64,000 nt of DNA, taken from NCBI RefSeq assembly GCF_033095945.1, contig NZ_AP026800.1:1736001-1800000 (forward strand), read 5' to 3'. The notes beneath the pieces are model-generated. The model worked only from the letters and a program-made list of their open reading frames with translations. It was not told the origin of the DNA and made no database searches. Within the stretch, counting starts at the first letter, position 1, and each line of letters begins with the position of its first letter. Below, in pieces: positions 1 to 64,000 of this stretch. The translations under genes and the position numbers were made by a program. This DNA is from Bombiscardovia apis. Its GTDB lineage: Bacteria > Actinomycetota > Actinomycetes > Actinomycetales > Bifidobacteriaceae.

Positions 1-209
1 TGATGCCAATTCGAGGGCAGTAAGGTCTCCCACCAACCGCTGCGAGAAATCGCCATACGGTCGTCTCTAAAGCTAGTGACCAACAGGCCCAGCGTCGGCA
101 CGGTCCACACCAGAGCAATCACAATAGAAATCGCAGATGCCCATGGTGAGGAGAGCTTGTTTTTAGTGCGAATAAGCGCCTTTTCCTGACGCGTAAGTTT
201 CCTGCTCAT
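1..209 (-). CDS. Sugar ABC transporter permease, MalG-type (partial, N-terminus only)
   Basis: Only the first 69 codons lie in the window; the rest runs off the left edge. The N-terminus is charged (MSRKLTRQEKALIRTKNK) and is followed by a hydrophobic segment, SIVIALVWTVPTLGLLV, then TSFR. This is the usual beginning of the second inner-membrane permease of carbohydrate ABC importers. The start codon overlaps the stop of the MalF-like gene as ATGA, so the two are translationally coupled in one operon. By position it would form the permease heterodimer with that neighbour. The substrate cannot be read from the sequence. Confidence 0.85.
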   Translation of the reverse strand, partial: MSRKLTRQEKALIRTKNKLSSPWASAISIVIALVWTVPTLGLLVTSFRDDRMAISRSGWWETLLPSNWH

Positions 210-1189
210 CTTACTTCCTGCGACTTTCTCATCTGATGAACGTTGAAAACAATCAGCGGTATCACCACGATGAACATGACCACTGCCAACGAAGCACCAA
301 GGCCGGCATTTTGATATTGGAAGGACTGGGTGTAAAACTCATTTGCAATGACCGATGTGCCGTAATTACCGGCAGTCATCGTCCGCACCACGTCGAAAGC
401 CTTCAAGCCGCCCATAGCAACCGTTGTAGTTACCACCAAAATCGCGGGGCGAATCATAGGAATGGTCAGATAGAAGAACTGCTGGCGCCCGTTGAGACCG
501 TCGAGTCTTGAAGCCTCAACAAGATCTTCAGGAATGGCCTTAATGGCAGCAGAGAGAATGGTCATAGAATACCCAGCATGCAACCAAATCATTACGAAAA
601 TCAGCAGGAAAGTGTTGATGGGCGCACTCATGAGCCACTGAGGAGCTACTACGTGCTGGCCGAATAGACGGGCCACGCCCGTATACAGGGCCGAGAGCAG
701 GCCTACCTTTTGGTCGTACACGAACTTCCACACGATGGAAGCACTCACCATAGAGATAGCCATCGGTAAGAAGAGTAGGGCCTTTTCTAGTTTTTCAAAT
801 CGAGTACGGTCAACAAGAACCGCATAGACTAAGCCAATGCCCGTCGAGAAGAGAGGAACGAGAATCGTCCATAAGATGGTGTTGAGGAGCACTTGGAGGA
901 ACTGAGGTTGGGTGAAAATGGTCACGTAGTTGGCGAAACCAACTGCATTCGTGCCGTCTCGACCATAGAAGGACGAGCGAACCGTCATCACCGTGGGATA
1001 CAAGAGGCCAAAACAGAGCAAAATGATTGTGGGCGTTAGGAACATAATCGCCACACCCCAGGAGGGCATTCGTTTCGGCAGATTCGTAAGGAAGAGTACC
1101 AAGGCCATAACTCCCACGAAGAGAAGGACAGCCAAAACCATGGCCAGCAACTTGGTCAGGTTGGTATCTGGATGCAGGATGGTGTCCAT
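206..1189 (-). CDS. Sugar ABC transporter permease, MalF-type
   Basis: This 327-residue integral membrane protein is the first permease of a carbohydrate ABC importer. It has a hydrophobic N-terminal pair of segments (about residues 15-35 and 47-70) and further membrane segments through residue 320. The cytoplasmic EAA loop that docks to the ATPase is visible at about residues 225-245, starting EASRLDGLNG and ending with the typical T-I-P-x-I-R-P. It lies between the binding-protein gene upstream (89 bp gap) and the MalG-type gene, which it overlaps by 4 bp. No ATP-binding subunit is nearby. In actinobacteria such importers often share a distant MsiK-type ATPase, which is inference here. Confidence 0.92.
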   Translation of the reverse strand: MDTILHPDTNLTKLLAMVLAVLLFVGVMALVLFLTNLPKRMPSWGVAIMFLTPTIILLCFGLLYPTVMTVRSSFYGRDGTNAVGFANYVTIFTQPQFLQVLLNTILWTILVPLFSTGIGLVYAVLVDRTRFEKLEKALLFLPMAISMVSASIVWKFVYDQKVGLLSALYTGVARLFGQHVVAPQWLMSAPINTFLLIFVMIWLHAGYSMTILSAAIKAIPEDLVEASRLDGLNGRQQFFYLTIPMIRPAILVVTTTVAMGGLKAFDVVRTMTAGNYGTSVIANEFYTQSFQYQNAGLGASLAVVMFIVVIPLIVFNVHQMRKSQEVR

Positions 1190-1278
1190 GCTGTATCAAG
1201 CCTTTCAATAATGAACCCGGCAGTTGGGTGCCTGCTTTCAACACCCAACTGTCGGTATTTGTCTAATGCTGTAGAGGC

Positions 1279-2658
1279 TTACTGCCCCTTGGGCCAAGAC
1301 TGCTCGATTGCATCAAGCACTTCTTGCTCAGACTTGTCTTGCGCGAAGTAGGAGATCATCTGCTTCCAGAAGGAGCCGGAGCCCACTTCCGAAGGCATGA
1401 GGTCTGAAGCATCGAAGCGGAAGGTGGTGCCCTTGTCAGTCAGAGATGAGTACGCCAACTTGGACAGACCCTTGAGGTTATTGGTATCAATACCTGAATT
1501 GGGGGTGATGGCGCTCTTCTTGAACTTGACATAGCCATTTGCAAACTCAGGAGAAGCTAAGAAGGCTTGGAACTGCTGCACTTCTGGCCTATCCGAGAAG
1601 GCCATAGCGAAGTTGCCGCCGCCGAGCATGGACTTGGTGTCCTTATCTTTTCCGGGCATTTGGAAGGCCCAAGCATCGCCGTCAGGAGCTATCTTTATGT
1701 CAGGATTCGAGGAGTCGTAGTTGTTCTCATAGAAGAGGGCCATGTGCATCATATAGCTGGTGCCTTCAACCAAGGGATTGCCTGCATCCTGCCAAGCAGT
1801 GGAAGCAATAGACTGTACATCACCAAAGCCACCATTGACATAGGCAGCGTTCTTTACAATCTTGCCAATTTCCTTGAAAGCATTGAGAATCTGAGGATCG
1901 TTGAAGGGAATCTCGTGGGAAGCCCACTTGCTGTAAGTCTCACCACCCGCGAAGCGAATCACGGCATCTTCCAGCCAATCAGTACCTGGCCAACCGGAGT
2001 CAGCACCACCTTCAAGGCCCACCGACCAAGGCTTGGTATTAGGATCGTTCTTGGTATCTTGGGCGATTTTCTTGGTTAAATCCATCATCTCGTCCCAAGT
2101 TTGCGGAACTGTGTATCCCTTTTCCTTGAACTTCTTGGGCGAGTACCATACGAAGGACTTCACGTTGGCATCGAGCGGAATGGCTACGAGCTTGCCATCC
2201 ACGCTCGAATAATCCTGCCAATCCTTGGAATAGTACTTAGTTACATTTTCTGCAGCGTCTTTTGGTACAGGCTTGACCTTGCCGGTGGCCGACATGGTTT
2301 TAATCATGCCAGGCTGAGAAACAGCTGCAATATCGGGAGCCGAACCGGCCTTGACCCTTACTGGTAGCTGGGAAGCCACATCGCGTGAGCCCTCGTGCTC
2401 GACCTTTGCACCGGTGCAGGATTCAAACTGGTTGAATACCTTGGTAATAGCATCTGCGTCTTGATCAATCCACAGGGTATATACCGAAATCTTTTTGCCA
2501 CTCAAGTCGCCGTACTTTTTGTATGGAGAGCACTCGACCTTGCTGCTTTCGGAATCACTCTTGTTAGAACCGCCACTCGAACCGCAGCCAGCAACTCCTA
2601 CGAGCGTAGCGATACTTACGGCCAGCGCTAGCCCTTTAGCCACTTTCCCCTTGTTCAT
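1279..2658 (-). CDS. Sugar ABC transporter substrate-binding lipoprotein
   Basis: The 459-residue product is a family 1 extracellular solute-binding protein. The start at 2658 gives the N-terminus MNKGKVAKGLALAVSIATLV followed by a lipobox ending VAGC, so the mature protein would be anchored through a lipidated Cys. A GGAG Shine-Dalgarno lies 9 bases upstream of this ATG. The longer open frame to 2925 adds 89 residues with no ribosome site and no signal-peptide logic. Internal features typical of the family include VPQTWDEMMDLTKKIAQ and a Trp/Tyr-rich C-terminal half. It heads the operon with the two permeases and probably binds an oligosaccharide; the sugar is not evident. A LacI-type operator lies about 95 bp upstream. 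Confidence 0.92.
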   Translation of the reverse strand: MNKGKVAKGLALAVSIATLVGVAGCGSSGGSNKSDSESSKVECSPYKKYGDLSGKKISVYTLWIDQDADAITKVFNQFESCTGAKVEHEGSRDVASQLPVRVKAGSAPDIAAVSQPGMIKTMSATGKVKPVPKDAAENVTKYYSKDWQDYSSVDGKLVAIPLDANVKSFVWYSPKKFKEKGYTVPQTWDEMMDLTKKIAQDTKNDPNTKPWSVGLEGGADSGWPGTDWLEDAVIRFAGGETYSKWASHEIPFNDPQILNAFKEIGKIVKNAAYVNGGFGDVQSIASTAWQDAGNPLVEGTSYMMHMALFYENNYDSSNPDIKIAPDGDAWAFQMPGKDKDTKSMLGGGNFAMAFSDRPEVQQFQAFLASPEFANGYVKFKKSAITPNSGIDTNNLKGLSKLAYSSLTDKGTTFRFDASDLMPSEVGSGSFWKQMISYFAQDKSEQEVLDAIEQSWPKGQ

Positions 2659-2751
2659 AATTATCCACTCCATCGTGTTATTTTTCATTGCACTGAATTG
2701 TTTAGCGCGCCGATACGCACAGTGCAATCGTAACAAAAAGTTAGAGCTTGC

Positions 2752-2763
2752 GCAAACGCTTAC
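2752..2763. promoter_or_regulatory. Putative LacI-family operator upstream of the sugar-binding protein gene
   Basis: GCAAACGCTTAC matches the imperfect palindrome with a central CG and flanking AA/TT that LacI-family sugar regulators bind. It lies about 95 bp upstream of the binding-protein start, in the expected promoter zone. The regulator itself is not beside it. The remaining bases of the 2659-3067 gap hold the metG terminator and no gene that I can see. Confidence 0.55.
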
Positions 2764-2865
2764 TCTCTTCTCTCTATTGGTCTCTAGAAGCATTGAAAAG
2801 AGTGGAAAATGAGCAGTTCGTGGCTGCAACCTAGCCAATATGGTGGCATGGCCAGACTGTGTATA

Positions 2866-2901
2866 CAAAAAGAAAAAGCCCGGCGAACAACACCGGGCTT
2901 T
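2866..2901 (-). terminator. Rho-independent terminator of metG
   Basis: On the minus strand a 9-bp perfect stem (AAAGCCCGG at 2875-2883 with CCGGGCTTT at 2893-2901) closes a 9-base loop and is followed by TTTTTCTTTTTG. It lies about 165 bp past the metG stop in the direction of transcription. Confidence 0.85.
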
Positions 2902-3067
2902 GAGAAGAGAGAGAAGAAGGTTCAATTATGGGGTTCCCGGGGAAGAACCTCACCAACCGTTCACCACCGGCCGGTAATACTTATATAACCACCCAATACT
3001 GGGCAACGCGGTAGAGCAAGCTCAAAGTTACCTCAAAGTTTTGTATCGACTCTGTGAAGGCTTGGGC

Positions 3068-4945
3068 TTACTCATGGACTTGGCCGGCCTTGAGTTTGGC
3101 TTGCTCAGCCTCGAAACGCGCTTGAGCCTTGGCCTTACGCTCGTCTAGCTCAGCTTGGAAGCGGTTCAACTCCTCTTCAACAGCTTCCGGGGGAATCTTG
3201 GCAAAAATAGGAGTCGGTTTAGGAACTACAGCCCCTTCTACAATGGGCTCGCTCTTCCAAGGATGCACCGTTTCGCCCAGCTGGTAGTCGCCGGTAATGG
3301 TGGGATAAGTAAAGCCGGGCTTATCTAAGTCCTCTACCTCTTCAATGCGAGGCAGGGGCGAGAAGGTGCCCGTGCCGCCGAGAGCCTCCCAGACCTTCTG
3401 CGCAGAGTGGGGCAGGAAGGGCGCGAGCAGGTGGTTGGCATCAGCAACCGCCTGGGCCGCCGTGTGCAAGACCGCAGCCAAACGCTCGGGGTCGTCCTTA
3501 ATCTTCCAAGGCTCAGTAGCCGAGATGTACTTGTTGATATCGCCCACCAACGCCATAGCCTCGCCAAGCGCCGCCTTCTGCCGCTGGCGCTCAATCAGGC
3601 CACCAACCGTATCAAAAGCTGCCTGAGACAGCTCCAGCAGAGCCTTATCGCGCTCGTCGAGCTTAGCTGGATTCACCACCGGAATCTGGCCAAAGTTCTT
3701 GTTAATCAAATTGGCTACGCGGTTGACCAGATTGCCCCAAGCAGCAGCCAGCTCTTCGTTGTTGTGACGGGCAAACTCGGCCCAGGTGAAGTCTGCGTCG
3801 GAAGTCTCTGGGCCAGCCACGGAAATGTAGTATCGCACGGCGTCTACCGGGTAGCGGGCCAAGATGTCTTTCACATAAATCACGATGCCGCGCGAGGAGG
3901 AGAACTTCTTGCCCTCCATGGTCATGAACTCGCTGGCCACCACCTGCTCGGGCAGGTTGAGCTCGCCAAACTTGCCGGGCTCGCCGCCCTTAGAACCCTC
4001 GCCGTTGTAAGCCAGCAGCTCGGAGGGCCAAATCTGGGAGTGGAAGGTGATGTTGTCTTTGCCCATAAAGTAGTAGCCCAGCGATTCTGGGTCACTCCAC
4101 CACTTGCGCCAAGCGTCCGGATCGCCCTGGCGGCGGGCCCACTCAATCGAGGCAGACAGGTAGCCGATAACCGCGTCGAACCACACGTAGAGCTTCTTGT
4201 TGGGATTGTCTATCCAACCAGCAACCGGCACCGGAATACCCCAGTCAATGTCTCGGGTAATGGCGCGCGGTTTTACCTCGCGGAAGAGGCCCAGCGAGAA
4301 GTTCAATACATTGGTACGCCAGTCTTTGCGGGTCTTGAGCCAGGCTTCGTTGGCCTCGGCCAGCGCGGGTAAGTCGAGGAAGAAGTGCTCGGTCTCCTCA
4401 AAGCGCGGAGTTTCGCCATTTATCTTGGAGCGAGGGTTAATCAGCTCGTCTGGGTCGAGTCCGTTGCCGCAGTTGTCGCACTGGTCGCCGCGAGCGCCGT
4501 CGTAACCGCAGATAGGGCAGGTGCCTTCAATATAGCGGTCGGGCAGGGTGCGGCCCGTGGATGGCGAAATTGCAACCTTTTGGGTGCCCTTGTAAATGTA
4601 GCCGTTTTCTAAGCACTGCTTGAAGAGCTCTTGAACCACCTGCTCGTGGTTGCCGGTCGTGGTGCGGGTAAAGAGATCGTAGCTCAAACCCAGCTCGCAC
4701 AAGTCTTTGACGATGACCTTGTTATAACGGTCGGCAATCTCCTGTGCACCAATGCCTTCTGCCTCGGCCTCAACCAGAATGGGGGTGCCGTGCTCGTCGG
4801 TGCCGGAGACCATGAGGACTTCGTTGCCCTTCATGCGCTCGTAGCGGGCGAAGACGTCTGAGGGCACGCCGAAGCCTGCTACGTGGCCGATGTGACGGGG
4901 GCCGTTGGCGTAAGGCCAGGCTACAGAAACCAGTATTTTGCTCAT
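3068..4945 (-). CDS. metG: Methionyl-tRNA synthetase
   Basis: A 625-residue class I aminoacyl-tRNA synthetase that charges tRNA-Met. The HIGH signature is at residues 18-21 (PRHIGH). The KMSKS-type loop reads KKFSSSRG near residue 345. A zinc knuckle, CPICGY followed by CDNCG, sits near residues 142-160, as in MetG forms with one or two Cys clusters. The C-terminal 40 residues are charged and probably helical ([17 protein letters not shown]); there is no fused EMAP-like tRNA-binding domain. The length fits the actinobacterial enzyme. It is transcribed alone and ends at a strong terminator. Its closeness to rsmI and the PMT gene is also seen in other actinobacteria. Confidence 0.98.
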
Positions 4946-5077
4946 ACTGGTAGATTATCGGCCCTAGGGTACAAGGCGGGCGCTTTCCTTTACTGAGCGC
5001 AGCAGCGAGCGCGGGCTTGGACCGAGCCGGGTTGTAAAGGCGGACTGCGAGGGCGAGGGAGCGTTTTATTTGCTCAC

Positions 5078-5182
5078 TTATGCACGCTCACTTGTCCACA
5101 AGCCGCAAAATGGGTTGACTTTATGCACAAATCTACTGTCCGGAATCACTTTCAGGTCGCTTTCAACACACTCTTATGCACC
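5078..5182 (+). promoter_or_regulatory. Cluster of four DnaA-box-like sites
   Basis: Within the 328-bp gap between metG and the next gene, four same-strand nonamers resemble DnaA boxes: TTATGCACG at 5078, TTGTCCACA at 5092, TTATGCACA at 5121 and TTATGCACC at 5174. TTGTCCACA equals the actinobacterial consensus and TTATGCACA fits TTATNCACA. The other two differ only in the last base. No other gene or RNA is seen in this gap. Function is inference: DnaA-responsive promoter control or DnaA titration. Confidence 0.5.
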
Positions 5183-5273
5183 GCCAAGCTCACCGCGAGG
5201 GCAAACATCCACATCCGCCCCTTGCAGCAGCGCACGATTCGCCACCCCCTGTGCCCGCCTTTAGGCTCGAATC

Positions 5274-6110
5274 ATGACTGATAGCAGACTCACCAGTAGC
5301 GCCGGCAGCCCCTCCGACGCAGGCACAGCCCTCCTCGAACGACCAGCAATCATGCAGCCCAGCGGCCCTACTCCTGCCACTGCTCAAACCTTCCGACCGC
5401 CCCTGCGAAGACCTCCCTCTCGCCCGGCCCGCCGCCATCCAAGCAAAGCCCGCAGTTCCGCTTGGAAGCAGGGCATACTTGAGGAGCAGGGCCAGCCTGA
5501 CCAGGTCACCCGCCGTCAAATCGCCTCCCTGTCTAAGCCCAAACCCAGCGCCAGCGATTCCCTGCCCGATCTGGTGCTCCTGAGCAAACTACCCGGCCCC
5601 AACAGTATGCGCCTGCTGACTCAATACCGCCTCGTCGAGCCTCTCGACCCCAACGCCGCCTACCTGAGCGAGCGCGCCAGCGGTATTTTCGGCCGCGCCG
5701 CGATTGCTAAGCGCCTCATACCTTACGGCACCACTGCCTGCAACAGTTTGGCCTCTTGGGTGTGGTCGGGCGGCCTTTTCCCGCCTTACTTGGACGTAGT
5801 TTCTAGCTCCCACTTCCGCACTCCCATGTATAGCCACCCCTTGCGGGTTCACAACCGCAAGCTCCCCTTTGAGCACATGATGAAACTGGGTAGGCTCTGG
5901 ACCACTTCACCCCTGCGCACGGCCTGCGATTTGGCTTGCGAGGAGCGCTCAGACGAAGACAATTCTGGCAAAGTAGCTTCCCTGCATACACTGATGGAGC
6001 AGTATCAAGTTAGCTCGAACGCCTGCCTGAACCTGCTGGCCGCCAATCCGCGCTGGCCCGGGCACAATTCGGGCATTGAAACCTTTAACCTTTTACGAAA
6101 GTTGGCATAA
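5274..6110 (+). CDS. AbiEi-antitoxin-like hypothetical protein
   Basis: A 278-residue protein. The first 100 residues are Pro/Ser/Arg-rich and probably disordered. From about residue 115 the layout resembles actinobacterial proteins related to the AbiEi-type antitoxin C-terminal domain: a helix-rich start, a basic stretch with SHPLRVHNRKL, then the recognisable TTSPLRTACDLACEE motif near residue 205. These proteins are usually annotated as type IV toxin-antitoxin AbiEi-family or hypothetical. No nucleotidyltransferase toxin follows. Instead the stop overlaps the start of a small LRV-repeat gene (TAATG), so the two are translationally coupled. The likeness to AbiEi is weak and from memory of the motif. 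Confidence 0.6.
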   Translation: MTDSRLTSSAGSPSDAGTALLERPAIMQPSGPTPATAQTFRPPLRRPPSRPARRHPSKARSSAWKQGILEEQGQPDQVTRRQIASLSKPKPSASDSLPDLVLLSKLPGPNSMRLLTQYRLVEPLDPNAAYLSERASGIFGRAAIAKRLIPYGTTACNSLASWVWSGGLFPPYLDVVSSSHFRTPMYSHPLRVHNRKLPFEHMMKLGRLWTTSPLRTACDLACEERSDEDNSGKVASLHTLMEQYQVSSNACLNLLAANPRWPGHNSGIETFNLLRKLA

Positions 6111-6508
6111 TGAAGCTGTTTTCCAGCATGAAACGCGGCCGTCGAGCAGTCAAGAAAGTAGACAAACTCAAGCAATTACGGGAGGGCACTCAGGCCGGCG
6201 CTAATCCTAGCCAGCGCCCAGCTCAGAGGTCAAGCAGCGCTGGCAATACGGGCAATGCAGGCAATCCAAGCAGTGCAGCGCCCCCAGTGCCACCCCTACT
6301 GCTAACTCCCGCGCTTGCTTGCGACCCGGGAACACCGCCGGAAGTGCTCTGGCATATAGCCCGCGAGGTGCCCGAACTGCGGCGCTGGCTGCCGGCCAAC
6401 CCTAAAGCGTCGCCCGAGATGCTTGAAACCATATCTCAACTGGGCGGCCCCGGCGTCAAGCAAGCGCTCACTATATTGTTAGAGTCGCTGGGAGGCAGCA
6501 GCAGATAG
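6110..6508 (+). CDS. Small variant-leucine-rich-repeat (LRV) protein
   Basis: A 132-residue protein with a basic N-terminus (MKLFSSMKRGRRAVKKVDK) and a Gly/Asn/Ser/Pro-rich linker. It ends in a compact helical C-terminal region at about residues 70-130. That region reads TPPEVLWHIAREVPELRRWL, then NPKASPEMLETISQ. This is the LRV helix pair found in many bifidobacterial proteins, where it appears next to regulatory or membrane modules. Its start overlaps the preceding AbiEi-like gene by one base, so translation is coupled. No enzyme motif is visible. It may act as a partner-binding module for its neighbour, which is inference from the coupling only. Confidence 0.7.
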   Translation: MKLFSSMKRGRRAVKKVDKLKQLREGTQAGANPSQRPAQRSSSAGNTGNAGNPSSAAPPVPPLLLTPALACDPGTPPEVLWHIAREVPELRRWLPANPKASPEMLETISQLGGPGVKQALTILLESLGGSSR

Positions 6509-6571
6509 TTTTGCTGACTTTCTGCACTACTCACGCTTGCTGGAAGCCCCCGCTCAGCAGCGCTTACCCGC

Positions 6572-7561
6572 TTATGCGCCCTGCTGCTGCTCAAGCTCCA
6601 AAACTGCCGCATACACGGCCTTGCGCTTAGGAATCGAGCCGTCTGGCAGCGGATGCTCGGCCACTACCTGCCCAATGGCATCCTTAACCCGCAGACCTTG
6701 CTCTTGTGCGCGAGCGATGGATAATTGCGCCAGCGCTTGCGTCGAAAGCACCTCCGGACTGGCCTCAATCGCCTCCTGCGCCGAGGCTCCGGCTACCACG
6801 AGCACGAACTCACCCCGAGGCTCATTTTCATGGACAAAGTCATGTAATTCTTGCAGGCTGGATCGCTTCACTTCCTCATAAGTCTTGGTTAACTCCCGGC
6901 ACATAGCCATCCGCCGCTCCGGGCCAAAAGCCTCCAGCAAGTCGTCCATAGAATCAGCCAAGCGCCGAGGCGACTCGTAAAAAACCATCGTGCGCTGCTC
7001 AGCCTTCAGTGAGCGCAAATATTGCCTGCGTTCAGACTGCTTGCGGGGCAGGAAACCTTCGTAGCAGAAGCGGTCCGTCGGCAGACCAGACAAGGCCAGA
7101 GCGTCGAGCACCGCACTCGGCCCGGGCGCGCAAGTTACCGGCAGGCCGCGCTCAATAGCCCGACGTACAATCGCCAGCCCGGGGTCGTTAATAGTAGGCA
7201 TGCCTGCGTCGGAGACTACCAATACGCAAGCCCCCTGCTCCACTTGGTCTAGCAAATGGTCGGACTGCTTGCGCTCGTTGTGGTCGTGGTAAGCCACCAC
7301 TCGCCCGCCCACGCGCACACCCAAGCGGTTAGCCAAATCGTAGAGCCTGCGGGTATCTTCGGCCGCAACAATGCTGGCTCCGGCAAGCAAATCACGCAAG
7401 CGCTGGGAGGCATCAGCCGTGTTGCCAATAGGCGTGGCCGCGAGCACCACCGTTCCGGCAGGCACCAAAGCGCTCGACGAAAGCGAAGCCGGGCCGCTTT
7501 CCGCAGCTAGTTCCTGCTGTTGTGACATGTCTTGTGTTGATTCCTGCTCTGCCTCACTCAT
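6572..7561 (-). CDS. rsmI: 16S rRNA (cytidine-1402-2'-O)-methyltransferase
   Basis: The 329-residue protein belongs to the tetrapyrrole-methylase fold and methylates the ribose of C1402 in 16S rRNA using S-adenosylmethionine. Diagnostic segments are LAATPIGNTADASQRLRDLL (about residues 39-58), AAEDTRRLYDLANRLGV, VVSDAGMPTINDPG, a CAPGPSAVLDALALSGLP loop and FYESPRRLADSMDDL. A 35-residue Glu/Ser-rich N-terminal extension precedes the domain and may start later than annotated. The gene is divergent from the PMT gene with 25 bp between the starts, so their promoters must overlap. This pairing is conserved in actinobacteria. Confidence 0.95.
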   Translation of the reverse strand: MSEAEQESTQDMSQQQELAAESGPASLSSSALVPAGTVVLAATPIGNTADASQRLRDLLAGASIVAAEDTRRLYDLANRLGVRVGGRVVAYHDHNERKQSDHLLDQVEQGACVLVVSDAGMPTINDPGLAIVRRAIERGLPVTCAPGPSAVLDALALSGLPTDRFCYEGFLPRKQSERRQYLRSLKAEQRTMVFYESPRRLADSMDDLLEAFGPERRMAMCRELTKTYEEVKRSSLQELHDFVHENEPRGEFVLVVAGASAQEAIEASPEVLSTQALAQLSIARAQEQGLRVKDAIGQVVAEHPLPDGSIPKRKAVYAAVLELEQQQGA

Positions 7562-7586
7562 AGCTCTAGTATCGCTTAACCTAGAG

Positions 7587-9266
7587 ATGATGAGTATGGT
7601 GAAGCTAAGATCCTTGCAACATAGCTCCGGCCGGGCATTGGGAACCGCCAGGAGCCGTGTGCGCGCGCAGCTTGCCCGCCTGAGCCCCCGCGCGAAAGGC
7701 TGGCTCGGCTCCCTGCTTATGGCCGTGTTCGCCGCGATCCTGCGCTTCGCCCGCCTTGGCTCCCCGCGAGCTGTGGTTTTCGACGAAACCTATTACGTTA
7801 AAGACGCTTGGACCATGCTCATGACCGGCGAGCCGCGCGATTGGCCCGAAAAAGTGGGGGCCGCCAAAACTCCCATCGACCAACTGTTTGCCTCTGGCCA
7901 AACGGATTTGTGGCTTTCTAGCGCCGAATACGTGGTGCATCCGCCCATGGGCAAGTGGTGCATCGCCTTGGGTTTGAAGCTCTTCGGCGGCGCGGGCAAC
8001 CCCTTCGCTTGGCGGGCTGCAACCGCTCTGGCGGGCACTATAGCCGTGCTCCTCTTATGCCGGGTGGCCTTGCGCCTCTTTAAGAACCTGCCCTTGGCCT
8101 TGGCAGCAGGCTTCCTCATGGCGGTCGACGGCCTGGGTATTTCCATGAGCCGCACGGGTTTACTCGACAATTTCATCATGATTTTTGCCCTAGCCGCCTT
8201 CGCCTGCCTGCTGGCCCACCGCGACTGGGCCCAAGAGCGCCTACGCAGCTCCTACCAGCAAGACATCCACTCGCGCGCCGCCAATTTTGCAGTCACTACC
8301 CGCCGCTTGGGCCGCAAACGAGGGCAGACCCGCCTCGTGCTCGACTCCTCCGGCCCCTTCATTGCCTGGTCTTGGTGGAGGCTGGCAGCCGCGGTATTGC
8401 TGGGTTTAGCTACCGGTACTAAATGGTCGGGCACATATTTCTTCGCAGTATTCGCCCTGATTTCCGTGCTCTGGGATGCTTACGAACGCCACGAAGCCGG
8501 CTACCGCGCCTGGCTCCTCGCCGCAGTGTTCAAAGACGGTCTGCCGGCCGCCGCTTACATGCTCCCCGCTTGGGCCGCGAGCTACATGGCCACTTGGCTT
8601 GGCTGGTTTATCCACCCCGATTCCTACCTGCGCAATTGGGCCGAGCGCAACCCGGGCGAGGGCCTGACTTGGCTGCCTGGAAGCCTGCGCTCCTTCGTGG
8701 AATACCACCAGCAAATGTGGCAATTCCACACCACCCTCGACTCGCCCCACCCCTACATGGCCAACCCGCTCACCTGGCCCCTGCAAATTCGCCCCACCTC
8801 CTTCTACTGGGAAAAACTGCCCGACCATCCGGGCTTGTGCAAGCTAGCGCCCGGCTCCTCTTGCATCGCTTCGGTCACCTCTTTGGGCAACCCGATTCTG
8901 TGGTGGCTGGGCTCAATCAGTCTCATATTGGGAATCATTATCGCTTGCATCTTCCGCCGCGGCGACTGGCGCTTCCTAGCCGTCGGAGCTGGTCTCTTGG
9001 CTGGCTGGCTGCCTTGGGCCCAATACCTACACCGCACCACCTTCACCTTCTACGCCATCGTCATCCTGCCATGGATGATTCTCGCTATCTGCTATCTGGC
9101 CGCCTGGCTCAAAGACAACATGGCCGCCCGCAGCTACCGCCGCACCTGCACCATCACCCTCAGCCTTATCGGCGCAGTCTCCCTCTTCTTCTACCCCATT
9201 TGGACCGCTATCCCTGTGCCGTACGGCTTCTGGCTAGTCCACATGTGGCTCCCCAGCTGGGTGTAG
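7587..9266 (+). CDS. pmt: Polyprenol-phosphate-mannose protein mannosyltransferase (PMT family)
   Basis: A 559-residue multi-spanning glycosyltransferase of the GT39/GT-C fold. It transfers mannose from polyprenyl-phosphate-mannose to exported proteins. The essential acidic pair in the first extracellular loop is visible as VFDETYYVKDAW near residue 67, after the first membrane helix. PPMGKWCIALG is the second typical loop, and about ten membrane helices follow. Three in-frame ATGs (7587, 7590, 7596) could start it; none has a strong ribosome site, so 7587 is a choice. It is divergent from rsmI, as in Mycobacterium. The several secreted proteins in this window are possible substrates. Confidence 0.9.
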   Translation: MMSMVKLRSLQHSSGRALGTARSRVRAQLARLSPRAKGWLGSLLMAVFAAILRFARLGSPRAVVFDETYYVKDAWTMLMTGEPRDWPEKVGAAKTPIDQLFASGQTDLWLSSAEYVVHPPMGKWCIALGLKLFGGAGNPFAWRAATALAGTIAVLLLCRVALRLFKNLPLALAAGFLMAVDGLGISMSRTGLLDNFIMIFALAAFACLLAHRDWAQERLRSSYQQDIHSRAANFAVTTRRLGRKRGQTRLVLDSSGPFIAWSWWRLAAAVLLGLATGTKWSGTYFFAVFALISVLWDAYERHEAGYRAWLLAAVFKDGLPAAAYMLPAWAASYMATWLGWFIHPDSYLRNWAERNPGEGLTWLPGSLRSFVEYHQQMWQFHTTLDSPHPYMANPLTWPLQIRPTSFYWEKLPDHPGLCKLAPGSSCIASVTSLGNPILWWLGSISLILGIIIACIFRRGDWRFLAVGAGLLAGWLPWAQYLHRTTFTFYAIVILPWMILAICYLAAWLKDNMAARSYRRTCTITLSLIGAVSLFFYPIWTAIPVPYGFWLVHMWLPSWV

Positions 9267-9432
9267 GGCCAGCCGCACCCCTCTTCTCGCGCCGCTTCTC
9301 GCAGCCCAATTGCGCCCGACTTGTGTGCCCTTCGCACGGGTCTGAGCACGCCTGCCCACTTCGCTGCCCGGCTTGCTATGGTTGATAGGGTTTGATGTGT
9401 CTGCGCTCGCTAGATGATGGGATTTGCCACCT

Positions 9433-10140
9433 ATGGGCTTTATCAATTGGATTATCGGATTATTGAAGGATCCTCGCTCGGCCATTGCCTCTTGGATTGC
9501 TATGGGCCTAGTGCCAACGTACGCGTTTATTTTCCTGATTATCTTCGTCGAAACGGGCGTAGTGTTCATGCCCTTCCTGCCCGGCGATTCGCTGCTCTTC
9601 GCGGCAGGTGTCTTTGCCCACGATCCCAAGTCTGGCATGGGGCTCGATATTTTGCTGCCCATAGTGTGGATTGCGCCTATCTTGGGCGACCAGAGCAACT
9701 ATTTCATCGGCCACTATTTCGGCCGTGCCATCATCCGCTCCGGCAAAGTCAAGGCCATGACTCCCGAGCGCGTGGCCAAAACCGAAGGCATGATTGAAAA
9801 ATGGGGCCCGCTAGCTGTGTTCCTGGGCCGCTTCTTCCCCTTCATCCGTACCTTTATGCCCTTCATCTCCGGCATCTCGGGCATGCGCTGGTCTCGCTTC
9901 ACGCCCTTCTCTATCTTGGGCGGCCTAGTCTGGTCTACGCTCTTCACCCTTTTGGGCTACTTCTTCGGTGGCATTCCGGCCGTGCAGGATCATTTCGAGC
10001 TCGTTATCGTGCTGATCCTGCTGGTTTCGGTCTTGCCCACCGTAATCGGCTTGTTCAAGGCCAAGTTTGGCAAAAAGAAGACGGCAGCCGAGGCCGAACC
10101 TACCCCGCTTGCAGCCGAGTCGGAGCAGAGCGAGCGCTAA
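9433..10140 (+). CDS. DedA-family membrane protein
   Basis: A 235-residue protein of the DedA/SNARE-associated (VTT) family, which includes undecaprenyl-phosphate and phosphatidylethanolamine flippases. Signature pieces are FVETGVVFMPFLPGDSLLF at about residue 45 and GHYFGRAIIRSGK. Next comes the conserved loop FLGRFFPFIRTFMPFISGIS near residue 132, with its Arg and Pro residues, and then RFTPFSILGGLVWST. Four to five membrane segments and a Lys/Glu-rich cytoplasmic tail are present. A TTG codon 9 bases upstream is in frame; the ATG at 9433 sits about 10 bases after a GGGA and is preferred. It is followed by tRNA-Ala. Confidence 0.92.
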   Translation: MGFINWIIGLLKDPRSAIASWIAMGLVPTYAFIFLIIFVETGVVFMPFLPGDSLLFAAGVFAHDPKSGMGLDILLPIVWIAPILGDQSNYFIGHYFGRAIIRSGKVKAMTPERVAKTEGMIEKWGPLAVFLGRFFPFIRTFMPFISGISGMRWSRFTPFSILGGLVWSTLFTLLGYFFGGIPAVQDHFELVIVLILLVSVLPTVIGLFKAKFGKKKTAAEAEPTPLAAESEQSER

Positions 10141-10217
10141 CCCTCCCCAAGTTTTGCGTTTGACCTGCGGTCGCGCTAAAGTAGCTAAGTTGCTCGGCTA
10201 CGGTCGGGCAACGATTC

Positions 10218-10290
10218 GGGGCTGTAGCTCAGTTGGTAGAGCGCTTCGTTCGCATCGAAGAGGTCGGGGTTTCGACTACCCTCAGCTCCA
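10218..10290 (+). tRNA. tRNA-Ala (CGC)
   Basis: A complete cloverleaf of 73 bases. The acceptor is GGGGCTG with CAGCTCC and discriminator A; the D arm is GCTC/GAGC. The anticodon stem CTTCG/CGAAG encloses loop TTCGCAT, giving anticodon CGC. The T arm is GGGGT/ACCCT with loop TTCGACT. CCA is not encoded after the discriminator (CAA follows). Confidence 0.95.
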
Positions 10291-10311
10291 CAAACAGTAT
10301 GTATAAACAAA

Positions 10312-10347
10312 AGGGCCGTCTTCATAATCATTCATGAAGACGGCCCT
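10312..10347. terminator. Strong hairpin after tRNA-Ala
   Basis: A perfect 14-bp stem (AGGGCCGTCTTCAT at 10312-10325 and its complement at 10334-10347) with an 8-base loop lies 22 bp past the tRNA. On the plus strand the following sequence, CAATAGTTTGTTG, is only mildly T-rich. On the minus strand TTTTGTTTATA follows, so it could stop transcription from either side. The rest of the 10348-10541 gap shows nothing I recognise. Confidence 0.65.
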
Positions 10348-10542
10348 CAATAGTTTGTTGACGTTAAATCGCAATCAGGCTAAAACCTCAGAAAACGCGC
10401 ATTATATGTAATAAGAGTCAATACTAAGAGTTCAGCTGAAGTAAAAATACGGGCGGATAGTTTTTGGCGGGTCACACATGTGTGAAGCTGGTAGCAGACA
10501 CAGCAACATCACTTTCCAAAGTACCTCATCATCTGCCTAGGT

Positions 10543-10712
10543 TGCGAGTTTCCAGCCACTCACCAGCTCTAACGGCCAAAAGCTCGCGATACTTTCGCCA
10601 ATTCGCGAACATTCGGCCACTTTTTCGCGTTTTATGGCACAAATTTCGCGACTTCTTGGCCGAAACGCGAATTTTCGGCCATTTTCGGGGTTTCAGTGGC
10701 CGAAAGTTCGCG
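10543..10712. repeat. 31-bp-period array of six alternating inverted 16-bp arms (locus A)
   Basis: Six related 16-mers start at 10543, 10573, 10604, 10635, 10666 and 10697. All but the first interval are exactly 31 bp. Orientation alternates at each step. Read in one direction, the arms fit TGGCYGAAANYTCGCR; the last pair (CGCGAATTTTCGGCCA / TGGCCGAAAGTTCGCG) matches at 15 of 16 positions around a 15-base spacer. Spacers are otherwise not conserved. The tract lies between tRNA-Ala and the 3' end of the TrmH-type gene. The same element occurs at 58212-58289. The remaining 10713-10913 stretch shows no gene or motif that I can support. Confidence 0.85.
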
Positions 10713-10913
10713 ACTTCCGGGAGCATAGTCCTCAAGCGGAACAGGGCCACCACTCATTGAAAAGTAACAGTTTGGACTTGTAGGCGACGGCTATCAGAGC
10801 TCAGCACAAGCCAATCGCCCGCCACAAGGCAAGCAAAAACAGACAACCCCAAAACCGAAGTTCGCCAGCGGCCAGTCACGCTCAAAAAGAGCCATAAAGC
10901 CAGATTCCAGCCC

Positions 10914-11705
10914 TCAACCCCGCAAGTGTTGGGCAACCCATGAATGCATAGCTACTGCGGCGGCGGCACCGGCGTTGATAGAGCGCACCGAGCCAAACTG
11001 CGAGATGTAGACCACCTCGTCGGCCAGGTCGAGCGCCTTCTCAGACAGCCCCGGCCCCTCCGCGCCAAAGAGCAGCAGGCAGCGATCCGGGAAGGTATAA
11101 GTCTCAATCGGCACTGCGCCGGGGATAATGTCTAAGGCGATGACCTTGGCTTGGGCGGCCACTTGGTTCATGGAGAGCAGGTAGTCGCGCTGGAGCGGGT
11201 CACTCGCATCTTGCGCTTGGAGAGCGAAGCTGTGGGCCTCGTGAATGCGCTCCTGCTTCCAAGCCGTAACCAGCGACTCGATGGAGGGATAGTGGTCTAC
11301 GTGCTGGTAGAGCTCGGTCATAAGTGAACCCTTGCGGTTCCACTTGTGAGGCCCAACAATGTAGACGTGGCCCGCACCGAAAGCGTTGGCCGAGCGCACC
11401 ATAGAGCCGATGTTGAAGTCGTGAGTCCAGTTTTCGACAGCCACCTCGAAGCCGTGGCGCCCGCGTATATCTAAGTCGATGCGGATGGCCTCCACCCGCC
11501 AGTAGCGGTAGCGGTCGAGTACGTTACGACGGTCGCCCTCGTCGAGGAGCTGGGGGTCGAGTCTGGGATCATAGTTGGGTGAGTCAGCATCGTCTGGCCT
11601 AGATTCGCCGGGGTGCTCCTGGGCCCAAGGACCTACTCCCACTTGGCGAAAGACCGGCTCGCCCGACTCCATAGCTGCCTGCGTAATCGGATTGGGCTTA
11701 GTCAT
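10914..11705 (-). CDS. TrmH/SpoU-family RNA methyltransferase
   Basis: A 263-residue SPOUT-class RNA 2'-O-methyltransferase. The family motifs are NWTHDFNIGSMVRSANAFGA (motif 1, with the Asn/Arg pair), LLLFGAEGPGLSEKALDLAD (motif 2, SAM-binding knot) and ISQFGSVRSINAGAAAAVAM (motif 3). The start at 11705 was chosen because MTKPNPITQAA begins inside the last codons of the upstream gene (8-bp overlap). The longer frame would run through that gene. The N-terminal 80 residues carry the substrate-recognition helices. It lies downstream of a PRTase-like gene in one transcription unit. The exact target (tRNA or rRNA) cannot be decided from the sequence. Confidence 0.9.
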   Translation of the reverse strand: MTKPNPITQAAMESGEPVFRQVGVGPWAQEHPGESRPDDADSPNYDPRLDPQLLDEGDRRNVLDRYRYWRVEAIRIDLDIRGRHGFEVAVENWTHDFNIGSMVRSANAFGAGHVYIVGPHKWNRKGSLMTELYQHVDHYPSIESLVTAWKQERIHEAHSFALQAQDASDPLQRDYLLSMNQVAAQAKVIALDIIPGAVPIETYTFPDRCLLLFGAEGPGLSEKALDLADEVVYISQFGSVRSINAGAAAAVAMHSWVAQHLRG

Positions 11706-12489
11706 GAGACTCACCCTCGCTAGTTGAAGCTGGAGCGAAGAGCTCCTCGTCGTAGGCGCAGATAAAGGGTAGGGTTTGCTCGGTGTTATCGATGGGGTCG
11801 ATGACTTCGACCGCAGCGTGGAGCGCACCTTCGGACAAAGCTTGGGCTGCATTTGGGGCAGTTTGCTCTGCGGACTCAGCATCGGAATCAGACGCAGATT
11901 CGAAATCAGACGCAGACTTGCCGACGCCTCCCACTAGCGAGGCTATAGCTACGACGCTAGCGCCCTGACGGCTTACGATACCGCAATCCAAACTTAGCTC
12001 GTTTCCATTGCGCAAGGTGACTAGCGAAGAGGTTTGCACATAGGACTTTTCGCTCAGCCAAGCATCGAGCAAGATAACCCGCTTGCCTTCTATGGAAGGC
12101 CCCTTAATGCTGGGATAAACGAAGTCCATCACGAATGCGTCGAGGTCTTGCCCGCGCGAGGCAGCGGCGTGGAGCATAGCGCCGGCCAGCGGCACGGCAG
12201 CAGCAGTCAGCGCCCCGACTGCATCGAAGTCGTCGGTAGAGTAGCCCGCCTCTTCCAAAGTATCGAGCAATACATGCCCAGCTAGTTCAGCTCCCCGGTG
12301 GTCGAAGCTCACGCCCGCCAACTCAGCAAAAGCTCGCCCGTCAATCTCACGCGCTAGGAGCCCGCGCAGCTGCTCTCGCGGCTCCAGCATCTCCTGCCCG
12401 CCAGACGCGCGCTGCCCGCCCAGCTCCCCGCTTCCAGTCAAGCGAAAAGCTCGGTCGTCTGTATTCGTATCATCATGCTCAAAACCCAT
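11698..12489 (-). CDS. Orotate-phosphoribosyltransferase-like (PRTase fold) protein
   Basis: About 263 residues from the ATG at 12489; a TTG at 12537 would add 16. The middle section has the shape of a type I phosphoribosyltransferase: DFDAVGALTAAAVPLAGAML, then FVYPSIKGPSIEGKRVILLD. The PRPP loop that normally reads D-D-x-x-T-T-G-G-S is here VILLDAWLSEKSYVQTSSL, so only part of the motif is kept. Catalysis is therefore uncertain. The C-terminal 70 residues are Ala/Ser/Glu-rich. It overlaps the TrmH-type gene by 8 bp and precedes it. This pairing is familiar in bifidobacteria, where the protein is often labelled orotate phosphoribosyltransferase. Confidence 0.65.
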   Translation of the reverse strand: MGFEHDDTNTDDRAFRLTGSGELGGQRASGGQEMLEPREQLRGLLAREIDGRAFAELAGVSFDHRGAELAGHVLLDTLEEAGYSTDDFDAVGALTAAAVPLAGAMLHAAASRGQDLDAFVMDFVYPSIKGPSIEGKRVILLDAWLSEKSYVQTSSLVTLRNGNELSLDCGIVSRQGASVVAIASLVGGVGKSASDFESASDSDAESAEQTAPNAAQALSEGALHAAVEVIDPIDNTEQTLPFICAYDEELFAPASTSEGESHD

Positions 12490-12566
12490 ACTCCAAGCGT
12501 ATCGCAGCAACGGACGAGGCACGCTATTTACCGCCAAATATCACAGCCGAAAGCGGTTCGAACTTG

Positions 12567-12572
12567 TATAAT
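12567..12572 (+). promoter_or_regulatory. Candidate -10 element for rhuM-like gene
   Basis: A perfect TATAAT lies 85 bp upstream of the RhuM-family start codon. No convincing -35 hexamer lies 16-18 bp before it, so the call is tentative. Confidence 0.35.
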
Positions 12573-12656
12573 TATGCTTGAGGGACTGAGACTGCGCACA
12601 AGCTATTGAAACCAAAGGCTCCTCGATTGAGAGCTAGGGCCATACGAGGAGAAAAA

Positions 12657-13697
12657 ATGAGCGATGACTTATCGGAGCAGCCGCAAGCCCGAGTAGTGTT
12701 GTACCAGCAGGACGGAAACAACGTACCGGCCCAAGTCACCTACTGGAACGAAACATTCTGGATGCCGCAAAAGAACATCGCTGGACTATTTGGCGTGAAC
12801 GTGCCTGTCATCTCGAAACACTTGTCGAACATTTTTGCCGATGGTGAGCTTGACGAAAAGGCAACAGTTTCCAAAATGGAAATAGTTCAAAACGAAGGCA
12901 GCAGAACGGTTTCACGGCCTATCTCCTTCTACAATCTCGATGCTATCATCGCCGTGGGCTACCGAGTTAACAGCAAACAGGCCACCAAGTTCCGCCAGTG
13001 GGCCACGGCCACGCTCAAGGAGTACATCGTCAAGGGATTCGTGCTCAACGACGACATGCTCAAGAACGGCCGGCCTTTCGGCAAGGACTACTTCGACGAG
13101 CTGCTGAGTCGTGTCCGCGATATTCGTGCCAGCGAGAAACGCTTCTACGCGAAAATTTGCGAAGTCTTCCAAGAGATAAGCGTGGACTACGACAAAGATA
13201 GTCGCATCACCAAGGAGTTTTACATGGAAGTGCAAAACCGCTTCCACTTCGCAGCGACAGGCAAGACAGCACCGGAAATCATCGAAAGCCGCGCCGACGC
13301 GAATAAGCCTCACATGGGATTGACTACTTGGAAAGGCTCTCCGGAAGGCCGCATCCACTCCTCGGACGTGACAATTGCTAAAAACTACCTAGATGACAAG
13401 GAACTCGACCGGCTCAACCGTCTTTCCTCTGGCTTCCTAGACATGATTGAATCACGCATCGAAAACATGCAAACTACCACCATGGCCGAATGCGTCGAAC
13501 TAGTAAACCAATACATAGGGCTAACAGGAGGGGCAATCCTCCAAGGCAAGGGCAGTAGGTCGCGGGCGCAGGCCGACCAGAAAGCAAGAGAAGAGTTGAA
13601 GAAATTCAACGATATAGACCCAGCCCAGCTCTCCGACTTCGAGCAAATGGTTCGCGGTATAAACAGTGCATCAACCGCCAAGAGCAAAGGTCTCTAA
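12657..13697 (+). CDS. RhuM-family protein
   Basis: A 346-residue protein of the RhuM (virulence RhuM/DUF) family. A GAGGAG ribosome site 5 bases ahead decides the start at 12657. Diagnostic pieces are TYWNETFWMPQKNIAGLFGV (about residues 22-41), VISKHLSNIFADGEL, RPISFYNLDAIIAVGYRVNS and KATKFRQWATATLKEYIVKG-type text. The C-terminal half carries EKRFYAKICEVFQEIS and an oligomerising helical tail. RhuM proteins are often found in genomic islands beside restriction or toxin genes. Here the gene stands alone between housekeeping genes. Biochemical function is not established; the N-terminal part resembles DNA-binding KilA-N/Bro-like regions. It ends close to the rmuC 3' end. Confidence 0.88.
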   Translation: MSDDLSEQPQARVVLYQQDGNNVPAQVTYWNETFWMPQKNIAGLFGVNVPVISKHLSNIFADGELDEKATVSKMEIVQNEGSRTVSRPISFYNLDAIIAVGYRVNSKQATKFRQWATATLKEYIVKGFVLNDDMLKNGRPFGKDYFDELLSRVRDIRASEKRFYAKICEVFQEISVDYDKDSRITKEFYMEVQNRFHFAATGKTAPEIIESRADANKPHMGLTTWKGSPEGRIHSSDVTIAKNYLDDKELDRLNRLSSGFLDMIESRIENMQTTTMAECVELVNQYIGLTGGAILQGKGSRSRAQADQKAREELKKFNDIDPAQLSDFEQMVRGINSASTAKSKGL

Positions 13698-13797
13698 GAC
13701 CAAAACAGACGCACCAAATACAGCTGGAAGCAGATTCCCATGTACTGAGCCCCGATAGCAACTCAACACCGACTCGATGATATGTATTGGCCAGGCG

Positions 13798-13832
13798 AAG
13801 TGTGCTCTGCGTTGTGGCAGCAAAGCACACTT
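13798..13832. terminator. Hairpin between convergent rhuM-like gene and rmuC
   Basis: A 9-bp perfect stem (AAGTGTGCT / AGCACACTT) with a 17-base loop sits 10 bp before the rmuC 3' end and 100 bp after the RhuM stop. There is no clear T run on either strand, so a shared weak terminator is likely but not certain. Confidence 0.4.
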
Positions 13833-13841
13833 GCTGGGGAA

Positions 13842-15212
13842 TTAGAGGCTGAGGGTGGGGAGTTCTGAGTTGAACTCTGACTGAGTCTCGGGTGAGGTCA
13901 GCTCTTTGATGTCGGATTGGTCGGAGTCTAGGATTTCTACTGGGTCTATGACCTTGGAGGGGTCTAGATTTTGGAGTTTGCGGGCTGTGACTAGAACTCG
14001 CGATTCTAGGGTGGTGGCGAACTGGTTGTATGCCTTGACCGTGCGACTGATGGAAGAGCCGAGCTTGTTAGCCCTCTCGCCCAAAGTAACGAAACGCTCG
14101 TAGAGTTCACGGCTCAAGGTGAAGAGTCGCTTAGCGTCGTCGGTCAGACTCTGCTGCTGCCAGGCGTAAGCTACCGACTTTAAGACAGCCCACAATGTGA
14201 CTGGCGAAGTCAAAGCTACCTTTTGCGCGAAAGCGTCGTCCATCAAAGAAGGATCTGCCTCCAAGGCAGCTTGCAGCAAGGACTCGCTGGGAATGAACGC
14301 AACTACGAAGTCTGGCGCAGTCTCGAAAGCGTTCCAGTATTCCTTGTCTGCCAAGGCTTTGACGTGGTCGCGCAGGGCCTTCGCGTGAGACTTGAGCAGC
14401 TCCTGCTTGCGGGCCAATTCCTCTTCGGAGGCGGTCTCTGGAATATCGCAGGCACGCTGATAATCAGAGAATGGTGCCTTGGCATCGATAGGAATGGTCT
14501 TGCCACCAGGCAGGTGCACCACCATGTCTGGCCGCAGTACCCGCCCGTCGGAAGCGGTTACAACCACCTGAGTGTCAAAGTCAACATGCTCCAAAAGCCC
14601 CGCAGATTCGACGATATTTTTGAGCTGAGCCTCGCCCCAAGCACCGCGGACCTTGTTGTTGCGCAGGGCAGAAGCTAGGGAACTTGTCTCCTTATCCAAA
14701 CGGCCCTGCTGCTCGCCCAAACTCTTCAACTGCTGGCCGAGAGCGCCCATCTCTTGCTTGCGACCCTCTTCAATCTGAGAGACCTTATGTTGTAAAGCAT
14801 CTAAGTTCTTCTGAACCGGAGCCAAAGCGCTGAGCACCTTACTCTGCTCTTGCAAGGCCTTGGCCTGCTCTTGGCGCTTTTCTTCCTCGCGCTGCTGAGC
14901 CAATTCGCGCTCCCGTGCCAAGCGCACCTGCTCAGCCTGCTGGGCTTGAGCCAGCTGCGACTTCACAAATGAGAGCTGCTCACTAGCCCCCTCGAACTGG
15001 GCCCGATACTGAGCCACCCGCTCATGAGCCTGCGCCATTTGAGCCCGCAGGTCTGCCACCTGAGCGTCGGCTTCTTGATTAGCCCGATTTTGCGCATCTC
15101 TCAAGGCTTCGCGCCCACGAACTTGACCCATACGAAGGCCCACAAAACCGCCAATCGCCAGGGCACAGATGACCGCGAGGAGCAGGATAATCATAGATAA
15201 AGCGTCGAACAT
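13842..15212 (-). CDS. rmuC: DNA recombination protein RmuC homologue
   Basis: A 456-residue protein: an N-terminal membrane helix (MIILLLAVICALAIGGFVGL), a coiled coil rich in Gln/Ala/Glu from about residue 35 to 160, and then the RmuC domain. That domain starts KVRGAWGEAQLKNIVESAGL and carries DMVVHLPGGKTIPIDAKAPF (the PD-(D/E)xK-like nuclease core with Asp, Asp and Lys). It then continues with FVVAFIPSESLLQAALEADP. The family limits DNA inversions and rearrangements in E. coli; the direct substrate is inferred. Length is normal. The gene stands alone, transcribed toward the RhuM gene. Confidence 0.93.
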   Translation of the reverse strand: MFDALSMIILLLAVICALAIGGFVGLRMGQVRGREALRDAQNRANQEADAQVADLRAQMAQAHERVAQYRAQFEGASEQLSFVKSQLAQAQQAEQVRLARERELAQQREEEKRQEQAKALQEQSKVLSALAPVQKNLDALQHKVSQIEEGRKQEMGALGQQLKSLGEQQGRLDKETSSLASALRNNKVRGAWGEAQLKNIVESAGLLEHVDFDTQVVVTASDGRVLRPDMVVHLPGGKTIPIDAKAPFSDYQRACDIPETASEEELARKQELLKSHAKALRDHVKALADKEYWNAFETAPDFVVAFIPSESLLQAALEADPSLMDDAFAQKVALTSPVTLWAVLKSVAYAWQQQSLTDDAKRLFTLSRELYERFVTLGERANKLGSSISRTVKAYNQFATTLESRVLVTARKLQNLDPSKVIDPVEILDSDQSDIKELTSPETQSEFNSELPTLSL

Positions 15213-15391
15213 ATGTTCTAGTCAACCACACGAGCTGGACTCGGTAACAGTCAGCAATTCGCACGTTCCGCGAATGAATGAATACAAATCGTGCGCGCAG
15301 GCCAAAAATAGGAGACAATAGAAAGGAAGGAATCTAATATGACTCAGCGGGGCAACCTGCCCAGTTGTTTGCGCTGCCTTGAGGAGGCCCT

Positions 15392-17314
15392 GTGGGAATT
15401 GACATCTTTCTGGCGGTAGGTGACATCCTCGTAGCCGCCGCGCTCACATGGTTCATCGTATGGTATTTCCTCTTGCCTACTCTGCGCAAGGAGGAGCCCG
15501 ATAGTCCAGACAGCGAGCGTTCTGCTTCAACAACCAACAAGCAAAACCCCATCACCTACCAAGCCGACAGCTCAGATTCTGCGGCCAATCTCGGTAGCAA
15601 TAACAGCGAGCAAGAAGCCAGTCCACGAGAGCGGTCAACAGCCCTGCAAGCCCAACGCCAGCACAGCCGCCGACTCACTCTCATCGCAGCAATCCTGAGC
15701 GCGCCCGTCTTAATCGTCGATGTGTGCGCCAGGCTAGCCCCCGATTTCCTCCCCACTTGGCTCACCAGTCCTTGGATCCAAGCCATTCTCATAACACCTG
15801 CCGTTTTTTACTGCGGCCGCCCCATTTATGCAGACAGCTGGAATCGACTGAAAGCCCACCAGACCAGCATAGGCACCCTGGTTACCATCGCTGTGGCCCT
15901 CGCATACGCATACAGCCTGGCTGCCTGCGCCTTCCCCAGCCTCTTGCCCGAAGGCTCCCGCCAGCCCTACTTCGACGTTATCGGCGTTATTACCACGCTC
16001 GCACTGTTTGCGCAGACGAGCGAGCAGAGCGCCCGGCTCACCATTTTTTCCGGCCGCATAGAAAACGATGGCAGCAGCAATGCACACAATGTCAACACTG
16101 CAGGGAGCTTGGCTCAGCTGATTACCCGCGCCGTTTTTACCCCTTCATCTGCCCAGCGCCAGGTCGACATGCTGATAGCTAGGGCTGAGCCGGTGGTGAT
16201 GATTGTGGCTGTCTGGACTTTTATGCTTTGGCTGCTCGTGGGGCCTCAACCCCGGCTGGCGCATGCCGTGGCCAACGCTGCTAGCGTTCTCATTATCGCC
16301 TGCCCCACAGCCCTCGCTCTCGCCATCCCGCTCGCCTTCCGGGCCGCTTTGAGCGCTGGTCTCAATCACGGCATGCTCTTCACTTCGCCGCGAGCGATGG
16401 GCCACTTAGCCGACACCACGAGCGTAACTATCGACGAATCACTACTCAAAGCCAGCAATAATGCCGACGCCAACGAAAGCACCTGCGTCCAGTTAGCGCG
16501 GACCAGCACCCACCTACGCGCCATGAGCATAACGAGCATAGTTCTAGAATCCAGCAATGGTGGCGACAGCGTCGAGCAGTCAGCCCGACGGGCAGGTGTC
16601 GATTTCCTGCTGACCGGTGTCGACAGCGAGCGCAAAGCACGCTGGGTGGAGCGCTTTATCTACGATTTGCATCAGGCCGTGGGCATGGAAGCAAGCCAAA
16701 AGCCCATACAAGAGAACGCATCGGGCTTGGTTGCATTCGCCTCTTACCAGGGAGCGGAAGCGCAGGCCCAGTCCACAGCACAGGTTCACATCGATATAAG
16801 CGATGCGGCTCAAGCCCTTACCAGCGGCCCCGAAACCATTACACAAGAGCAAACCAGCGATTGGGGCAGCCGGGATTTGGTGCTCCAGACCGGAAATATT
16901 GACGGCATTGGTCAAGCAATTGAGTTAGCCCGCGCAGCCAAGCGCACCATCAATCAGAATCTGAGCTGGGGATACGTTTACAACATTGTGGCCATTGCTC
17001 TAGCAACTGGCTTGACCTATCCGCTCTTTGGGTGGATGCTCAACCCAATTATCGCTCCTGTTGCAACGGCCATGGCTACGATTATTTCGATGCTCAACAT
17101 TCGCCGCCTCAAGCAGCACAAGAGGCTGCGCAAGCATTGGAATACTCTCTCGCTCGCGCAGCCCGAAGAGCTGCCCACTTTGGCAGCCCACCGCCCACAA
17201 GTGATTGCAGACGGTGGTCACCAATTCGCGGTCAGTCCTGAGACCCAGACGGATTCTGCAACCCAAAAGGCTGAGAACCTTGGTCGCCCTGACCTACCTG
17301 ACCAGACTCGCTAG
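15392..17314 (+). CDS. P1B-type ATPase-like membrane protein lacking catalytic motifs (pseudo-ATPase)
   Basis: A 640-residue protein started at GTG, 4 bases after GAGGAGG. Its membrane segments align with copper-type P1B ATPases: KAHQTSIGTLVTIAVALAYAY (about 154-174), the AEPVVMIVAVWTFMLWLLVG helix, IIACPTALALAIPLAFRAAL (about 301-320) and the closing NPIIAPVATAMATIISMLN. The metal-site CPC is CPT. The phosphorylation motif DKTGT is replaced by DESLL at residue 348. The actuator TGE loop, the ATP-binding domain and the GDGxND hinge are absent, replaced by short low-complexity stretches. It therefore should not hydrolyse ATP by the P-type mechanism. The last 83 bases overlap the 3' end of clpB on the other strand. 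Confidence 0.8.
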   Translation: MGIDIFLAVGDILVAAALTWFIVWYFLLPTLRKEEPDSPDSERSASTTNKQNPITYQADSSDSAANLGSNNSEQEASPRERSTALQAQRQHSRRLTLIAAILSAPVLIVDVCARLAPDFLPTWLTSPWIQAILITPAVFYCGRPIYADSWNRLKAHQTSIGTLVTIAVALAYAYSLAACAFPSLLPEGSRQPYFDVIGVITTLALFAQTSEQSARLTIFSGRIENDGSSNAHNVNTAGSLAQLITRAVFTPSSAQRQVDMLIARAEPVVMIVAVWTFMLWLLVGPQPRLAHAVANAASVLIIACPTALALAIPLAFRAALSAGLNHGMLFTSPRAMGHLADTTSVTIDESLLKASNNADANESTCVQLARTSTHLRAMSITSIVLESSNGGDSVEQSARRAGVDFLLTGVDSERKARWVERFIYDLHQAVGMEASQKPIQENASGLVAFASYQGAEAQAQSTAQVHIDISDAAQALTSGPETITQEQTSDWGSRDLVLQTGNIDGIGQAIELARAAKRTINQNLSWGYVYNIVAIALATGLTYPLFGWMLNPIIAPVATAMATIISMLNIRRLKQHKRLRKHWNTLSLAQPEELPTLAAHRPQVIADGGHQFAVSPETQTDSATQKAENLGRPDLPDQTR

Positions 17315-19994
17315 CAGAGTCTCCATCGATTGACACATCGTCAACCAACTTGTCGGTAGGCCAAGCGGTGAGTTCCAAGTGCTCGCCGCCGGTCTGGTCC
17401 ACTAGAACCGTGTCGCCGTCGTGAACACTGCCAGCTAGGAGCATGCGCGCCAGCTGATCGCCCACTTCGGTTTGTACCAAGCGGCGCAAGGGGCGGGCAC
17501 CGTAGGCCGGATCGTAGCCCATATTGGCCAACCATTCGCGGGCCGAGTCGGTCACGTCGAGCGTGATACGGCGGTCGGTTAGGCGACCAGCCACCTGCTT
17601 GACTTGGATATCAACAATACTGCCCAGCTCCTCGCGGGTGAGCGGCTGGAAGATAATCAAATCATCCAAGCGGTTCAAAAACTCGGGCTTGAAGGAGGCG
17701 TGAACCGTGTCCATAACGGCCTTGCGCTTAGCTTCCTCATCCATCTCGTCGTTCACTAAGAACTGCGAGCCCAAGTTCGAGGTCATAATCAGAATCGTGT
17801 TCTTAAAGTCCACGGTCCTGCCTTGACCGTCGGTCAACCGCCCGTCGTCAAGCACCTGCAAGAGAATGTCAAACACTTCCGGATTGGCCTTCTCAACCTC
17901 GTCAAAGAGCACCACAGAGTAGGGCCTGCGCCGCACAGCCTCGGTGAGCTGACCGCCCTCTTCGTAGCCGACGTAGCCGGGAGCTGCGCCGATGAGCCGC
18001 GAAACCGAAGCCTTCTCCATGTATTCTGACATGTCGATGCGGACCATGGCCTTCTCGTCGTCAAAGAGGAAGTCAGCCAATGCCTTAGCAAGCTCAGTCT
18101 TACCAACGCCGGTGGGCCCTAAGAACATGAAGGAGCCTGTGGGTCTGTCGGGGTCTGAGATGCCTGCACGCGAGCGCCGGACCGCGTCCGAAACCGCGCG
18201 AATGGCTTCCTTCTGCCCAATCACCCGCTGGCCTAAGTAGGCTTCCATGTTGAGGAGCTTCTCGTTTTCACCCTGCATGAGGCGGCCGACGGGAATACCA
18301 GTCCAGTCAGAGACAATTTCTGCCACTGAATCGGCATCCACATGGTCGGGCACCATCGGCTCTTGCGCGGAGCCAACTGCCGGATTTGCACCTTGCGCTG
18401 CCCCGCTCGGCTCAGAACCTTCCGAAGCCTTGTCAGCCTCGTTTTCCGCCTCAGCCAATTGCTTACGAATCGTTGGAATCTCTCCGTAGAGAATGCGCGA
18501 AGCCTTCTCCAAGTCTCCCTCGCGGGTGGCTTTATCAGCTTCAACTCGCTTGGCATCCAACTGGGCACGCAGGTCGCCGACCTTGTTGTGACCGGCCTTC
18601 TCCTGATCCCAGCGGGCCTTGAGTCCGCTCAACTTCTCGCGCGTATCAGCCAGCTCTGCTTGCAACTTGCTCAGTCGGTCCTGCGAGGCGGGATCGTCTG
18701 CCTTCTTGAGCTGCATTTCTTCCATTTCAAGGCGGGTGACCTTGCGCTGCAATTCGTCGATTTCCTCGGGCTGCGAGTCTAGTTCCATACGCAGGTGGGC
18801 CGCTGCTTCGTCGACTAAGTCAATGGCCTTATCTGGCAGCTGCCGACCGGTAATGTAACGGTTGGAGAGGGTGGCCGCAGCCACGAGTGCATCATCGCCG
18901 ATAGTTACCTTATGGTGGGCTTCGTAGCGCTGCTTCAAGCCGCGTAGGATAGCTACAGTATCCTCAACTGAGGGCTCCCCCACAAACACTTGCTGGAAGC
19001 GCCGCTCAAGGGCCGGATCCTTCTCGATATTTTCGCGATACTCATCCAAGGTGGTAGCGCCAATGAGCCGCAGTTCACCGCGAGCCAGCATGGGCTTAAG
19101 CATATTACCCGCGTCCATCGAGCCCTCGGAAGCGCCCGCACCAACTATCGTATGAATCTCATCAATGAAGGTGATAATCTGCCCGTTTGCCGACTTAATC
19201 TCGTTCAAGACTGCCTTCAGGCGCTCCTCGAACTCGCCACGATACTTAGATCCAGCCACCATCGACGACAGGTCTAGCGAAATGAGCTTCTTGCCCTCCA
19301 AGCCAGCGGGCACATCTCCCGCCACAATGCGCTGGGCCAGGCCTTCTACCACGGCCGTTTTACCCACGCCAGGCTCGCCAATCAAGACCGGATTGTTCTT
19401 GGTGCGCCGCGAAAGAATCTGGATAACCCTACGAATTTCGCCGTCGCGCCCTATTACCGGGTCGAGTTTGCCGTCCTTGGCCCGAGCAGTCAAGTCGGTA
19501 GAATACTTCTCCAGAGCCTTATATGTGCCCTCAGCGTCGGGGCTCGTGACTTTCGCCCCTCCGCGCACTTGCGGCGTGGCCTTGCGCAAGGCATCGGCAG
19601 TAGCGCCGGCCTGTTTCAAGATGCTGGCCGCCTGCGAATCCACATCTGCAATGGCAATGAGCAAGTGCTCGGTTGAGACGTATTCATCGCCCATCTGACG
19701 CATTTCCTGCTCGGCCCGCGATAGCACCTGGCTGAGTTGACGGCTGGCCGAGGGTTGCGCTGCGCTCGAACCCGAAGCCGAGGGCAGGGCCACTAAAGCA
19801 TTGCGCACGCCAGCACTTATGGCCTGCGGGTCCGCTCCAGCTGCCTGCAACAAGCCCGGCACCACGCCCGACTGCTGGCGAAGCAACGAGTCCAACAAAT
19901 GCAGGGTATCAACCTGCGGATTGCCTGCCGCCGATGCGGATTGAATAGCGTCTCCCAAAGCCTCTTGAGCCATGGTTGTAAAGTTCTGTTCCAT
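17232..19994 (-). CDS. clpB: ATP-dependent chaperone ClpB
   Basis: The 920-residue disaggregase that works with DnaK. Order of domains: N-terminal Clp repeats (1-150), AAA1 with Walker A GEPGVGKT and arginine-finger region, the long coiled middle domain (about 405-545), and AAA2 with GPTGVGKT and the sensor-2 GARPLRR. The start at 19994 follows GGAGGAAGC, which decides against an upstream codon at 20021. The middle domain contains a low-complexity insertion rich in Ser, Gly and Ala near residue 540. The C-terminus carries an extra acidic, Ser/Gln-rich tail. A HAIR-type HspR operator about 100 bp upstream indicates heat-shock control. The 3' end overlaps the convergent ATPase-like gene. Confidence 0.98.
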
Positions 19995-20093
19995 GCTTCC
20001 TCCACTCTCTGAGCCCCGCATTCCTTGTAAACACAGGGCTTTCTTGTCTTGTCTATAAGGCTCAACCTGGCAGCAAGGAGCATTATTCCCAAA

Positions 20094-20114
20094 CTTGAGT
20101 CTTTTTGGCTCAAG
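20094..20114. promoter_or_regulatory. HAIR-type HspR operator upstream of clpB
   Basis: CTTGAGT, then 7 bases, then GCTCAAG matches the HspR-associated inverted repeat (CTTGAGT-N7-ACTCAAG) except at one base. It lies 100 bp upstream of the clpB start, as expected for actinobacterial heat-shock promoters repressed by HspR. Confidence 0.88.
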
Positions 20115-20126
20115 TTTTGAGTAGGC

Positions 20127-20165
20127 ATAAAAAAGGCAGAGAACGCGCTGTGCATTCCCTGCCTT
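20127..20165 (-). terminator. Terminator of the FAH-family gene
   Basis: On the minus strand an 11-bp stem with one mismatch (AAGGCAGGGAA with the partner at 20133-20143) is followed by TTTTTTATG. It ends 30 bp past the stop of the FAH-family gene and is adjacent to the clpB control region. Confidence 0.8.
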
Positions 20166-20196
20166 AAGCCCCTAATCTGGACCGCCTGTGCGCCCC

Positions 20197-21012
20197 TTAC
20201 TCAGCCACAATCACATTGCGCAAGTCACCGATGCCGTCGATGTGAACAATGGCTTCATCACGCGGGTGCATCTGGCCGGACTTGTGCGGCGAACCAGTCA
20301 TGATAGCGTCGCCCGGCAGCAGGGTTGCAAAGCTGGAGATGAAGGCAATCTGGCGTGGAATGTCGTTAATCAGATTGGCAGTCGTGCCGCCAGCGTCCTC
20401 AATCTCTTGGCCGTTGAGCTTAAAGGAAATGCGAGCATCAGAATAGTTGAGATCAGTCTCAATCCACGGGCCAAGCGGGCAGGAAGTGTCGAAGCCCTTA
20501 GCCCTAGTCCACATGGGATCGTCGTGCTGGAAATCGCGCATAGATACGTCGTTGCCGCAGGTAAAGCCCAAGACATAGTCCATGGCGTTTTCTGCACTCA
20601 CATTCTTCGCCACGCGACCCATGATAACCACGAGCTCCGGCTCGTATTCCAAGTCGTGGCTAGCAGAGGGATAAACAATCGGATCGTCGGGGCCAATCAC
20701 GGCAGTCGACGGCTTCATAAAGACGTTCATCTCGCTCAGCGGCTGCTGGGGGATGTCGGGATGCTGGTTAGCAAACTCCACCGTGTGATCGCGATAATTG
20801 AAAGCCAAACCATAGATTTTAGAGGGAAGGACCGGGGCTAGGAGGCGCACACCTTCGGCATCAAGGGCGTAGCGTTGGCCAGTGGGCTGCACCTGCTGAC
20901 CGCCCAGCGGGTAGCCGTCCAACTCCACGAGAAAGTCTTTACCGCTCGCTTCATCCTTCTGCACGAAGGCATAGTGAGGGGTATTGTTGAGTGAAAATCG
21001 TGCTATTCTCAT
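20197..21012 (-). CDS. Fumarylacetoacetate hydrolase (FAH) family protein
   Basis: A 271-residue enzyme of the FAH superfamily, which acts on 2-oxo acids and acylpyruvates with a divalent metal. The core begins at SKIYGLAFNYRDHTVEFANQ (about residue 64). The metal ligands are in DLEYEPELVVIMGRVAKNVS (Glu-x-Glu) and the partner Asp in CGNDVSMRDFQ. FDTSCPLGPWIE and LLPGDAIMTGSPHKSGQM are the typical closing motifs. The N-terminal 60 residues form the small family-specific domain. It is a single gene with its own terminator; the next upstream gene is YggS, 61 bp away. The substrate cannot be read from sequence alone. Confidence 0.9.
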   Translation of the reverse strand: MRIARFSLNNTPHYAFVQKDEASGKDFLVELDGYPLGGQQVQPTGQRYALDAEGVRLLAPVLPSKIYGLAFNYRDHTVEFANQHPDIPQQPLSEMNVFMKPSTAVIGPDDPIVYPSASHDLEYEPELVVIMGRVAKNVSAENAMDYVLGFTCGNDVSMRDFQHDDPMWTRAKGFDTSCPLGPWIETDLNYSDARISFKLNGQEIEDAGGTTANLINDIPRQIAFISSFATLLPGDAIMTGSPHKSGQMHPRDEAIVHIDGIGDLRNVIVAE

Positions 21013-21073
21013 GACTCCAGTCTAGTCCTATTTGCGCCCACGCAGAACCATGCGGAACCATAATTTTGGGAGC

Positions 21074-21898
21074 CTACATAAAAGCACGCTCACCGAAGAT
21101 GGCAGTGCCCACCCGCACTATTGTTGAGCCCTCAGCCACGGCATAGGCCAAGTCCTGCGACATGCCCATCGAGAGCTCATGGCAGTTGGCAGTGCCGGAC
21201 TGCCGCGAGGATTGAATCTCATCTCGCAGCTCGCGCAAGTGAGAGAAACCAGCGCGAATGACCCGCTCTTCGTTAACATGAGCGCCCACAGTCATGAGAC
21301 CGCGCAAGCTCAGCCCCTCAAGTTCCCCTATTTGATAGGCCACATCCGCTGCCTGCTCAGGCGCACAACCCGACTTGGCCTCCTCGCCCGACTCGTTGAC
21401 CTCAAGAAGAACTCCAGTCGTTTTCCCCTGAGCGAGAGCACGACGGGCTATTTTCTGCGCTAATTCGAGACTGTCAACTGATTCGATGGTGTCCGTATAC
21501 GGGATTACTTTGCCGATTTTGTTGGACTGAAGCTGCCCAATCAGGTGAAAACCTACGCACGAGAGGGATCCCGGAACTGGCTTATCGTCTACCCAATCAC
21601 CAATAATTAAGTTGCGCTGGGCACACTGCCGGGCCAAACCCTCAAACTTCGCCACTACTTCCTGGGGCCGGTTCTCCCCTATCAGACGCACGCCCGCATC
21701 CAGGGCCGCCGCAATCTCGCCCACATCACGAGTTTTTGTGGCCGCCAGCAAGCGCACCGAACCTTCGGAACGCCCAGCCGCCGCCTCAGCCTGCGCAAGC
21801 TGGTCCTGAACCCTGCGGACCCCATCAGTAATCTCCTGAGCCCGCTCGCTTGAGATATGCTCATTGGCCAGATTCTTGTGCTCCATATACGCAACCAT
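21074..21898 (-). CDS. YggS-family pyridoxal-phosphate homeostasis protein
   Basis: A protein of about 274 residues with the PLP-dependent alanine-racemase-like barrel. The PLP lysine is in LLAATKTRDVGEIAAALD. Other signatures are RLIGENRPQEVVAKF, FHLIGQLQSNKIGKVIP, LLEVNESGEEAKSGC and the phosphate-binding end CHELSMGMSQDLAYAVAEGS followed by TIVRVGTAIFGER. It balances free PLP and shows no racemase activity in characterised members. Start choice is weak: ATG at 21898 and 21886 and TTG at 21925 are in frame and none has a clear ribosome site. It follows gluQ by under 40 bp and may share its transcript. Confidence 0.92.
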   Translation of the reverse strand: MVAYMEHKNLANEHISSERAQEITDGVRRVQDQLAQAEAAAGRSEGSVRLLAATKTRDVGEIAAALDAGVRLIGENRPQEVVAKFEGLARQCAQRNLIIGDWVDDKPVPGSLSCVGFHLIGQLQSNKIGKVIPYTDTIESVDSLELAQKIARRALAQGKTTGVLLEVNESGEEAKSGCAPEQAADVAYQIGELEGLSLRGLMTVGAHVNEERVIRAGFSHLRELRDEIQSSRQSGTANCHELSMGMSQDLAYAVAEGSTIVRVGTAIFGERAFM

Positions 21899-21931
21899 AG
21901 GCACCAGCTTAAGCGCGGCCCTCAACCTCGC

Positions 21932-23023
21932 TTAGAGCGACCACCACCCATCTGCAGTCAGCACCTTGTCCTCGCGGTTCTTGGCGAGCGATTCCCAGCT
22001 AAAAGCCTCCAGCAGGGTTTCCAGATCAACCTGCTCTGGCCCATTTTGGAGCCCCAAGAACCAAGCGCACAAGCCCAAAATCTGCTCTGGAGCCACGCCC
22101 GCCTGCCGCAAATTGCCCAAATCTAGCGAACCGTAGCGCTTGGAAAGTCGGCGGCCATCAGCAGCATCAACCAAAGGTAAATGGGCCCACTCAACCGGTT
22201 CGGAAGCGCCCAAATGCTCGCGAATCCACAGCTGAATGGCGGTAGAGCGCAGCAAATCACGCCCACGCACCACCTGAGTGATGCCCATATCAAAGTCGTC
22301 GACGGCCACCGCCAGCTGGTAAGCCATAATGCCGTCGGAGCGCAAGACCACCACATCGCCCACTTGCCTCGGCAAATCGTAACTTTGCGGCCCAAATATT
22401 TGATCGATAAAAGCACAAACAGAGCCCGGCTGCCCTCCGCTGGGCACCGCGATACGCCAAGCGTGACGAGCGCCCGCCTCTACTTGATCGAAAGCCTGAG
22501 CCTGTGGAAGATGCCTGCACGTGCCCGGATATACAAGGAAACCATCGCCCTCGTTGGGAGCCGAAGCCGCGCGAATGTCAGCCCGCGAGCAGAAGCAGGG
22601 ATAGATAAGTGCCTGCTGAGCCCCGGAATCACCCCCGCTAGCTGCGGGCAAATACTGCTCTCTAAGCCCGGCGAAAGCTTGCCGGTAAAGGTCTTGACGC
22701 TCGGATTGATAAACAACCGGCCCGTCCCAGTCCAAGCCCAACCAAGCTAAATCGTCTTGAATCCACCGGTCAGCATCAGCCACCACGCGAGGCGTATCAA
22801 TATCCTCAATCCGCAGCCGCACCTGCCCGCCAGCAGAGCGAGCCCCCAACCAAGCCGCCAGCGCTGCATAAGCATTCCCCAAATGCATCCGCCCCGTAGG
22901 AGAAGGCGCCATCCTCCCCACTACTTGCTCACGCTCGCCTGTATTCAATTCCGCTTCTTCCTTGCCTGCCACGCTTGCCGCCACACACGAGCCGGCGTGC
23001 AATCCAACTGATTTGCTCTTCAA
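21932..23023 (-). CDS. gluQ: Glutamyl-queuosine tRNA(Asp) synthetase
   Basis: A 363-residue (maximum) truncated GluRS paralogue. It keeps the Rossmann core: HIGH-like APSPTGRMHLGNAYAALAAW, LRIEDIDTPRVV and the KMSKS-like DGRRLSKRYGSLDL. It carries a zinc motif, YPCFCSRADI with YPGTCRHLP. It lacks the anticodon-binding C-terminal domain, as expected for the enzyme that glutamylates queuosine in tRNA-Asp. GluQ length is usually 300-330. The TTG at 23023 may be too early; a TTG about 30 codons downstream follows AAGGAAG and is a good alternative. It is divergent from the aldo/keto reductase and upstream of yggS. Confidence 0.9.
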   Translation of the reverse strand: MKSKSVGLHAGSCVAASVAGKEEAELNTGEREQVVGRMAPSPTGRMHLGNAYAALAAWLGARSAGGQVRLRIEDIDTPRVVADADRWIQDDLAWLGLDWDGPVVYQSERQDLYRQAFAGLREQYLPAASGGDSGAQQALIYPCFCSRADIRAASAPNEGDGFLVYPGTCRHLPQAQAFDQVEAGARHAWRIAVPSGGQPGSVCAFIDQIFGPQSYDLPRQVGDVVVLRSDGIMAYQLAVAVDDFDMGITQVVRGRDLLRSTAIQLWIREHLGASEPVEWAHLPLVDAADGRRLSKRYGSLDLGNLRQAGVAPEQILGLCAWFLGLQNGPEQVDLETLLEAFSWESLAKNREDKVLTADGWWSL

Positions 23024-23111
23024 GTTGCTTGAAGTATTAGTCTCAGTCTTACCGTATTAGTTTGGGCACGTCAACAGTTTGCTGGGGGCGGCAAGGGTGT
23101 GAGGGGTTGCT

Positions 23112-24101
23112 GTGAAATATACCAAGTTGGGAGCGTCGGAGCTCACTGTTTCTCGGGCCTGCATGGGGTGCATGGGCTTTGGAGATTCACAAGCCGGGCA
23201 GCATCATTGGACCTTGGGCGAAGAGGACTCGCGCGCCATTATCAAGCAGGGATTAGAGGCCGGCATCAACTTCTTTGACACTGCAATCGCCTACCAGGGC
23301 GGCTCCAGCGAGCGCTACTTGGGCAGAGCACTCAAAGACTTTGCCCGGCGAGAAGACGTGGTAGTGGCCACCAAATTCCTGCCGCGCACCGACGAGGACA
23401 TTGCCGCCGGCGTCTCGGGCAGCGAGCACATTCGCCGCTCCCTCGATCTCAGCTTAAGTAATCTAGGCATGGATTATGTGGACTTATACATCTATCACAT
23501 GTGGGATTATCGCACGCCCATGGAAGAGATCTTAGCCGGACTCGACAGCGTAGTGCGCGCGGGAAAAGCCCGCTATATTGGCATTTCTAACTGCTACGCC
23601 TGGCAGCTGGCCAAGATGAACGCGCTGGCCGGAGCCGAAGGATTCCCCCGTTTCGTATCTATCCAAGGGCATTACAATCTGATTTTCCGCGAGGAAGAGC
23701 GCGAGATGGTGCCCCTGTGCAAGCAAGACAACATTGCCCTGACCCCTTACAGCGCTCTGGCGGCCGGTCGATTGTCTCGTAAGAGCGGCGAATCGTCCAA
23801 GCGCCTGCAAGAAGACGCTTACGCCCGCTCTAAATATGACCGCACCCAGGACCAAGACCGGGTCATCATCGAGCGCGTTGAGCAGCTGGCCCAGCGCTTG
23901 GGTGTGAGCATGACTCAGGTGTCGCTGGCTTGGCTCATGAGCAAGGTGAGCTCGCCAGTAGTGGGCATGACCAAGCCCACGCACGTGCAGGGTGCCGTTG
24001 ATGCCACCGAACTGGTCTTGAGCCCTGAGGATTGCGCTTGGCTGGAAGAGCCTTACCTGCCCCATGCGCTCGTGGGAGTCATGGCCGAAAACCACGCATA
24101 A
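23112..24101 (+). CDS. Aldo/keto reductase (YajO-like)
   Basis: A 329-residue NADPH-dependent oxidoreductase with a GTG start preceded by GAGGGG. The catalytic tetrad is visible as Asp and Tyr in NFFDTAIAYQGGSSER (about residues 54-69), Lys in VVVATKF and His in IYHMWDYRTP. The cofactor end has VSSPVVGMTKPTHVQGAV. The pattern ACMGCMGFGDSQAG followed by TLGEEDSRAIIKQGLEAGIN closely resembles E. coli YajO, an aldo/keto reductase linked to thiamine precursor metabolism. Physiological substrate is unknown. It stands alone, divergent from gluQ and convergent with an amidohydrolase gene. Confidence 0.92.
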   Translation: MKYTKLGASELTVSRACMGCMGFGDSQAGQHHWTLGEEDSRAIIKQGLEAGINFFDTAIAYQGGSSERYLGRALKDFARREDVVVATKFLPRTDEDIAAGVSGSEHIRRSLDLSLSNLGMDYVDLYIYHMWDYRTPMEEILAGLDSVVRAGKARYIGISNCYAWQLAKMNALAGAEGFPRFVSIQGHYNLIFREEEREMVPLCKQDNIALTPYSALAAGRLSRKSGESSKRLQEDAYARSKYDRTQDQDRVIIERVEQLAQRLGVSMTQVSLAWLMSKVSSPVVGMTKPTHVQGAVDATELVLSPEDCAWLEEPYLPHALVGVMAENHA

Positions 24102-24140
24102 GCTGGCGCAAACTTGCTACAAGCGCTCACATATAATTCA

Positions 24141-24170
24141 GGCCTGCGAGAGGCATATTTCTTGCAGGCC
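24141..24170. terminator. Hairpin between convergent genes
   Basis: GGCCTGC at 24141-24147 and GCAGGCC at 24164-24170 form a 7-bp stem with a 16-base loop in the gap between the aldo/keto reductase and the amidohydrolase. No T run follows on either side. It may be a shared weak terminator. Confidence 0.35.
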
Positions 24171-24201
24171 GGAACTATATCAACAACGTTGAGAGCAAGG
24201 C

Positions 24202-25539
24202 TTAGAAAGTCTCAACCAAACGGTCAACTTCTGCAATATGCTTGACCTTAGGACGCCAGACTGGCCAACCGCGAGCGATAACCAGATTCGGATGTTCAAG
24301 AACGCGCAGGTCTTGGGCCGGATCGCCGTCAAGCACAATCAAATCTGCATCTTTACCAATGGCGATGGAACCGGTAACGTCGTCGACACCCAGATTCTTC
24401 GCGTTCACCTGAGTGGCAGCATGGAAGGCCTCGGCAGGCGTAAAGCCAGCGTAACGCACCATCAAATCTAACTCGCGCCAAGTGTTGTATTGCGTCACCA
24501 GCGTCATACCCGTATCGGTGCCCACGCCCTCGCTAATCCCGTATTTGTGGCCATCGCGAGCGCCCTGCACCATGCCGGAAGTCACTTGCTCAGAGTTAGC
24601 GCGAATAATGTCGCTAATGCCCAACTCCTCTTGGCTCACCTTAACCAACGGCAGGCAGGCCGAAAGCGTGGAGTTCAGCCCCGAGAAGCCGCGCAGGGCG
24701 CGAGGATTGTGGCGATAAAGTTCCACCAGTTCCTCATCCATAGGGCTTCCGTGCTCAATCGTGTCTACGCCAGCCTTGAGAGCCGCACGCACGCCAGCAG
24801 CGCTCTGGGCATGCGCAGCCACGATAACGCCAGCCTCGTGCGCTTCTTCGCAGATGGCCGCCATCGATTCCTCGTCCATCTGAGGAGTGCCTGCCACGCC
24901 CACTTCTTTCGCGTCAGTCACGCCGCCAGTAGCCGCTATCTTGATAGCATTCACGCCATGTTCCAAGTTAATGCGCGCGTTGAGCCGAGCCTGCTCGGGA
25001 GTAGAGGAAGACAAGGCGATATAAGGGTCGCCGTGACCCCCGGGAATCGCCAGCATAGGTCCAGAAGCTAAGATGCGAGGCCCCAACACATCGTCGGAAT
25101 CAACCTTGTCTCGCAGGGCCACCATTTCGTAGCCAGCGTCTCCCAAGGAACGAATCGTAGTAACGCCCGAGTTCAGCAAAGCCTTCACGTTTGAGCGCAC
25201 CTTGGCAGCCAAATAAGCCTTGCCCAGCGGGCTATGAATCAGTGCCAGCGCAGCCTTTTCTTGCCGCGGGCTAGCGTCCTTGCCCTGAATGAGCTTACCC
25301 TCAGCAAAGAGATGGGTGTGGGCATTGATCAGACCCGGTGCCACAACTTTACCGCTGGCATCAATATGATGGTAGCCCGCCGGCACAAAGGCCTTGGCAG
25401 AAGGTGAAATCTGCTCAATGCGCCCATCGGAGCCAACCACAATCGTGGTGTCATGCAAAATCTTACCGTCGGCATTGCCAGTGGCCACACTCGCATGCTC
25501 CAGCGCAAACGGCTCGCGTTCTTTTCTTCCTATTGCCAT
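24202..25539 (-). CDS. Amidohydrolase-superfamily metal-dependent hydrolase
   Basis: A 445-residue cyclic-amidohydrolase-type enzyme. The first metal motif is VVAPGLINAHTHLF near residue 70. A catalytic Lys segment is INLEHGVNAIKIAATGGVTD. Metal His residues are seen in EAGVIVAAHAQSAAG and DTIEHGSPMD; the closing Asp is in GISEGVGTDTGMT. The C-terminal strand set GKDADLIVLDGDPAQDL is typical. It resembles imidazolonepropionase- or Xaa-Pro-dipeptidase-like members of the family. The ATG at 25539 is preferred over a TTG three codons upstream. It is downstream of a GntR regulator and the ascorbate-family PTS, so it could act on an imported compound, which is inference. Confidence 0.88.
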   Translation of the reverse strand: MAIGRKEREPFALEHASVATGNADGKILHDTTIVVGSDGRIEQISPSAKAFVPAGYHHIDASGKVVAPGLINAHTHLFAEGKLIQGKDASPRQEKAALALIHSPLGKAYLAAKVRSNVKALLNSGVTTIRSLGDAGYEMVALRDKVDSDDVLGPRILASGPMLAIPGGHGDPYIALSSSTPEQARLNARINLEHGVNAIKIAATGGVTDAKEVGVAGTPQMDEESMAAICEEAHEAGVIVAAHAQSAAGVRAALKAGVDTIEHGSPMDEELVELYRHNPRALRGFSGLNSTLSACLPLVKVSQEELGISDIIRANSEQVTSGMVQGARDGHKYGISEGVGTDTGMTLVTQYNTWRELDLMVRYAGFTPAEAFHAATQVNAKNLGVDDVTGSIAIGKDADLIVLDGDPAQDLRVLEHPNLVIARGWPVWRPKVKHIAEVDRLVETF

Positions 25540-25665
25540 AATGCCCAACTTTCTCTAGGGCTACGGCGGCCAGACCAGCCGCAGCGGCACATTGCCTTAA
25601 CATCTATCGTAGTGCCCCGCAAGACAGAACGCCAAGATATGACCAAATCTTGGACCCCACTAGCG

Positions 25666-26412
25666 CTACTGGGCTGTTTCCTCAACGCGCACGGTGGGAT
25701 TGTTAATAACGAACTTAATCTCGCTATGGTTTGGTGGATGAAGAGCCTCTCCGTAGCAAATTACACGATTATCGGAATCATAAACAGTTGAATCCATAGC
25801 GAGGACAGGCGTGCCAGCCTCCACCTCAAAGTAGCGGGAGACTTTCCCCTCTACAGTCTCCACCCGAACTACCACTTCGTCTCGCTCCAGACGCACACCG
25901 TATTCTTTTTGTAAAAACTCATAGAGCGAACCATCGGAAAAATCTTGCTGCAAGACCTCGGGGAAGCGTTCCAGGCTTAAGAACGTCACCACATGCTGTT
26001 GCAGGTGCTCGTTCACATAGCGCAGGCGCTCTAAGCGGACAATACCAAAACTAGGGTCAATGCCCAACATGCGCGCAATAAGGGGATCGTGGACCACTTC
26101 GCTCGCCACCACCCGGGTGCGCACCTGCCGACCTTGGTCTACTTGCTGGCGGTAAAAGCCCTTAATCTGGCTATTGATAACCTCGCGGGCAGCGGCAGTA
26201 TTTTCAGCCTTAAAAGTGCCTTTACCTTGCGAGCGCACCACTTGGCCCTCTCGAATAATGTCGTCAATCGCCCGCCGTAGCGTAATACGGCTCACCTTAT
26301 ATTCTTCGCATAGCTCAGCTTCGGAGGGCAACTGTTCCCCTACAGCCATGCCCCGCAACCGGCTTCGTAAACGGTTGCCTACCGTCACATACTTGGGTAT
26401 GCCACCTACCAT
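25666..26412 (-). CDS. GntR/HutC-family transcriptional regulator
   Basis: A 248-residue repressor. The winged helix-turn-helix lies at residues 5-70: KYVTVGNRLRSRLRGMAVGE, LPSEAELCEEYKVSRITLRR and GQVVRSQGKGTF. The effector-binding UTRA domain follows, with RLERLRYVNEHLQQHVVTFL, LYEFLQKEYGVRLER and VLAMDSTVYDSDNRVICYGE. The ATG follows AAGGATGACGG. It sits between a ulaCBA-like PTS operon upstream and an amidohydrolase downstream, on the same strand. The natural guess is that it controls the PTS operon in response to a sugar phosphate, as HutC-type regulators do. No experimental link is visible. Confidence 0.93.
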   Translation of the reverse strand: MVGGIPKYVTVGNRLRSRLRGMAVGEQLPSEAELCEEYKVSRITLRRAIDDIIREGQVVRSQGKGTFKAENTAAAREVINSQIKGFYRQQVDQGRQVRTRVVASEVVHDPLIARMLGIDPSFGIVRLERLRYVNEHLQQHVVTFLSLERFPEVLQQDFSDGSLYEFLQKEYGVRLERDEVVVRVETVEGKVSRYFEVEAGTPVLAMDSTVYDSDNRVICYGEALHPPNHSEIKFVINNPTVRVEETAQ

Positions 26413-26491
26413 ACCGTCATCCTTCCCATCGCTGCTTTCCTACCGACACTACCTGCTATACACCAATTGTGCCGATTGTGCCTTATGGAAG

Positions 26492-26528
26492 AGGGACCGG
26501 CCAGACTGCGCGAGTCCAGCCGATCCCT
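26492..26528. terminator. Long hairpin between ulaA-like and gntR genes
   Basis: AGGGACCGGC at 26492 pairs with GCCGATCCCT at 26519-26528 (one G-U), and the loop itself folds as GACT-GCGCG-AGTC. It lies past the EIIC stop on the minus strand. No T run follows, so termination or partial read-through into gntR are both possible. Confidence 0.45.
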
Positions 26529-26566
26529 GCAACATTTCAGTAGAGCACAGCACTACCGTCAATAAC

Positions 26567-27970
26567 CTAGGCCTCTACTGCGGCACCAGCCTGCTCGCTC
26601 AATGCAGCAGCAGTCTTAGCACGCTTGGTGAGGAAGTAGGAAGCTACGTAGAGCAGGACCAATACGACAGCCAAGCCTGCGATAATAGCAACCTGACCAC
26701 CGGCCTTGTTCAGGTAGCCAAGGAAGATGCCGGCCACGCCGAAGTCCGCGTCGGAATATGTGGCAGAGCCCGTGCCGACCTCGCCCAGAACTGGCAGGAG
26801 GAAGAGAGGCAGGAAGGTAATGGCCAAACCGTTGACAAAAGCGCCAATCGTAGCACCGCGACGGCCACCTGCGCCGTTGCCAATAACGCCAGTTGCGCCA
26901 CCGGTCATGAAGTGAGCCACAACGCCAGGAATGATAACCGTGGAGCCCGAAACAGCCATGATGACCATACCTACGATGCCGCCCACGAAGGAGGAGAGGA
27001 AGCCAATCAGCACAGCGTTGGGAGCGAAGGTGAAGGTCACCGGCACATCGAGAGCAGGCTTGGCATTCTTGACCAAATGCTCGCTGATGCCCTTGAAAGC
27101 GGGGACAATCTCGCCCAAGACCACGCGCACGCCAGCCAAGATGATAAACACGCCAGCCGAGAAGGTTGCAGCCTGAAGCACCGAGTAAACGATGAAGTTC
27201 TGGCCGTCGCTCAGCTCGGACTCGATGTAAGGAGCGCCAGCAAAGATAGCGACGATGATGTAAATCACAGCCATTGACAGGGCGATAATCACCGTGGTGT
27301 CGCGAAGGAAGGAGAGATTCTTTGGTACGTTAATCTCTTCCGTGGACTTGGAGGGATGCTTCTTGCTGCGGGTCAAGGTTGCTACCAAACCGCCCAGAGC
27401 GATACCTGCGCCGCCCGTGTGACCCAAAGCCACATCGTCGGAACCGGTCACGTTCTTCATGAAGGGCTGCACAATGGCGGGAGAAATCGTAACCACCAGG
27501 CCCTGGGCGATGGAGCCGAAGAGCAAGGTCTGCCAAGTGGGGAAGCCTGCTGCCACGAAAATAACCGTAATCATCGTAGCCATGTAGAAGGCCACGTGAC
27601 CCGACAGGTAGACGTACTTAAAGTACGAAGTTGCCGAGAGCAGGATGTTGACAATCATGCCAAAGAAAAAGATGAGCGCAGCGATAGAGCCGTACTTCAC
27701 CAAGACAGTGCCTACGATTGCTTCGTTGTTGGGCACCACGCCCTGCACATGGAAGGCATGCTGGAACATGTCGCCGAAGGGGTTGAGAGCATTGCTGACC
27801 ACGCCAGCGCCTGCCGCGAGAACCAAGAAGCCCACGAAGGTACGGATAGTGCCCTTCAAGATGTCGGTGGCGGGCTTGCGCTGCAAGGCCAAACCGATGA
27901 AGGAGATAAGAGCGACAATAACCGACGGCTGCCGGAAGATGTCGAGGAGGATTTTAAGAGCGCCGTTCAT
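26567..27970 (-). CDS. ulaA: PTS system EIIC component, ascorbate (UlaA/SgaT) family
   Basis: A 467-residue membrane transporter with about ten hydrophobic segments. Family landmarks are GFLVLAAGAGVVSNALNPFG, YVYLSGHVAFYMATMITVIF, VTGSDDVALGHTGGAGIALG and LFLLPVLGEVGTGSATYSDADFG (read in two parts). It carries out transport coupled to phosphorylation by EIIA and EIIB. It is the third gene of the operon EIIA-EIIB-EIIC and follows EIIB by 5 bp. UlaA family members carry L-ascorbate or related sugar acids and pentitols. None of the ascorbate catabolic genes (ulaDEFG) is near, so the true substrate is open. Confidence 0.9.
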   Translation of the reverse strand: MNGALKILLDIFRQPSVIVALISFIGLALQRKPATDILKGTIRTFVGFLVLAAGAGVVSNALNPFGDMFQHAFHVQGVVPNNEAIVGTVLVKYGSIAALIFFFGMIVNILLSATSYFKYVYLSGHVAFYMATMITVIFVAAGFPTWQTLLFGSIAQGLVVTISPAIVQPFMKNVTGSDDVALGHTGGAGIALGGLVATLTRSKKHPSKSTEEINVPKNLSFLRDTTVIIALSMAVIYIIVAIFAGAPYIESELSDGQNFIVYSVLQAATFSAGVFIILAGVRVVLGEIVPAFKGISEHLVKNAKPALDVPVTFTFAPNAVLIGFLSSFVGGIVGMVIMAVSGSTVIIPGVVAHFMTGGATGVIGNGAGGRRGATIGAFVNGLAITFLPLFLLPVLGEVGTGSATYSDADFGVAGIFLGYLNKAGGQVAIIAGLAVVLVLLYVASYFLTKRAKTAAALSEQAGAAVEA

Positions 27971-27975
27971 GAGTC

Positions 27976-28272
27976 CTATTCCTTTCCGGGCACCTGAACA
28001 CCATGGCGTTCGAGGGCAGCTTTGACCTTTTCGGTGATTTCATTCATATCGATGAGACTGTTCAGAGCCACAACATCACCCAAGCCTTGACCTGAATCAG
28101 CAATGTCGCGCCCCATGAAGAATACGTCTGCGTCGTTGGGAGTGGCAGAGCCCAAATCCATGTGGTCGGTCTCAACACCGCTGACACCCAGCTGCTTGAG
28201 CGCCTTCTCGATATTGAGTTGGGTCATGAAGCTGGAGCCCAGACCCGTGCTGCATACTGTTAAGATCTTCAT
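27976..28272 (-). CDS. ulaB: PTS system EIIB component, ascorbate family
   Basis: A 98-residue cytoplasmic phosphocarrier. The phosphorylated cysteine lies in the N-terminal loop KILTVCSTGLGSSFMTQLNI (Cys7). The remainder alternates beta strands and helices as in UlaB/SgaB. The product receives phosphate from the EIIA encoded upstream and passes it to the sugar at EIIC. The ATG follows AAAGGGAAAATT. Spacing to EIIC is 5 bp and to EIIA 36 bp, which fits one operon. A Glu/Lys-rich C-terminal helix follows the core. Length is normal for the family. Confidence 0.92.
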   Translation of the reverse strand: MKILTVCSTGLGSSFMTQLNIEKALKQLGVSGVETDHMDLGSATPNDADVFFMGRDIADSGQGLGDVVALNSLIDMNEITEKVKAALERHGVQVPGKE

Positions 28273-28308
28273 AATTTTCCCTTTTCCTTCTGAACTCTTC
28301 AGTTCGCT

Positions 28309-28761
28309 TTATTGCTCAACCGCGGTGAGCACAGATTCTAATTCCTGACTGCTCGACACCTTTGCCAAACGCTCTTGGTTGGCTTCGCTACTCAGGAAGG
28401 TTGCCAGGGCCTGCATGAGACTCAGGTGCTTATTTGCATCCTCGGCAGCTAGGCAGAACATAGTAGTGATTGGATGGTCGGGATCATCCGCAAGGAGGAA
28501 GGGCTGGCCTACGTGCAGAGCTGAGAGAGAGGTCTGCACCACTCCAGCTTCCGGCCTGGCGTGGGCCAGGGCAACACCCGAGCCCAAGTCCATGTAAGTG
28601 CCGCCTGGCTTCGCAATGGATTCCTTAATGGCGTCCACGTATTCAGGGCGGATAGTGCCAGCATCTAACAAGGGCTGAGCTGCCTCGTCTACCGCCTGTT
28701 GCCAACCCTCAACATTGTCTTCGTAGAGCACTGCTCCGGGCCTCAAAAACTCTTCGAGCAC
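28309..28761 (-). CDS. ulaC: PTS system EIIA component, ascorbate/fructose-mannitol family
   Basis: A 150-residue EIIA with the phosphorylated His in GVALAHARPEAGVV. Other family segments are YMDLGS and PFLLADDPDHPITTMFCLAA. The GTG start at 28761 is preferred: GGAGG lies 4 bases before it and the predicted -10 element at 28803 leaves a leader of about 35 bases. The ATG at 28794 has no ribosome site and lies next to the expected transcript start. It is the first gene of EIIA-EIIB-EIIC. It would take phosphate from HPr, encoded at 42.4 kb in this window. Confidence 0.88.
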   Translation of the reverse strand: MLEEFLRPGAVLYEDNVEGWQQAVDEAAQPLLDAGTIRPEYVDAIKESIAKPGGTYMDLGSGVALAHARPEAGVVQTSLSALHVGQPFLLADDPDHPITTMFCLAAEDANKHLSLMQALATFLSSEANQERLAKVSSSQELESVLTAVEQ

Positions 28762-28802
28762 TTTGCCTCCTTGCAAGATTTCATACAACCACATCTACAA
28801 AC

Positions 28803-28831
28803 ATTATAACATCATAACAAGTTGCGGTAAA
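28803..28831 (-). promoter_or_regulatory. Promoter of the EIIA-EIIB-EIIC operon, with short direct repeats
   Basis: On the minus strand TTTACC, 17 bases, then TATAAT forms a good sigma-A-type promoter. TGTTATGA, TGTTATAA and TGTTTGTA follow one another with an 8-base step across the -10 region. They may form the site of the neighbouring GntR regulator. The promoter call is firm; the operator is inference. Confidence 0.65.
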
Positions 28832-28867
28832 GCTACACACCCAAAAGATTCCATACATGCTCAGACC

Positions 28868-28908
28868 ACGAAAAAAGGGCGGCACCCAGAAATCTAGGTA
28901 CCACCCTT
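28868..28908 (-). terminator. Terminator of the LRR/InlB surface protein gene
   Basis: On the minus strand AAGGGTGGTACC pairs with GGTGCCGCCCTT through 12 positions (two G-U) and is followed by TTTTTTCG. It lies about 70 bp past the stop of the 28979-30493 gene. Confidence 0.85.
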
Positions 28909-28978
28909 ATCCCGCAGAGCACGGATGCTTACTGCGGTATTACAACCTTATCTGCTCGTGAGCAGAGAGGGGTCGCGC

Positions 28979-30493
28979 TTACTTGTTGCCGAGGCGACGA
29001 GAAGCAGCCAGACCAGCGCCAGCCAGAGCCAACAGTGCTACAGCACCAACGGCAAATGGCATAACATCGGAACCAGTAGAAGCCAAGGACTCTCCACCCT
29101 TAGCTTCATTCTGTGCCGCAGGATCAGCAGGCTTCGGGTCGGCAGGCTTAGGAGCAGGTGCCGGATCAGCAGGCTTCTTCTCAGCAGCAGGAGCCTGAGG
29201 AGCAGGCTTCTCTTCAGCAACCGGGGTCTTGGTATCATCATCAGATGGCGTTGTGGTGTCGTCATCGTCTACAGGAACTACAACTTCAGTCCACTTGGCA
29301 GAAACGGTAACGTCCTGGTAATCGCCGGTTGCAGAATCTACCGAAGCCTTGACATCGGCAGAATCGAATGCAGAACCGTCAGCATAGAACCAGCCATCGA
29401 AGGTGTAGCCATCGCGAGCAGCTGCAGGCGCAGTGCCGTCGAGAGCAATCTTGCCGCTGGCATCGTACTTGGTGGCGATGGTCTGAGCAGCTACAGTACC
29501 GCTGGCATCCTGGAAGGTTACCTGAGGAGTTGCACCCTTGACGTGAACATCCATCTGAACGACGCCAGTATAGGTGATGCTGCCGTCCTTCTTGCTAAAC
29601 TCATAAGAGTAGGTAGCATCGCCAACTGCGGTAGGAGCAGGCCATACAACGTTGTCGAGATCAATGATGACATCGCCGCCAGCAGGAGAAAGGTTCGAAA
29701 TATCAGTATCGGTTAAAGCAACTTCTGAACCAGCAGGGCCGACCTTAATCTTAGGAAGCTTAACGGGAGCAGAGTTCCGAATGACCGTTTCGTCAGGCTG
29801 AGCTTGCAGGCCCATCTGAATCTGAACACCATTGATCAGGTTGGGGAATTTAGCATAGGTTGCTGCACTGAGGTTCGTGTTAGCATCCACGCTCAGAGTG
29901 CCTACACCCGGAAGTTCCCAGTTACTATTGGGGAAATAGCCATTCTGTGGGTTATTGCCCATCAAAATTAACTCAAATATCGCGGGGGGGGGGGTCGGCG
30001 TTACGGCCTTGGTAAAACCGCTCAGAGAGCTGTAATCAGTAATAGTAGGATTGCCCGAAAGATTCAGAATTTCAATCTGGCCAGCAACAGGAGTTGCAGC
30101 AAGCGCAGCAAGATCTACAGCCGTCATTGCGGTAGCGGACGCATCAATCTGGTTAAGATTGGTGAGCTCACCAATACCGCCCCAGTTCTGCACCGGGAAC
30201 GAGGTGATGTCAGGCTCCCGAGCAATGGTGATATCGGTAATGTTGCTCACCATCGAAGAGGTAAAGACATCAGTGTCGCTAGCAGCACCTGCGGCGTCAA
30301 CGATGATGGGGGCCAAATCGGTAGAGAAGCAGTCAGCGATAGTGCTTGTATCGACAACGCAAGCTCGCGGGGAAACTCCGCCTGCAAATGCAGACGAATT
30401 ATTCAAAACTGCTACCCCTACGCCAGTGGCGAGAAGCGCGGATGCTGCGAGTCCCGCAGCGGTCCGTTTCAGCGAAATGGACGATAATTTCAA
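28979..30493 (-). CDS. LRR/InlB-repeat surface protein with LAxTG sorting signal and internal poly-C tract
   Basis: About 504 residues. The TTG at 30493 is preferred because AAGGAG lies 7 bases before it; the ATG at 30514 has no ribosome site. A basic start and hydrophobic helix ending SSAFA form the signal peptide. Residues 60-180 hold short leucine-rich-repeat-like units. Residues 330-410 hold one InlB B-type repeat ending GYTFDGWFYADGSAF. A Pro/Ala/Lys-rich wall-spanning linker follows. The end is LASTG, a membrane helix and RRLGNK, a class E-type sortase signal. An 11-C run on the coding strand near residue 165 keeps the frame here, so the gene is ON. It ends in its own terminator and lies downstream of a related larger gene. 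Confidence 0.88.
   Translation of the reverse strand: MKLSSISLKRTAAGLAASALLATGVGVAVLNNSSAFAGGVSPRACVVDTSTIADCFSTDLAPIIVDAAGAASDTDVFTSSMVSNITDITIAREPDITSFPVQNWGGIGELTNLNQIDASATAMTAVDLAALAATPVAGQIEILNLSGNPTITDYSSLSGFTKAVTPTPPPAIFELILMGNNPQNGYFPNSNWELPGVGTLSVDANTNLSAATYAKFPNLINGVQIQMGLQAQPDETVIRNSAPVKLPKIKVGPAGSEVALTDTDISNLSPAGGDVIIDLDNVVWPAPTAVGDATYSYEFSKKDGSITYTGVVQMDVHVKGATPQVTFQDASGTVAAQTIATKYDASGKIALDGTAPAAARDGYTFDGWFYADGSAFDSADVKASVDSATGDYQDVTVSAKWTEVVVPVDDDDTTTPSDDDTKTPVAEEKPAPQAPAAEKKPADPAPAPKPADPKPADPAAQNEAKGGESLASTGSDVMPFAVGAVALLALAGAGLAASRRLGNK
29984..29994. repeat. 11-base poly-G (poly-C on coding strand) tract inside a surface protein gene
   Basis: Eleven consecutive G on the plus strand encode the Pro stretch in VTPTPPPAIF of the surface protein. 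A change of one or two bases would shift the frame and truncate the protein after about 165 residues, before the InlB repeat and sorting signal. Confidence 0.9.
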
Positions 30494-30723
30494 TGCATAA
30501 CTCCTTATTTTCATAAGTAGTAGCTTCTGCTAGATGCAGAGCTGTTCGAAACTAATCTCCCCCAAATCAGCATAGCGTGTAGTCGCCAATGGCACACAAG
30601 CACCACTGCCGGTGTCTCCCCCCAACACAAACGCTGTCTTCTCATACTAGCCTCTAATTCCTCACATTGACACTCATATCAAAAAAATCAACATCAAATC
30701 ATCTCAAGCGTGAGGTCATAAAA

Positions 30724-30770
30724 CGACCATGAAAAGCCAAGAGGAACAACCCCTTGGCTTTTCATGGTCG
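30724..30770 (-). terminator. Terminator of the large LRR surface protein gene
   Basis: A perfect 18-bp stem (CGACCATGAAAAGCCAAG and its complement) with an 11-base loop lies 28 bp past the stop. TTTTATGA follows on the minus strand. The gap 30494-30797 holds this hairpin and an AT-rich leader; I see no gene in it. Confidence 0.82.
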
Positions 30771-30797
30771 TCACTAGAAGATAGCTAGTTAGCTCCT

Positions 30798-33700
30798 TTA
30801 GGGCCTACTCCTACGGCGAGAAAGAAGCAGGCCAACAGCAGCGAGCACCGAAAGAAGAACAGCTAAAAAGACCACTGACAAGACATTGGAGCCAGTGTGA
30901 GCCAAATCGGTACTCTTTTTGCCTGACTTCCTAGGAACTTCTGATTCGCTAGCGTTTCCAATACTGTCAAACCTATTCGAGTCTGTCGAGTCGCTAGTGC
31001 CGCCGTTATCTGGCTGACTTGAATCAGCTGAATCGATGGGATCACTGGGGTCAGCTGGAATGCTCGGTTTTGGATTATCCACCTTTCGCCACTTGGCTAT
31101 CAGATGTACCTTACCGTATTCATCGCCAGACAGCGTTGACGGCAAATCATCGGGGTCTACAGGATTACCGTTGTCATCAACCCAGCCTTCAAAATCATAA
31201 CCCGAGCGTGATGGCACTGGGAATTTACCGTCAATCAATTTAATCTTATGATTATCGGTAAGTCCGGTCTTATCTGTGCTGGGAACAGCTGTGCCGCCCT
31301 GTGAATCAAAATCAACTGTAGGCAGCTTAACCCAACGACCGTTTAAGGTCACATCAGTATAATCACCATTTGCATTCGGGAGGAACGTGACATCGTCAGT
31401 AGTGACGGCCTTACCGCTACTATCAATCCAACATAAAAAGGCATGTTGTGAATCAGCTGGTGTCGGAATCGGCAGGCTGCTTACACCACTAAGCTTAACG
31501 CTTCCATCTGGGTTCAGCTCTGTCTTGATGACGGGAGGGACATCTGATCCGCCATTCGGAATAAGATTGAGAACGGGAAGCTTGCGCCACACAGCCTCAA
31601 CATAAGCATCATTGAAGCCTACACGCTTATTCCCCTTGATATCAAGCTTATTGGGATCTACTGCAGTTGACGTATCTTTGTAAACCCAGCCGCCAAACTT
31701 GTAACCATCTTTGGCTGGCGTCGGCAAATCACCCGCAAGGTTGAAATCCTTACCTTGTATAGAAGTGTCCATCACACTCGGGGCAGGATTGCTGGTACCA
31801 CCCTTATAATCCAGATGGACCTTAGGAGCCGGTACCCAGTGGGCGACAACTTTTACCTCTCCATAGTTCCCATCACCATCTTTTGGAGCATCAAGGTGGT
31901 CAGGATCAAATGGGGTTCCGTCTAGATTGCGCCACTCGTCGAAAATCATACCTGGATTATCTGAAGGATTGGGCGCAGGGATATTACCATTCAATTTAGG
32001 ATTGTTATTATTAACATCTACCGAAGTAGAAATGCCTGAGTCTTCGAAATTACCATCATTTTTCTTGTCAATCACCACCGTTGGCAGCTTAATCCACTTG
32101 GCATGTACCGTCACATCAGTGAAGTTGGGGTTAGTTCCCACATGAAGCAAGCGGTTTGGATTAACATTGTCCGTTCCGTTGACTGTATATGTCCACTCGA
32201 TGAACTTGTAACCAGCGCGTTTGCCTGTGGGTAGAGTACCGTCAAGCTGAACAACGCCACCAGAGAGCTTTGTCTGCATTTGGCTAACCGAGCCAGCACC
32301 GCCATTGTAGTCAAAGTTAACTTTAGGCAAATCAGCCCACTTGGCGTGAATGTGAATCGGGTCATACTCATGGGAAGAGTTAACTATCAGCGGCAAGTGG
32401 TTCAAATCCACGGGATTGCCATTATCATCTACCCATCCTTGGAAGACCGCATGGTCCTTGCTGGGCTGTGTCAAGTTGCCAGACTGGGCCGTGTTCGTAC
32501 CATCCATCTGCTTCTGAGTCGTTGTAGTCTGCTCCTGGCCGCTTGTCCCATTGTTGGGATCAGCAATCACCAGCGGCATCGCACGCCAGTGAGCCACCAG
32601 CTTCATGTTGTCAGTAACAATATTGCTTGGCACAAAGACTGGCTTGTTCAAATCCGGAGCTTTACCAGAAGCGTCAGCCGGATACCAGTCGTCAAACTCC
32701 ATATCGCGCGAGACAGTAGTCATACCCGGCGTATACCCAGCAGGAACTTCGCTAGAAGTCAGACCGGAGTTACTGCCCCGGACTGTCGTGCTCTTGATAA
32801 TGGCATTGTCAGCCGGCTTATGGCTGGTCGAATCTAAGAAGTCGACAATAAAAGAGGACCGCACACCAAACTTGACAGTGCCATTAAATACCTTGGGACT
32901 ACCGTCGGGGTTCACACCAATTGTCTTGGTGAATTTGAAGCTGTAATCTCCAGCCCGTGGAGAACTCCAATGCAGGTCGCCGGTGACAGGATCGTAATTA
33001 AAGGTTCCATCGGAAACATTGTCGATCTGCACGTCTGTGGGATCTTCGGCGTAACTGTTGGGGCTTACCTGCCCGTTCTTCACATCGAGGGGGAACCCTG
33101 CGTCGCCGATAATCCCTAGGTCGATGGTCTGATCCACGCCAGAGAAGGTATTCGACGGATTGCTGGCCGCGGCATACACGCCCGACATGTCATAAATGTG
33201 GTTGCGGTCAAAACTCACATTGGACAGCTGGCTCAGCGACCCCAAATTTGCCAAGCTAGCGTGCATGGTATTGTCGTCGCGCAAACCCACTTGGTTATCG
33301 TCGAAGTGTAAGTTCTTGAGATTGGTTAATTGTTTGAGCTCGGTTACGTCCCGAACTTGGTTCCTTTTGAACGACAAGTCGGTCAGTGTGGCATTGAGGG
33401 CAGCCAGCGTGTCAACTTCACTTACTTGGTTGTCATCGAAGGAAAAGTTGCGCAAGCTGCCCACGAATCCGTCTACCGTGTCCTGAGGGAGCACATCCAG
33501 TCGATTGACATTGAGATCCAAGCCTTTCAGATGTTGTATGTCAGACAGTGAAGCAAGCGTGACCAACTGAGCGGTGGTCAACTCGTTCTTTTCGGCAGAA
33601 AGCTCCTCCAAACTTGTAATGCCACCAAAGGAACGTAGTTCGGTATCTGACAAATAATGGAGGTAATCCTCATCCACGTTCAAACGCTGCAGTCTAGTCG

Positions 33701-34208
33701 AATTGCGCAGTGGACTGAAATCATTCAGCGCTGGAACATCAGGTATGTTAACAGGATCACCAGTATCGTTATAAGACAAATTCAGATTCGTCAAACCAGT
33801 AATGTTGCCGATGCCCTCAATATTTGTAAGATGTGCAACATATCCCCTGTCGTTGCCAGAATCAATCGAATTATGACCCGAAAGATTCAATTCTCCCGGG
33901 CTGCTTTGGAATCCATCACGCATAGCCGAAGCATTAAGCTGTTGCATTTCCTGAGTAAAGATTGCACTTATACTGACGCTTGCATTGGCAGAACCCGGCT
34001 GTTTGTATGCATTCATTAAAGCCCGGCCTAAAGCGCGGTCAAAACACTGTCTCAATTTACTAACGTCCGGTTGGCAGTTTTGCAAGTAATCATCATCGGT
34101 CAAAGCGTAGGCTGGTTGGCCCACCGATAGAATCACCCCTGCTAACAGTATGCCTACTGCAACAGCACCGCTCATTGCACGTTTGAGCGCAATCGACATT
34201 CTCCCCAT
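30798..34208 (-). CDS. Large LRR plus seven-InlB-repeat surface protein with LAxTG sorting signal
   Basis: About 1136 residues from the ATG at 34208, which follows GGGGGAAG. Order: signal peptide ending GQPAYA, an InlA-like leucine-rich-repeat block at about residues 110-340 with units such as LSNVSFDRNHIYDMSGV, then an Ig-like joint. Seven InlB B-type repeats of about 75 residues follow (W at the end of each, HW or KW; for example FQGWVDDNGNPVD and FEGWVDDNGNPVD). A Ser/Asp-rich linker leads to LAHTG, a membrane helix and RRRSRP. It should be anchored to the wall by a sortase and bind a host or bacterial ligand through the LRR block. It is the larger paralogue of the gene downstream. Confidence 0.92.
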   Translation of the reverse strand: MGRMSIALKRAMSGAVAVGILLAGVILSVGQPAYALTDDDYLQNCQPDVSKLRQCFDRALGRALMNAYKQPGSANASVSISAIFTQEMQQLNASAMRDGFQSSPGELNLSGHNSIDSGNDRGYVAHLTNIEGIGNITGLTNLNLSYNDTGDPVNIPDVPALNDFSPLRNSTRLQRLNVDEDYLHYLSDTELRSFGGITSLEELSAEKNELTTAQLVTLASLSDIQHLKGLDLNVNRLDVLPQDTVDGFVGSLRNFSFDDNQVSEVDTLAALNATLTDLSFKRNQVRDVTELKQLTNLKNLHFDDNQVGLRDDNTMHASLANLGSLSQLSNVSFDRNHIYDMSGVYAAASNPSNTFSGVDQTIDLGIIGDAGFPLDVKNGQVSPNSYAEDPTDVQIDNVSDGTFNYDPVTGDLHWSSPRAGDYSFKFTKTIGVNPDGSPKVFNGTVKFGVRSSFIVDFLDSTSHKPADNAIIKSTTVRGSNSGLTSSEVPAGYTPGMTTVSRDMEFDDWYPADASGKAPDLNKPVFVPSNIVTDNMKLVAHWRAMPLVIADPNNGTSGQEQTTTTQKQMDGTNTAQSGNLTQPSKDHAVFQGWVDDNGNPVDLNHLPLIVNSSHEYDPIHIHAKWADLPKVNFDYNGGAGSVSQMQTKLSGGVVQLDGTLPTGKRAGYKFIEWTYTVNGTDNVNPNRLLHVGTNPNFTDVTVHAKWIKLPTVVIDKKNDGNFEDSGISTSVDVNNNNPKLNGNIPAPNPSDNPGMIFDEWRNLDGTPFDPDHLDAPKDGDGNYGEVKVVAHWVPAPKVHLDYKGGTSNPAPSVMDTSIQGKDFNLAGDLPTPAKDGYKFGGWVYKDTSTAVDPNKLDIKGNKRVGFNDAYVEAVWRKLPVLNLIPNGGSDVPPVIKTELNPDGSVKLSGVSSLPIPTPADSQHAFLCWIDSSGKAVTTDDVTFLPNANGDYTDVTLNGRWVKLPTVDFDSQGGTAVPSTDKTGLTDNHKIKLIDGKFPVPSRSGYDFEGWVDDNGNPVDPDDLPSTLSGDEYGKVHLIAKWRKVDNPKPSIPADPSDPIDSADSSQPDNGGTSDSTDSNRFDSIGNASESEVPRKSGKKSTDLAHTGSNVLSVVFLAVLLSVLAAVGLLLSRRRSRP

Positions 34209-34402
34209 ATTACTTCCCCCGTTATATAGAAGCAACGAACTCCCTCTCTGCAGCAGTGCAAATTCAGTGCACTGCAGACAGCCTTCTCTGGATAGTACCC
34301 ACCGCGAAGGAAGAAAGTTCGAACCTTAGAATTTCCTGAGTTGAGTATAACGGAAGGTATTACCAAACAAGCACAGGTGTCGAAAACTCTAAAGAGGCAT
34401 AT

Positions 34403-34434
34403 ATAAAAAATGGCCCGGAATAAACCGGACCATT
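34403..34434 (-). terminator. Terminator of tRNA-Lys
   Basis: On the minus strand AATGGTCCGG pairs with CCGGGCCATT across a 6-base loop and runs into TTTTTTATATATG, just after the tRNA 3' end. Confidence 0.85.
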
Positions 34435-34444
34435 CCTCTTCATG

Positions 34445-34518
34445 TGCCCCCGCGGGGGCTCGAACCCCGGACACGCTGATTAAGAGTCAGCTGCTCTAGC
34501 CAACTGAGCTACAGGGGC
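34445..34518 (-). tRNA. tRNA-Lys (CTT)
   Basis: Complete 74-base cloverleaf on the minus strand: acceptor GCCCCTG/CGGGGGC with discriminator A, D arm GCTC/GAGC, anticodon stem GCTGA/TCAGC with loop CTCTTAA (anticodon CTT), and T arm CGGGG/CCCCG with loop TTCGAGC. CCA is not encoded. Confidence 0.96.
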
Positions 34519-34619
34519 GACGGCACTTTGAAGAGCCAAAAGAAAACTATACTCGATTTTTGTAAATACGCAAGACGAACGCTCTTCGGCGTGCCGACCG
34601 TTTGGCCCGCGTCCTGCGA

Positions 34620-36152
34620 CTACACAATCTTGGGCATAGGCGTAGTGAGCGAAGTGGTCACATTGGCCTGAATTAAGCCAGCGCCGGTATGGACTTCCAA
34701 CTTTTTCAAAGTCACTGTACGATCAGATTCGGGGGCTGCGTCGTTGTCGGTCATAGTTGCCGGCGATTTTACTGCCACCGGCACCAAGTCGTTCACGTTA
34801 AGCCCCTGCTCCTGGCACAGAGCGCGCGCGGATGCCAACGATTCAGCGAATGCAGGACCCTCAAGCACACGCTCCCCCGCGACTCCGTAGGCACTCTGAG
34901 CAATCCAACGCAGCTGATCAACCACATCCATGCCCTTGTGGCTGCTCACAGCGTCTGCAAGTGCAGGACTATCAGAAGCCGCAGTATCTAAGGCAGCAGC
35001 GAAACCGTCAAGCTGGCTAGACAATCCCTGCCCGCCGTCGCGGAAGAGATTACCCATAACTGGCTGGCGTAATCCTAGGGAAGCCGCCGTCTCTCGCAAA
35101 GCATCTACCTCGCTATCTTCGCCCGCCCACAAATTGACCAAGGGGAAAGTGGGAATGCCCAAGCCTTCTAAACGATTGATATGGAAGGGATAGCGCCAGC
35201 GCAAGGCAGGATCATCCCGCCAAGTTGAAGCGCGGGTAACGACTACTGCCGCCGAGGGCCAAGCAGCTCCGAACTCGCGAGCTGCAATGTCGAGCCACTT
35301 CTGAGCACCTGCATCAGCGCCATAACCAGCTTCAACTACAACCACATCGTGGCGAGCGCAAGCCATCTCTACCGATATCAAGCTCGGAATGCCAAGCGAT
35401 ACGTTAGCAAAAGGCCCGCAGTGCACATAGACCGGCGAACCCTCCTGCGTGGTCATATAGGCGGGCTTGACCGCATCGGCCAGCATGTTGGTAATGCGCC
35501 AGAGGTCAATGAATGAGCCGAAAGTGACCGGTTTGCCGGCTTTGGTTCCGGCAGTCATGGCAGCCACCCGCTGCCCGATTTCGTCCATCGATCGCGAGAG
35601 CACTACGATTTGCATCAGTTCGCAGGTAGGAGTTAAGACCACTCGCTCGGGAAGGTCGCTCTTGCCTCGGTCTACCGCAATCTGGCGCAGGGACCGAGAG
35701 GGCACTTCGGAAACTCGGGGCACCAAGATGTCGTCCAAAAGCCCCTCATCTACTGCCTTCTCAGCAAAGGAAACCAGCAAGTTCTGAGCGTTCTCAATGG
35801 CTGCCATCTCGCCGCACAGGCCCCAGTCCACCAGCTCCGGGTGAGCCAGAGAGGCCTTACCACCACCCGAAGCTCCACCCTTGGAACCGGCCGCAGTAAT
35901 GCCCATGCTCGGCTGACGCAAGACCGCCGCTGCGTCAACTCCTCGCGAGCGCAGGGCGTCGATTAAAGCAATCGTTGTAGTGGTTTTGCCCTCACCACGG
36001 GAGGCTTTGAGAGGAGTATCAGCAGTAACCAACACCACTTTGCCCTGCTTGGTAGATTCGTTGGGATGGGCTTTGAGATAGTCCAAATAGCCAAAAGCGT
36101 CTACCTTGCTGACCAATCCGTAAGGTGTCACAAAATCGTTAAAGGTGGTCAT
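34620..36152 (-). CDS. fhs: Formate--tetrahydrofolate ligase
   Basis: A 510-residue enzyme that makes 10-formyl-THF from formate, ATP and THF. The ATP loop is TPLKASRGEGKTTTTIALID (about residues 46-65). Further family segments are VLRQPSMGITAAGSKGGASG, VLTPTCELMQIVVLSRSMDE, YVHCGPFANVSLGIPSLISV and TGAGLIQANVTTSLTTPMPK at the end. The ATG at 36152 is preferred because GGAG lies 7 bases upstream. The typical enzyme is about 555 residues; this form is some 45 shorter, and a shorter form fits bifidobacteria. It is separated from the dipeptidase gene by a hairpin, so it probably has its own promoter. Confidence 0.95.
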   Translation of the reverse strand: MTTFNDFVTPYGLVSKVDAFGYLDYLKAHPNESTKQGKVVLVTADTPLKASRGEGKTTTTIALIDALRSRGVDAAAVLRQPSMGITAAGSKGGASGGGKASLAHPELVDWGLCGEMAAIENAQNLLVSFAEKAVDEGLLDDILVPRVSEVPSRSLRQIAVDRGKSDLPERVVLTPTCELMQIVVLSRSMDEIGQRVAAMTAGTKAGKPVTFGSFIDLWRITNMLADAVKPAYMTTQEGSPVYVHCGPFANVSLGIPSLISVEMACARHDVVVVEAGYGADAGAQKWLDIAAREFGAAWPSAAVVVTRASTWRDDPALRWRYPFHINRLEGLGIPTFPLVNLWAGEDSEVDALRETAASLGLRQPVMGNLFRDGGQGLSSQLDGFAAALDTAASDSPALADAVSSHKGMDVVDQLRWIAQSAYGVAGERVLEGPAFAESLASARALCQEQGLNVNDLVPVAVKSPATMTDNDAAPESDRTVTLKKLEVHTGAGLIQANVTTSLTTPMPKIV

Positions 36153-36197
36153 GCTCGCTCCATCCAATTCTCCCGTTTTTATAAGCATACATATACC

Positions 36198-36233
36198 AGT
36201 GCCGGGGCGCCTAGAGTAGGCAGCCCCGGCACT
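36198..36233 (-). terminator. Terminator-like hairpin after the C69 dipeptidase
   Basis: A perfect 11-bp stem (AGTGCCGGGGC / GCCCCGGCACT) continues into an inner GCCTA/TAGGC stem. It lies 10 bp past the dipeptidase stop. On the minus strand no T run follows directly. Confidence 0.6.
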
Positions 36234-36242
36234 CATAAGAAC

Positions 36243-37769
36243 TCAGTGGTCAGACATGTGGTAAGCGTTGCGCATCTTTAGACTTACCGTGTAGAGCACC
36301 TTACCCAAGAGGTCGTCGGTCTCTTTACGCAGCTGGCTTGCCATCGATTCGTTGGCAGCTTCGAGCACCTGGCGCACTTCGGCATTGCTGGTTCCCTCGT
36401 TTGCTCCTGCCAGACGAGACACCTGCGCATCAGTCGCAGCAATCATGCTGTGGCCCAAGGCACCAATCTTCTGCTGGTAGAGTTCGTTGGCATTGATGGT
36501 GTCTGCAAAGGCCGAATCAGACAGGGCCGCGATGATGCGGTCAGACCAGTAGAGGGTGTCGGTGGTAACCCTTGCGCCGGCGGCCGACATGTACTCGGGC
36601 ATGGTGTCGACATTGGTGAAGAAGGGAATGAGCGCATTGAAAGCATTGGAACCGAAAGCCATCCACTGTACTGCCATACAGCCTTGAGCACTGTATGGGC
36701 GCAGCTGGATAACGCCCAACTGGTCGTTGCGGTTGATGCCGATGGGGCGGAAGAGACCGCGCGTATGCTCGTCGCCGATGATGGCGTAAGGATCGTAAGC
36801 CGTGCCCTGATAGTGGGAGCTGAGCACATATTTTACATCTTCAATCGTAACCTTGCGCTCAGGCTGGCGGCACCAAGGAATGTCGTTGCTCATGGGATTA
36901 TGCTCGGCATCGGGGCCGTCCCAGACTTCGTCGTAGGGGTTGAAGAAACGCTGCATATACCAAGCGCGGGGCGTGTTATACACGTGGTCCGAATCAGAGT
37001 GTGTGCCGAAAGCATCACGCGGGTTGAAGGGGCTGCTGGGCTCGATAGACAGGTCGAGATGGTTCTCGGCAATGAACTCGCGCAAGTCCGCCGAGCACAT
37101 GAAGTCTTCTTGGCTGCCGAAAGCGTCGTCAAAGTCGAACTCGTCGATACCCAGCTGGTTGGGCATGGTGACATAGCAGTCGTCGGGCACGCGGCGGGCG
37201 ATCCAATGGTGACCGCCCACAGTCTCCACCCACCAAATCTCATTGATGTCAGAGAAGGCGATGCCATTCATCTCGTAAGTGCCATACTCCTCAAGCAGGG
37301 CACCAAGACGCTCGACACCTTCGCGAGCTGAGTGAATATATGGCAAGATAATGGTGACCAAGTCTTCTTCGCCGATGCCGCCTGCCTGCTCGGGCACGTA
37401 GTCAGCGCTGCCGGGCTCACCTACTGCCGGGACCAAATTCACTAGAGGATCCGCGCCCAAAACGCGCTCGTTGCAGTTGATGGTTTCAGTGGCCGTCATA
37501 GCAACATTGTCTGAATTCACACCATTTTGGCCCCACACACCTTTGTCTGGAATGGAGTTGGGCACAGCCGTATACCGCATGGGATTGTCTGGCAACTCAA
37601 TCTGCACATGGCTCAATACACTCTGATAGTGGCGGGGCTGCTCACTAGGCTGAACAACAATCAGCTTCTTAGGGCGGAACTGGCCGTTGGCTGAGTCTTC
37701 GTTGCGGGCGATGATAGTTGAGCCATCGTAGCTCGCATTTTTTCCGACAAGTAGCGTGGTGCAGGGCAT
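36243..37769 (-). CDS. C69-family dipeptidase
   Basis: A 508-residue N-terminal-nucleophile hydrolase. The N-terminus reads MPCTTLLVGKNASYDGSTII followed by ARNED, so Cys3 is the probable nucleophile exposed by removal of the first residues. The match to the lactobacillar PepD family extends through NGVNSDNVAMTATETINCNE and GGIGEEDLVTIILPYIHSAR. Further pieces are WWVETVGGHHWIARRVPDD, then YLLSSHYQGTAYDPYA-like text and NRNDQLGVIQLRPYSAQGCM. It hydrolyses a wide range of dipeptides in the cytoplasm and has no signal peptide. It is transcribed toward fhs and stands alone. Confidence 0.93.
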   Translation of the reverse strand: MPCTTLLVGKNASYDGSTIIARNEDSANGQFRPKKLIVVQPSEQPRHYQSVLSHVQIELPDNPMRYTAVPNSIPDKGVWGQNGVNSDNVAMTATETINCNERVLGADPLVNLVPAVGEPGSADYVPEQAGGIGEEDLVTIILPYIHSAREGVERLGALLEEYGTYEMNGIAFSDINEIWWVETVGGHHWIARRVPDDCYVTMPNQLGIDEFDFDDAFGSQEDFMCSADLREFIAENHLDLSIEPSSPFNPRDAFGTHSDSDHVYNTPRAWYMQRFFNPYDEVWDGPDAEHNPMSNDIPWCRQPERKVTIEDVKYVLSSHYQGTAYDPYAIIGDEHTRGLFRPIGINRNDQLGVIQLRPYSAQGCMAVQWMAFGSNAFNALIPFFTNVDTMPEYMSAAGARVTTDTLYWSDRIIAALSDSAFADTINANELYQQKIGALGHSMIAATDAQVSRLAGANEGTSNAEVRQVLEAANESMASQLRKETDDLLGKVLYTVSLKMRNAYHMSDH

Positions 37770-37910
37770 GAGGGGCGCCTTTCTGTTGGTAAGCGTGAAC
37801 CTACTGTATTCCCACTCTACAGCTTCTACGTAACGGAGAAAAGACGCGTCTCAACTGCTGGAAGATTCGCAGCATATAGGAGACTTTGCAACTACCTCTG
37901 CCGCATAGAA

Positions 37911-37949
37911 AAACCCGAGCCAGCTAGCAGAACCAGCAAACCCGGGTTT
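37911..37949 (-). terminator. Terminator of the second PTS operon
   Basis: On the minus strand AAACCCG pairs with CGGGTTT over a long loop, followed by TTTTTCTATG. It lies 50 bp past the EIIC stop. Confidence 0.65.
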
Positions 37950-37998
37950 ATTCAAAGGACAGGTAGGAGCTTACAGGGCAAGCCCCAAGCCTGACATA

Positions 37999-39573
37999 TT
38001 ACTTAACGGGAGCAGCGCCTTCGACGCCAGCTTCCTGAGCCTTAGCAGCTTTAGCAGCCGTGCGGGCAGCCTTAGCGGCGGCCTTAGCAGCTTCCTTTTC
38101 TTGCTGCTCCTCAGCCTTGATACCGTCGATGAACTCAGCGTGCTTAGCAGCAGGCAGCCAACCAGCGTTGACAACCTTGACCTGCCATACCCAAGCGCAA
38201 GCGAAGAGCACTACGGCCACAATCATCAGCACAACGCCGCCGACGGGCAGACCCATCTGAGCCAGCTTGCCCACAACGGTACCGTACCAAGCGAAGTCAG
38301 CATCGCCGAAGGTGGCGTTGGACAGACCGAAGGAGCCCAGAACCGTCATCAAAATAGCGGGGAGGATGGTGATGAGCAGACCGTTGATGAAAGCACCAAC
38401 GATTGCGCCGATACGACCACCGGTTGCGTTACCGAAGACACCAGCACCGCCACCATCGAAGAAGTGAGGCACCATGCCGGGCAGGATCAGAGCCAAGCCC
38501 CAAACCGGGCCGAGCCAAGCAGCGATAATCAGCAGGGAGACCAAGCCGCCAGCGAAGGAAGCGAGGAAGCCGATCAGGGATGCGTTAGCGCCGTAGGGGA
38601 AGACAATCGGGATATCCAGAGCGGGGCGGGCACCAGGCACAACCTTGTTGGCAATACCCTGGAAGGCGGGAACCAGCTCGCCCAAGATGACGCGCACGCC
38701 GTAAAGGATGATGGAAACGCCGATACCGAACTGCAGGGCCTGAGCGAAGGCAGCCATGAAGAAGGCGCCGTAGTTCTCAGGGTGAGAGGGGAAGATGGCG
38801 AATGCATCTGCAGCAGGAACTACGATTGCAGCCCAAACCGAGAACACCAAGTAGAGGATGACCATCAGCACAGTGGTGGAAACCATGGAATCGCGCAGGA
38901 AGGACAGACCCTTAGGGAAGTCGATGTCCTCAGTGGAGCGAGACTTCTTGCCCACGGCAGTACCGACAGCACCGGAGACAATGTAGCCCAAGGTGTTGAA
39001 GTGGCCGATGGAGAGCTTGTCGGAGCCGGTCACGCGGTTCATGAAGGGCTGCGCGAAGGCAGGCATAACCACCATGATGACGCCCATAAGCACGGAGCCA
39101 ATCAGGACAATGAGCCACTGGTTTGCACCCTCACCAAAGCCGACCGAAAGTACCAGAGCCATCAGGGTCGACATGAAGACCATGTGGTGACCCGTCAGGA
39201 AGACGTACTTGAGCGGGGTGAAGCGTGCGAAGACCAGCATGAGCAAGAAGCTCAGCACGATGATGTAAGCGGAGGAGGCACCAAACTGGCTGGAAGCCTG
39301 CGCTACGATTACCTCGTTGGTCGGCACAACGCCGTGGGCACCGGTAGCCTTAAAGACCAGCTGACCGAAGGGATCGAGGGCGTTGGTCACAACTGTGGCG
39401 CCCGCGCCCAAAATCAGGTAGCCCATGGCTGCCTTCAAAGCGCCCGAAATGACCTGTCCGACTGAACGCTTGAGAGCAATCAGACCAACAGCAGCCACGA
39501 TACCAATAAGGTATGCGGGAACGTTGAGTATCTCCTGGCTGATGAAGTTCAGCACAGCAAGTAAGACATTCAT
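37999..39573 (-). CDS. PTS system EIIC component, ascorbate (UlaA) family, second locus
   Basis: A 524-residue membrane transporter, the paralogue of the 26567-27970 gene. Landmarks are GYLILGAGATVVTNALDPFG, VFLTGHHMVFMSTLMALVLS, VTGSDKLSIGHFNTLGYIVS and VPHFFDGGGAGVFGNATGGR. A cytoplasmic tail of about 45 residues, rich in Ala, Lys and Glu (KEAAKAAAKAARTAAKAAK), is added after the last helix and is absent in the first locus. It lies at the end of a ptsI-EIIA-EIIB-EIIC unit. It may carry a different sugar from the first locus, since the two EIIC proteins are clearly diverged. A weak terminator follows. Confidence 0.9.
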   Translation of the reverse strand: MNVLLAVLNFISQEILNVPAYLIGIVAAVGLIALKRSVGQVISGALKAAMGYLILGAGATVVTNALDPFGQLVFKATGAHGVVPTNEVIVAQASSQFGASSAYIIVLSFLLMLVFARFTPLKYVFLTGHHMVFMSTLMALVLSVGFGEGANQWLIVLIGSVLMGVIMVVMPAFAQPFMNRVTGSDKLSIGHFNTLGYIVSGAVGTAVGKKSRSTEDIDFPKGLSFLRDSMVSTTVLMVILYLVFSVWAAIVVPAADAFAIFPSHPENYGAFFMAAFAQALQFGIGVSIILYGVRVILGELVPAFQGIANKVVPGARPALDIPIVFPYGANASLIGFLASFAGGLVSLLIIAAWLGPVWGLALILPGMVPHFFDGGGAGVFGNATGGRIGAIVGAFINGLLITILPAILMTVLGSFGLSNATFGDADFAWYGTVVGKLAQMGLPVGGVVLMIVAVVLFACAWVWQVKVVNAGWLPAAKHAEFIDGIKAEEQQEKEAAKAAAKAARTAAKAAKAQEAGVEGAAPVK

Positions 39574-39613
39574 TCTTTCTTCTCTTTCTGGTGGGGGGTA
39601 CTAGGCCGACGAA

Positions 39614-39886
39614 TCAGTCTGCGTACTCTTTCAGAATATTCTTGATCTCGTCCATATCCATGAAGTTGTCTACGGTCTCCACCGGAGTCGTAGTTCCTTC
39701 CAGCTCGGATGCGAGCTCGTTGGAGGTGAGAACCAAGTCGTTCATATTTGCGGTGCCCTTGGCGGAGCCAGCGTCGGAAGTGGTGACGTTGACATCCATA
39801 CCCAAATCGGCAGCAGCCTGCTCAACGTTGACCTTGAGCAGTACAGAAGTGCCAATACCATTACCGCAAACGCACAGGATATCCAT
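39614..39886 (-). CDS. PTS system EIIB component, second locus
   Basis: A 90-residue EIIB. The phosphocysteine loop is MDILCVCGNGIGTSVLLKVN. The start at 39886 is set by AAGGA 5 bases upstream; the longer frame reaching 39934 has no ribosome site. It lies between EIIA (137 bp away) and EIIC (40 bp away). The unusually long gap to EIIA contains a 9-base poly-C tract flanked by two hairpins, so this gene and EIIC may be expressed differently from ptsI and EIIA. Confidence 0.9.
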   Translation of the reverse strand: MDILCVCGNGIGTSVLLKVNVEQAAADLGMDVNVTTSDAGSAKGTANMNDLVLTSNELASELEGTTTPVETVDNFMDMDEIKNILKEYAD

Positions 39887-39942
39887 TGTGTCCTTCTTTT
39901 CTAAATAAGTCTTGCAACAGTTTGTATTTCTCACTACTGCTA

Positions 39943-39992
39943 GCAGGCGTTACCGCCTGCCGCAGGGGGGGGGTATCCATAGTGCGATACCC
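39943..39992. repeat. Poly-G9 tract between two hairpins in the EIIA-EIIB gap
   Basis: Nine G (39965-39973) lie between a GCAGGCG/CGCCTGC hairpin (39943-39960, loop TTAC) and a GGGTATC/GATACCC hairpin (39971-39992, loop CATAGTGC), which overlaps the tract by three bases. All are in the leader of EIIB on the minus strand, within the operon, about 57-122 bases upstream of the EIIB start. Confidence 0.75.
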
Positions 39993-40023
39993 ATATCGGG
40001 GAAAGCGCAGCTTCTACTGCAGC

Positions 40024-40470
40024 TCAGCCCTCGAGGATGGCGCGAATCTCGTCTGGAGTTTCGGCTTGGGCCAGTTTTGCAGTCTTTTCCTTGTTGGTTA
40101 AGGCGCCAGCGATGGCTGACATAACCTGCAAGTGCTCCTGCTCGTCGCGCCCGGCTAAGCCAATCACCAAAGAGACCGGATCATTGGCTTTGTTGCCAAA
40201 CTCGACCGGAGTCTTCAGGCGAATCCAAGACAGACCAGTGCCGAGCACAGCGTCTGAGGGGCGGGAGTGAGCCAGCGCGAGACCCGGGGCTATTACGATG
40301 TAAGGCCCCATCTTTTCTACCGTCTCAATCATCTGCTGGGTGTAAGCATCAGTTGTGAAACCGGAGGCCACCAAAGCGTCGCCAGAGCGCTGAATGGCGC
40401 CCTTCCAGTCTTCAACCGACACATCCAGCGCGAACGATGAGTCCGGCAGGAAAGCCTTAAAATCTGCCAT
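40024..40470 (-). CDS. PTS system EIIA component, ascorbate family, second locus
   Basis: A 148-residue EIIA with the active His in IVIAPGLALAHSRPSDAVLG (about residue 69). Other segments are DPVSLVIGLAGRDEQEHLQV and the C-terminal helix TPDEIRAIL. The ATG is preceded by AAGGAGCTGCAC. It follows ptsI by 58 bp on the same strand, so it likely shares its transcript. It is diverged from the first-locus EIIA, which suggests that each set works with its own EIIB. Phosphate would come from HPr encoded divergently at 42.4 kb. Confidence 0.92.
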   Translation of the reverse strand: MADFKAFLPDSSFALDVSVEDWKGAIQRSGDALVASGFTTDAYTQQMIETVEKMGPYIVIAPGLALAHSRPSDAVLGTGLSWIRLKTPVEFGNKANDPVSLVIGLAGRDEQEHLQVMSAIAGALTNKEKTAKLAQAETPDEIRAILEG

Positions 40471-40528
40471 GTGCAGCTCCTTAGTATCTATCTTGTGAAT
40501 TGTATAGGTCTACCGCTGAGGGCATTCC

Positions 40529-42187
40529 TTATAAGTCCCAGCCCTGAGGATGGTAGAACTCGCCATCCAGAGCTCGGGAAGCTAATTGCTGAGCCTCTTC
40601 GAGGGTGTGCTTTGCCAGTTCGGCACGCACATCGTCGAGGGCCACAGGAGTCATCGACAGGCTGTTGACACCGATACCAGCCAGCACTACAGCCAAATCT
40701 GGATCGGCAGCAGCCTCGCCGCACACACCCACCGGCATGCCGTTAGCATTACCAGCGTCTGCAATCAGCTTGATAGCGCGTAAGACGGCAGGATGCCAAG
40801 CAGTCTGGTAGTTGGCAACCGAACCCAGAATGCGGTCGGCAGCCAGCGTGTACTGGGTCAAATCGTTGGTACCAATGGAAACGAAGTCGGCCACCTGAGC
40901 CACCTTGTCTGCCACCAAAGCAATCGAAGGCACCTCGGCCATAACGCCGACCTTCTTCAAACCCTTGGACTTACCCAACTTTACGAAGTAAGCAGCCTCG
41001 TGCTCGTCGGCCACCATCGGAGCCATAACCCACAGGTCGGCATTGGTAGCAGCATCGGCGCGTGCTAAAGCAGTCAGCTGGTCGTCCAAGACCTGATAGT
41101 GCTGCTTCAATGTACGCAAACCACGCAAACCGAGAGCTGGGTTTGGCTCGTCTTCAGGAGTGAGGAATGGCAGGGGCTTATCGGCACCAGCATCAAGCAT
41201 ACGGATTACGACTTTGCGGCCGGGGAAGCGCTCCAGCAGCTCTTGGTAGGCCTTGGCCTGCTCGTCGACCGACGGCGGGTTCTCCAAACCGAGGAAGAGG
41301 AATTCAGAGCGGAAGAGGCCCACGCCCTCAGCTCCGTATTCCAAAGCTGGGTCGGCATCTTTGGGCTTACCAACGTTAGCCAAGAGCGGAATCTTGTGTC
41401 CATCCTTGAGCTGACCGGGCTGACCGCGCAGGGCCTTGGCCTGGTCGGCAGCCTGACGAGCCTGCTCGGCTTCAGCAATCTGCTCTTGGCTGGGATCTGA
41501 GGTGACCTGGCCCTGAGCTGCGTTCACAATCAAGTTCTGACCGTCGCGAATATCATCAGCTTCGGGAGCTGAAACCACTGCTACGATGCCGCGCGAACGG
41601 GCCAAAATAGCGGTATGGCTGGTGGGGCCACCCTGGCTAGTGACAATAGCTAAGACCTTGTTGAGGTCCAAGTTAGCCGTGTCTGCCGGCGAAAGATCGG
41701 GAGCAACCAACACGAATGGTTTGTCAGACTCAGGCACGCCAGGTGCAGCCACGCCGAGGAGAGAAGCAATAACGCGCTGGCCCACATCGTGCAAGTCGCC
41801 TGCGCGCTCGCCCATGTAGCCACCAATAGCCTTGAGCTGCTCCTCGAAGGAGCCGAAGCCCTCGTATACTGCGCGCTCTGCAGTCTTACCGGCCTCAAGC
41901 TGCGACTGAATGGCATTCTTCAGAGCTGGATCTTGAGCCATCTGGGCCAAAGCAGTCAGAATGGGAGCGGCCTGCTGAGCACCTTCGTCACCATGCTGGG
42001 CAGCATCCGCACGGGCAAGCAAGTCCTTGTTGACCTCATCCATTGACTGCTCAATACGCACCATCTCGCTGTCGACCGAAAGAGACGAGTTGCGCTGCTC
42101 TTCAGACGGCACATCCAAGCTCTCTGCCATACGAATAGCTGGACCAACGGCGACACCGCGGCCAATTCCGACACCCTTAATGATCAT
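40529..42187 (-). CDS. ptsI: PTS enzyme I (phosphoenolpyruvate-protein phosphotransferase)
   Basis: The 552-residue general PTS enzyme that transfers phosphate from PEP to HPr. The phosphorylated His191 is in TSQGGPTSHTAILARSRGIV. PEP-site residues are in VGLFRSEFLFLG, VVIRMLDAGADKPL and FVSIGTNDLTQYTLAADR, with the active Cys in MPVGVCGEAAADP. The start at 42187 follows GAGGAG by 7 bases; the longer frame to 42412 has no support. It heads a unit with EIIA, EIIB and EIIC and is divergent from ptsH. A sigma-A-type promoter lies about 115 bp upstream. Joining the general enzyme with a specific transporter in one operon is less usual than a ptsH-ptsI pair. Confidence 0.97.
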   Translation of the reverse strand: MIIKGVGIGRGVAVGPAIRMAESLDVPSEEQRNSSLSVDSEMVRIEQSMDEVNKDLLARADAAQHGDEGAQQAAPILTALAQMAQDPALKNAIQSQLEAGKTAERAVYEGFGSFEEQLKAIGGYMGERAGDLHDVGQRVIASLLGVAAPGVPESDKPFVLVAPDLSPADTANLDLNKVLAIVTSQGGPTSHTAILARSRGIVAVVSAPEADDIRDGQNLIVNAAQGQVTSDPSQEQIAEAEQARQAADQAKALRGQPGQLKDGHKIPLLANVGKPKDADPALEYGAEGVGLFRSEFLFLGLENPPSVDEQAKAYQELLERFPGRKVVIRMLDAGADKPLPFLTPEDEPNPALGLRGLRTLKQHYQVLDDQLTALARADAATNADLWVMAPMVADEHEAAYFVKLGKSKGLKKVGVMAEVPSIALVADKVAQVADFVSIGTNDLTQYTLAADRILGSVANYQTAWHPAVLRAIKLIADAGNANGMPVGVCGEAAADPDLAVVLAGIGVNSLSMTPVALDDVRAELAKHTLEEAQQLASRALDGEFYHPQGWDL

Positions 42188-42300
42188 GCTGCACTCCTCA
42201 GTGCTCGTATCTGTACTCCGGCAAGTTTGCCCTGCTGTATGCTCTTTCTGCGCTGACTTACTGCCCACACAGCGGTGTGAACAGGGCCACATAGGTGACA

Positions 42301-42330
42301 AGTATACACACTTTTTCCGCAGAATTACAA
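42301..42330 (-). promoter_or_regulatory. Promoter of ptsI
   Basis: On the minus strand TTGTAA, 18 bases, TATACT gives a leader of about 107 bases before ptsI. The divergent ptsH start lies 110 bp on the other side, so both genes could share a control site here. Confidence 0.55.
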
Positions 42331-42439
42331 CGGTAATCGATTTCTGCAAGAGACCGGGGGCCCTGCTATGCTTGAGGGAACAGCTCGGCGGCTTTGCCCG
42401 CCAGCCGAACACCTACACATTAACCAAAGGAGTTTCCTC

Positions 42440-42709
42440 ATGGCAGCTATCACTCGTTCCGTTCTCATTACCGATCCCGTCGGCATTCACGCTCGCCCTG
42501 CTTCGGAGTTCTCCCAGGCAGCCGCTGCTTCGGGCTGCAAAGTCACCATCTCCAAGGAGCCCGGCAAGCCCGGTGTCGATGCCGCTTCTATCCTGATGGT
42601 CATGAGTTTGGGCGTCGCCAAGGGCGATACCGTTGAACTCACCGTCGATGGCGACAATGCCGAGCAGGTAGCCGATCAACTCATCGAGGTGCTCACCAGG
42701 GCTGAGTAA
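42440..42709 (+). CDS. ptsH: PTS phosphocarrier protein HPr
   Basis: An 89-residue HPr. The active His17 is in TDPVGIHARPASEFSQAA. The regulatory Ser region reads VDAASILMVMSLGVAKGD. The ATG at 42440 follows AAAGGAG by 7 bases. It is divergent from ptsI, which is transcribed leftward; the two general PTS genes are thus adjacent but not co-transcribed. A hairpin with an inner and outer stem follows the gene and may terminate it before the LacI-family regulator. Confidence 0.96.
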   Translation: MAAITRSVLITDPVGIHARPASEFSQAAAASGCKVTISKEPGKPGVDAASILMVMSLGVAKGDTVELTVDGDNAEQVADQLIEVLTRAE

Positions 42710-42732
42710 GCACTACATTCAACGGCTTTTAG

Positions 42733-42769
42733 GGCCCTGCTAAAAGGTTTACGCACCTTCCGCAGGGCC
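42733..42769 (+). terminator. Terminator-like nested hairpin after ptsH
   Basis: GGCCCTGC at 42733 pairs with GCAGGGCC at 42762, and AAGGT/ACCTT forms an inner stem. The next bases, TTCGTACGCTTCATTTATAG, are only moderately T-rich. It lies 24 bp past the ptsH stop. Confidence 0.5.
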
Positions 42770-42848
42770 TTCGTACGCTTCATTTATAGTTATGTATGTT
42801 CGCATTTGGCGTAAGGGCTGAATCTTAGAGCAAACGAAAGAGCAGAGT

Positions 42849-43922
42849 ATGGCACGAAATCTAGCAACGGGCCAAGTGTCCATTGCCAACGTGGCTGCTC
42901 TTGCGAACGTCTCTACGGCCACAGTTTCGCGCGTACTTTCCGGTCAGCGAGACAAAGACGACGATATCAGTCGGCGGGTCAAAGAAGCTGCAGCCAAGCT
43001 AAATTATTCAGTTAACTTCGCAGCATCGAGTTTGCGCTCCGACGTAACGCGCACCATCGGACTAGTTATCCCCGAGATTAGCGAAGAGCAGACTCCTACG
43101 CTCTTGCTCAACTCACTCAGTGCAGCCATTCGCGAAGCCAACCGCTATCTGCTGCTGGCAATCGGCGCCGATGCCGAACGGCAAAAAGAAGACTTACACT
43201 CCCTCCTGACCCGCGGTATCGACGGGCTCATTATCATCTCGTCCAACGACGAAAACCTTGTGGAATCGCTCGACGAAGAATACAAAAACCTACCCATTGT
43301 GCAAATTGGCGGTAAATCACTCACACCCCATATCAACTGGGTGGGCACCGACCAGAGCGAAGCCATGCGTATGACTGTGGACCACTTAGCTGAGCAGGGC
43401 TCCCACGCCATCGCCTACTTGAGCCGAGAAATTGAATCGTACACAGCGGCTGATTTATTCACTACTTTTTACACGCAATCCAAAGCCCTCGACCTCACCC
43501 CAGATCCGGATTGGGTACAGTTTGGCCCCTGCACGATGGAACGCGGATACCAGGCCGCCATCTCCCTCTTCCAAGACCGGCGAGTAGTGCCCGACGCGGT
43601 AGTTTGCGCTAGTGATTCTATTGCTATGGGCGTGCTCATCGCCTGCAAACACTTAGGGTTAGACGTGCCCGAAGATGTGAAAATCATTGGCTATGGCGAT
43701 GCTCCGGCCTGCGAAATTGCCCAGCCTGCCCTGACTTCGATTCGGCCCATGTATGAAGAAATCGCCGAAGAGTCGGTGAGCATCATCTGCGATTGGGATA
43801 CCAATAAACCGCGCATGGCCGCCTACCAAGCCTTCAAACCGGAGCTCATTTATCGCGAGTCCACTTGGTCACCACGCACCGGCTCCAGCGATATGACGCT
43901 TCCCGGTACTGCCGATAATTAA
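42849..43922 (+). CDS. LacI-family transcriptional regulator
   Basis: A 357-residue repressor. The helix-turn-helix is at about residues 11-35, reading SIANVAALANVSTATVSRVL, and is followed by the hinge LNYSVNFAASSLRSDVT. The periplasmic-binding-like effector domain carries TIGLVIPEISE, GIDGLIIISSNDENL, VVCASDSIAMGVLIACKHLG and KIIGYGDAPACEIAQPALTS. It lies behind ptsH on the same strand, separated by a hairpin. It may control the divergent ptsI-PTS operon or ptsH, as the nearest regulator to both. No LacI-type palindrome was found with confidence in the ptsH-ptsI gap. Confidence 0.94.
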   Translation: MARNLATGQVSIANVAALANVSTATVSRVLSGQRDKDDDISRRVKEAAAKLNYSVNFAASSLRSDVTRTIGLVIPEISEEQTPTLLLNSLSAAIREANRYLLLAIGADAERQKEDLHSLLTRGIDGLIIISSNDENLVESLDEEYKNLPIVQIGGKSLTPHINWVGTDQSEAMRMTVDHLAEQGSHAIAYLSREIESYTAADLFTTFYTQSKALDLTPDPDWVQFGPCTMERGYQAAISLFQDRRVVPDAVVCASDSIAMGVLIACKHLGLDVPEDVKIIGYGDAPACEIAQPALTSIRPMYEEIAEESVSIICDWDTNKPRMAAYQAFKPELIYRESTWSPRTGSSDMTLPGTADN

Positions 43923-43944
43923 ACGAACAGTAAGGCGACAGGCA

Positions 43945-45105
43945 CTACACCAGCAGGTTGCACAGCATGGCTTCAAGATCGAGCAGCTGCGCACCGTTGC
44001 CTTCGATGCGGCGGCGGGCCACAGCTATCTGCTCAATACGGTCCACTGCTCCCTGCCGACTCAAGCGCACAGAAAGCTCGGTAATGGCAGCCCGGTTCTC
44101 AATATTGACTAGGCCCACTTGCTCTTCGGAATTATTTTGTAAGACGCACACATCGCGATATACCGAGGTCAGCGTCGTGAGCGCGCGGTCAATAACGTCA
44201 CGCGAGCGCCGAATGGTCCGCCTGCGCAGCTCGTCTTTGCTAGCAATCTGATGGTAGGCTCCCAAGAGCTGCCGGGGTACTCGCTCCTCAGGGTCCAAGC
44301 CATTGATGCGGCGAAAATCGGCTTCTTCTCGCGCCACTTGGGCCTCGGCATCACGGGTGGCCTGCTCTTTGGCTTGGTCAGCAATTTTGACGGCTAACAC
44401 TACAGCATCCGAAGCGCGCTCCATCCGGAGCAGGTCGACCACAAGTTCGTCGCGGTCTTTCACCACTTGCGGGTCGCTGGCATAGAGCTTAGCAATACCG
44501 ATATGGCCTTGAGCTAGGCGGGCTGCGAGCGCTGCCCGGTGTTCGTCAACACCGAGGCTCTCCCGCAAATATCCAGCTACTGCCTTGTTGGAAGGCACCG
44601 CTAAGTTGATGATGCGCGTGCGCGAGCGAATGGTCGGCAACACATCTTGGGCGCTGGGTGCGCACAGAATCCAAACCGTATGTTCGGCCGGCTCCTCTAT
44701 CTCTTTGAGCAAGACATTGGTCGTGCGCTCCACCATGCGATCCACATCTTCAATAACAATCACCCGCCTAGGCGCGGTGGAAGGCATTTGCTCCGAGGTC
44801 ATGATGAGGTCGCGCACCTCTTGAATCCCAATAGTTACCTTGTCGGTAGCTAAGTAGGTCACGTCTGGGTGGCTTCCGGCGAGAACTTCGCGTGTCTCTC
44901 GGGTAGCTTCCTCATTCAGTCCTTGATCCGGACTCACGAGCGCGGCAGCAAAGGCCTTAGCAAGGTTGGAGCGGCCCGAACCGGGAGGACCGCAGAAGAG
45001 CCAAGACTGCGTCATGGTATCTCGCTGCGACCCTTGCGAGGCCACTATTTGCTTGAGTAAGTCCACCGTCGGCTGTTGGCCCACGATGGAATCCCATACG
45101 CTCAC
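43945..45105 (-). CDS. holB: DNA polymerase III subunit delta'
   Basis: A 386-residue clamp-loader subunit. The P-loop is FCGPPGSGRSNLAKAF, with Arg in place of the usual Lys, in keeping with a subunit that does not hydrolyse ATP. GIQEVRDLI, RRVIVIEDVDRMVERTTNVL, LLKEIEEPAEHTVWIL and TIRSRTRIINLAVPS are the other typical motifs. The four-Cys zinc module of other delta' subunits is missing between the P-loop and the SHPDVTYL segment. The start overlaps the tmk stop as ATGA, giving coupled translation in the topA-tmk-holB operon. Confidence 0.93.
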   Translation of the reverse strand: MSVWDSIVGQQPTVDLLKQIVASQGSQRDTMTQSWLFCGPPGSGRSNLAKAFAAALVSPDQGLNEEATRETREVLAGSHPDVTYLATDKVTIGIQEVRDLIMTSEQMPSTAPRRVIVIEDVDRMVERTTNVLLKEIEEPAEHTVWILCAPSAQDVLPTIRSRTRIINLAVPSNKAVAGYLRESLGVDEHRAALAARLAQGHIGIAKLYASDPQVVKDRDELVVDLLRMERASDAVVLAVKIADQAKEQATRDAEAQVAREEADFRRINGLDPEERVPRQLLGAYHQIASKDELRRRTIRRSRDVIDRALTTLTSVYRDVCVLQNNSEEQVGLVNIENRAAITELSVRLSRQGAVDRIEQIAVARRRIEGNGAQLLDLEAMLCNLLV

Positions 45106-46013
45106 TGCCCTTGGCCTGTCTGGTCTAAGGCATCATCGGTGCTGCTTTCGCTCTCAGCATCCGCAGCAGTATCGCTATCCTCGCTGTCTAGAAAATCGTC
45201 AGAATCCGCATCGTCCATGTCGTCGTCGAGCTCGTCGCTCTCGTCTTGGTCGTCATCGTCGTAAGATTCGTCTGCATCTTCGTTGTATTCATCATCATCG
45301 TCAGCGTCATCATCGCTGGGCACGGGTGCTAGGTTCACAGTCATATCTTGAGTGAGCGTTTCCAAGTCGGCTTGGATAATCTGCCACACTTCGTCAATAG
45401 ATTTGGAAGCATCGATGACTACGAAACGCTCGGGGTCTTCCTTTGCCAACTCCAAGAACTTCGCCCGCACTTGGGCTTGGAAATCATCGCCGGCAGCCTC
45501 CATCCGGTCGGGTTCCTCGTTTACCCGGTCGTGGGATTGGCTGGGATCCACGTCAAGCAAGTAGGTACGCTTCGGGTTCAAACCGGCCGAAGCCCAGCGA
45601 CTCAGCTCTTGCACCTCATGCTCGTCGAGCTCACGGCCGCCAGCCTGGTAAGCAATCGAAGAGTCGATGTAGCGGTCGCACAACACTACGTCACCGCGCT
45701 CTAGGGCTGGGCGAATCACCTGTGCCACATGCTCGGCCCGGTCAGCCGCGTAGAGCAGGGCTTCGGTACGCGAATTCAAATCGTCGGAAGCGCCCACCAC
45801 GTCGGTGCCGCCCGTAACTGCAATCGAGGGGAAGGCTGCCATGCCGTGCAATACCAGCTCACGAATCGCTAGACCTGCTGGAGTTCCGCCCGGCTCGCGA
45901 GTGACCATAGAGCGCAGGCCCTTGGCTTGGAGGAAGTCCCGGGCTCGCTGGGCTTGCGTGGTTTTACCAGCGCCATCTACGCCCTCGAACGATACGAACA
46001 GTCCTTCACTCAT
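45102..46013 (-). CDS. tmk: Thymidylate kinase with long acidic C-terminal tail
   Basis: A 303-residue protein. The kinase part (1-228) is regular: P-loop FEGVDGAGKTTQAQRAR (about 9-25), the DR(Y/H) loop VVLCDRYIDSSIAYQAGG with the substrate Arg, and the lid region RVNEEPDRMEAAGDDF. It phosphorylates dTMP to dTDP. After residue 228 a low-complexity tail of about 70 residues follows, with roughly 38 Asp or Glu (for example DDDDEYNEDADESYDDDD). Typical Tmk ends near residue 210. The reading frame is clean to a stop that overlaps holB by 4 bp, so the tail is not a sequencing artefact of a lost stop. Its role is unknown. Confidence 0.93.
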   Translation of the reverse strand: MSEGLFVSFEGVDGAGKTTQAQRARDFLQAKGLRSMVTREPGGTPAGLAIRELVLHGMAAFPSIAVTGGTDVVGASDDLNSRTEALLYAADRAEHVAQVIRPALERGDVVLCDRYIDSSIAYQAGGRELDEHEVQELSRWASAGLNPKRTYLLDVDPSQSHDRVNEEPDRMEAAGDDFQAQVRAKFLELAKEDPERFVVIDASKSIDEVWQIIQADLETLTQDMTVNLAPVPSDDDADDDDEYNEDADESYDDDDQDESDELDDDMDDADSDDFLDSEDSDTAADAESESSTDDALDQTGQGQ

Positions 46014-48991
46014 GCCTTTTCCTCACTCGTCTTGCTGCTGGCCCGCTTCGTCGTTTTCGCGGCGCTAGCCTTGCCCTTGGCAAGCGTAGTGGACTTTGCA
46101 GACGATTTGCGCGCACTAGTCTTGGTAGCCGAGCTGGCCTTGGTACTTGCACTCTTACGAGTCGTGGTCTTACTACTGCTCTTCTTAGCCGTAGCTTTCT
46201 TAGTTGTCGTTTTCTTAGCAGCAGTCTTGCTGGTGGCACGCTTGCGACGCTTGGTTGGCCCAGCAGCGCGCTTCTCGGCTAGCAGGCGGAAGGCCACTTC
46301 GGGCTCAACCGTGGCGGGCGTGTACTGCTTGGGCAGGGTGCGATTGGTTTCGCCATCGGTTATGTAAGCGCCGTAGAAACCATCTTTAATCGTAACTGCT
46401 TTGCCGTTTTCGGGGTCTGGCCCGAGTTCGCGCAGGGGCGGCTTGGCACCTCCGCGAGCGCGCTTGCCGTACTTGGGCTGGTTAAAGAGCTCTTGAGCCG
46501 CCGCAGCATCGACCGTGAAAATCTGGTCTTCCGAGCTCAGAGAGCGCGTGTCAGTAGCGCCAGCCTCGGTAGTGCTCGTCAGGTAGGGGCCGTATCGGCC
46601 GTTGCTGGCCGTAACCATTGCCTTTACCAACTCGCCGCTCTTAGCATCTGCTATCTCGATTTGCCCCACTTCGCGAGGTAAAGACAGCAACTTCAAAGCA
46701 TCGTCGAGTCCGATAGCGTCAGGGTCCATCGTCTTGAAGAGGGAGGCCATCTTGGGCTTGGGCTCGCTCACCTTTTTGGCGCCAGCAGCCTTCTTCTCTT
46801 CGGCTTCCTGAATCTCCTGCTCCATCTGCGGCGTAATGAGCGCTAAGTAGGGGCCAAACCGCCCCTTGCGCACTTCTACACGACCGCCAGTTTCAGGGTC
46901 AGTACCCAAGACGCGAGGCCCGCCAGAATTGGTGTCAATCAGCTCGTGGCCCTTGGCTACCGTCAGCTCGTCGGGAGCCAAGCTTTCAGGCAGGGAAGCC
47001 CGCTTGGGATTGCCCTTCTCGTCTAAGTTTGCAGTGTCTTCCAAGTATGGGCCATACCGCCCCACGCGCACTTGGAGACCATCGCCAATTTCGATAGTGT
47101 TCACTTGGTGAGCGTCAATCTCACCCAGCTGTGCTACCTGCTCCTGCAATCCTTCGTGCGCTTCGATAGCGCTCTTCGCCGCTCCAGACCCTGAACCGAA
47201 GTAGAAGCGTGTCAGCCAGTCAGTGCCCGTCTCCTCGCCGTGGGCAATCTGGTCTAGCCCGTTCTCCATGAGGGCAGTGAAATGGTAGTCCACATACTGG
47301 GGGAAGTTGGCTTCCAAGAGCTTGATTACTGAGAAAGCTAGCCAGGAGGGAATCAGCGCCCGCCCGCGCTCGTAGACATATCCTCGGTCAATAATCGTGG
47401 AAATAATCGAGGCGTAGGTTGAAGGGCGGCCTATTTCCTTAGCCTCTAGCGTCTTAACTAGCGAAGCCTCGGTGTAGCGCGCTGGGGGCTGAGTTTCGTG
47501 GCCTTCGGGCTCAACCGAGCTGGCCTTGAGCTGCTCGCCCTCGCTCATCTGCGGCAGGGAGCCGTCTTCCGCTCCCTTTTCGCCTTTCTTAGAGCCCTTG
47601 GCTGAGTCAGAACCGTATCCCATAGCCTTCATAAAGCCGGGGAATTCGATGACGGTACCGGAGGCCTGGAAGATGGACTCGCCCATGCTCTCAGTCGGTG
47701 CACTCAAGCGCACCGTGGCGGTAGAACCAGTAGCATCGGCCATCTGCGAGGCCAGTGTACGCTGCCAAATCAGCGTGTAGAGCTTGAGCTGGTCTGGCGG
47801 CAAAGACGAAGCCAGCTCTTGCGGGGAGCGGAAGCGGGAACCCGCCGGGCGGATACACTCGTGTGCCTCCTGAGCGCCCGCGGTCTTCGTCACATACTGC
47901 TTGGGGCCGGAAGCCAAGTATTGCTTACCGTAGACCTCTTCCACACTCTGACGGGCAGCCGCGATGGCCTGCTGAGAGAGCGTGACCGAATCGGTACGCA
48001 TGTAAGTAATATAGCCGTTTTCGTAGAGGCTCTGGGCCGCGCGCATGGCAGAGCGAGAGCTCATACCTAGCCGGTTGCCAGCCGTTTGCTGCATGGTCGA
48101 AGTCGTGAAGGGAGGCTGAGGCCGGCGGTGGTAGGGGCGCGTTTCCATGCCCGCCACCGTGAAGTCAGCAGAAGCCAGCTCGGTAGCCAGCTGCTTCGCT
48201 TTGGCTTCGTCTAACTGCAAGACTTGCTCTTTGCTCGCCGAAGCAGTGAGCTTGCCGTCTGAGCTGAAATCTTTAGAAGCAGCTAGGCGCTTACCGCCCA
48301 GCTCAACCATGCGCGCTTCGAAACTCTCCTGCCCCGATTCGCTCACACTGCTCTTAGCAGCGAGCGTGGCCAGCAAATCCCAGTAAGGAGAACGCACGAA
48401 AGCGATACGCTCGCGCTCGCGCTCAACGATAAGTCTAGTAGCCACGGACTGCACACGGCCAGCCGAAAGCCCCGGCCCTACCTTGCGCCACAGCACCGGA
48501 GAGAGCTCGTAGCCGTAGAGACGGTCGAGCACACGCCGGGTCTCCTGGGCCACTACCATGTTGGAATCCACGTCGCGAGTATTGCTGAGCGAGTCCTTAA
48601 TGGCCTCGGGCGTAATCTCGTGGAAAACCATGCGCTTGACCGGCACCTTGGGCTTCAAGGTCTGCACAAGATGCCAAGCAATGGCCTCGCCCTCGCGGTC
48701 CTCATCAGTTGCCAGATAGAGTTCGTCAGCGTTTTTGAGGGCCTGCTTCAAGCTAGAAACAGTCTTCTTTTTCTTGTCATCGACTATGTAATAGGGCTTA
48801 AAGTCGTGGTTGACATCGACACCAAACTTACCAAAGTGGTCTTTTTGCGAGGCCGGAATCTGCGAGGGCTTAGCCAAATCGCGGATATGCCCCACCGAGG
48901 CCATAACCGTATAGCCAGAGCCAAGGTAGCCGCCAATCTTCTTTGCCTTAGTGGGCGACTCCACGATGACCAGCTTGTTGCCGTGTGCCAT
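46010..48991 (-). CDS. topA: DNA topoisomerase I
   Basis: A 993-residue type IA enzyme. The Toprim start reads NKLVIVESPTKAKKIGGYLG, with the acidic cluster DEDREGEAIAWHL near residue 120. The active Tyr is in YITYMRTDSVTLSQQAI (about residue 335). The zinc fingers are absent and replaced by several topoisomerase C-terminal repeats with the landmarks VRVGRYGPYLED, GRFGPYLAL, NGRYGPYL and GFYGAYI. The last 85 residues are a Lys/Ser/Thr/Ala-rich basic tail (KKTTTKKATAKKSSSK). The stop overlaps the tmk start by 4 bp. Upstream lie a DnaA box and an 18-bp motif that also precedes the 51084-51686 gene. Confidence 0.98.
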   Translation of the reverse strand: MAHGNKLVIVESPTKAKKIGGYLGSGYTVMASVGHIRDLAKPSQIPASQKDHFGKFGVDVNHDFKPYYIVDDKKKKTVSSLKQALKNADELYLATDEDREGEAIAWHLVQTLKPKVPVKRMVFHEITPEAIKDSLSNTRDVDSNMVVAQETRRVLDRLYGYELSPVLWRKVGPGLSAGRVQSVATRLIVERERERIAFVRSPYWDLLATLAAKSSVSESGQESFEARMVELGGKRLAASKDFSSDGKLTASASKEQVLQLDEAKAKQLATELASADFTVAGMETRPYHRRPQPPFTTSTMQQTAGNRLGMSSRSAMRAAQSLYENGYITYMRTDSVTLSQQAIAAARQSVEEVYGKQYLASGPKQYVTKTAGAQEAHECIRPAGSRFRSPQELASSLPPDQLKLYTLIWQRTLASQMADATGSTATVRLSAPTESMGESIFQASGTVIEFPGFMKAMGYGSDSAKGSKKGEKGAEDGSLPQMSEGEQLKASSVEPEGHETQPPARYTEASLVKTLEAKEIGRPSTYASIISTIIDRGYVYERGRALIPSWLAFSVIKLLEANFPQYVDYHFTALMENGLDQIAHGEETGTDWLTRFYFGSGSGAAKSAIEAHEGLQEQVAQLGEIDAHQVNTIEIGDGLQVRVGRYGPYLEDTANLDEKGNPKRASLPESLAPDELTVAKGHELIDTNSGGPRVLGTDPETGGRVEVRKGRFGPYLALITPQMEQEIQEAEEKKAAGAKKVSEPKPKMASLFKTMDPDAIGLDDALKLLSLPREVGQIEIADAKSGELVKAMVTASNGRYGPYLTSTTEAGATDTRSLSSEDQIFTVDAAAAQELFNQPKYGKRARGGAKPPLRELGPDPENGKAVTIKDGFYGAYITDGETNRTLPKQYTPATVEPEVAFRLLAEKRAAGPTKRRKRATSKTAAKKTTTKKATAKKSSSKTTTRKSASTKASSATKTSARKSSAKSTTLAKGKASAAKTTKRASSKTSEEKA

Positions 48992-49063
48992 GGCCTCTCC
49001 TTTTATATACGCTTTCGCTCGCCATCATACTCACCTGCCGTGGTCATTGAGCTCTGGGAACGG

Positions 49064-49098
49064 CAATGTGGTCGAATGTGACTCCCAAATGTGGATAA
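49064..49098. promoter_or_regulatory. topA upstream element: 18-bp shared motif and DnaA box
   Basis: CAATGTGGTCGAATGTGA (49064-49081) is repeated exactly at 51752-51769. Next to it TGTGGATAA (49090-49098) is the complement of TTATCCACA, a perfect DnaA box. The element lies 73-107 bp upstream of the topA start, partly abutting the PAP2 gene 3' end. Confidence 0.55.
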
Positions 49099-49108
49099 GT
49101 CGACAGCT

Positions 49109-50422
49109 TTACAAATCCTCCGGCGGCGTAGGCGGTGCACCTAACAATCCTATCTTAGACAGAGGGGAAGCCGTGACCTGCCGCAGAGCCAGCAAGGAGC
49201 CAAACACGATGGCAGACGCTGAGGCTATAAATACCACCGCCGAGACGTGAGCCCCGTAGAAAGTCCAGCGAGCGCCCATTTCCAGGCCCGAGACCATCTG
49301 CCAGACCAAGAATGCCCCATAGAGACCGCCCAGAATGCCTGCGGTAATCATAATCGTCGAGACGATTTGTACGCTGGCCGAAGAATAGCGAGTGCCGGGC
49401 TCGTCCATGCCCGAAGCGCGCGTTGCAGCCAACATTATCAGAGCTAAACCGCCGGCGATAAGAATGGCCATAATCACGTCGGTGGGTCTATGCCAGCGGC
49501 CGTCAATTACCGAGTAGCCTACCGCCATCGTAAAGAGGAAGCCAATAACGGCGCAGAAAGCTCGCCACACTCGCGGTACTACGCACAGCAAAACGATAAC
49601 GACCGTGGCCGCCATAATGGTGTGGCCCGAAGGCGCGGAATTGCCGTGCATCGATTCAGAGTTGATGATGTAAGGCCTTGGCAGGAAAGCTTTGAGCAGA
49701 CGCCCAGCCCCGTAAGAAATAATGGAATAGAGCACTACTTGGGCCAGCAGCCACCAGCGTTTGCGCAGGGCAGCGATGGCGTATCCCAGCGCGCCGATAG
49801 CACAGCTCACGCCGATGGTGAGCTTGCTGATGGTAAACACGCCCAAGATGCTTTTCAGGAGCGGAACGGCCTGCAAATAGCCAGCAAAGTTGCGATAGAC
49901 CTCGTCTTCGTACTGCTGCCCGGCCAGCGTGTATACGCCCAGCCACCACACTCCGGCGGCAGCAGCTAGGAACAACAGACCCAAGATTAGGCAGCTAATC
50001 CATGAGGAAGCGCGGGGCTTGCGGGTGAGCGGATCCATGCGCTCCAGCTCCTCGGCTTCCTCCGCCGCGGTTGTGTCTCCGGCTTTGGCCAATTCTTGCA
50101 GGTCTTTCAATGCAGCCTGGGTGCCAAAATCGCCATTTTGCGCCGCATAGGTCGCGTACTCTTTGAGCCCGGCTGCGTCGCTGCTTCCCAAAGGCGCAAA
50201 CCGGCTATTGTATCCCTCAGCTCTCGCTTGCCCAGTGAACCCACCGGGTTCACTGAGACTGCTGACCCTGTTGAGACCGCCGAGGCCGCTCACTCCATTC
50301 AAAGCCTCCTGCTGCCCGCTTAAGGACGCAACATCACTTACACTCGCCTGCCCGCTGGGAGCAGTGGCCCCCTGCTGAGCATCCTGCCCCTCGTCCAAAC
50401 CCTCGCCATTCTGATTCGTCAT
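49109..50422 (-). CDS. PAP2-family membrane phosphatase
   Basis: A 437-residue protein. The first 130 residues are Ser/Gly/Gln-rich and cytoplasmic. Six membrane segments follow from about residue 142. The acid-phosphatase signature is split as KAFLPRPYI, then SAPSGHTIMAATVVIVLL and SVIDGRWHRPTDVIM, with the Arg, His and Asp residues in the right order. PAP2 enzymes dephosphorylate lipid phosphates such as undecaprenyl diphosphate or phosphatidic acid. The C-terminus has two further helices, more than in the shortest family members. It is transcribed toward topA. The substrate is not shown by sequence. Confidence 0.9.
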   Translation of the reverse strand: MTNQNGEGLDEGQDAQQGATAPSGQASVSDVASLSGQQEALNGVSGLGGLNRVSSLSEPGGFTGQARAEGYNSRFAPLGSSDAAGLKEYATYAAQNGDFGTQAALKDLQELAKAGDTTAAEEAEELERMDPLTRKPRASSWISCLILGLLFLAAAAGVWWLGVYTLAGQQYEDEVYRNFAGYLQAVPLLKSILGVFTISKLTIGVSCAIGALGYAIAALRKRWWLLAQVVLYSIISYGAGRLLKAFLPRPYIINSESMHGNSAPSGHTIMAATVVIVLLCVVPRVWRAFCAVIGFLFTMAVGYSVIDGRWHRPTDVIMAILIAGGLALIMLAATRASGMDEPGTRYSSASVQIVSTIMITAGILGGLYGAFLVWQMVSGLEMGARWTFYGAHVSAVVFIASASAIVFGSLLALRQVTASPLSKIGLLGAPPTPPEDL

Positions 50423-50511
50423 ACCTCTAAATCTATCTACTCCTCCGGTCTACCGTGCCGTGTCACGTCCAAGTCGTGCAATGCATCCACAGGTGGGCAC
50501 AATAACGACTA

Positions 50512-50970
50512 CTACAGCTTTTTGCTACCGACTGCGGGCACGGTAGCCGTCGGCGAAGGTTCAACGTTATATTGCGCGCTATGAGCAGGAATCGACTGAC
50601 CGTCCAAGGCCGAAGAAACTTCATAATGCACTACCAAACCTGCGGCGCGCGCATATCGTGTCACTTTTCCCACCAGCGAAACCAGTCCATTTTCCAACTG
50701 AGAGACGTATGCCTGCGAAACTGCACCCATCCGCCCGGCAATATCTGCTTGATTGAAGTCGTGCGCCCCCTCCTTCTCCCGCAAACGCGAGTTATATTGC
50801 CGCCCCTCAACCAGCTTGGCCAAAAGACTACTCTCTTCCTTTGCCAAAACAGCTGCCAGCTCCTTCTCATCAAACCCATGCTGCTCAAAATCTAACTCAG
50901 CAAAGCGCGCTCTAGGCTCCTCGACAGTTGCATCGCAAGCACCCGCGATCTCATTCTTCGGTTCATTCAT
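50512..50970 (-). CDS. XRE-family helix-turn-helix regulator
   Basis: About 152 residues from the ATG at 50970, which follows AGGGAAA. An N-terminal segment with FDEKELAAVLAKEESSLLAK is reminiscent of short regulators paired with toxins. The helix-turn-helix at about residues 75-130 reads FNQADIAGRMGAVSQAYVSQ, LENGLVSLVGKVTRYARAAG. A promoter-like TTGACA lies 85 bp upstream, and four tandem ATTGC copies lie in the leader. No toxin gene is adjacent: the upstream gene (51084-51686) is an orphan. A toxin-antitoxin role is therefore open. Confidence 0.85.
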   Translation of the reverse strand: MNEPKNEIAGACDATVEEPRARFAELDFEQHGFDEKELAAVLAKEESSLLAKLVEGRQYNSRLREKEGAHDFNQADIAGRMGAVSQAYVSQLENGLVSLVGKVTRYARAAGLVVHYEVSSALDGQSIPAHSAQYNVEPSPTATVPAVGSKKL

Positions 50971-50997
50971 TTTCCCTGCCCCCTTCAACCCCTAACG

Positions 50998-51018
50998 ATT
51001 GCATTGCATTGCATTGCA
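50998..51018. repeat. Pentanucleotide tandem repeat (ATTGC)x4 in the XRE leader
   Basis: Four copies of ATTGC in a row plus a partial one lie 28-48 bp upstream of the XRE start, between an AT-rich promoter-like region and the ribosome site. Copy-number change would alter leader length. Confidence 0.7.
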
Positions 51019-51083
51019 TCTATTATTGTATAAGCTATTACTTATATCCTATCTTGTCAAATCCCATTCCCCACATTCCAATA

Positions 51084-51686
51084 TCACCAGCCAGCTTTAC
51101 TCCCAGAACGGAATTGACTCATAGCATCTCGCATGGCCGCATTTTGCTGCTCTCGAATAATTTCGCCCTGCATCATGCTTGCCCTCTTATTCCCGTGTGG
51201 TACATCTTTAATTCCTGCCCAATGCCCTATGCACACGTCAAAGGCCAAATCCGGTTCAGACTCATACATACGCATCTGCACCACGGCATTTCTGCCCACA
51301 GACCCAGTAATAAGAGGCTGCATCGCTATCTCAAAAAGAGGCACCCCCTCGACCTGCGCCATACGAACCGGCTTATATGGACACTGCGGCAATTGCACAC
51401 AATATTCGCTCGACGAACCACCCACGTTCCCCCTCAATATCGACAACGTAGCCACCAAGGCTCCATACATTTGCAACATAAGATCACGCTGCACAGCCTC
51501 ACAACACAAATCTTGCCGACTATACCCCAGACTTTCCAGCGCCCACCGGCTACGCATCAAGCACGCAAAAGCAGCATCTACAGCATGCCCCACCGCTTCC
51601 TGTTCACTTTTACACGTTCCCGTTTGGGTGCGATACCACCAAAAATGCACCCCAACTCGCGAATGCTCTAATCCCAACCTGCCCAC
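51084..51686 (-). CDS. Hypothetical protein upstream of the XRE gene
   Basis: A 200-residue protein with no family I recognise. The GTG at 51686 is preferred because AAAGGAGG lies 4 bases before it; the open frame extends to 51803 without a ribosome site. It begins MGRLGLEHSRVGVHFWWYRT with a run of aromatic residues. It then continues with EAVGHAVDAAFACLMRSRWA, a helix rich in Ala, and PLFEIAMQPLITGSVGRNAV. It ends in MQGEIIREQQNAAMRDAMSQ. No signal peptide, membrane helix or catalytic motif is obvious. The exact 18-bp motif found upstream of topA lies 66 bp before its start. The 95-bp gap to the XRE gene holds that gene's leader. Confidence 0.6.
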   Translation of the reverse strand: MGRLGLEHSRVGVHFWWYRTQTGTCKSEQEAVGHAVDAAFACLMRSRWALESLGYSRQDLCCEAVQRDLMLQMYGALVATLSILRGNVGGSSSEYCVQLPQCPYKPVRMAQVEGVPLFEIAMQPLITGSVGRNAVVQMRMYESEPDLAFDVCIGHWAGIKDVPHGNKRASMMQGEIIREQQNAAMRDAMSQFRSGSKAGW

Positions 51687-51751
51687 ATTGCCTCCTTTAT
51701 CTTTGGCCGCTATCCTACGGCCTTTGAGGGAGTCGGCGCACCTTCTACGAA

Positions 51752-51769
51752 CAATGTGGTCGAATGTGA
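51752..51769. promoter_or_regulatory. Second copy of the 18-bp motif CAATGTGGTCGAATGTGA
   Basis: An exact copy of the motif upstream of topA, in the same orientation relative to the downstream gene (both genes are on the minus strand) and at nearly the same distance from the start (66 versus 73 bp). Confidence 0.6.
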
Positions 51770-51882
51770 AAATGCAAGAGAGGAGTAGGAAGAAACGAGT
51801 CAATAATCGAGATTCACCGGCGAATCATGCGAAAGATACCAACGGTGAGGTATGGAGCTTCAAGTATTAGAAAAAAAGAAAA

Positions 51883-51964
51883 CTCTCACGCACCCGTCAG
51901 AGGCCACTTACCCTTGCTGCATTCCTGCCCTGGGGGGATTGGGTGACATAACGCCACGTGAGAG
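51883..51964 (-). ncRNA. ffs: Signal recognition particle RNA (4.5S type)
   Basis: On the minus strand the ends close as CTCTCACG with CGTGAGAG. The apical part reads CCCAGGGCAGGAATGCAGCA followed by AGGGTAAG, which matches the conserved SRP helix 8 with its GGAA tetraloop. A TTTTCTTTTTTTC run follows the 3' end as terminator. Length is about 82-90 bases, the small bacterial form. The RNA pairs with Ffh to target membrane and secreted proteins. Confidence 0.9.
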
Positions 51965-52021
51965 CAAATACTATTCTAGCGGACTGCGCGGATTTTTGCA
52001 GCCCGCGAATGTTTGGACGCT

Positions 52022-53008
52022 TTAGTAGTTGTCGCCGTTGAGAACGGAATTGTTGACCACTACATAATCGACATGGCGGATGTCGGTGAGCTTGCTGCCT
52101 CCGGCATACGAAATGGAGGACTGAAGGTCCTGCTCAATTTCGCGCAGGGTGTCGGCAATGGCACCGCGGTAAGGCACCAGCATCTGCTTACCTTCCACGT
52201 TGCGGTAGGCGCCCTTCTGCTTCTCCGAGGCCGAGCCCCAATACTGTTTGAAGGTCTTGCCATCGATGGTGATTTTGCCGCCGGGCGACTCGTCGTGACC
52301 AGCCAACAAGGAGCCTACCATCACCATAGAAGCGCCGAAGCGAATAGACTTAGCGATGTCGCCGTTGTAGCGAATGCCACCGTCGGCAATAATTGGCTTA
52401 CGAGCAGCCTTGGCGCACAAACGCACCGCCGCCAGCTGCCAACCGCCAGTACCGAAGCCGGTCTTGAGCTTGGTAATGCAAGCCTTGCCCGGCCCAATGC
52501 CCACCTTCGTAGCGTCCGCGCCCGCGTTCTCCAGCTCGCGCACCGCCTCGGGCGTACCCACGTTGCCAGCGATAACGAAAGCGCCGGGCAGGGCCTGCTT
52601 CAAGTGTTGAATCATGCGAATTACCGAGTCGGAGTGCCCGTGAGCTATGTCAATCGTGACATATTCTGGCACCAAGTCGGCAGCAGCCAGTTCGTCTACA
52701 AAGTCATGCTCGCCTTGCTTGACACCCACGGAAATCGAGGCATAGAGCCCCTTGCTGTGCATAGTGCGCACAAAATCGGCGCGGGTTTGCGGCTCAAAGC
52801 GGTGCATCACGTAAAAATACCCGTTAGCAGCCAGCCACTCGGCCAGCTCGTCGTGAATCACGGTCTCCATATTGGCAGGCACGACCGGAATCTTAAATGT
52901 GCGGGGCCCAAACTGCACCGATGCGTCCGCCTGAGAGCGGGACTCGATAATGCACTTGTTTGGAATGAGCTGCACATCGTCGTAGTCAAAGACTTCTGAA
53001 GGGATCAT
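52022..53008 (-). CDS. guaC: GMP reductase
   Basis: A 328-residue IMPDH-superfamily barrel that converts GMP to IMP with NADPH. The start is [20 protein letters not shown]. The catalytic Cys loop is [20 protein letters not shown] (about residues 174-193). Phosphate binding is in [20 protein letters not shown] and [18 protein letters not shown]. The flap segment is [20 protein letters not shown]. It lacks the CBS domains of IMPDH. The layout matches the Firmicutes-type GuaC. It is transcribed away from the RCC1 gene. No purine riboswitch shape was seen upstream. Confidence 0.95.
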
Positions 53009-53313
53009 GGGCTCTTAAGCTCCTTCGTACGTCGGCCGAGCTTTGGCCCAGCCGTCCGTAACTACAGTCTAGCAAGAGCCCTGCCGCAAGCGAACAATCA
53101 CCGAACTCTGCGCAGTCGTTTGTAAGGACCGCAAGCGCAGAGCCCGAAATCCGCAGCATTGCGCCATCAGCATGGTAGAATGATACCTTATATATGCAAT
53201 ACGCAGACTGTTTGCACTAGTTGGGGAACTTGCACCGCGGAGCTTTGGTCCGCTCAGCTGCTCTTGCACGATACTCGAGTCCACCACTTGCACTCATTAC
53301 ACAGGGGTTTCAC
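53009..53313. other. Divergent intergenic region between guaC and the RCC1 surface protein gene
   Basis: The 305 bp hold the promoters of both genes but no gene that I can support. An 8-bp inverted pair (CTCTGCGC at 53106, GCGCAGAG at 53135) is the only structure. AT-rich sequence near 53178-53205 could be the RCC1 promoter. An open frame that starts at 53221 reads through the signal peptide and is not judged a separate gene. Confidence 0.4.
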
Positions 53314-56300
53314 ATGCGTAATTCCCGCACTGCCAGCGCAGTTGTGTTAACGCTAGCTCTAACTATCCTTGGGGGGGGGGGCTACTCAGTTTACGCGCTC
53401 AGCCGCAGCTGACTCAGCTCCAGATGATTCTCCCAGCCAACTGACACGCGGTGGTGTCACTGGCGAGGAAACAGTTGACGGATTCACGCTCAGCCCTACT
53501 AAAGGTCTTGCAAACGCGCCAAACCAGGCAAGCATCACACCGCCCGTACCACCAAACGGCGTACACTACACCCAAATAAGCACAGGCTGGGGCCACAGCT
53601 TGGCAATCGGCAACGACGGTAAGGTCTATGCCTGGGGATTCAACGTGCACGGAGAAGTGGATCCAACAATAGTAGGGCATGTCAATAGACCAGTGCGCGT
53701 ACAAGGCTTACCAAGCAACGTACGTTTTACTCAGGTTAGTGCCGGCGAGTACCATTCGCTCGCCCTCGGAGACGATCGCCAAGTATATGCTTGGGGGCAA
53801 AACTACTCCGGGCAACTTGGCAGTTCAACAGGCTTTGGAAGCATCGCAGGAAGCGGTGAAATTGTTCAAGTTTCAGGCGGCGACTTGCACGTTGGCATCA
53901 CCCAAATTAGCGCAGGCGCGGGCCACTCACTGGCCCTTGGCACCGACAGACAAATCTACGCGTGGGGCAGCAATACATACGGAGAGTTGGGCAACACCAC
54001 TGGCAACTCCGCACCCCCTAACCCCGCCAACATAGCACCCAAGCGAGTGACGGGGGCTGGACTGCCTCGTTATTGGGACCAAATTAGCGCAGGCTCAGGC
54101 TACAGCCTGGCTGTAGGATACAACAACCGGGTGTACGCATGGGGCAGCAACAAATACGGAACCCTAGCCACCCCCACCAACAGTGGCAGCACTATTGCGA
54201 ATCCCACTCCTCATGAGATACCCAACGCAGTCTCAATATTTGGCTGGTCACCGCTGACCATCAAGGCAGGATACATATCTGCCGCAGTCATCAGCAGAGA
54301 CCACAAAGTATATATGTGGGGCAATAACATGTATGGGCAACTGGGCAGTAGCGTTAATCTTGGCACGAACACCCCAGTCACCACCCCCACCTTAGTCTCC
54401 GGCGGCGCACTGCCCGCAGATATTGACAGCATAGATATAAGCTCAGGCACTCACGACGTCAATATCGTTAGCGGAGCCAGCACCCTCGCTATTGGCAGCG
54501 ATCACAAAGTCTACGCATGGGGAGATAACTACTTTGGGCAGCTTGGCAACTCAACGAATTTACGCACCAACACGCCAAACCCCACGCCAACTTTGGTCTC
54601 AAGCGCAGACCTATCCGGCAATACCACACACATTGCCGCTGGCGCAGGCCACTCTATCGCTCTCAACAACGACAACCATGCATACACCTGGGGCCTCAAC
54701 GGATACGGGGCTTTAGGTCAGGGAATAGCCTTATCTGTAGTCAGCCCCACACCCGGGAAAGTCCTCGAACCGGTAATCACCATTACCGGCATAAAGTTCG
54801 GCTCAACCGCAGCCGTTGCCACGTCTCAAGATGCCAACACTGGCACATGGACAGTTGATGTGCCCCAGCACTCAATAGGCAAGGTCGACGTCAGCGTGGC
54901 CTGGGCCATAGATGGAATCGCGCAAACCCCAATCACGCTGCATTATGAGTATAAGGGCACATACACGGTTCATTACGACCTTGGCGAGGGAAATGGGAAA
55001 GCAACAGGGCCAGCTGACCAAGCGGTGATGAACGGCGAGCCAGCTAATTGGCCCGAAGATCCAATCTGGACCAACCATCAGTTCACTGGTTGGTTCACAG
55101 CCGACGGCAAACCTTGGGGCTTCATCAATCCAGTAAACGAAGAGTTGACTTTGACCGCCCACTGGAACCACTACACCTTTGATATCTCCTCAACAATTGG
55201 CCCGACAACTGGCAACACTCCAGTGACCATACAGGCAAATCCCAAAACCACCAGTTTGCGCTTCACCCAAGTAAGCGGCGGCTCCGAGTACCATACCCTG
55301 GCACTCGGCTCAGACGGCAACGTTTACGCTTGGGGATGGAACGAATACGGCCAGCTGGGAGACGGCACTTTCTTTAGGGCCACTCGCTCGCAGCCATTGC
55401 GAGTATTGACTCCAGCTGGGGTCCACTTTCTCCAAGTCAGCACGGGGTTATATCACTCTCTCGCTTTAGGAGAAGACCACAAGGTGTATTCGTGGGGTTT
55501 CAATTTTAGCGGAGAACTCGGAGTAGCCAACAGTGGTAGACCACAGCCAAATCCTACTCCTATAAAGGTTACAAGCGGCAGTCTCAGCAACGCTTATATC
55601 ACTCAAATCAGCGCAGCAAACGGCTATTCACTCGCCCTCGACTCCAGAGGAAACGTGCATTCCTGGGGTCATAACAGGTCCGGACAACTCGGCAACACTA
55701 CCAACACCGGAGAAAACTACCCCAACCCAATACCGACACAAGTTATAGGTGGTTCCCTAACGCGGCGCAACATCATACAAATCAGCGCAGGCGGAGGCAC
55801 TGTCTTTGCGCTCGACAACACCGGCCGAGTTCACGCTTGGGGAAACAACACTGCCGGCCAACTCGGCAACACTGACGGTAACGGTATCTCAGATAGCAGT
55901 CATCCCACGCCCACGCTAGTTACCGGGGGCAGCTTGCCAGACGGCAGTATCACACAAATCAGTGCAGGAGGGTCCTTTGCTCTCGCTTTAGACACTACAG
56001 GCCACGTTCACGCTTGGGGATGGAATTCGTACGGCCAGCTCGGCAACACAAACAATATCAATCTGGGCATGATGGACAAAACAGCCAACCCCACACCCAC
56101 ACCAGTGAACACCGGCAGTCTCAGCAACGCCACAATCACTAGCATTAGTGCAGGAGGCGGCCACTCTGTAGCAATCGACACTCAGGGACGATTACACGCC
56201 TGGGGTTGGAATTCATACGGGCAGCTCGGCAACAGCATTAACAGTAGTGTCAGTTCTGAGACAAGAGCCAACCCCATACCTGTGCTCGTGACCGGAGGAA

Positions 56301-56830
56301 GCCTGCCGGCCGACAGGATTATCCAGGCCGATGCCGGAGCCGATTACACCCTGGCAATTAGCCATGACGGCAGTGGCAGCGCTTGGGGAGCCAACTACAA
56401 CAACCAACTCGGCGACGGCAACAGCTTATCTAGTACCGCCAATCCAACTCCCCGCGCAATTACATCGGGCGCAATCGATGTAAGCAGCATTGAATTCGGC
56501 GATTCGAGCCACGCCATAACACCGAGCTACAACGAGAGCGCCAAACAATGGAACGGCAAAAGCCCCGCCCATCCCGAAGGCACGATAGCAGTCAAAATGA
56601 AGTGGAGCACAACAGGAGCTCCCCAGCCCGACTATGTCATCACACCCGGCTTCCGCTACTACACCTTCCTAACGCTGCCCGCAGCCGGAACCGTGCCCTT
56701 GCAACGCTTCGGCGGGAGCAGCCTCCTCCTAGTCACCACCCTGGCCACCACCGCATACGCCGCCTACCAAGTAGGCAAACAAGGCCACCACCCAAAAGCC
56801 CGCCACCACCCCCACAACCGCCAGGGGTAA
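53314..56830 (+). CDS. RCC1-repeat surface protein, phase-variable (OFF by frameshift at poly-G tract)
   Basis: In the ON frame (one G fewer) the product would be about 1171 residues: signal peptide MRNSRTASAVVLTLALTIL, then two blocks of seven RCC1 repeats. Each repeat looks like FTQVSAGEYHSLALGDDRQV followed by YAWGQNYSGQLG. The blocks would make two seven-bladed propellers at about residues 75-495 and 640-1080. An IPT-like and one InlB-type segment (HQFTGWFTADGKPW) separate them. The end is LPAAG, a membrane helix and a His/Lys-rich tail, an LPxTG-like sorting signal. Here 11 G at 53371-53381 put the signal peptide in a different frame from the body; the signal frame stops at 53412. The start follows AGGGG. 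A sequencing error in the G run is the alternative. Confidence 0.85.
53371..53381 (+). repeat. 11-base poly-G tract at the signal peptide/body junction
   Basis: Eleven G lie between CTT and CTACTCAG. The frame of the signal peptide and that of the RCC1 body differ by one base. Ten or thirteen G would join them; eleven or twelve would not. Confidence 0.92.
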
Positions 56831-56979
56831 GCAAGCAACCACAGGCAATCGCCCCGACAAGCACCCGCGTGAAAGCTCGAAAGGAAATCGTAGACATAGC
56901 GGCCTGGTGGAGCCGGTGCCGCAGTGCCGTTGATATGATTAGCCAAGATTATGACTGATACCAAGCGAGAGGAAGCGCA

Positions 56980-58143
56980 ATGGACGCGGATTTGGTGATT
57001 GTGGGGGCCGGGCTCTTTGGGCTTACTGTGGCGCAGCAGGCGGTGGAGGCTACCGGTGCGCGCGTACAGATTATCGACGTACGCGACCACATCGGCGGCA
57101 ACGCCTACTCCTACAAGGACGAGGAAACAGGGGCCGAGATTCACCAGTACGGCGCCCACCTCTTCCACACCTCCAACAAGCGCGTGTGGGACTACACCAA
57201 CCGCTTCACCGAGTTCACCGACTACAACCACCGCGTCTACACCACACATAAGGGCGAGGTCTTCCCCCTGCCTATCAATTTGGGCACTATCAACCAGTTC
57301 TTCCACGCCCACTACACGCCTGCCCAGGCCAAGGCGTTGATTCAGGAGCAGGCCGGCGAACTGGCGGGCACCGATCCCGAGAACCTGAACGACCAGGGCA
57401 TTTCACTGATTGGCCGCCCCCTGTACGAAGCGTTTATTAAAAATTACACGGCAAAGCAGTGGCAGACCGACCCTTCCGAGTTGCCTGCTTCCATTATTAA
57501 GCGCCTGCCCGTGCGCTTCAACTATGACAACCACTACTTCAAGGACACCTGGGAGGGCCTGCCCAAGGACGGTTACACAGCTTGGTTTGAGCGCATGATT
57601 GACGACCCGCGCATTTCCGTCTCGCTCTCCACCGACTTCTTCGACAGCTCGCAGCCCTTCAACCGCGATGCTCTAGTCGGCAAGGTGCCCGTGGTCTACA
57701 CCGGCCCCGTAGACCGCTATTTCGACTACCAGCTGGGCGAACTCAAGTGGCGCACGGTAGAGTTTAAAGAGCAGCGCTACAACGAGGATGACCACTTCGG
57801 CTGTCCAGTCATGAACTTCTCTGACTCGGATGTGCCCTACACGCGTGCCATCGAGTTCAAAAACTTCAACCCTGAGCGCTACGAGGAGCAGAACCACGAG
57901 CGCACGGTGGTCTGGGAAGAGTACTCCCGCTTCGCCAGCAAGGGCGACGAACCTTACTACCCCATCAACACGGCCGAAGACCGCAGTCTCTACACACAGT
58001 ACAAGGAACTGGCCGAGAAGCAGCCGCAAGTAGTCTTCGGCGGTCGTTTGGGCACTTACGCATACTACGACATGCACCAAGTTATCAACTCGGCACTGGT
58101 GGCCTTCGAAAAACAGATTGAGCCCATGCTAGCTCAGCACTAA
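56980..58143 (+). CDS. glf: UDP-galactopyranose mutase
   Basis: A 387-residue flavoenzyme that interconverts UDP-galactopyranose and UDP-galactofuranose. The FAD fold starts DADLVIVGAGLFGLTVAQQA. RDHIGGNAYSYKDEETGAEI and QYGAHLFHTSNKRVWDY are signature segments. FIKNYTAKQWQTDPSELPAS contains the active loop Trp and Arg region, and YPINTAEDRSLYTQYKELAE and VVFGGRLGTYAYYDMHQVIN close the fold. The ATG follows AGAGGAAG. Galactofuranose is used in cell-wall or surface polysaccharides. No galactofuranosyltransferase is adjacent in the window. It lies between the RCC1 gene and a 31-bp-period repeat array. Confidence 0.97.
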   Translation: MDADLVIVGAGLFGLTVAQQAVEATGARVQIIDVRDHIGGNAYSYKDEETGAEIHQYGAHLFHTSNKRVWDYTNRFTEFTDYNHRVYTTHKGEVFPLPINLGTINQFFHAHYTPAQAKALIQEQAGELAGTDPENLNDQGISLIGRPLYEAFIKNYTAKQWQTDPSELPASIIKRLPVRFNYDNHYFKDTWEGLPKDGYTAWFERMIDDPRISVSLSTDFFDSSQPFNRDALVGKVPVVYTGPVDRYFDYQLGELKWRTVEFKEQRYNEDDHFGCPVMNFSDSDVPYTRAIEFKNFNPERYEEQNHERTVVWEEYSRFASKGDEPYYPINTAEDRSLYTQYKELAEKQPQVVFGGRLGTYAYYDMHQVINSALVAFEKQIEPMLAQH

Positions 58144-58211
58144 GCGCTTACTGGCCCCCGCAATCATATTCGGGGATTGTATTCGCCTAGCCCGCGCCAA
58201 CACAGGCTCAA

Positions 58212-58289
58212 TGGCTGAAAACTTGCAAAGATATTCCCAGCTTGCGAGTTTTCAGCCATTTTTCGTATTTCAGTGGCTGAAAACTCGCA
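58212..58289. repeat. 31-bp-period array of three alternating inverted 16-bp arms (locus B)
   Basis: Arms start at 58212, 58243 and 58274, exactly 31 bp apart and alternating in direction. The last two are a perfect inverted pair (TGCGAGTTTTCAGCCA / TGGCTGAAAACTCGCA) around a 15-base spacer ending TTTCAG. The first arm differs at one base (TTGCA in place of TCGCA). The arms fit the same consensus as locus A at 10543-10712, and the last spacer resembles the last spacer there. The array lies between the convergent ends of glf and the protease gene. Confidence 0.88.
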
Positions 58290-58300
58290 CTTTCACTGCT

Positions 58301-61300
58301 TTACCGGCTGATATGCATGCCGCAAATCGTCCGCTCGAACCGGCCCGAGGCAACGAGTGCCGCTGCACCAAGAGTTAGCACCACTGCGAGCGCGATGAGG
58401 AGGTCTACCTCAGCTCCGGTTGCCGCTAGCTGGGAAGGATCTTGCTGGCGAGCTGCTACTTTAGATTCCTTGCCAGCAGGTTGTATGCCGGCAGCTGCCG
58501 CACCGGGGGCACCCGCGCCAGGACCCGCGGGAGCACCGGGAGTGACCTTGCCAGAGCCATCTGAGCCGGAGCCCGGGGCAGGGTGAGAGCCGCTGCCACT
58601 GCCGGGGCCGCCGCCAGAACCAGAACCGCCGCCAGGCTGCTTGTGGTCAGTAGTAGCAGATACCAGCTGCCCTACGGCCGCCGCCAACGTCTGCTCGGCA
58701 GCATTCACATCTGCCTGATTAGCATTCGGGTCAGCTAAGACCGCCTGAGCCTGAGCCAAAGCCTGAGCAAAGGTCGCCCAGCTGGCCGCAGTGTAGTCGC
58801 CAGCCTTCAGCTTTGCCGCCGCACTCACAGCAGCCTGCAGCTTGTCCTTATTTACAGCCAGCTCGGCTTGCACCAGGCCGTTGTATGCCGTTTGCAAGAC
58901 GTTATAGGCGCTATCGAGATCGGCCTGCAAGGAAGCCGGGTTGCTCAACACCTGTCGAGCCGCTGCTAGGGCCGTTTGCAAGGCCTGCCAAGAAGCCGGC
59001 GTGTACTTACTTGCGTCCAGAGCGGAATACTGGGCGATGGCAGACTGCAACTGCGCCTTATTTATCGGCGTTATGTTGCTAATATCCAAACTCAGCTGGC
59101 TACCTGGCTGCTCGGGCGCAGAACCATACGTGTGCACGTTCAGCACCTTGGCAGGGCCGGGAGTGCGAACCATGGCAGTATTGACCGGCACCACTACGCC
59201 GTCTTGGTCGTCGAAAGTAGTCTCCCCGTTGCCCGAAGCGCCGCTGGCACCAAACCAGATAGCTGGATGGTAAGCGTCGAAGGCATCGTCCGGGCCGCCG
59301 GCAGCTTGGTCCACTTCGTATGGGTTGGGTGCGTCAGCCGCGTAAATCGACTGCGTTACCACCGAATACCTGATGGGAGCAGACTGGCTAGCGCTAGTGA
59401 AACCGAGGGCGGAAAGCTTCGCCGACAGCACTACCTGATTGGAGTCAGAGATAAAAGCATCATCAATGGGCTCCTCGTCCACGAGCGTATCCATATATCC
59501 GGAATTGTCGAGCGTGTAGGTGCGCGCAAATGCCGTGTCGGTTTGAGTGCCATCGGGGGTCTCGGTCTCCACAGAGATGACGTGGTCCGCAGTACCGTCG
59601 TTGTTTGTATCCAAATAAACACTTGGCACGACAGCGCCGTTTCCAATGCGATTCCAAGTCTTATCGGTGATAATACCGAAGGAAAGCAAGCCCTGCGAGG
59701 GGTCTGCCAGCTGGGGTGCGGTAGAGGAATACCCTACTGCGCGAATGTCGCCAGCTGCCAGGCTGCGCTGAGCATGATCGCCCGGCGTGCCCACATATCC
59801 GTCGACTGGATCCTCAACTCCGTAGATCATCGGCACGAGTTTCGACGCGTAAGTCTGCTCGCCGGTGCCCTGAGCGAAGCCGTGGCCGCTAATGGCAAGC
59901 CGCTTATCGCCGCCCACGTTCTCCTGGTAGGGAGCGCTGGTCTGCGAAACAGGCTTGGGTGCCGAAGAAACAGCCACTCGCAGCCCGTAGGCATCCGGGG
60001 TACCGGTCTGCGGAACCAGCTTTACCACGCCGGAAGCGTCGGTCACATACGAACGGTGCTCGCCGGCGACTTCTGCGCTCTGCGTTGTATCGCGCGTGTG
60101 ACGCAAAGCCGACTGGTCAGGAATGCTGAGCGTAACACTAAAACTGGCCGAATCATTGGCTGGCACCGTAATCGTGTTTGCACTCAATTGATAGTTGACC
60201 CCAGGAGTTGAAGTGCGTGGCGCATATGAAATGTCGTACGTGCGTGCGCTGCTACTGGTGTTTGAAACGGTGAAGGTCTTCGTAGCCGAATAGCCAGCCT
60301 GAGGCACCTGGACGATGCCGAACTGCCCGCTCACAGCCACCTCGTCGGCAGAAACATGAACAGGGTTGCTTACCGCTGCCCGTGCGTCGATACGGCCCGA
60401 TCCCACGCGCATTGGGCTCATTGCTGTGGAACGATCTGCGCTGAGCACGTCGTGGTCGGCAGTGTTCATCATCTGCGCTTTGACTTGGTAAGCATTCCAA
60501 TCTGGGTGAGACTGGCGAACTAGAGCCGTAACTCCGGAAGTGAGCGGGGTGGCCATAGAAGTACCGCTCATAACCTCGCGATTGTTGCCAGAGCCAGCCG
60601 AAGCGGAGATGATACCAACGCCGGGAGCTGCAACATCTGGCTTAACCGTGCCATCGTAGGAGCCGTGAATGCCGCGCGAAGTGAAGGAAGCAACTACGTC
60701 TTCCTTTTCGCTGGCATAGTTGGAGTCTACGCTCAAGCGCAAGTTATCTGCAAGCTTGAGTTCAAGACTGCCGTTGTTGATTGCGGTCTGCAAGTCTTGG
60801 TTACCATTGGCATCCTTAACCAGCTGGAAGCCGGGAATATTAGCATTGCCACCGATTCCTGCTTGAGGAACATTCTCTTTGGAACCAAATACGACACCGA
60901 CAGCTCCGGCAGCCTGCGCTCGATTAAAGCGAGTGCCAGACCCGCAGACTATAGCGTTATCGTCCCACTCAACGTAAGCAATTTTGCCACTCACCCGCGC
61001 AGCATCAGCGGCAGAATAGGCCTTGCAGCCTTCCAAGTTAGTTGGGTCACTCACTCGTGCCACTGGAGCTGTAACCGAGAACCCTGGATTGTTGTAATTC
61101 CTAGAATATTGGCCTGCTAGCTTCGTGCCTACTAGGCTTGCTGGCCCTGCGGTCACCTCGACTGCGTCTTGCAAGGTTTTACCTGACTGGCTAGCAGCCA
61201 CGGTGAGCGCGCTCTTGGCCGTGCCTGGCGAACCTGTCACATCGCTCACGTCGTCTTCGTTGCCAGCAGCGATGACGGAAATCACGCCATCGCGGGAAAG

Positions 61301-62506
61301 ATTGTCGACTGCCGTATTTTCAGGATCGTCAGTCTGACCAAAAGTACTGCCCAAAGACATAGACACTACGCCAATTTTGTCTGCCAGCGCAGAGGTGAGA
61401 TTGTGCTGGGCCACCCAGTCTAAGGCCTGACCGACTAAGTCGGTAGATCCGCCGCCATCTCCAAACACCTTGAGCGCATAGATGCCTGCTTCCGGTGCCG
61501 AACCTGGGCCAATGCGCATACTTGCTACATCAGCTTGGCTGAGGCCTGGGTAGGAGCCGGAGAAGCGAGTACCGTCATTCTTTACGCCGTATCCTGCTGC
61601 GGTGCCAGCAACGTGCGTGCCGTGATGGCCGTGCTCACCATCAATCGGATTAGCGTCAGGTGCTGGTGTCAGATTGGTCCTGCCGTCATAGGTAGGGCCA
61701 GCAAAATCGTAGCCACCCTTATATTTAGCGGTGTCGAGCTTGGTGCTCAGCACCGGATCGGTCAGCGGATTGGCAGTGGAGGCGAGCGCTGTTGCATAAT
61801 CGGCAGCGTTGCCTGAGCCGCCAAAATCGGAGTGCGTGTAGTCCAAACCGGTGTCGACTACTGCGATGTTGACACCTTGCCCAGTTTTGCCAGTCTGGTT
61901 CCAAGTCTGAATGGCACTTACCAGCTGATCGCCGTTCTTGTTATTAGGCTGCTGACCATCTTCCGCACCTGCTGGAGACTGCGACTCGTCGACGGCTTTC
62001 ATCGACCTAATGGGGGAAATGCGTGCAACGGCGGTGGAATGTTCCGACAGCTTTCGTAGAGCTGCCGCGTCGGCGTTGACTGCTACGCCCGCCACGCTAT
62101 AAGAAGTATCGTAAATCAGAGCGGCCTGGGGGTCGAAGGCCTGCAATTCTTTGAAAACGTTGTCTGCGGCCTGCTTCGCTTTGTGAGCATGATCAAGGCC
62201 TTCTGCGTTTGCCTGGGTTTCTTTCTGTTCGTCCGACAGGCCCGAACGCTGCATATCTAACTGCTGACGCTTCAGCACTTTTTGCTCTACGCCAGAGGTT
62301 TCTTTGACCTCAATAAAAGCAGTTACCTTGCCATTAGCATCTTGCAGCTTTTGCGCTAACGGTCCTGGTATAGAAGCGGCCTGCCCTATTTGCGCTGCCG
62401 GCGCCCGCTCAGCTGTGTTCGCTGAGGCGCTGGCTGCTATGGAGGCTATCATCGCTGAACTGGCGAGGACTGCCAAGAAACAAGATATTTTCTTGTTCTT
62501 TCCCAT
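58301..62506 (-). CDS. Cell-wall-anchored subtilisin-like serine protease
   Basis: About 1401 residues from the ATG at 62506 (GGGAGAAGG just upstream). A signal peptide ends near SASANT, residue 31, and a propeptide-like inhibitor domain spans about 50-170. The S8 catalytic domain has Asp218 in AVVDTGLDY, His295 in HGHHGTHVAG and Ser650 in MSGTSMATP. A PA insertion (about 480-590, with AQAAGAVGVVFGSKENVPQ) splits it. Fn3-like domains run from about 720 to 1180 and two FIVAR-type modules follow (YTPASWQALQTALAAARQVL and similar). The end is a Gly/Ser/Pro linker, LAATG, a helix and FERTICGMHISR. It resembles C5a-peptidase-type surface proteases. The target is unknown. Confidence 0.93.
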   Translation of the reverse strand: MGKNKKISCFLAVLASSAMIASIAASASANTAERAPAAQIGQAASIPGPLAQKLQDANGKVTAFIEVKETSGVEQKVLKRQQLDMQRSGLSDEQKETQANAEGLDHAHKAKQAADNVFKELQAFDPQAALIYDTSYSVAGVAVNADAAALRKLSEHSTAVARISPIRSMKAVDESQSPAGAEDGQQPNNKNGDQLVSAIQTWNQTGKTGQGVNIAVVDTGLDYTHSDFGGSGNAADYATALASTANPLTDPVLSTKLDTAKYKGGYDFAGPTYDGRTNLTPAPDANPIDGEHGHHGTHVAGTAAGYGVKNDGTRFSGSYPGLSQADVASMRIGPGSAPEAGIYALKVFGDGGGSTDLVGQALDWVAQHNLTSALADKIGVVSMSLGSTFGQTDDPENTAVDNLSRDGVISVIAAGNEDDVSDVTGSPGTAKSALTVAASQSGKTLQDAVEVTAGPASLVGTKLAGQYSRNYNNPGFSVTAPVARVSDPTNLEGCKAYSAADAARVSGKIAYVEWDDNAIVCGSGTRFNRAQAAGAVGVVFGSKENVPQAGIGGNANIPGFQLVKDANGNQDLQTAINNGSLELKLADNLRLSVDSNYASEKEDVVASFTSRGIHGSYDGTVKPDVAAPGVGIISASAGSGNNREVMSGTSMATPLTSGVTALVRQSHPDWNAYQVKAQMMNTADHDVLSADRSTAMSPMRVGSGRIDARAAVSNPVHVSADEVAVSGQFGIVQVPQAGYSATKTFTVSNTSSSARTYDISYAPRTSTPGVNYQLSANTITVPANDSASFSVTLSIPDQSALRHTRDTTQSAEVAGEHRSYVTDASGVVKLVPQTGTPDAYGLRVAVSSAPKPVSQTSAPYQENVGGDKRLAISGHGFAQGTGEQTYASKLVPMIYGVEDPVDGYVGTPGDHAQRSLAAGDIRAVGYSSTAPQLADPSQGLLSFGIITDKTWNRIGNGAVVPSVYLDTNNDGTADHVISVETETPDGTQTDTAFARTYTLDNSGYMDTLVDEEPIDDAFISDSNQVVLSAKLSALGFTSASQSAPIRYSVVTQSIYAADAPNPYEVDQAAGGPDDAFDAYHPAIWFGASGASGNGETTFDDQDGVVVPVNTAMVRTPGPAKVLNVHTYGSAPEQPGSQLSLDISNITPINKAQLQSAIAQYSALDASKYTPASWQALQTALAAARQVLSNPASLQADLDSAYNVLQTAYNGLVQAELAVNKDKLQAAVSAAAKLKAGDYTAASWATFAQALAQAQAVLADPNANQADVNAAEQTLAAAVGQLVSATTDHKQPGGGSGSGGGPGSGSGSHPAPGSGSDGSGKVTPGAPAGPGAGAPGAAAAGIQPAGKESKVAARQQDPSQLAATGAEVDLLIALAVVLTLGAAALVASGRFERTICGMHISR

Positions 62507-62594
62507 CTGCCTTCTCCCTTGTCTCGTGGTATTCGTCAAGTGCCCCGAGCGAGTTCATGTCTGAGGTACTTGAATATTCACACTAGACCCCGAA

Positions 62595-62639
62595 GTGACA
62601 CTTTTGCACAAAATGTCCACTATGTGTCACTTCTGCACA
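62595..62639. repeat. Pair of 16-bp direct repeats upstream of the protease gene
   Basis: GTGACACTTTTGCACA (62595) and GTGTCACTTCTGCACA (62624) match at 14 of 16 positions and are 29 bp apart. They lie about 90-130 bp upstream of the protease start, in the expected promoter zone, and may be sites for a regulator. Confidence 0.5.
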
Positions 62640-62727
62640 TTTTGGCATGCGATTTGCCATACCTAGGCCGGACTGGTACCGCTGCCGAATTAGCAAGTTG
62701 CACTTTGAGAGTTGGGAGTTATATAAC

Positions 62728-62765
62728 AAGGAAGGTTGCCTCCACGTTGGGAGACAACCTTCCTT
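62728..62765 (-). terminator. Terminator of the FIVAR surface protein gene
   Basis: A stem of about 16 bp (AAGGAAGGTTG and its complement plus CTCC/GGAG, one mismatch) lies about 30 bp past the stop at 62795. A short T-containing stretch follows on the minus strand. Confidence 0.75.
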
Positions 62766-62794
62766 TGCACGCTACTTTCTGGTGGCGCTTATTA

Positions 62795-64000
62795 CTACAT
62801 GCCACTGGTGGTTGGGCCAGATGGCTTGGAGGGGCCGCGATTATGGCGATAGACCAAGAAGAGCGCAGCGGCAGCCAATATCGTTACTAGCGCAGCTACG
62901 AGTGGAGTACGAGAGGAGCTAGAACTAGAAGACGAGCTCTCCTCGGCACTATCGGCAGCACCATACGGAGTCCTGCGGCCATCTTCCTCGGACTCATCTG
63001 CACTGTTGTCATAAGACTTTGGAGTAATCTTCGGAGCATCCTTTGGATCTGGAGTTTGCTCTGTCGGAGCCGAAGCTGCAGCCTCAGAATCAGCAGACGA
63101 AGACTCTGCTGACGACGAAGCTGCGGCGAGAGCAGACACTAGCTGAGCAGCAGCCGGAGCGGGAACCGAAGCCGGAGCTGCGGGCTGAGCCTGAGGTTGC
63201 GCCTGAGACGGTCCCTGCTGAGGAGCTTGCCCATTGCCAGCGGCCGGTCCAGGAGATGGGGTGGGCTGCTCAGTATTTCCAGATTCGGGGTGCAGACCGG
63301 AGCCCGATGGGTGGTCTTTCGAACCCGGTTCCTGGTTCCCCTCTGGTTCTGAACCTGAGCCAGGCTTCTTAGGATCATCTTGGCCGGGCTGAACCGGACC
63401 AGGCTGCTCCGGCTGCTTTGGCCCCTCAGGACCGGGCTGCTCAGGAGTCGGCTGAACCGGCTGAGTAGGAGGTGGGGTAGGCTGAACCGGCTGAACCGGA
63501 CCAGGCTGCACTGGGCCAGGTTGGACCGGTCCGGGCTGCACTGGACCAGGCTGAATCGGCTGGACCGGCGGCTGCGTGGGCTTAAGTTGCAGAGCCGCAG
63601 TTGCAGACTGCAAGCGAGTAAGTGCAGCATCTACTTGGTTCTGGGTCGCATCGGCATCAGCAAGCACCGCCTGAGCAGAAGCCAAAGCAGTAGCGAATGC
63701 TGACCACGATGTCGCAGTGTAATCAGCCTGGCTATGAGCACCGGCGACAGCCACTTCTGCCTGCAACAGGGCCTTATTAGCCACCGGCACCAAAGCAGCT
63801 CGAGCGCCTTGCAGACTCGTCAGCGCAGCATCCACTTGGTTCTGAGTAGCGGCTGCATCAGCAAGCACCGATTGAGCAGAAGTCAAAGCAGTAGCCAATG
63901 CTGACCAAGAAGCCGGCGTGTAATCAGAACGCACCAAGGTCTGCACAATGGTAACTTCCGCCTGCAACGCAGCCTTATTTACTACAGGCACCGGCACCAA
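62795..64000 (-). CDS. FIVAR-repeat surface protein (C-terminal part; start off window)
   Basis: At least 401 residues; the gene enters from the right edge. Two FIVAR-type modules come first (YTPASWSALATALTSAQSVL and YTATSWSAFATALASAQAVL). A long Pro/Gln-rich wall-spanning region with repeated PGPVQ units follows. Next comes a Ser/Ala/Glu-rich stretch with a run of nine Ser, and finally one membrane helix (PLVAALVTILAAAALFLVYR) and a short tail. No LPxTG-type motif is seen before the helix, so it may be membrane-anchored rather than sortase-linked. Its FIVAR modules resemble those of the adjacent protease. A terminator ends the gene. Confidence 0.82.
   Translation of the reverse strand: MVPVPVVNKAALQAEVTIVQTLVRSDYTPASWSALATALTSAQSVLADAAATQNQVDAALTSLQGARAALVPVANKALLQAEVAVAGAHSQADYTATSWSAFATALASAQAVLADADATQNQVDAALTRLQSATAALQLKPTQPPVQPIQPGPVQPGPVQPGPVQPGPVQPVQPTPPPTQPVQPTPEQPGPEGPKQPEQPGPVQPGQDDPKKPGSGSEPEGNQEPGSKDHPSGSGLHPESGNTEQPTPSPGPAAGNGQAPQQGPSQAQPQAQPAAPASVPAPAAAQLVSALAAASSSAESSSADSEAAASAPTEQTPDPKDAPKITPKSYDNSADESEEDGRRTPYGAADSAEESSSSSSSSSRTPLVAALVTILAAAALFLVYRHNRGPSKPSGPTTSGM

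Follow-up and report, generated by a model that had tools for sequence, protein, structure and literature searches.

We analyzed a 64,000-nucleotide window of the Bombiscardovia apis genome (G000:C1:1736001-1800000; the genome, G000 below, is a single contig of 1,937,113 bases). On its plus strand we located a signal peptide, a homopolymeric G tract and a long RCC1-repeat reading frame in immediate succession, together with a putative promoter and a 5' UTR element upstream:

53176-53181, plus strand: -10-like element TAGAAT with TG ahead, 43 nt before the UTR motif, a putative promoter found by hexamer search
53199-53250, plus strand: 5' UTR element with core TTGGGGAA at 53221-53228, a possible hairpin in which UU/AA closes a GGGG loop
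53303-53307, plus strand: Shine-Dalgarno-like AGGGG 5' of the ATG at 53314-53316, read directly from the sequence
53314-53370, plus strand: start codon and predicted signal peptide as far as the tract, MRNSRTASAVVLTLALTIL (19 codons), assigned from similar peptides in 40 leaders
53371-53381, plus strand: poly-G tract, exactly 11 G in the assembly, beginning at codon 20 (direct read)
53410-53412, plus strand: TGA closing the ATG-initiated frame after 32 residues (direct read)
53363-56830, plus strand: 1,155-codon open frame encoding the RCC1 body, not in register with the ATG when the tract has 11 G
54962-55162, plus strand: Listeria-Bacteroides (Flg_new) repeat flanked by blocks of RCC1 repeats (Pfam, residues 459-525 of the translation from 53588)
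56675-56689, plus strand: sorting-like motif LPAAG, with a hydrophobic stretch and then a basic tail behind it (direct read)

Direct reading of the sequence confirms the layout described in the initial annotation, in which signal peptide and RCC1 body occupy different frames and the break falls at the 11-G tract. Counted from its first TTG, the RCC1 frame has 1,153 codons. Pfam matches in the translation from 53588 are an RCC1-like domain (1.5e-156), RCC1 repeats (1.9e-128) and the Listeria-Bacteroides repeat (2.8e-07), a combination also carried by the RCC1 surface family of bee bifidobacteria. The C terminus carries at most a putative wall-sorting signal: hydrophobic stretch and basic tail are present behind LPAAG, but this motif is non-canonical when compared with LPxTG, and neither Pfam (E 0.01) nor NCBIfam (E 0.1) has a model that matches the last 110 residues. 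The protein is probably located at the cell surface. The solved proteins that come closest in sequence are eukaryotic and have the RCC1 fold, UVR8 and HERC2 among them, a likeness that informs on the likely fold and not on function. Adjoining genes encode an IMP dehydrogenase family protein, a UDP-galactopyranose mutase and a subtilase (Pfam); there is neither a pilin nor a sortase among these three nearest genes, and the gene is not the first of a sortase pilus cluster. A search for close DNA in plasmids returned no match.

The only other long run in the window, 11 C at 29984-29994, lies in the middle of a minus-strand gene (28979-30514) for a surface-type protein that has LASTG at its end and a weak Listeria-Bacteroides repeat scoring under the Pfam cut-off. 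It is in frame at its present length, and this gene, too, is possibly phase-variable. A match to the 5' UTR hairpin model described below lies beside the C run (12.2 bits, E 0.47), and we read it as chance.

The window gene is one of 40 leaders of a single design in G000, 28 or 29 of which precede RCC1 proteins and the rest mostly LRR wall proteins. The genome contains 69 G/C runs of at least 10, compared with ∼4 expected from an order-1 model fitted on 470 kb, and 40 of these 69 are G runs placed 50–62 nt past a signal-peptide start (56 or 57 nt in 37 cases). Restricting the set to bodies longer than 200 aa leaves 39 leaders: 28 RCC1 genes by motif count, nine LPxTG-type genes and two that are unclassed. 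Gene 470360, classed as RCC1 with few motifs, is 35% identical over 670 residues to an RCC1 gene of the relative G017. Among the 11 non-RCC1 leader genes, all six scanned with Pfam carry LRR and Listeria-Bacteroides repeats; the three of these six that were also scanned with NCBIfam appear internalin-like, with scores below the curated cut-offs. Because RCC1 bodies and LRR/Listeria-Bacteroides bodies stand behind the same leader, two unrelated protein families share it. Rows removed before counting were 562283 (a leader whose body is broken), 1629717 and 1699760 of 42 in G000, 1687284 of 27 in G017, and 609296, 757577, 1281700 and 1639148 of 10 in a third genome, G023; 562283 was restored only for the count of 40 leaders.

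Not every gene conforms to this design. A second break interrupts the body in 3 of the 21 RCC1 leaders with 11 G (562283, 565887 and 696480), and the LRR-type gene 1522798 is short, so some members of the leader family may be decaying. The G tract is missing from the leader position of three RCC1 genes (596316, 844120 and 867520) and is therefore not universal in the RCC1 family. In a further RCC1-motif gene (246554-251923, plus strand, 1,789 codons), the signal peptide seems to contain 11 C where the others have G. A C run and a G run ∼13 nt apart are found at 839723-839755 and again at 863127-863159, ∼1 kb past the 3' end of an RCC1 gene of which there are two copies separated by 23.4 kb; the paired runs read C10/G10 and C8/G11, respectively.

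Tract length and reading frame are coupled in G000. The eight leaders with 10 G all read in frame into their bodies, and a tract of 11 G puts 30 of 31 leaders out of frame, the sole in-frame 11-G leader being 1724151. By register, 9 of the 39 leaders are in frame, 25 lie one base beyond and 5 lie two beyond. Translation in the 30 out-of-frame genes stops 0–19 codons past the tract (9 codons in the window gene). In G017, 19 of 26 leaders are in frame, and 25 of the 26 tracts are called as 10. The register one base beyond the in-frame one is the commonest in G000 and in the relative G013, and is the annotated one at the Bifidobacterium breve loci considered below; this is not so in G017.

We identified 11 reciprocal-best pairs of leader genes between G000 and G017. 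In seven of them (G000 members 266633, 169835, 1481284, 461224, 645208, 700078 and 1702680; protein identity 61–93%) the gene is out of frame with 11 G in G000 and in frame with 10 G in G017, one-G differences that may be technical, since the two assemblies differ as wholes in the maximum run length that they report (see below). An example is 266633 (G11) and its G017 counterpart 1977548 (G10), whose proteins are 93% alike. The remaining four pairs lack this contrast: 811816 (10/10 G, both in frame), 1524300 (11/10, both out), 1700699 (11/11, both out) and 1724151 (11/10, both in).

Tracts recur in related genomes, which we compared using one genome per species. Across paralogues and species their lengths span 10–17, the G000 and G017 values being subject to a probable technical ceiling. 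G023 has six RCC1 leaders with the tract 56 nt from the start and 11, 12 or 13 G, two of which are in frame. RCC1 tracts in G001 (12–17 G, 8 genes) and G013 (11–15 G, 16 genes) mostly precede a conserved RQTPRVA motif. The start codon lies 111 nt upstream of the tract in 12 of these 24 genes and 114–126 nt upstream in another 5, so that the tract is located past the signal peptide and not within it; in the other 7 the start could not be placed confidently, and in-frame totals for G001 and G013 were therefore not used. All three registers are represented among the G001 genes with a start 111 nt upstream. The best G017 homologue of the window gene, with 46% identity overall and 51% over its best-matching stretch, is in frame and reads GGGATQ at the tract site from the interrupted run GGAGGTGGAG. 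The body frame of the window gene gives the identical GGGATQ, and the protein thus does not require an uninterrupted run.

The sequence following the tract carries a signature that points to selection for early termination. Of the two wrong frames that follow the tract we took the longer one in each gene, and compared its mean length in codons with values obtained when codons were redrawn from the genes' own usage. Observed and simulated means are 9.56 and 17.57 in G000 (39 genes), 7.77 and 17.41 in G017 (26 genes), 6.75 and 19.30 in G001 (8 genes), 7.25 and 19.34 in G013 (16 genes) and 12.83 and 18.23 in G023 (6 genes), and none of 200 simulations reached the low observed value in any of the five genomes. 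Body codons from position 100 on, used as a control in two genomes, show no such effect (16.74 and 17.07 in G000, 16.85 and 17.21 in G017). As the leaders are homologous, early stops within one lineage are not independent and do not amount to 95 cases; the post-tract sequence differs between G001/G013 and G000/G017/G023, however, which gives at least two instances.

The bodies themselves are conserved. dN/dS is 0.19–0.36 in all 11 reciprocal-best pairs, 10 of which have 11 G in G000; nine pairs fall between 0.19 and 0.31, and the other two have values of 0.30, from a pair only 30% identical and near saturation, and 0.36. For the window gene, comparison with its G017 homologue is unusable because synonymous sites are saturated, and the value of 0.15 against paralogue 1528011 is also near saturation. 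The earlier argument that a frame without stops implies selection on the window gene is weak when taken alone; stronger evidence comes from the dN/dS of the family pairs.

Upstream of the start codon, the leader genes share further sequence. A generic promoter scan of 53000-57000 found none on the plus strand and a single match, fewer than in shuffled sequence, on the minus strand. A -10-like hexamer precedes the UTR motif by 27–55 nt in 69 of the 71 leader genes of G000, G017 and G023, a spacing that is partly imposed, as TAGACT-like hexamers were picked only 25–75 nt upstream of the motif with 45 preferred. Among the 39 G000 leader genes, 31 have the octamer TTGGGGAA no more than 220 nt ahead of the start, compared with 0.59 expected. 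Alignment of the 59 genes (of the 71) that have TTGGGG[AG][AG] 50–130 nt before the start, the other 12 lacking it in this range and standing outside the alignment, defines a 5' UTR element with an invariant UUGGGG core that is common to RCC1 and LRR surface genes.

The element may form a hairpin, and its helix appears to covary in part. The fold in which UU/AA closes the GGGG loop is predicted in 51 of 59 genes, although the invariant core alone makes such folding likely. Relative to shuffled flanks the gain in stability is modest (mean z -1.08), and the window copy is no more stable than shuffles (z 0.15). A six-pair helix exceeds its shuffles in paired cells (81.3% against 74.1%), in cells with double-sided change (36 against 21.7) and in score (0.330 against 0.215); for each measure none of 500 shuffles was as high, and all three drop when the partner strand is slid. 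Two other counts are not outstanding: 4 pairs show double-sided change (336 of 500 shuffles as high), and there are 17 further pair types (57 of 500 shuffles as high). Two of the helix pairs show no double-sided change at all, and the outer pairs fail to form in 15–26 of 57 rows. RNAalifold returned no structure for the whole 5' UTR alignment of 65 genes, and an Rfam search of the window and four other stretches at the gathering score yielded only two tRNAs and one SRP RNA, with no match to the hairpin.

We then built a hairpin model and searched 39 genomes with it (E up to 0.1, training members included). The window copy, itself a training member, scores 21.6 bits (E 0.0021). Sites number 30 in G000, 23 in G017 and 3 in G023; G006, which lies outside the training set, has 5 (best E 0.0023). 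Other genomes have 0–2 sites, except for G041 from another genus, with 5 weak sites (best E 0.017). A regulator may act on the shared hairpin. We tentatively propose that promoter, UUGGGG hairpin, signal peptide, poly-G tract and wrong-frame stops form a portable cassette in front of two wall-protein families, which might place ∼40 proteins under both random slippage and one common regulator; we regard this extended scheme as possible and somewhat doubtful.

Switching by a G tract has precedents close to this genus. Replication slippage at a G tract has been measured for the pilus genes bbr_0113 and bbr_1889 of B. breve UCC2003, and G tracts are listed there for other bifidobacteria as well (PMC9187656, Penno et al. 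2022). As in the window gene, whose anchor is putative, a Sec signal and a body (anchored in B. breve) lie in two frames that a G tract (8–13 G in B. breve) joins or fails to join, and both loci are annotated one base beyond the productive register, like the commonest register in G000 (PMC9187656). The bbr_0113 type differs in that its tract belongs to the leading pilin gene of a pilus operon that includes a sortase of its own, with one or two such clusters per genome (PMC9187656), whereas G000 has 40 leaders in front of RCC1 and LRR proteins. In Gardnerella, a related genus, tracts of at least 8 lie near genes with LPXTG and other surface domains, and a change in tract length between colonies has been demonstrated for one gene; unlike in G000, most of these tracts are upstream of genes and concern other proteins, and the accessible text describes no shared leader (PMC11287997).

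RCC1 surface proteins have been tied to bee bifidobacteria (PMC3447821, Bottacini et al. 2012; PMC4449606, Ellegaard et al. 2015). Like the window protein, the honeybee proteins combine RCC1 repeats with a Listeria-Bacteroides repeat, and as in G000 they occur in many copies (19 per genome in one report and 7–24 in the other); they also have a sorting signal, to which the LPAAG end of the window protein may correspond. A word search of the two main texts gives no hit for homopolymer, frameshift or phase variation (PMC3447821, PMC4449606). No paper among the matches listed, which lie mostly outside subscription papers and preprints, joins the RCC1 family to a homopolymer tract. The slippage mechanism is hence already known from B. 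breve pili; what we did not find in the literature searched is the family-wide leader cassette. Intragenic G tracts also set the frame of surface genes at the poly-G contingency loci of the Gram-negative Neisseria and Campylobacter, for which we know of no common leader cassette.

Taken at face value, 11 G would place the window gene in the OFF state, as the initial annotation had it. We do not regard this as established: 46 of the 47 G000 runs of at least 11 are exactly 11, 38 of 44 G017 runs of at least 10 are exactly 10, and this ceiling looks technical. By length, G000 has 11 G runs of 9 (obtained by subtraction from 197 nine-base matches), 22 of 10, 46 of 11 and one of 12, so that 1 of 47 runs of at least 11 exceeds 11, compared with 248 of 342 in the pooled genomes G001–G017 (17 of 26 same-genus genomes). 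G000 runs outside leaders obey the same ceiling (14 of length 10 and 15 of at least 11, one of these 12). Only 6 of the G017 runs reach at least 11, and in the first 18 stretches examined each of the 15 long runs measures exactly 10, including three that do not belong to a leader. No such ceiling is seen in G001 and G007, which are single-contig genomes. Truncation of long homopolymers in consensus calling is a fault of some sequencing methods and offers the simpler reading, a biological ceiling being possible. Given the sharp ceiling, we take "11" to mean 11 or more, so that the window copy may or may not be OFF. An ON or OFF state taken from an assembly can depend on the quality of long-homopolymer calling, a caution that holds for both G000 and G017.

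It is accordingly an even call whether the tract is genuine and slippery with 11 being a consensus truncation of a longer or mixed length, in which case the OFF call is an artefact and the locus still phase-variable. Along with the run-length distributions, B. breve deep sequencing favours this reading, having returned 59% G12 where the reference has G11, so that the annotated tract length was not the commonest at one locus (PMC9187656). Against it, some relatives with few runs likewise have few beyond 11 (1 of 5 in G004, 1 of 4 in G015, 1 of 3 in G008 and 2 of 5 in G014), a species-specific slippage equilibrium could also stack runs at one length, and calls of 10 G and 11 G coexist in the G000 assembly. 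We consider it improbable that RNA polymerase or the ribosome is programmed to slip at the tract, so that the one-base-long register would steadily give a small amount of in-frame product without any switching. The predominance of that register in G000 (25 of 39) would fit such a mechanism, as would the G013 RCC1 tracts, which are G12 in 11 of 16 genes whereas its two G11 genes are in frame, and the two B. breve pilus loci, each of which is productive at minus one (PMC9187656). However, the early stops seen in either wrong frame suggest selection for tight silence, in-frame tract lengths are also present in relatives, the in-frame register is the commonest in G017, and the B. breve authors ascribe expression to replication slippage (PMC9187656). 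That the genes are a decaying repeat family with poly-G as a mutational accident we hold to be very improbable: the second breaks in three 11-G RCC1 leaders point in this direction, but dN/dS is low in every pair, and the tract is identically placed before two unrelated families, in G017 and G023 as well.

We therefore favour the view that the window locus is very probably a simple-repeat contingency gene encoding a secreted RCC1-repeat surface protein that is phase-variable through its poly-G tract. Its signal peptide would run into a tract prone to replication slippage, and, depending on tract length, translation from the only credible start would either enter the RCC1 frame or stop soon afterward. 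The slipped-strand layout recognized at the outset is strongly supported by the 40 leaders of the same design, the tracts in relatives and the early wrong-frame stops, and for the G-tract leader genes as a group phase variation is, judged from sequence, well supported. Tract length would be expected to change within a clone.

The RCC1 proteins of bee bifidobacteria were described in 2012, in the accessible text without an assigned function (PMC3447821); those studied here may serve adhesion or recognition in the insect host's gut. With 40 leaders of one design, each having its own tract, cells could display differing combinations of surface proteins. If our interpretation is correct, these genes constitute a large phase-variable surface gene set in a Gram-positive commensal, and any single genome or culture of these bacteria would sample one among many surface states, with a bearing on insect-gut colonization, phage sensitivity and strain variation.
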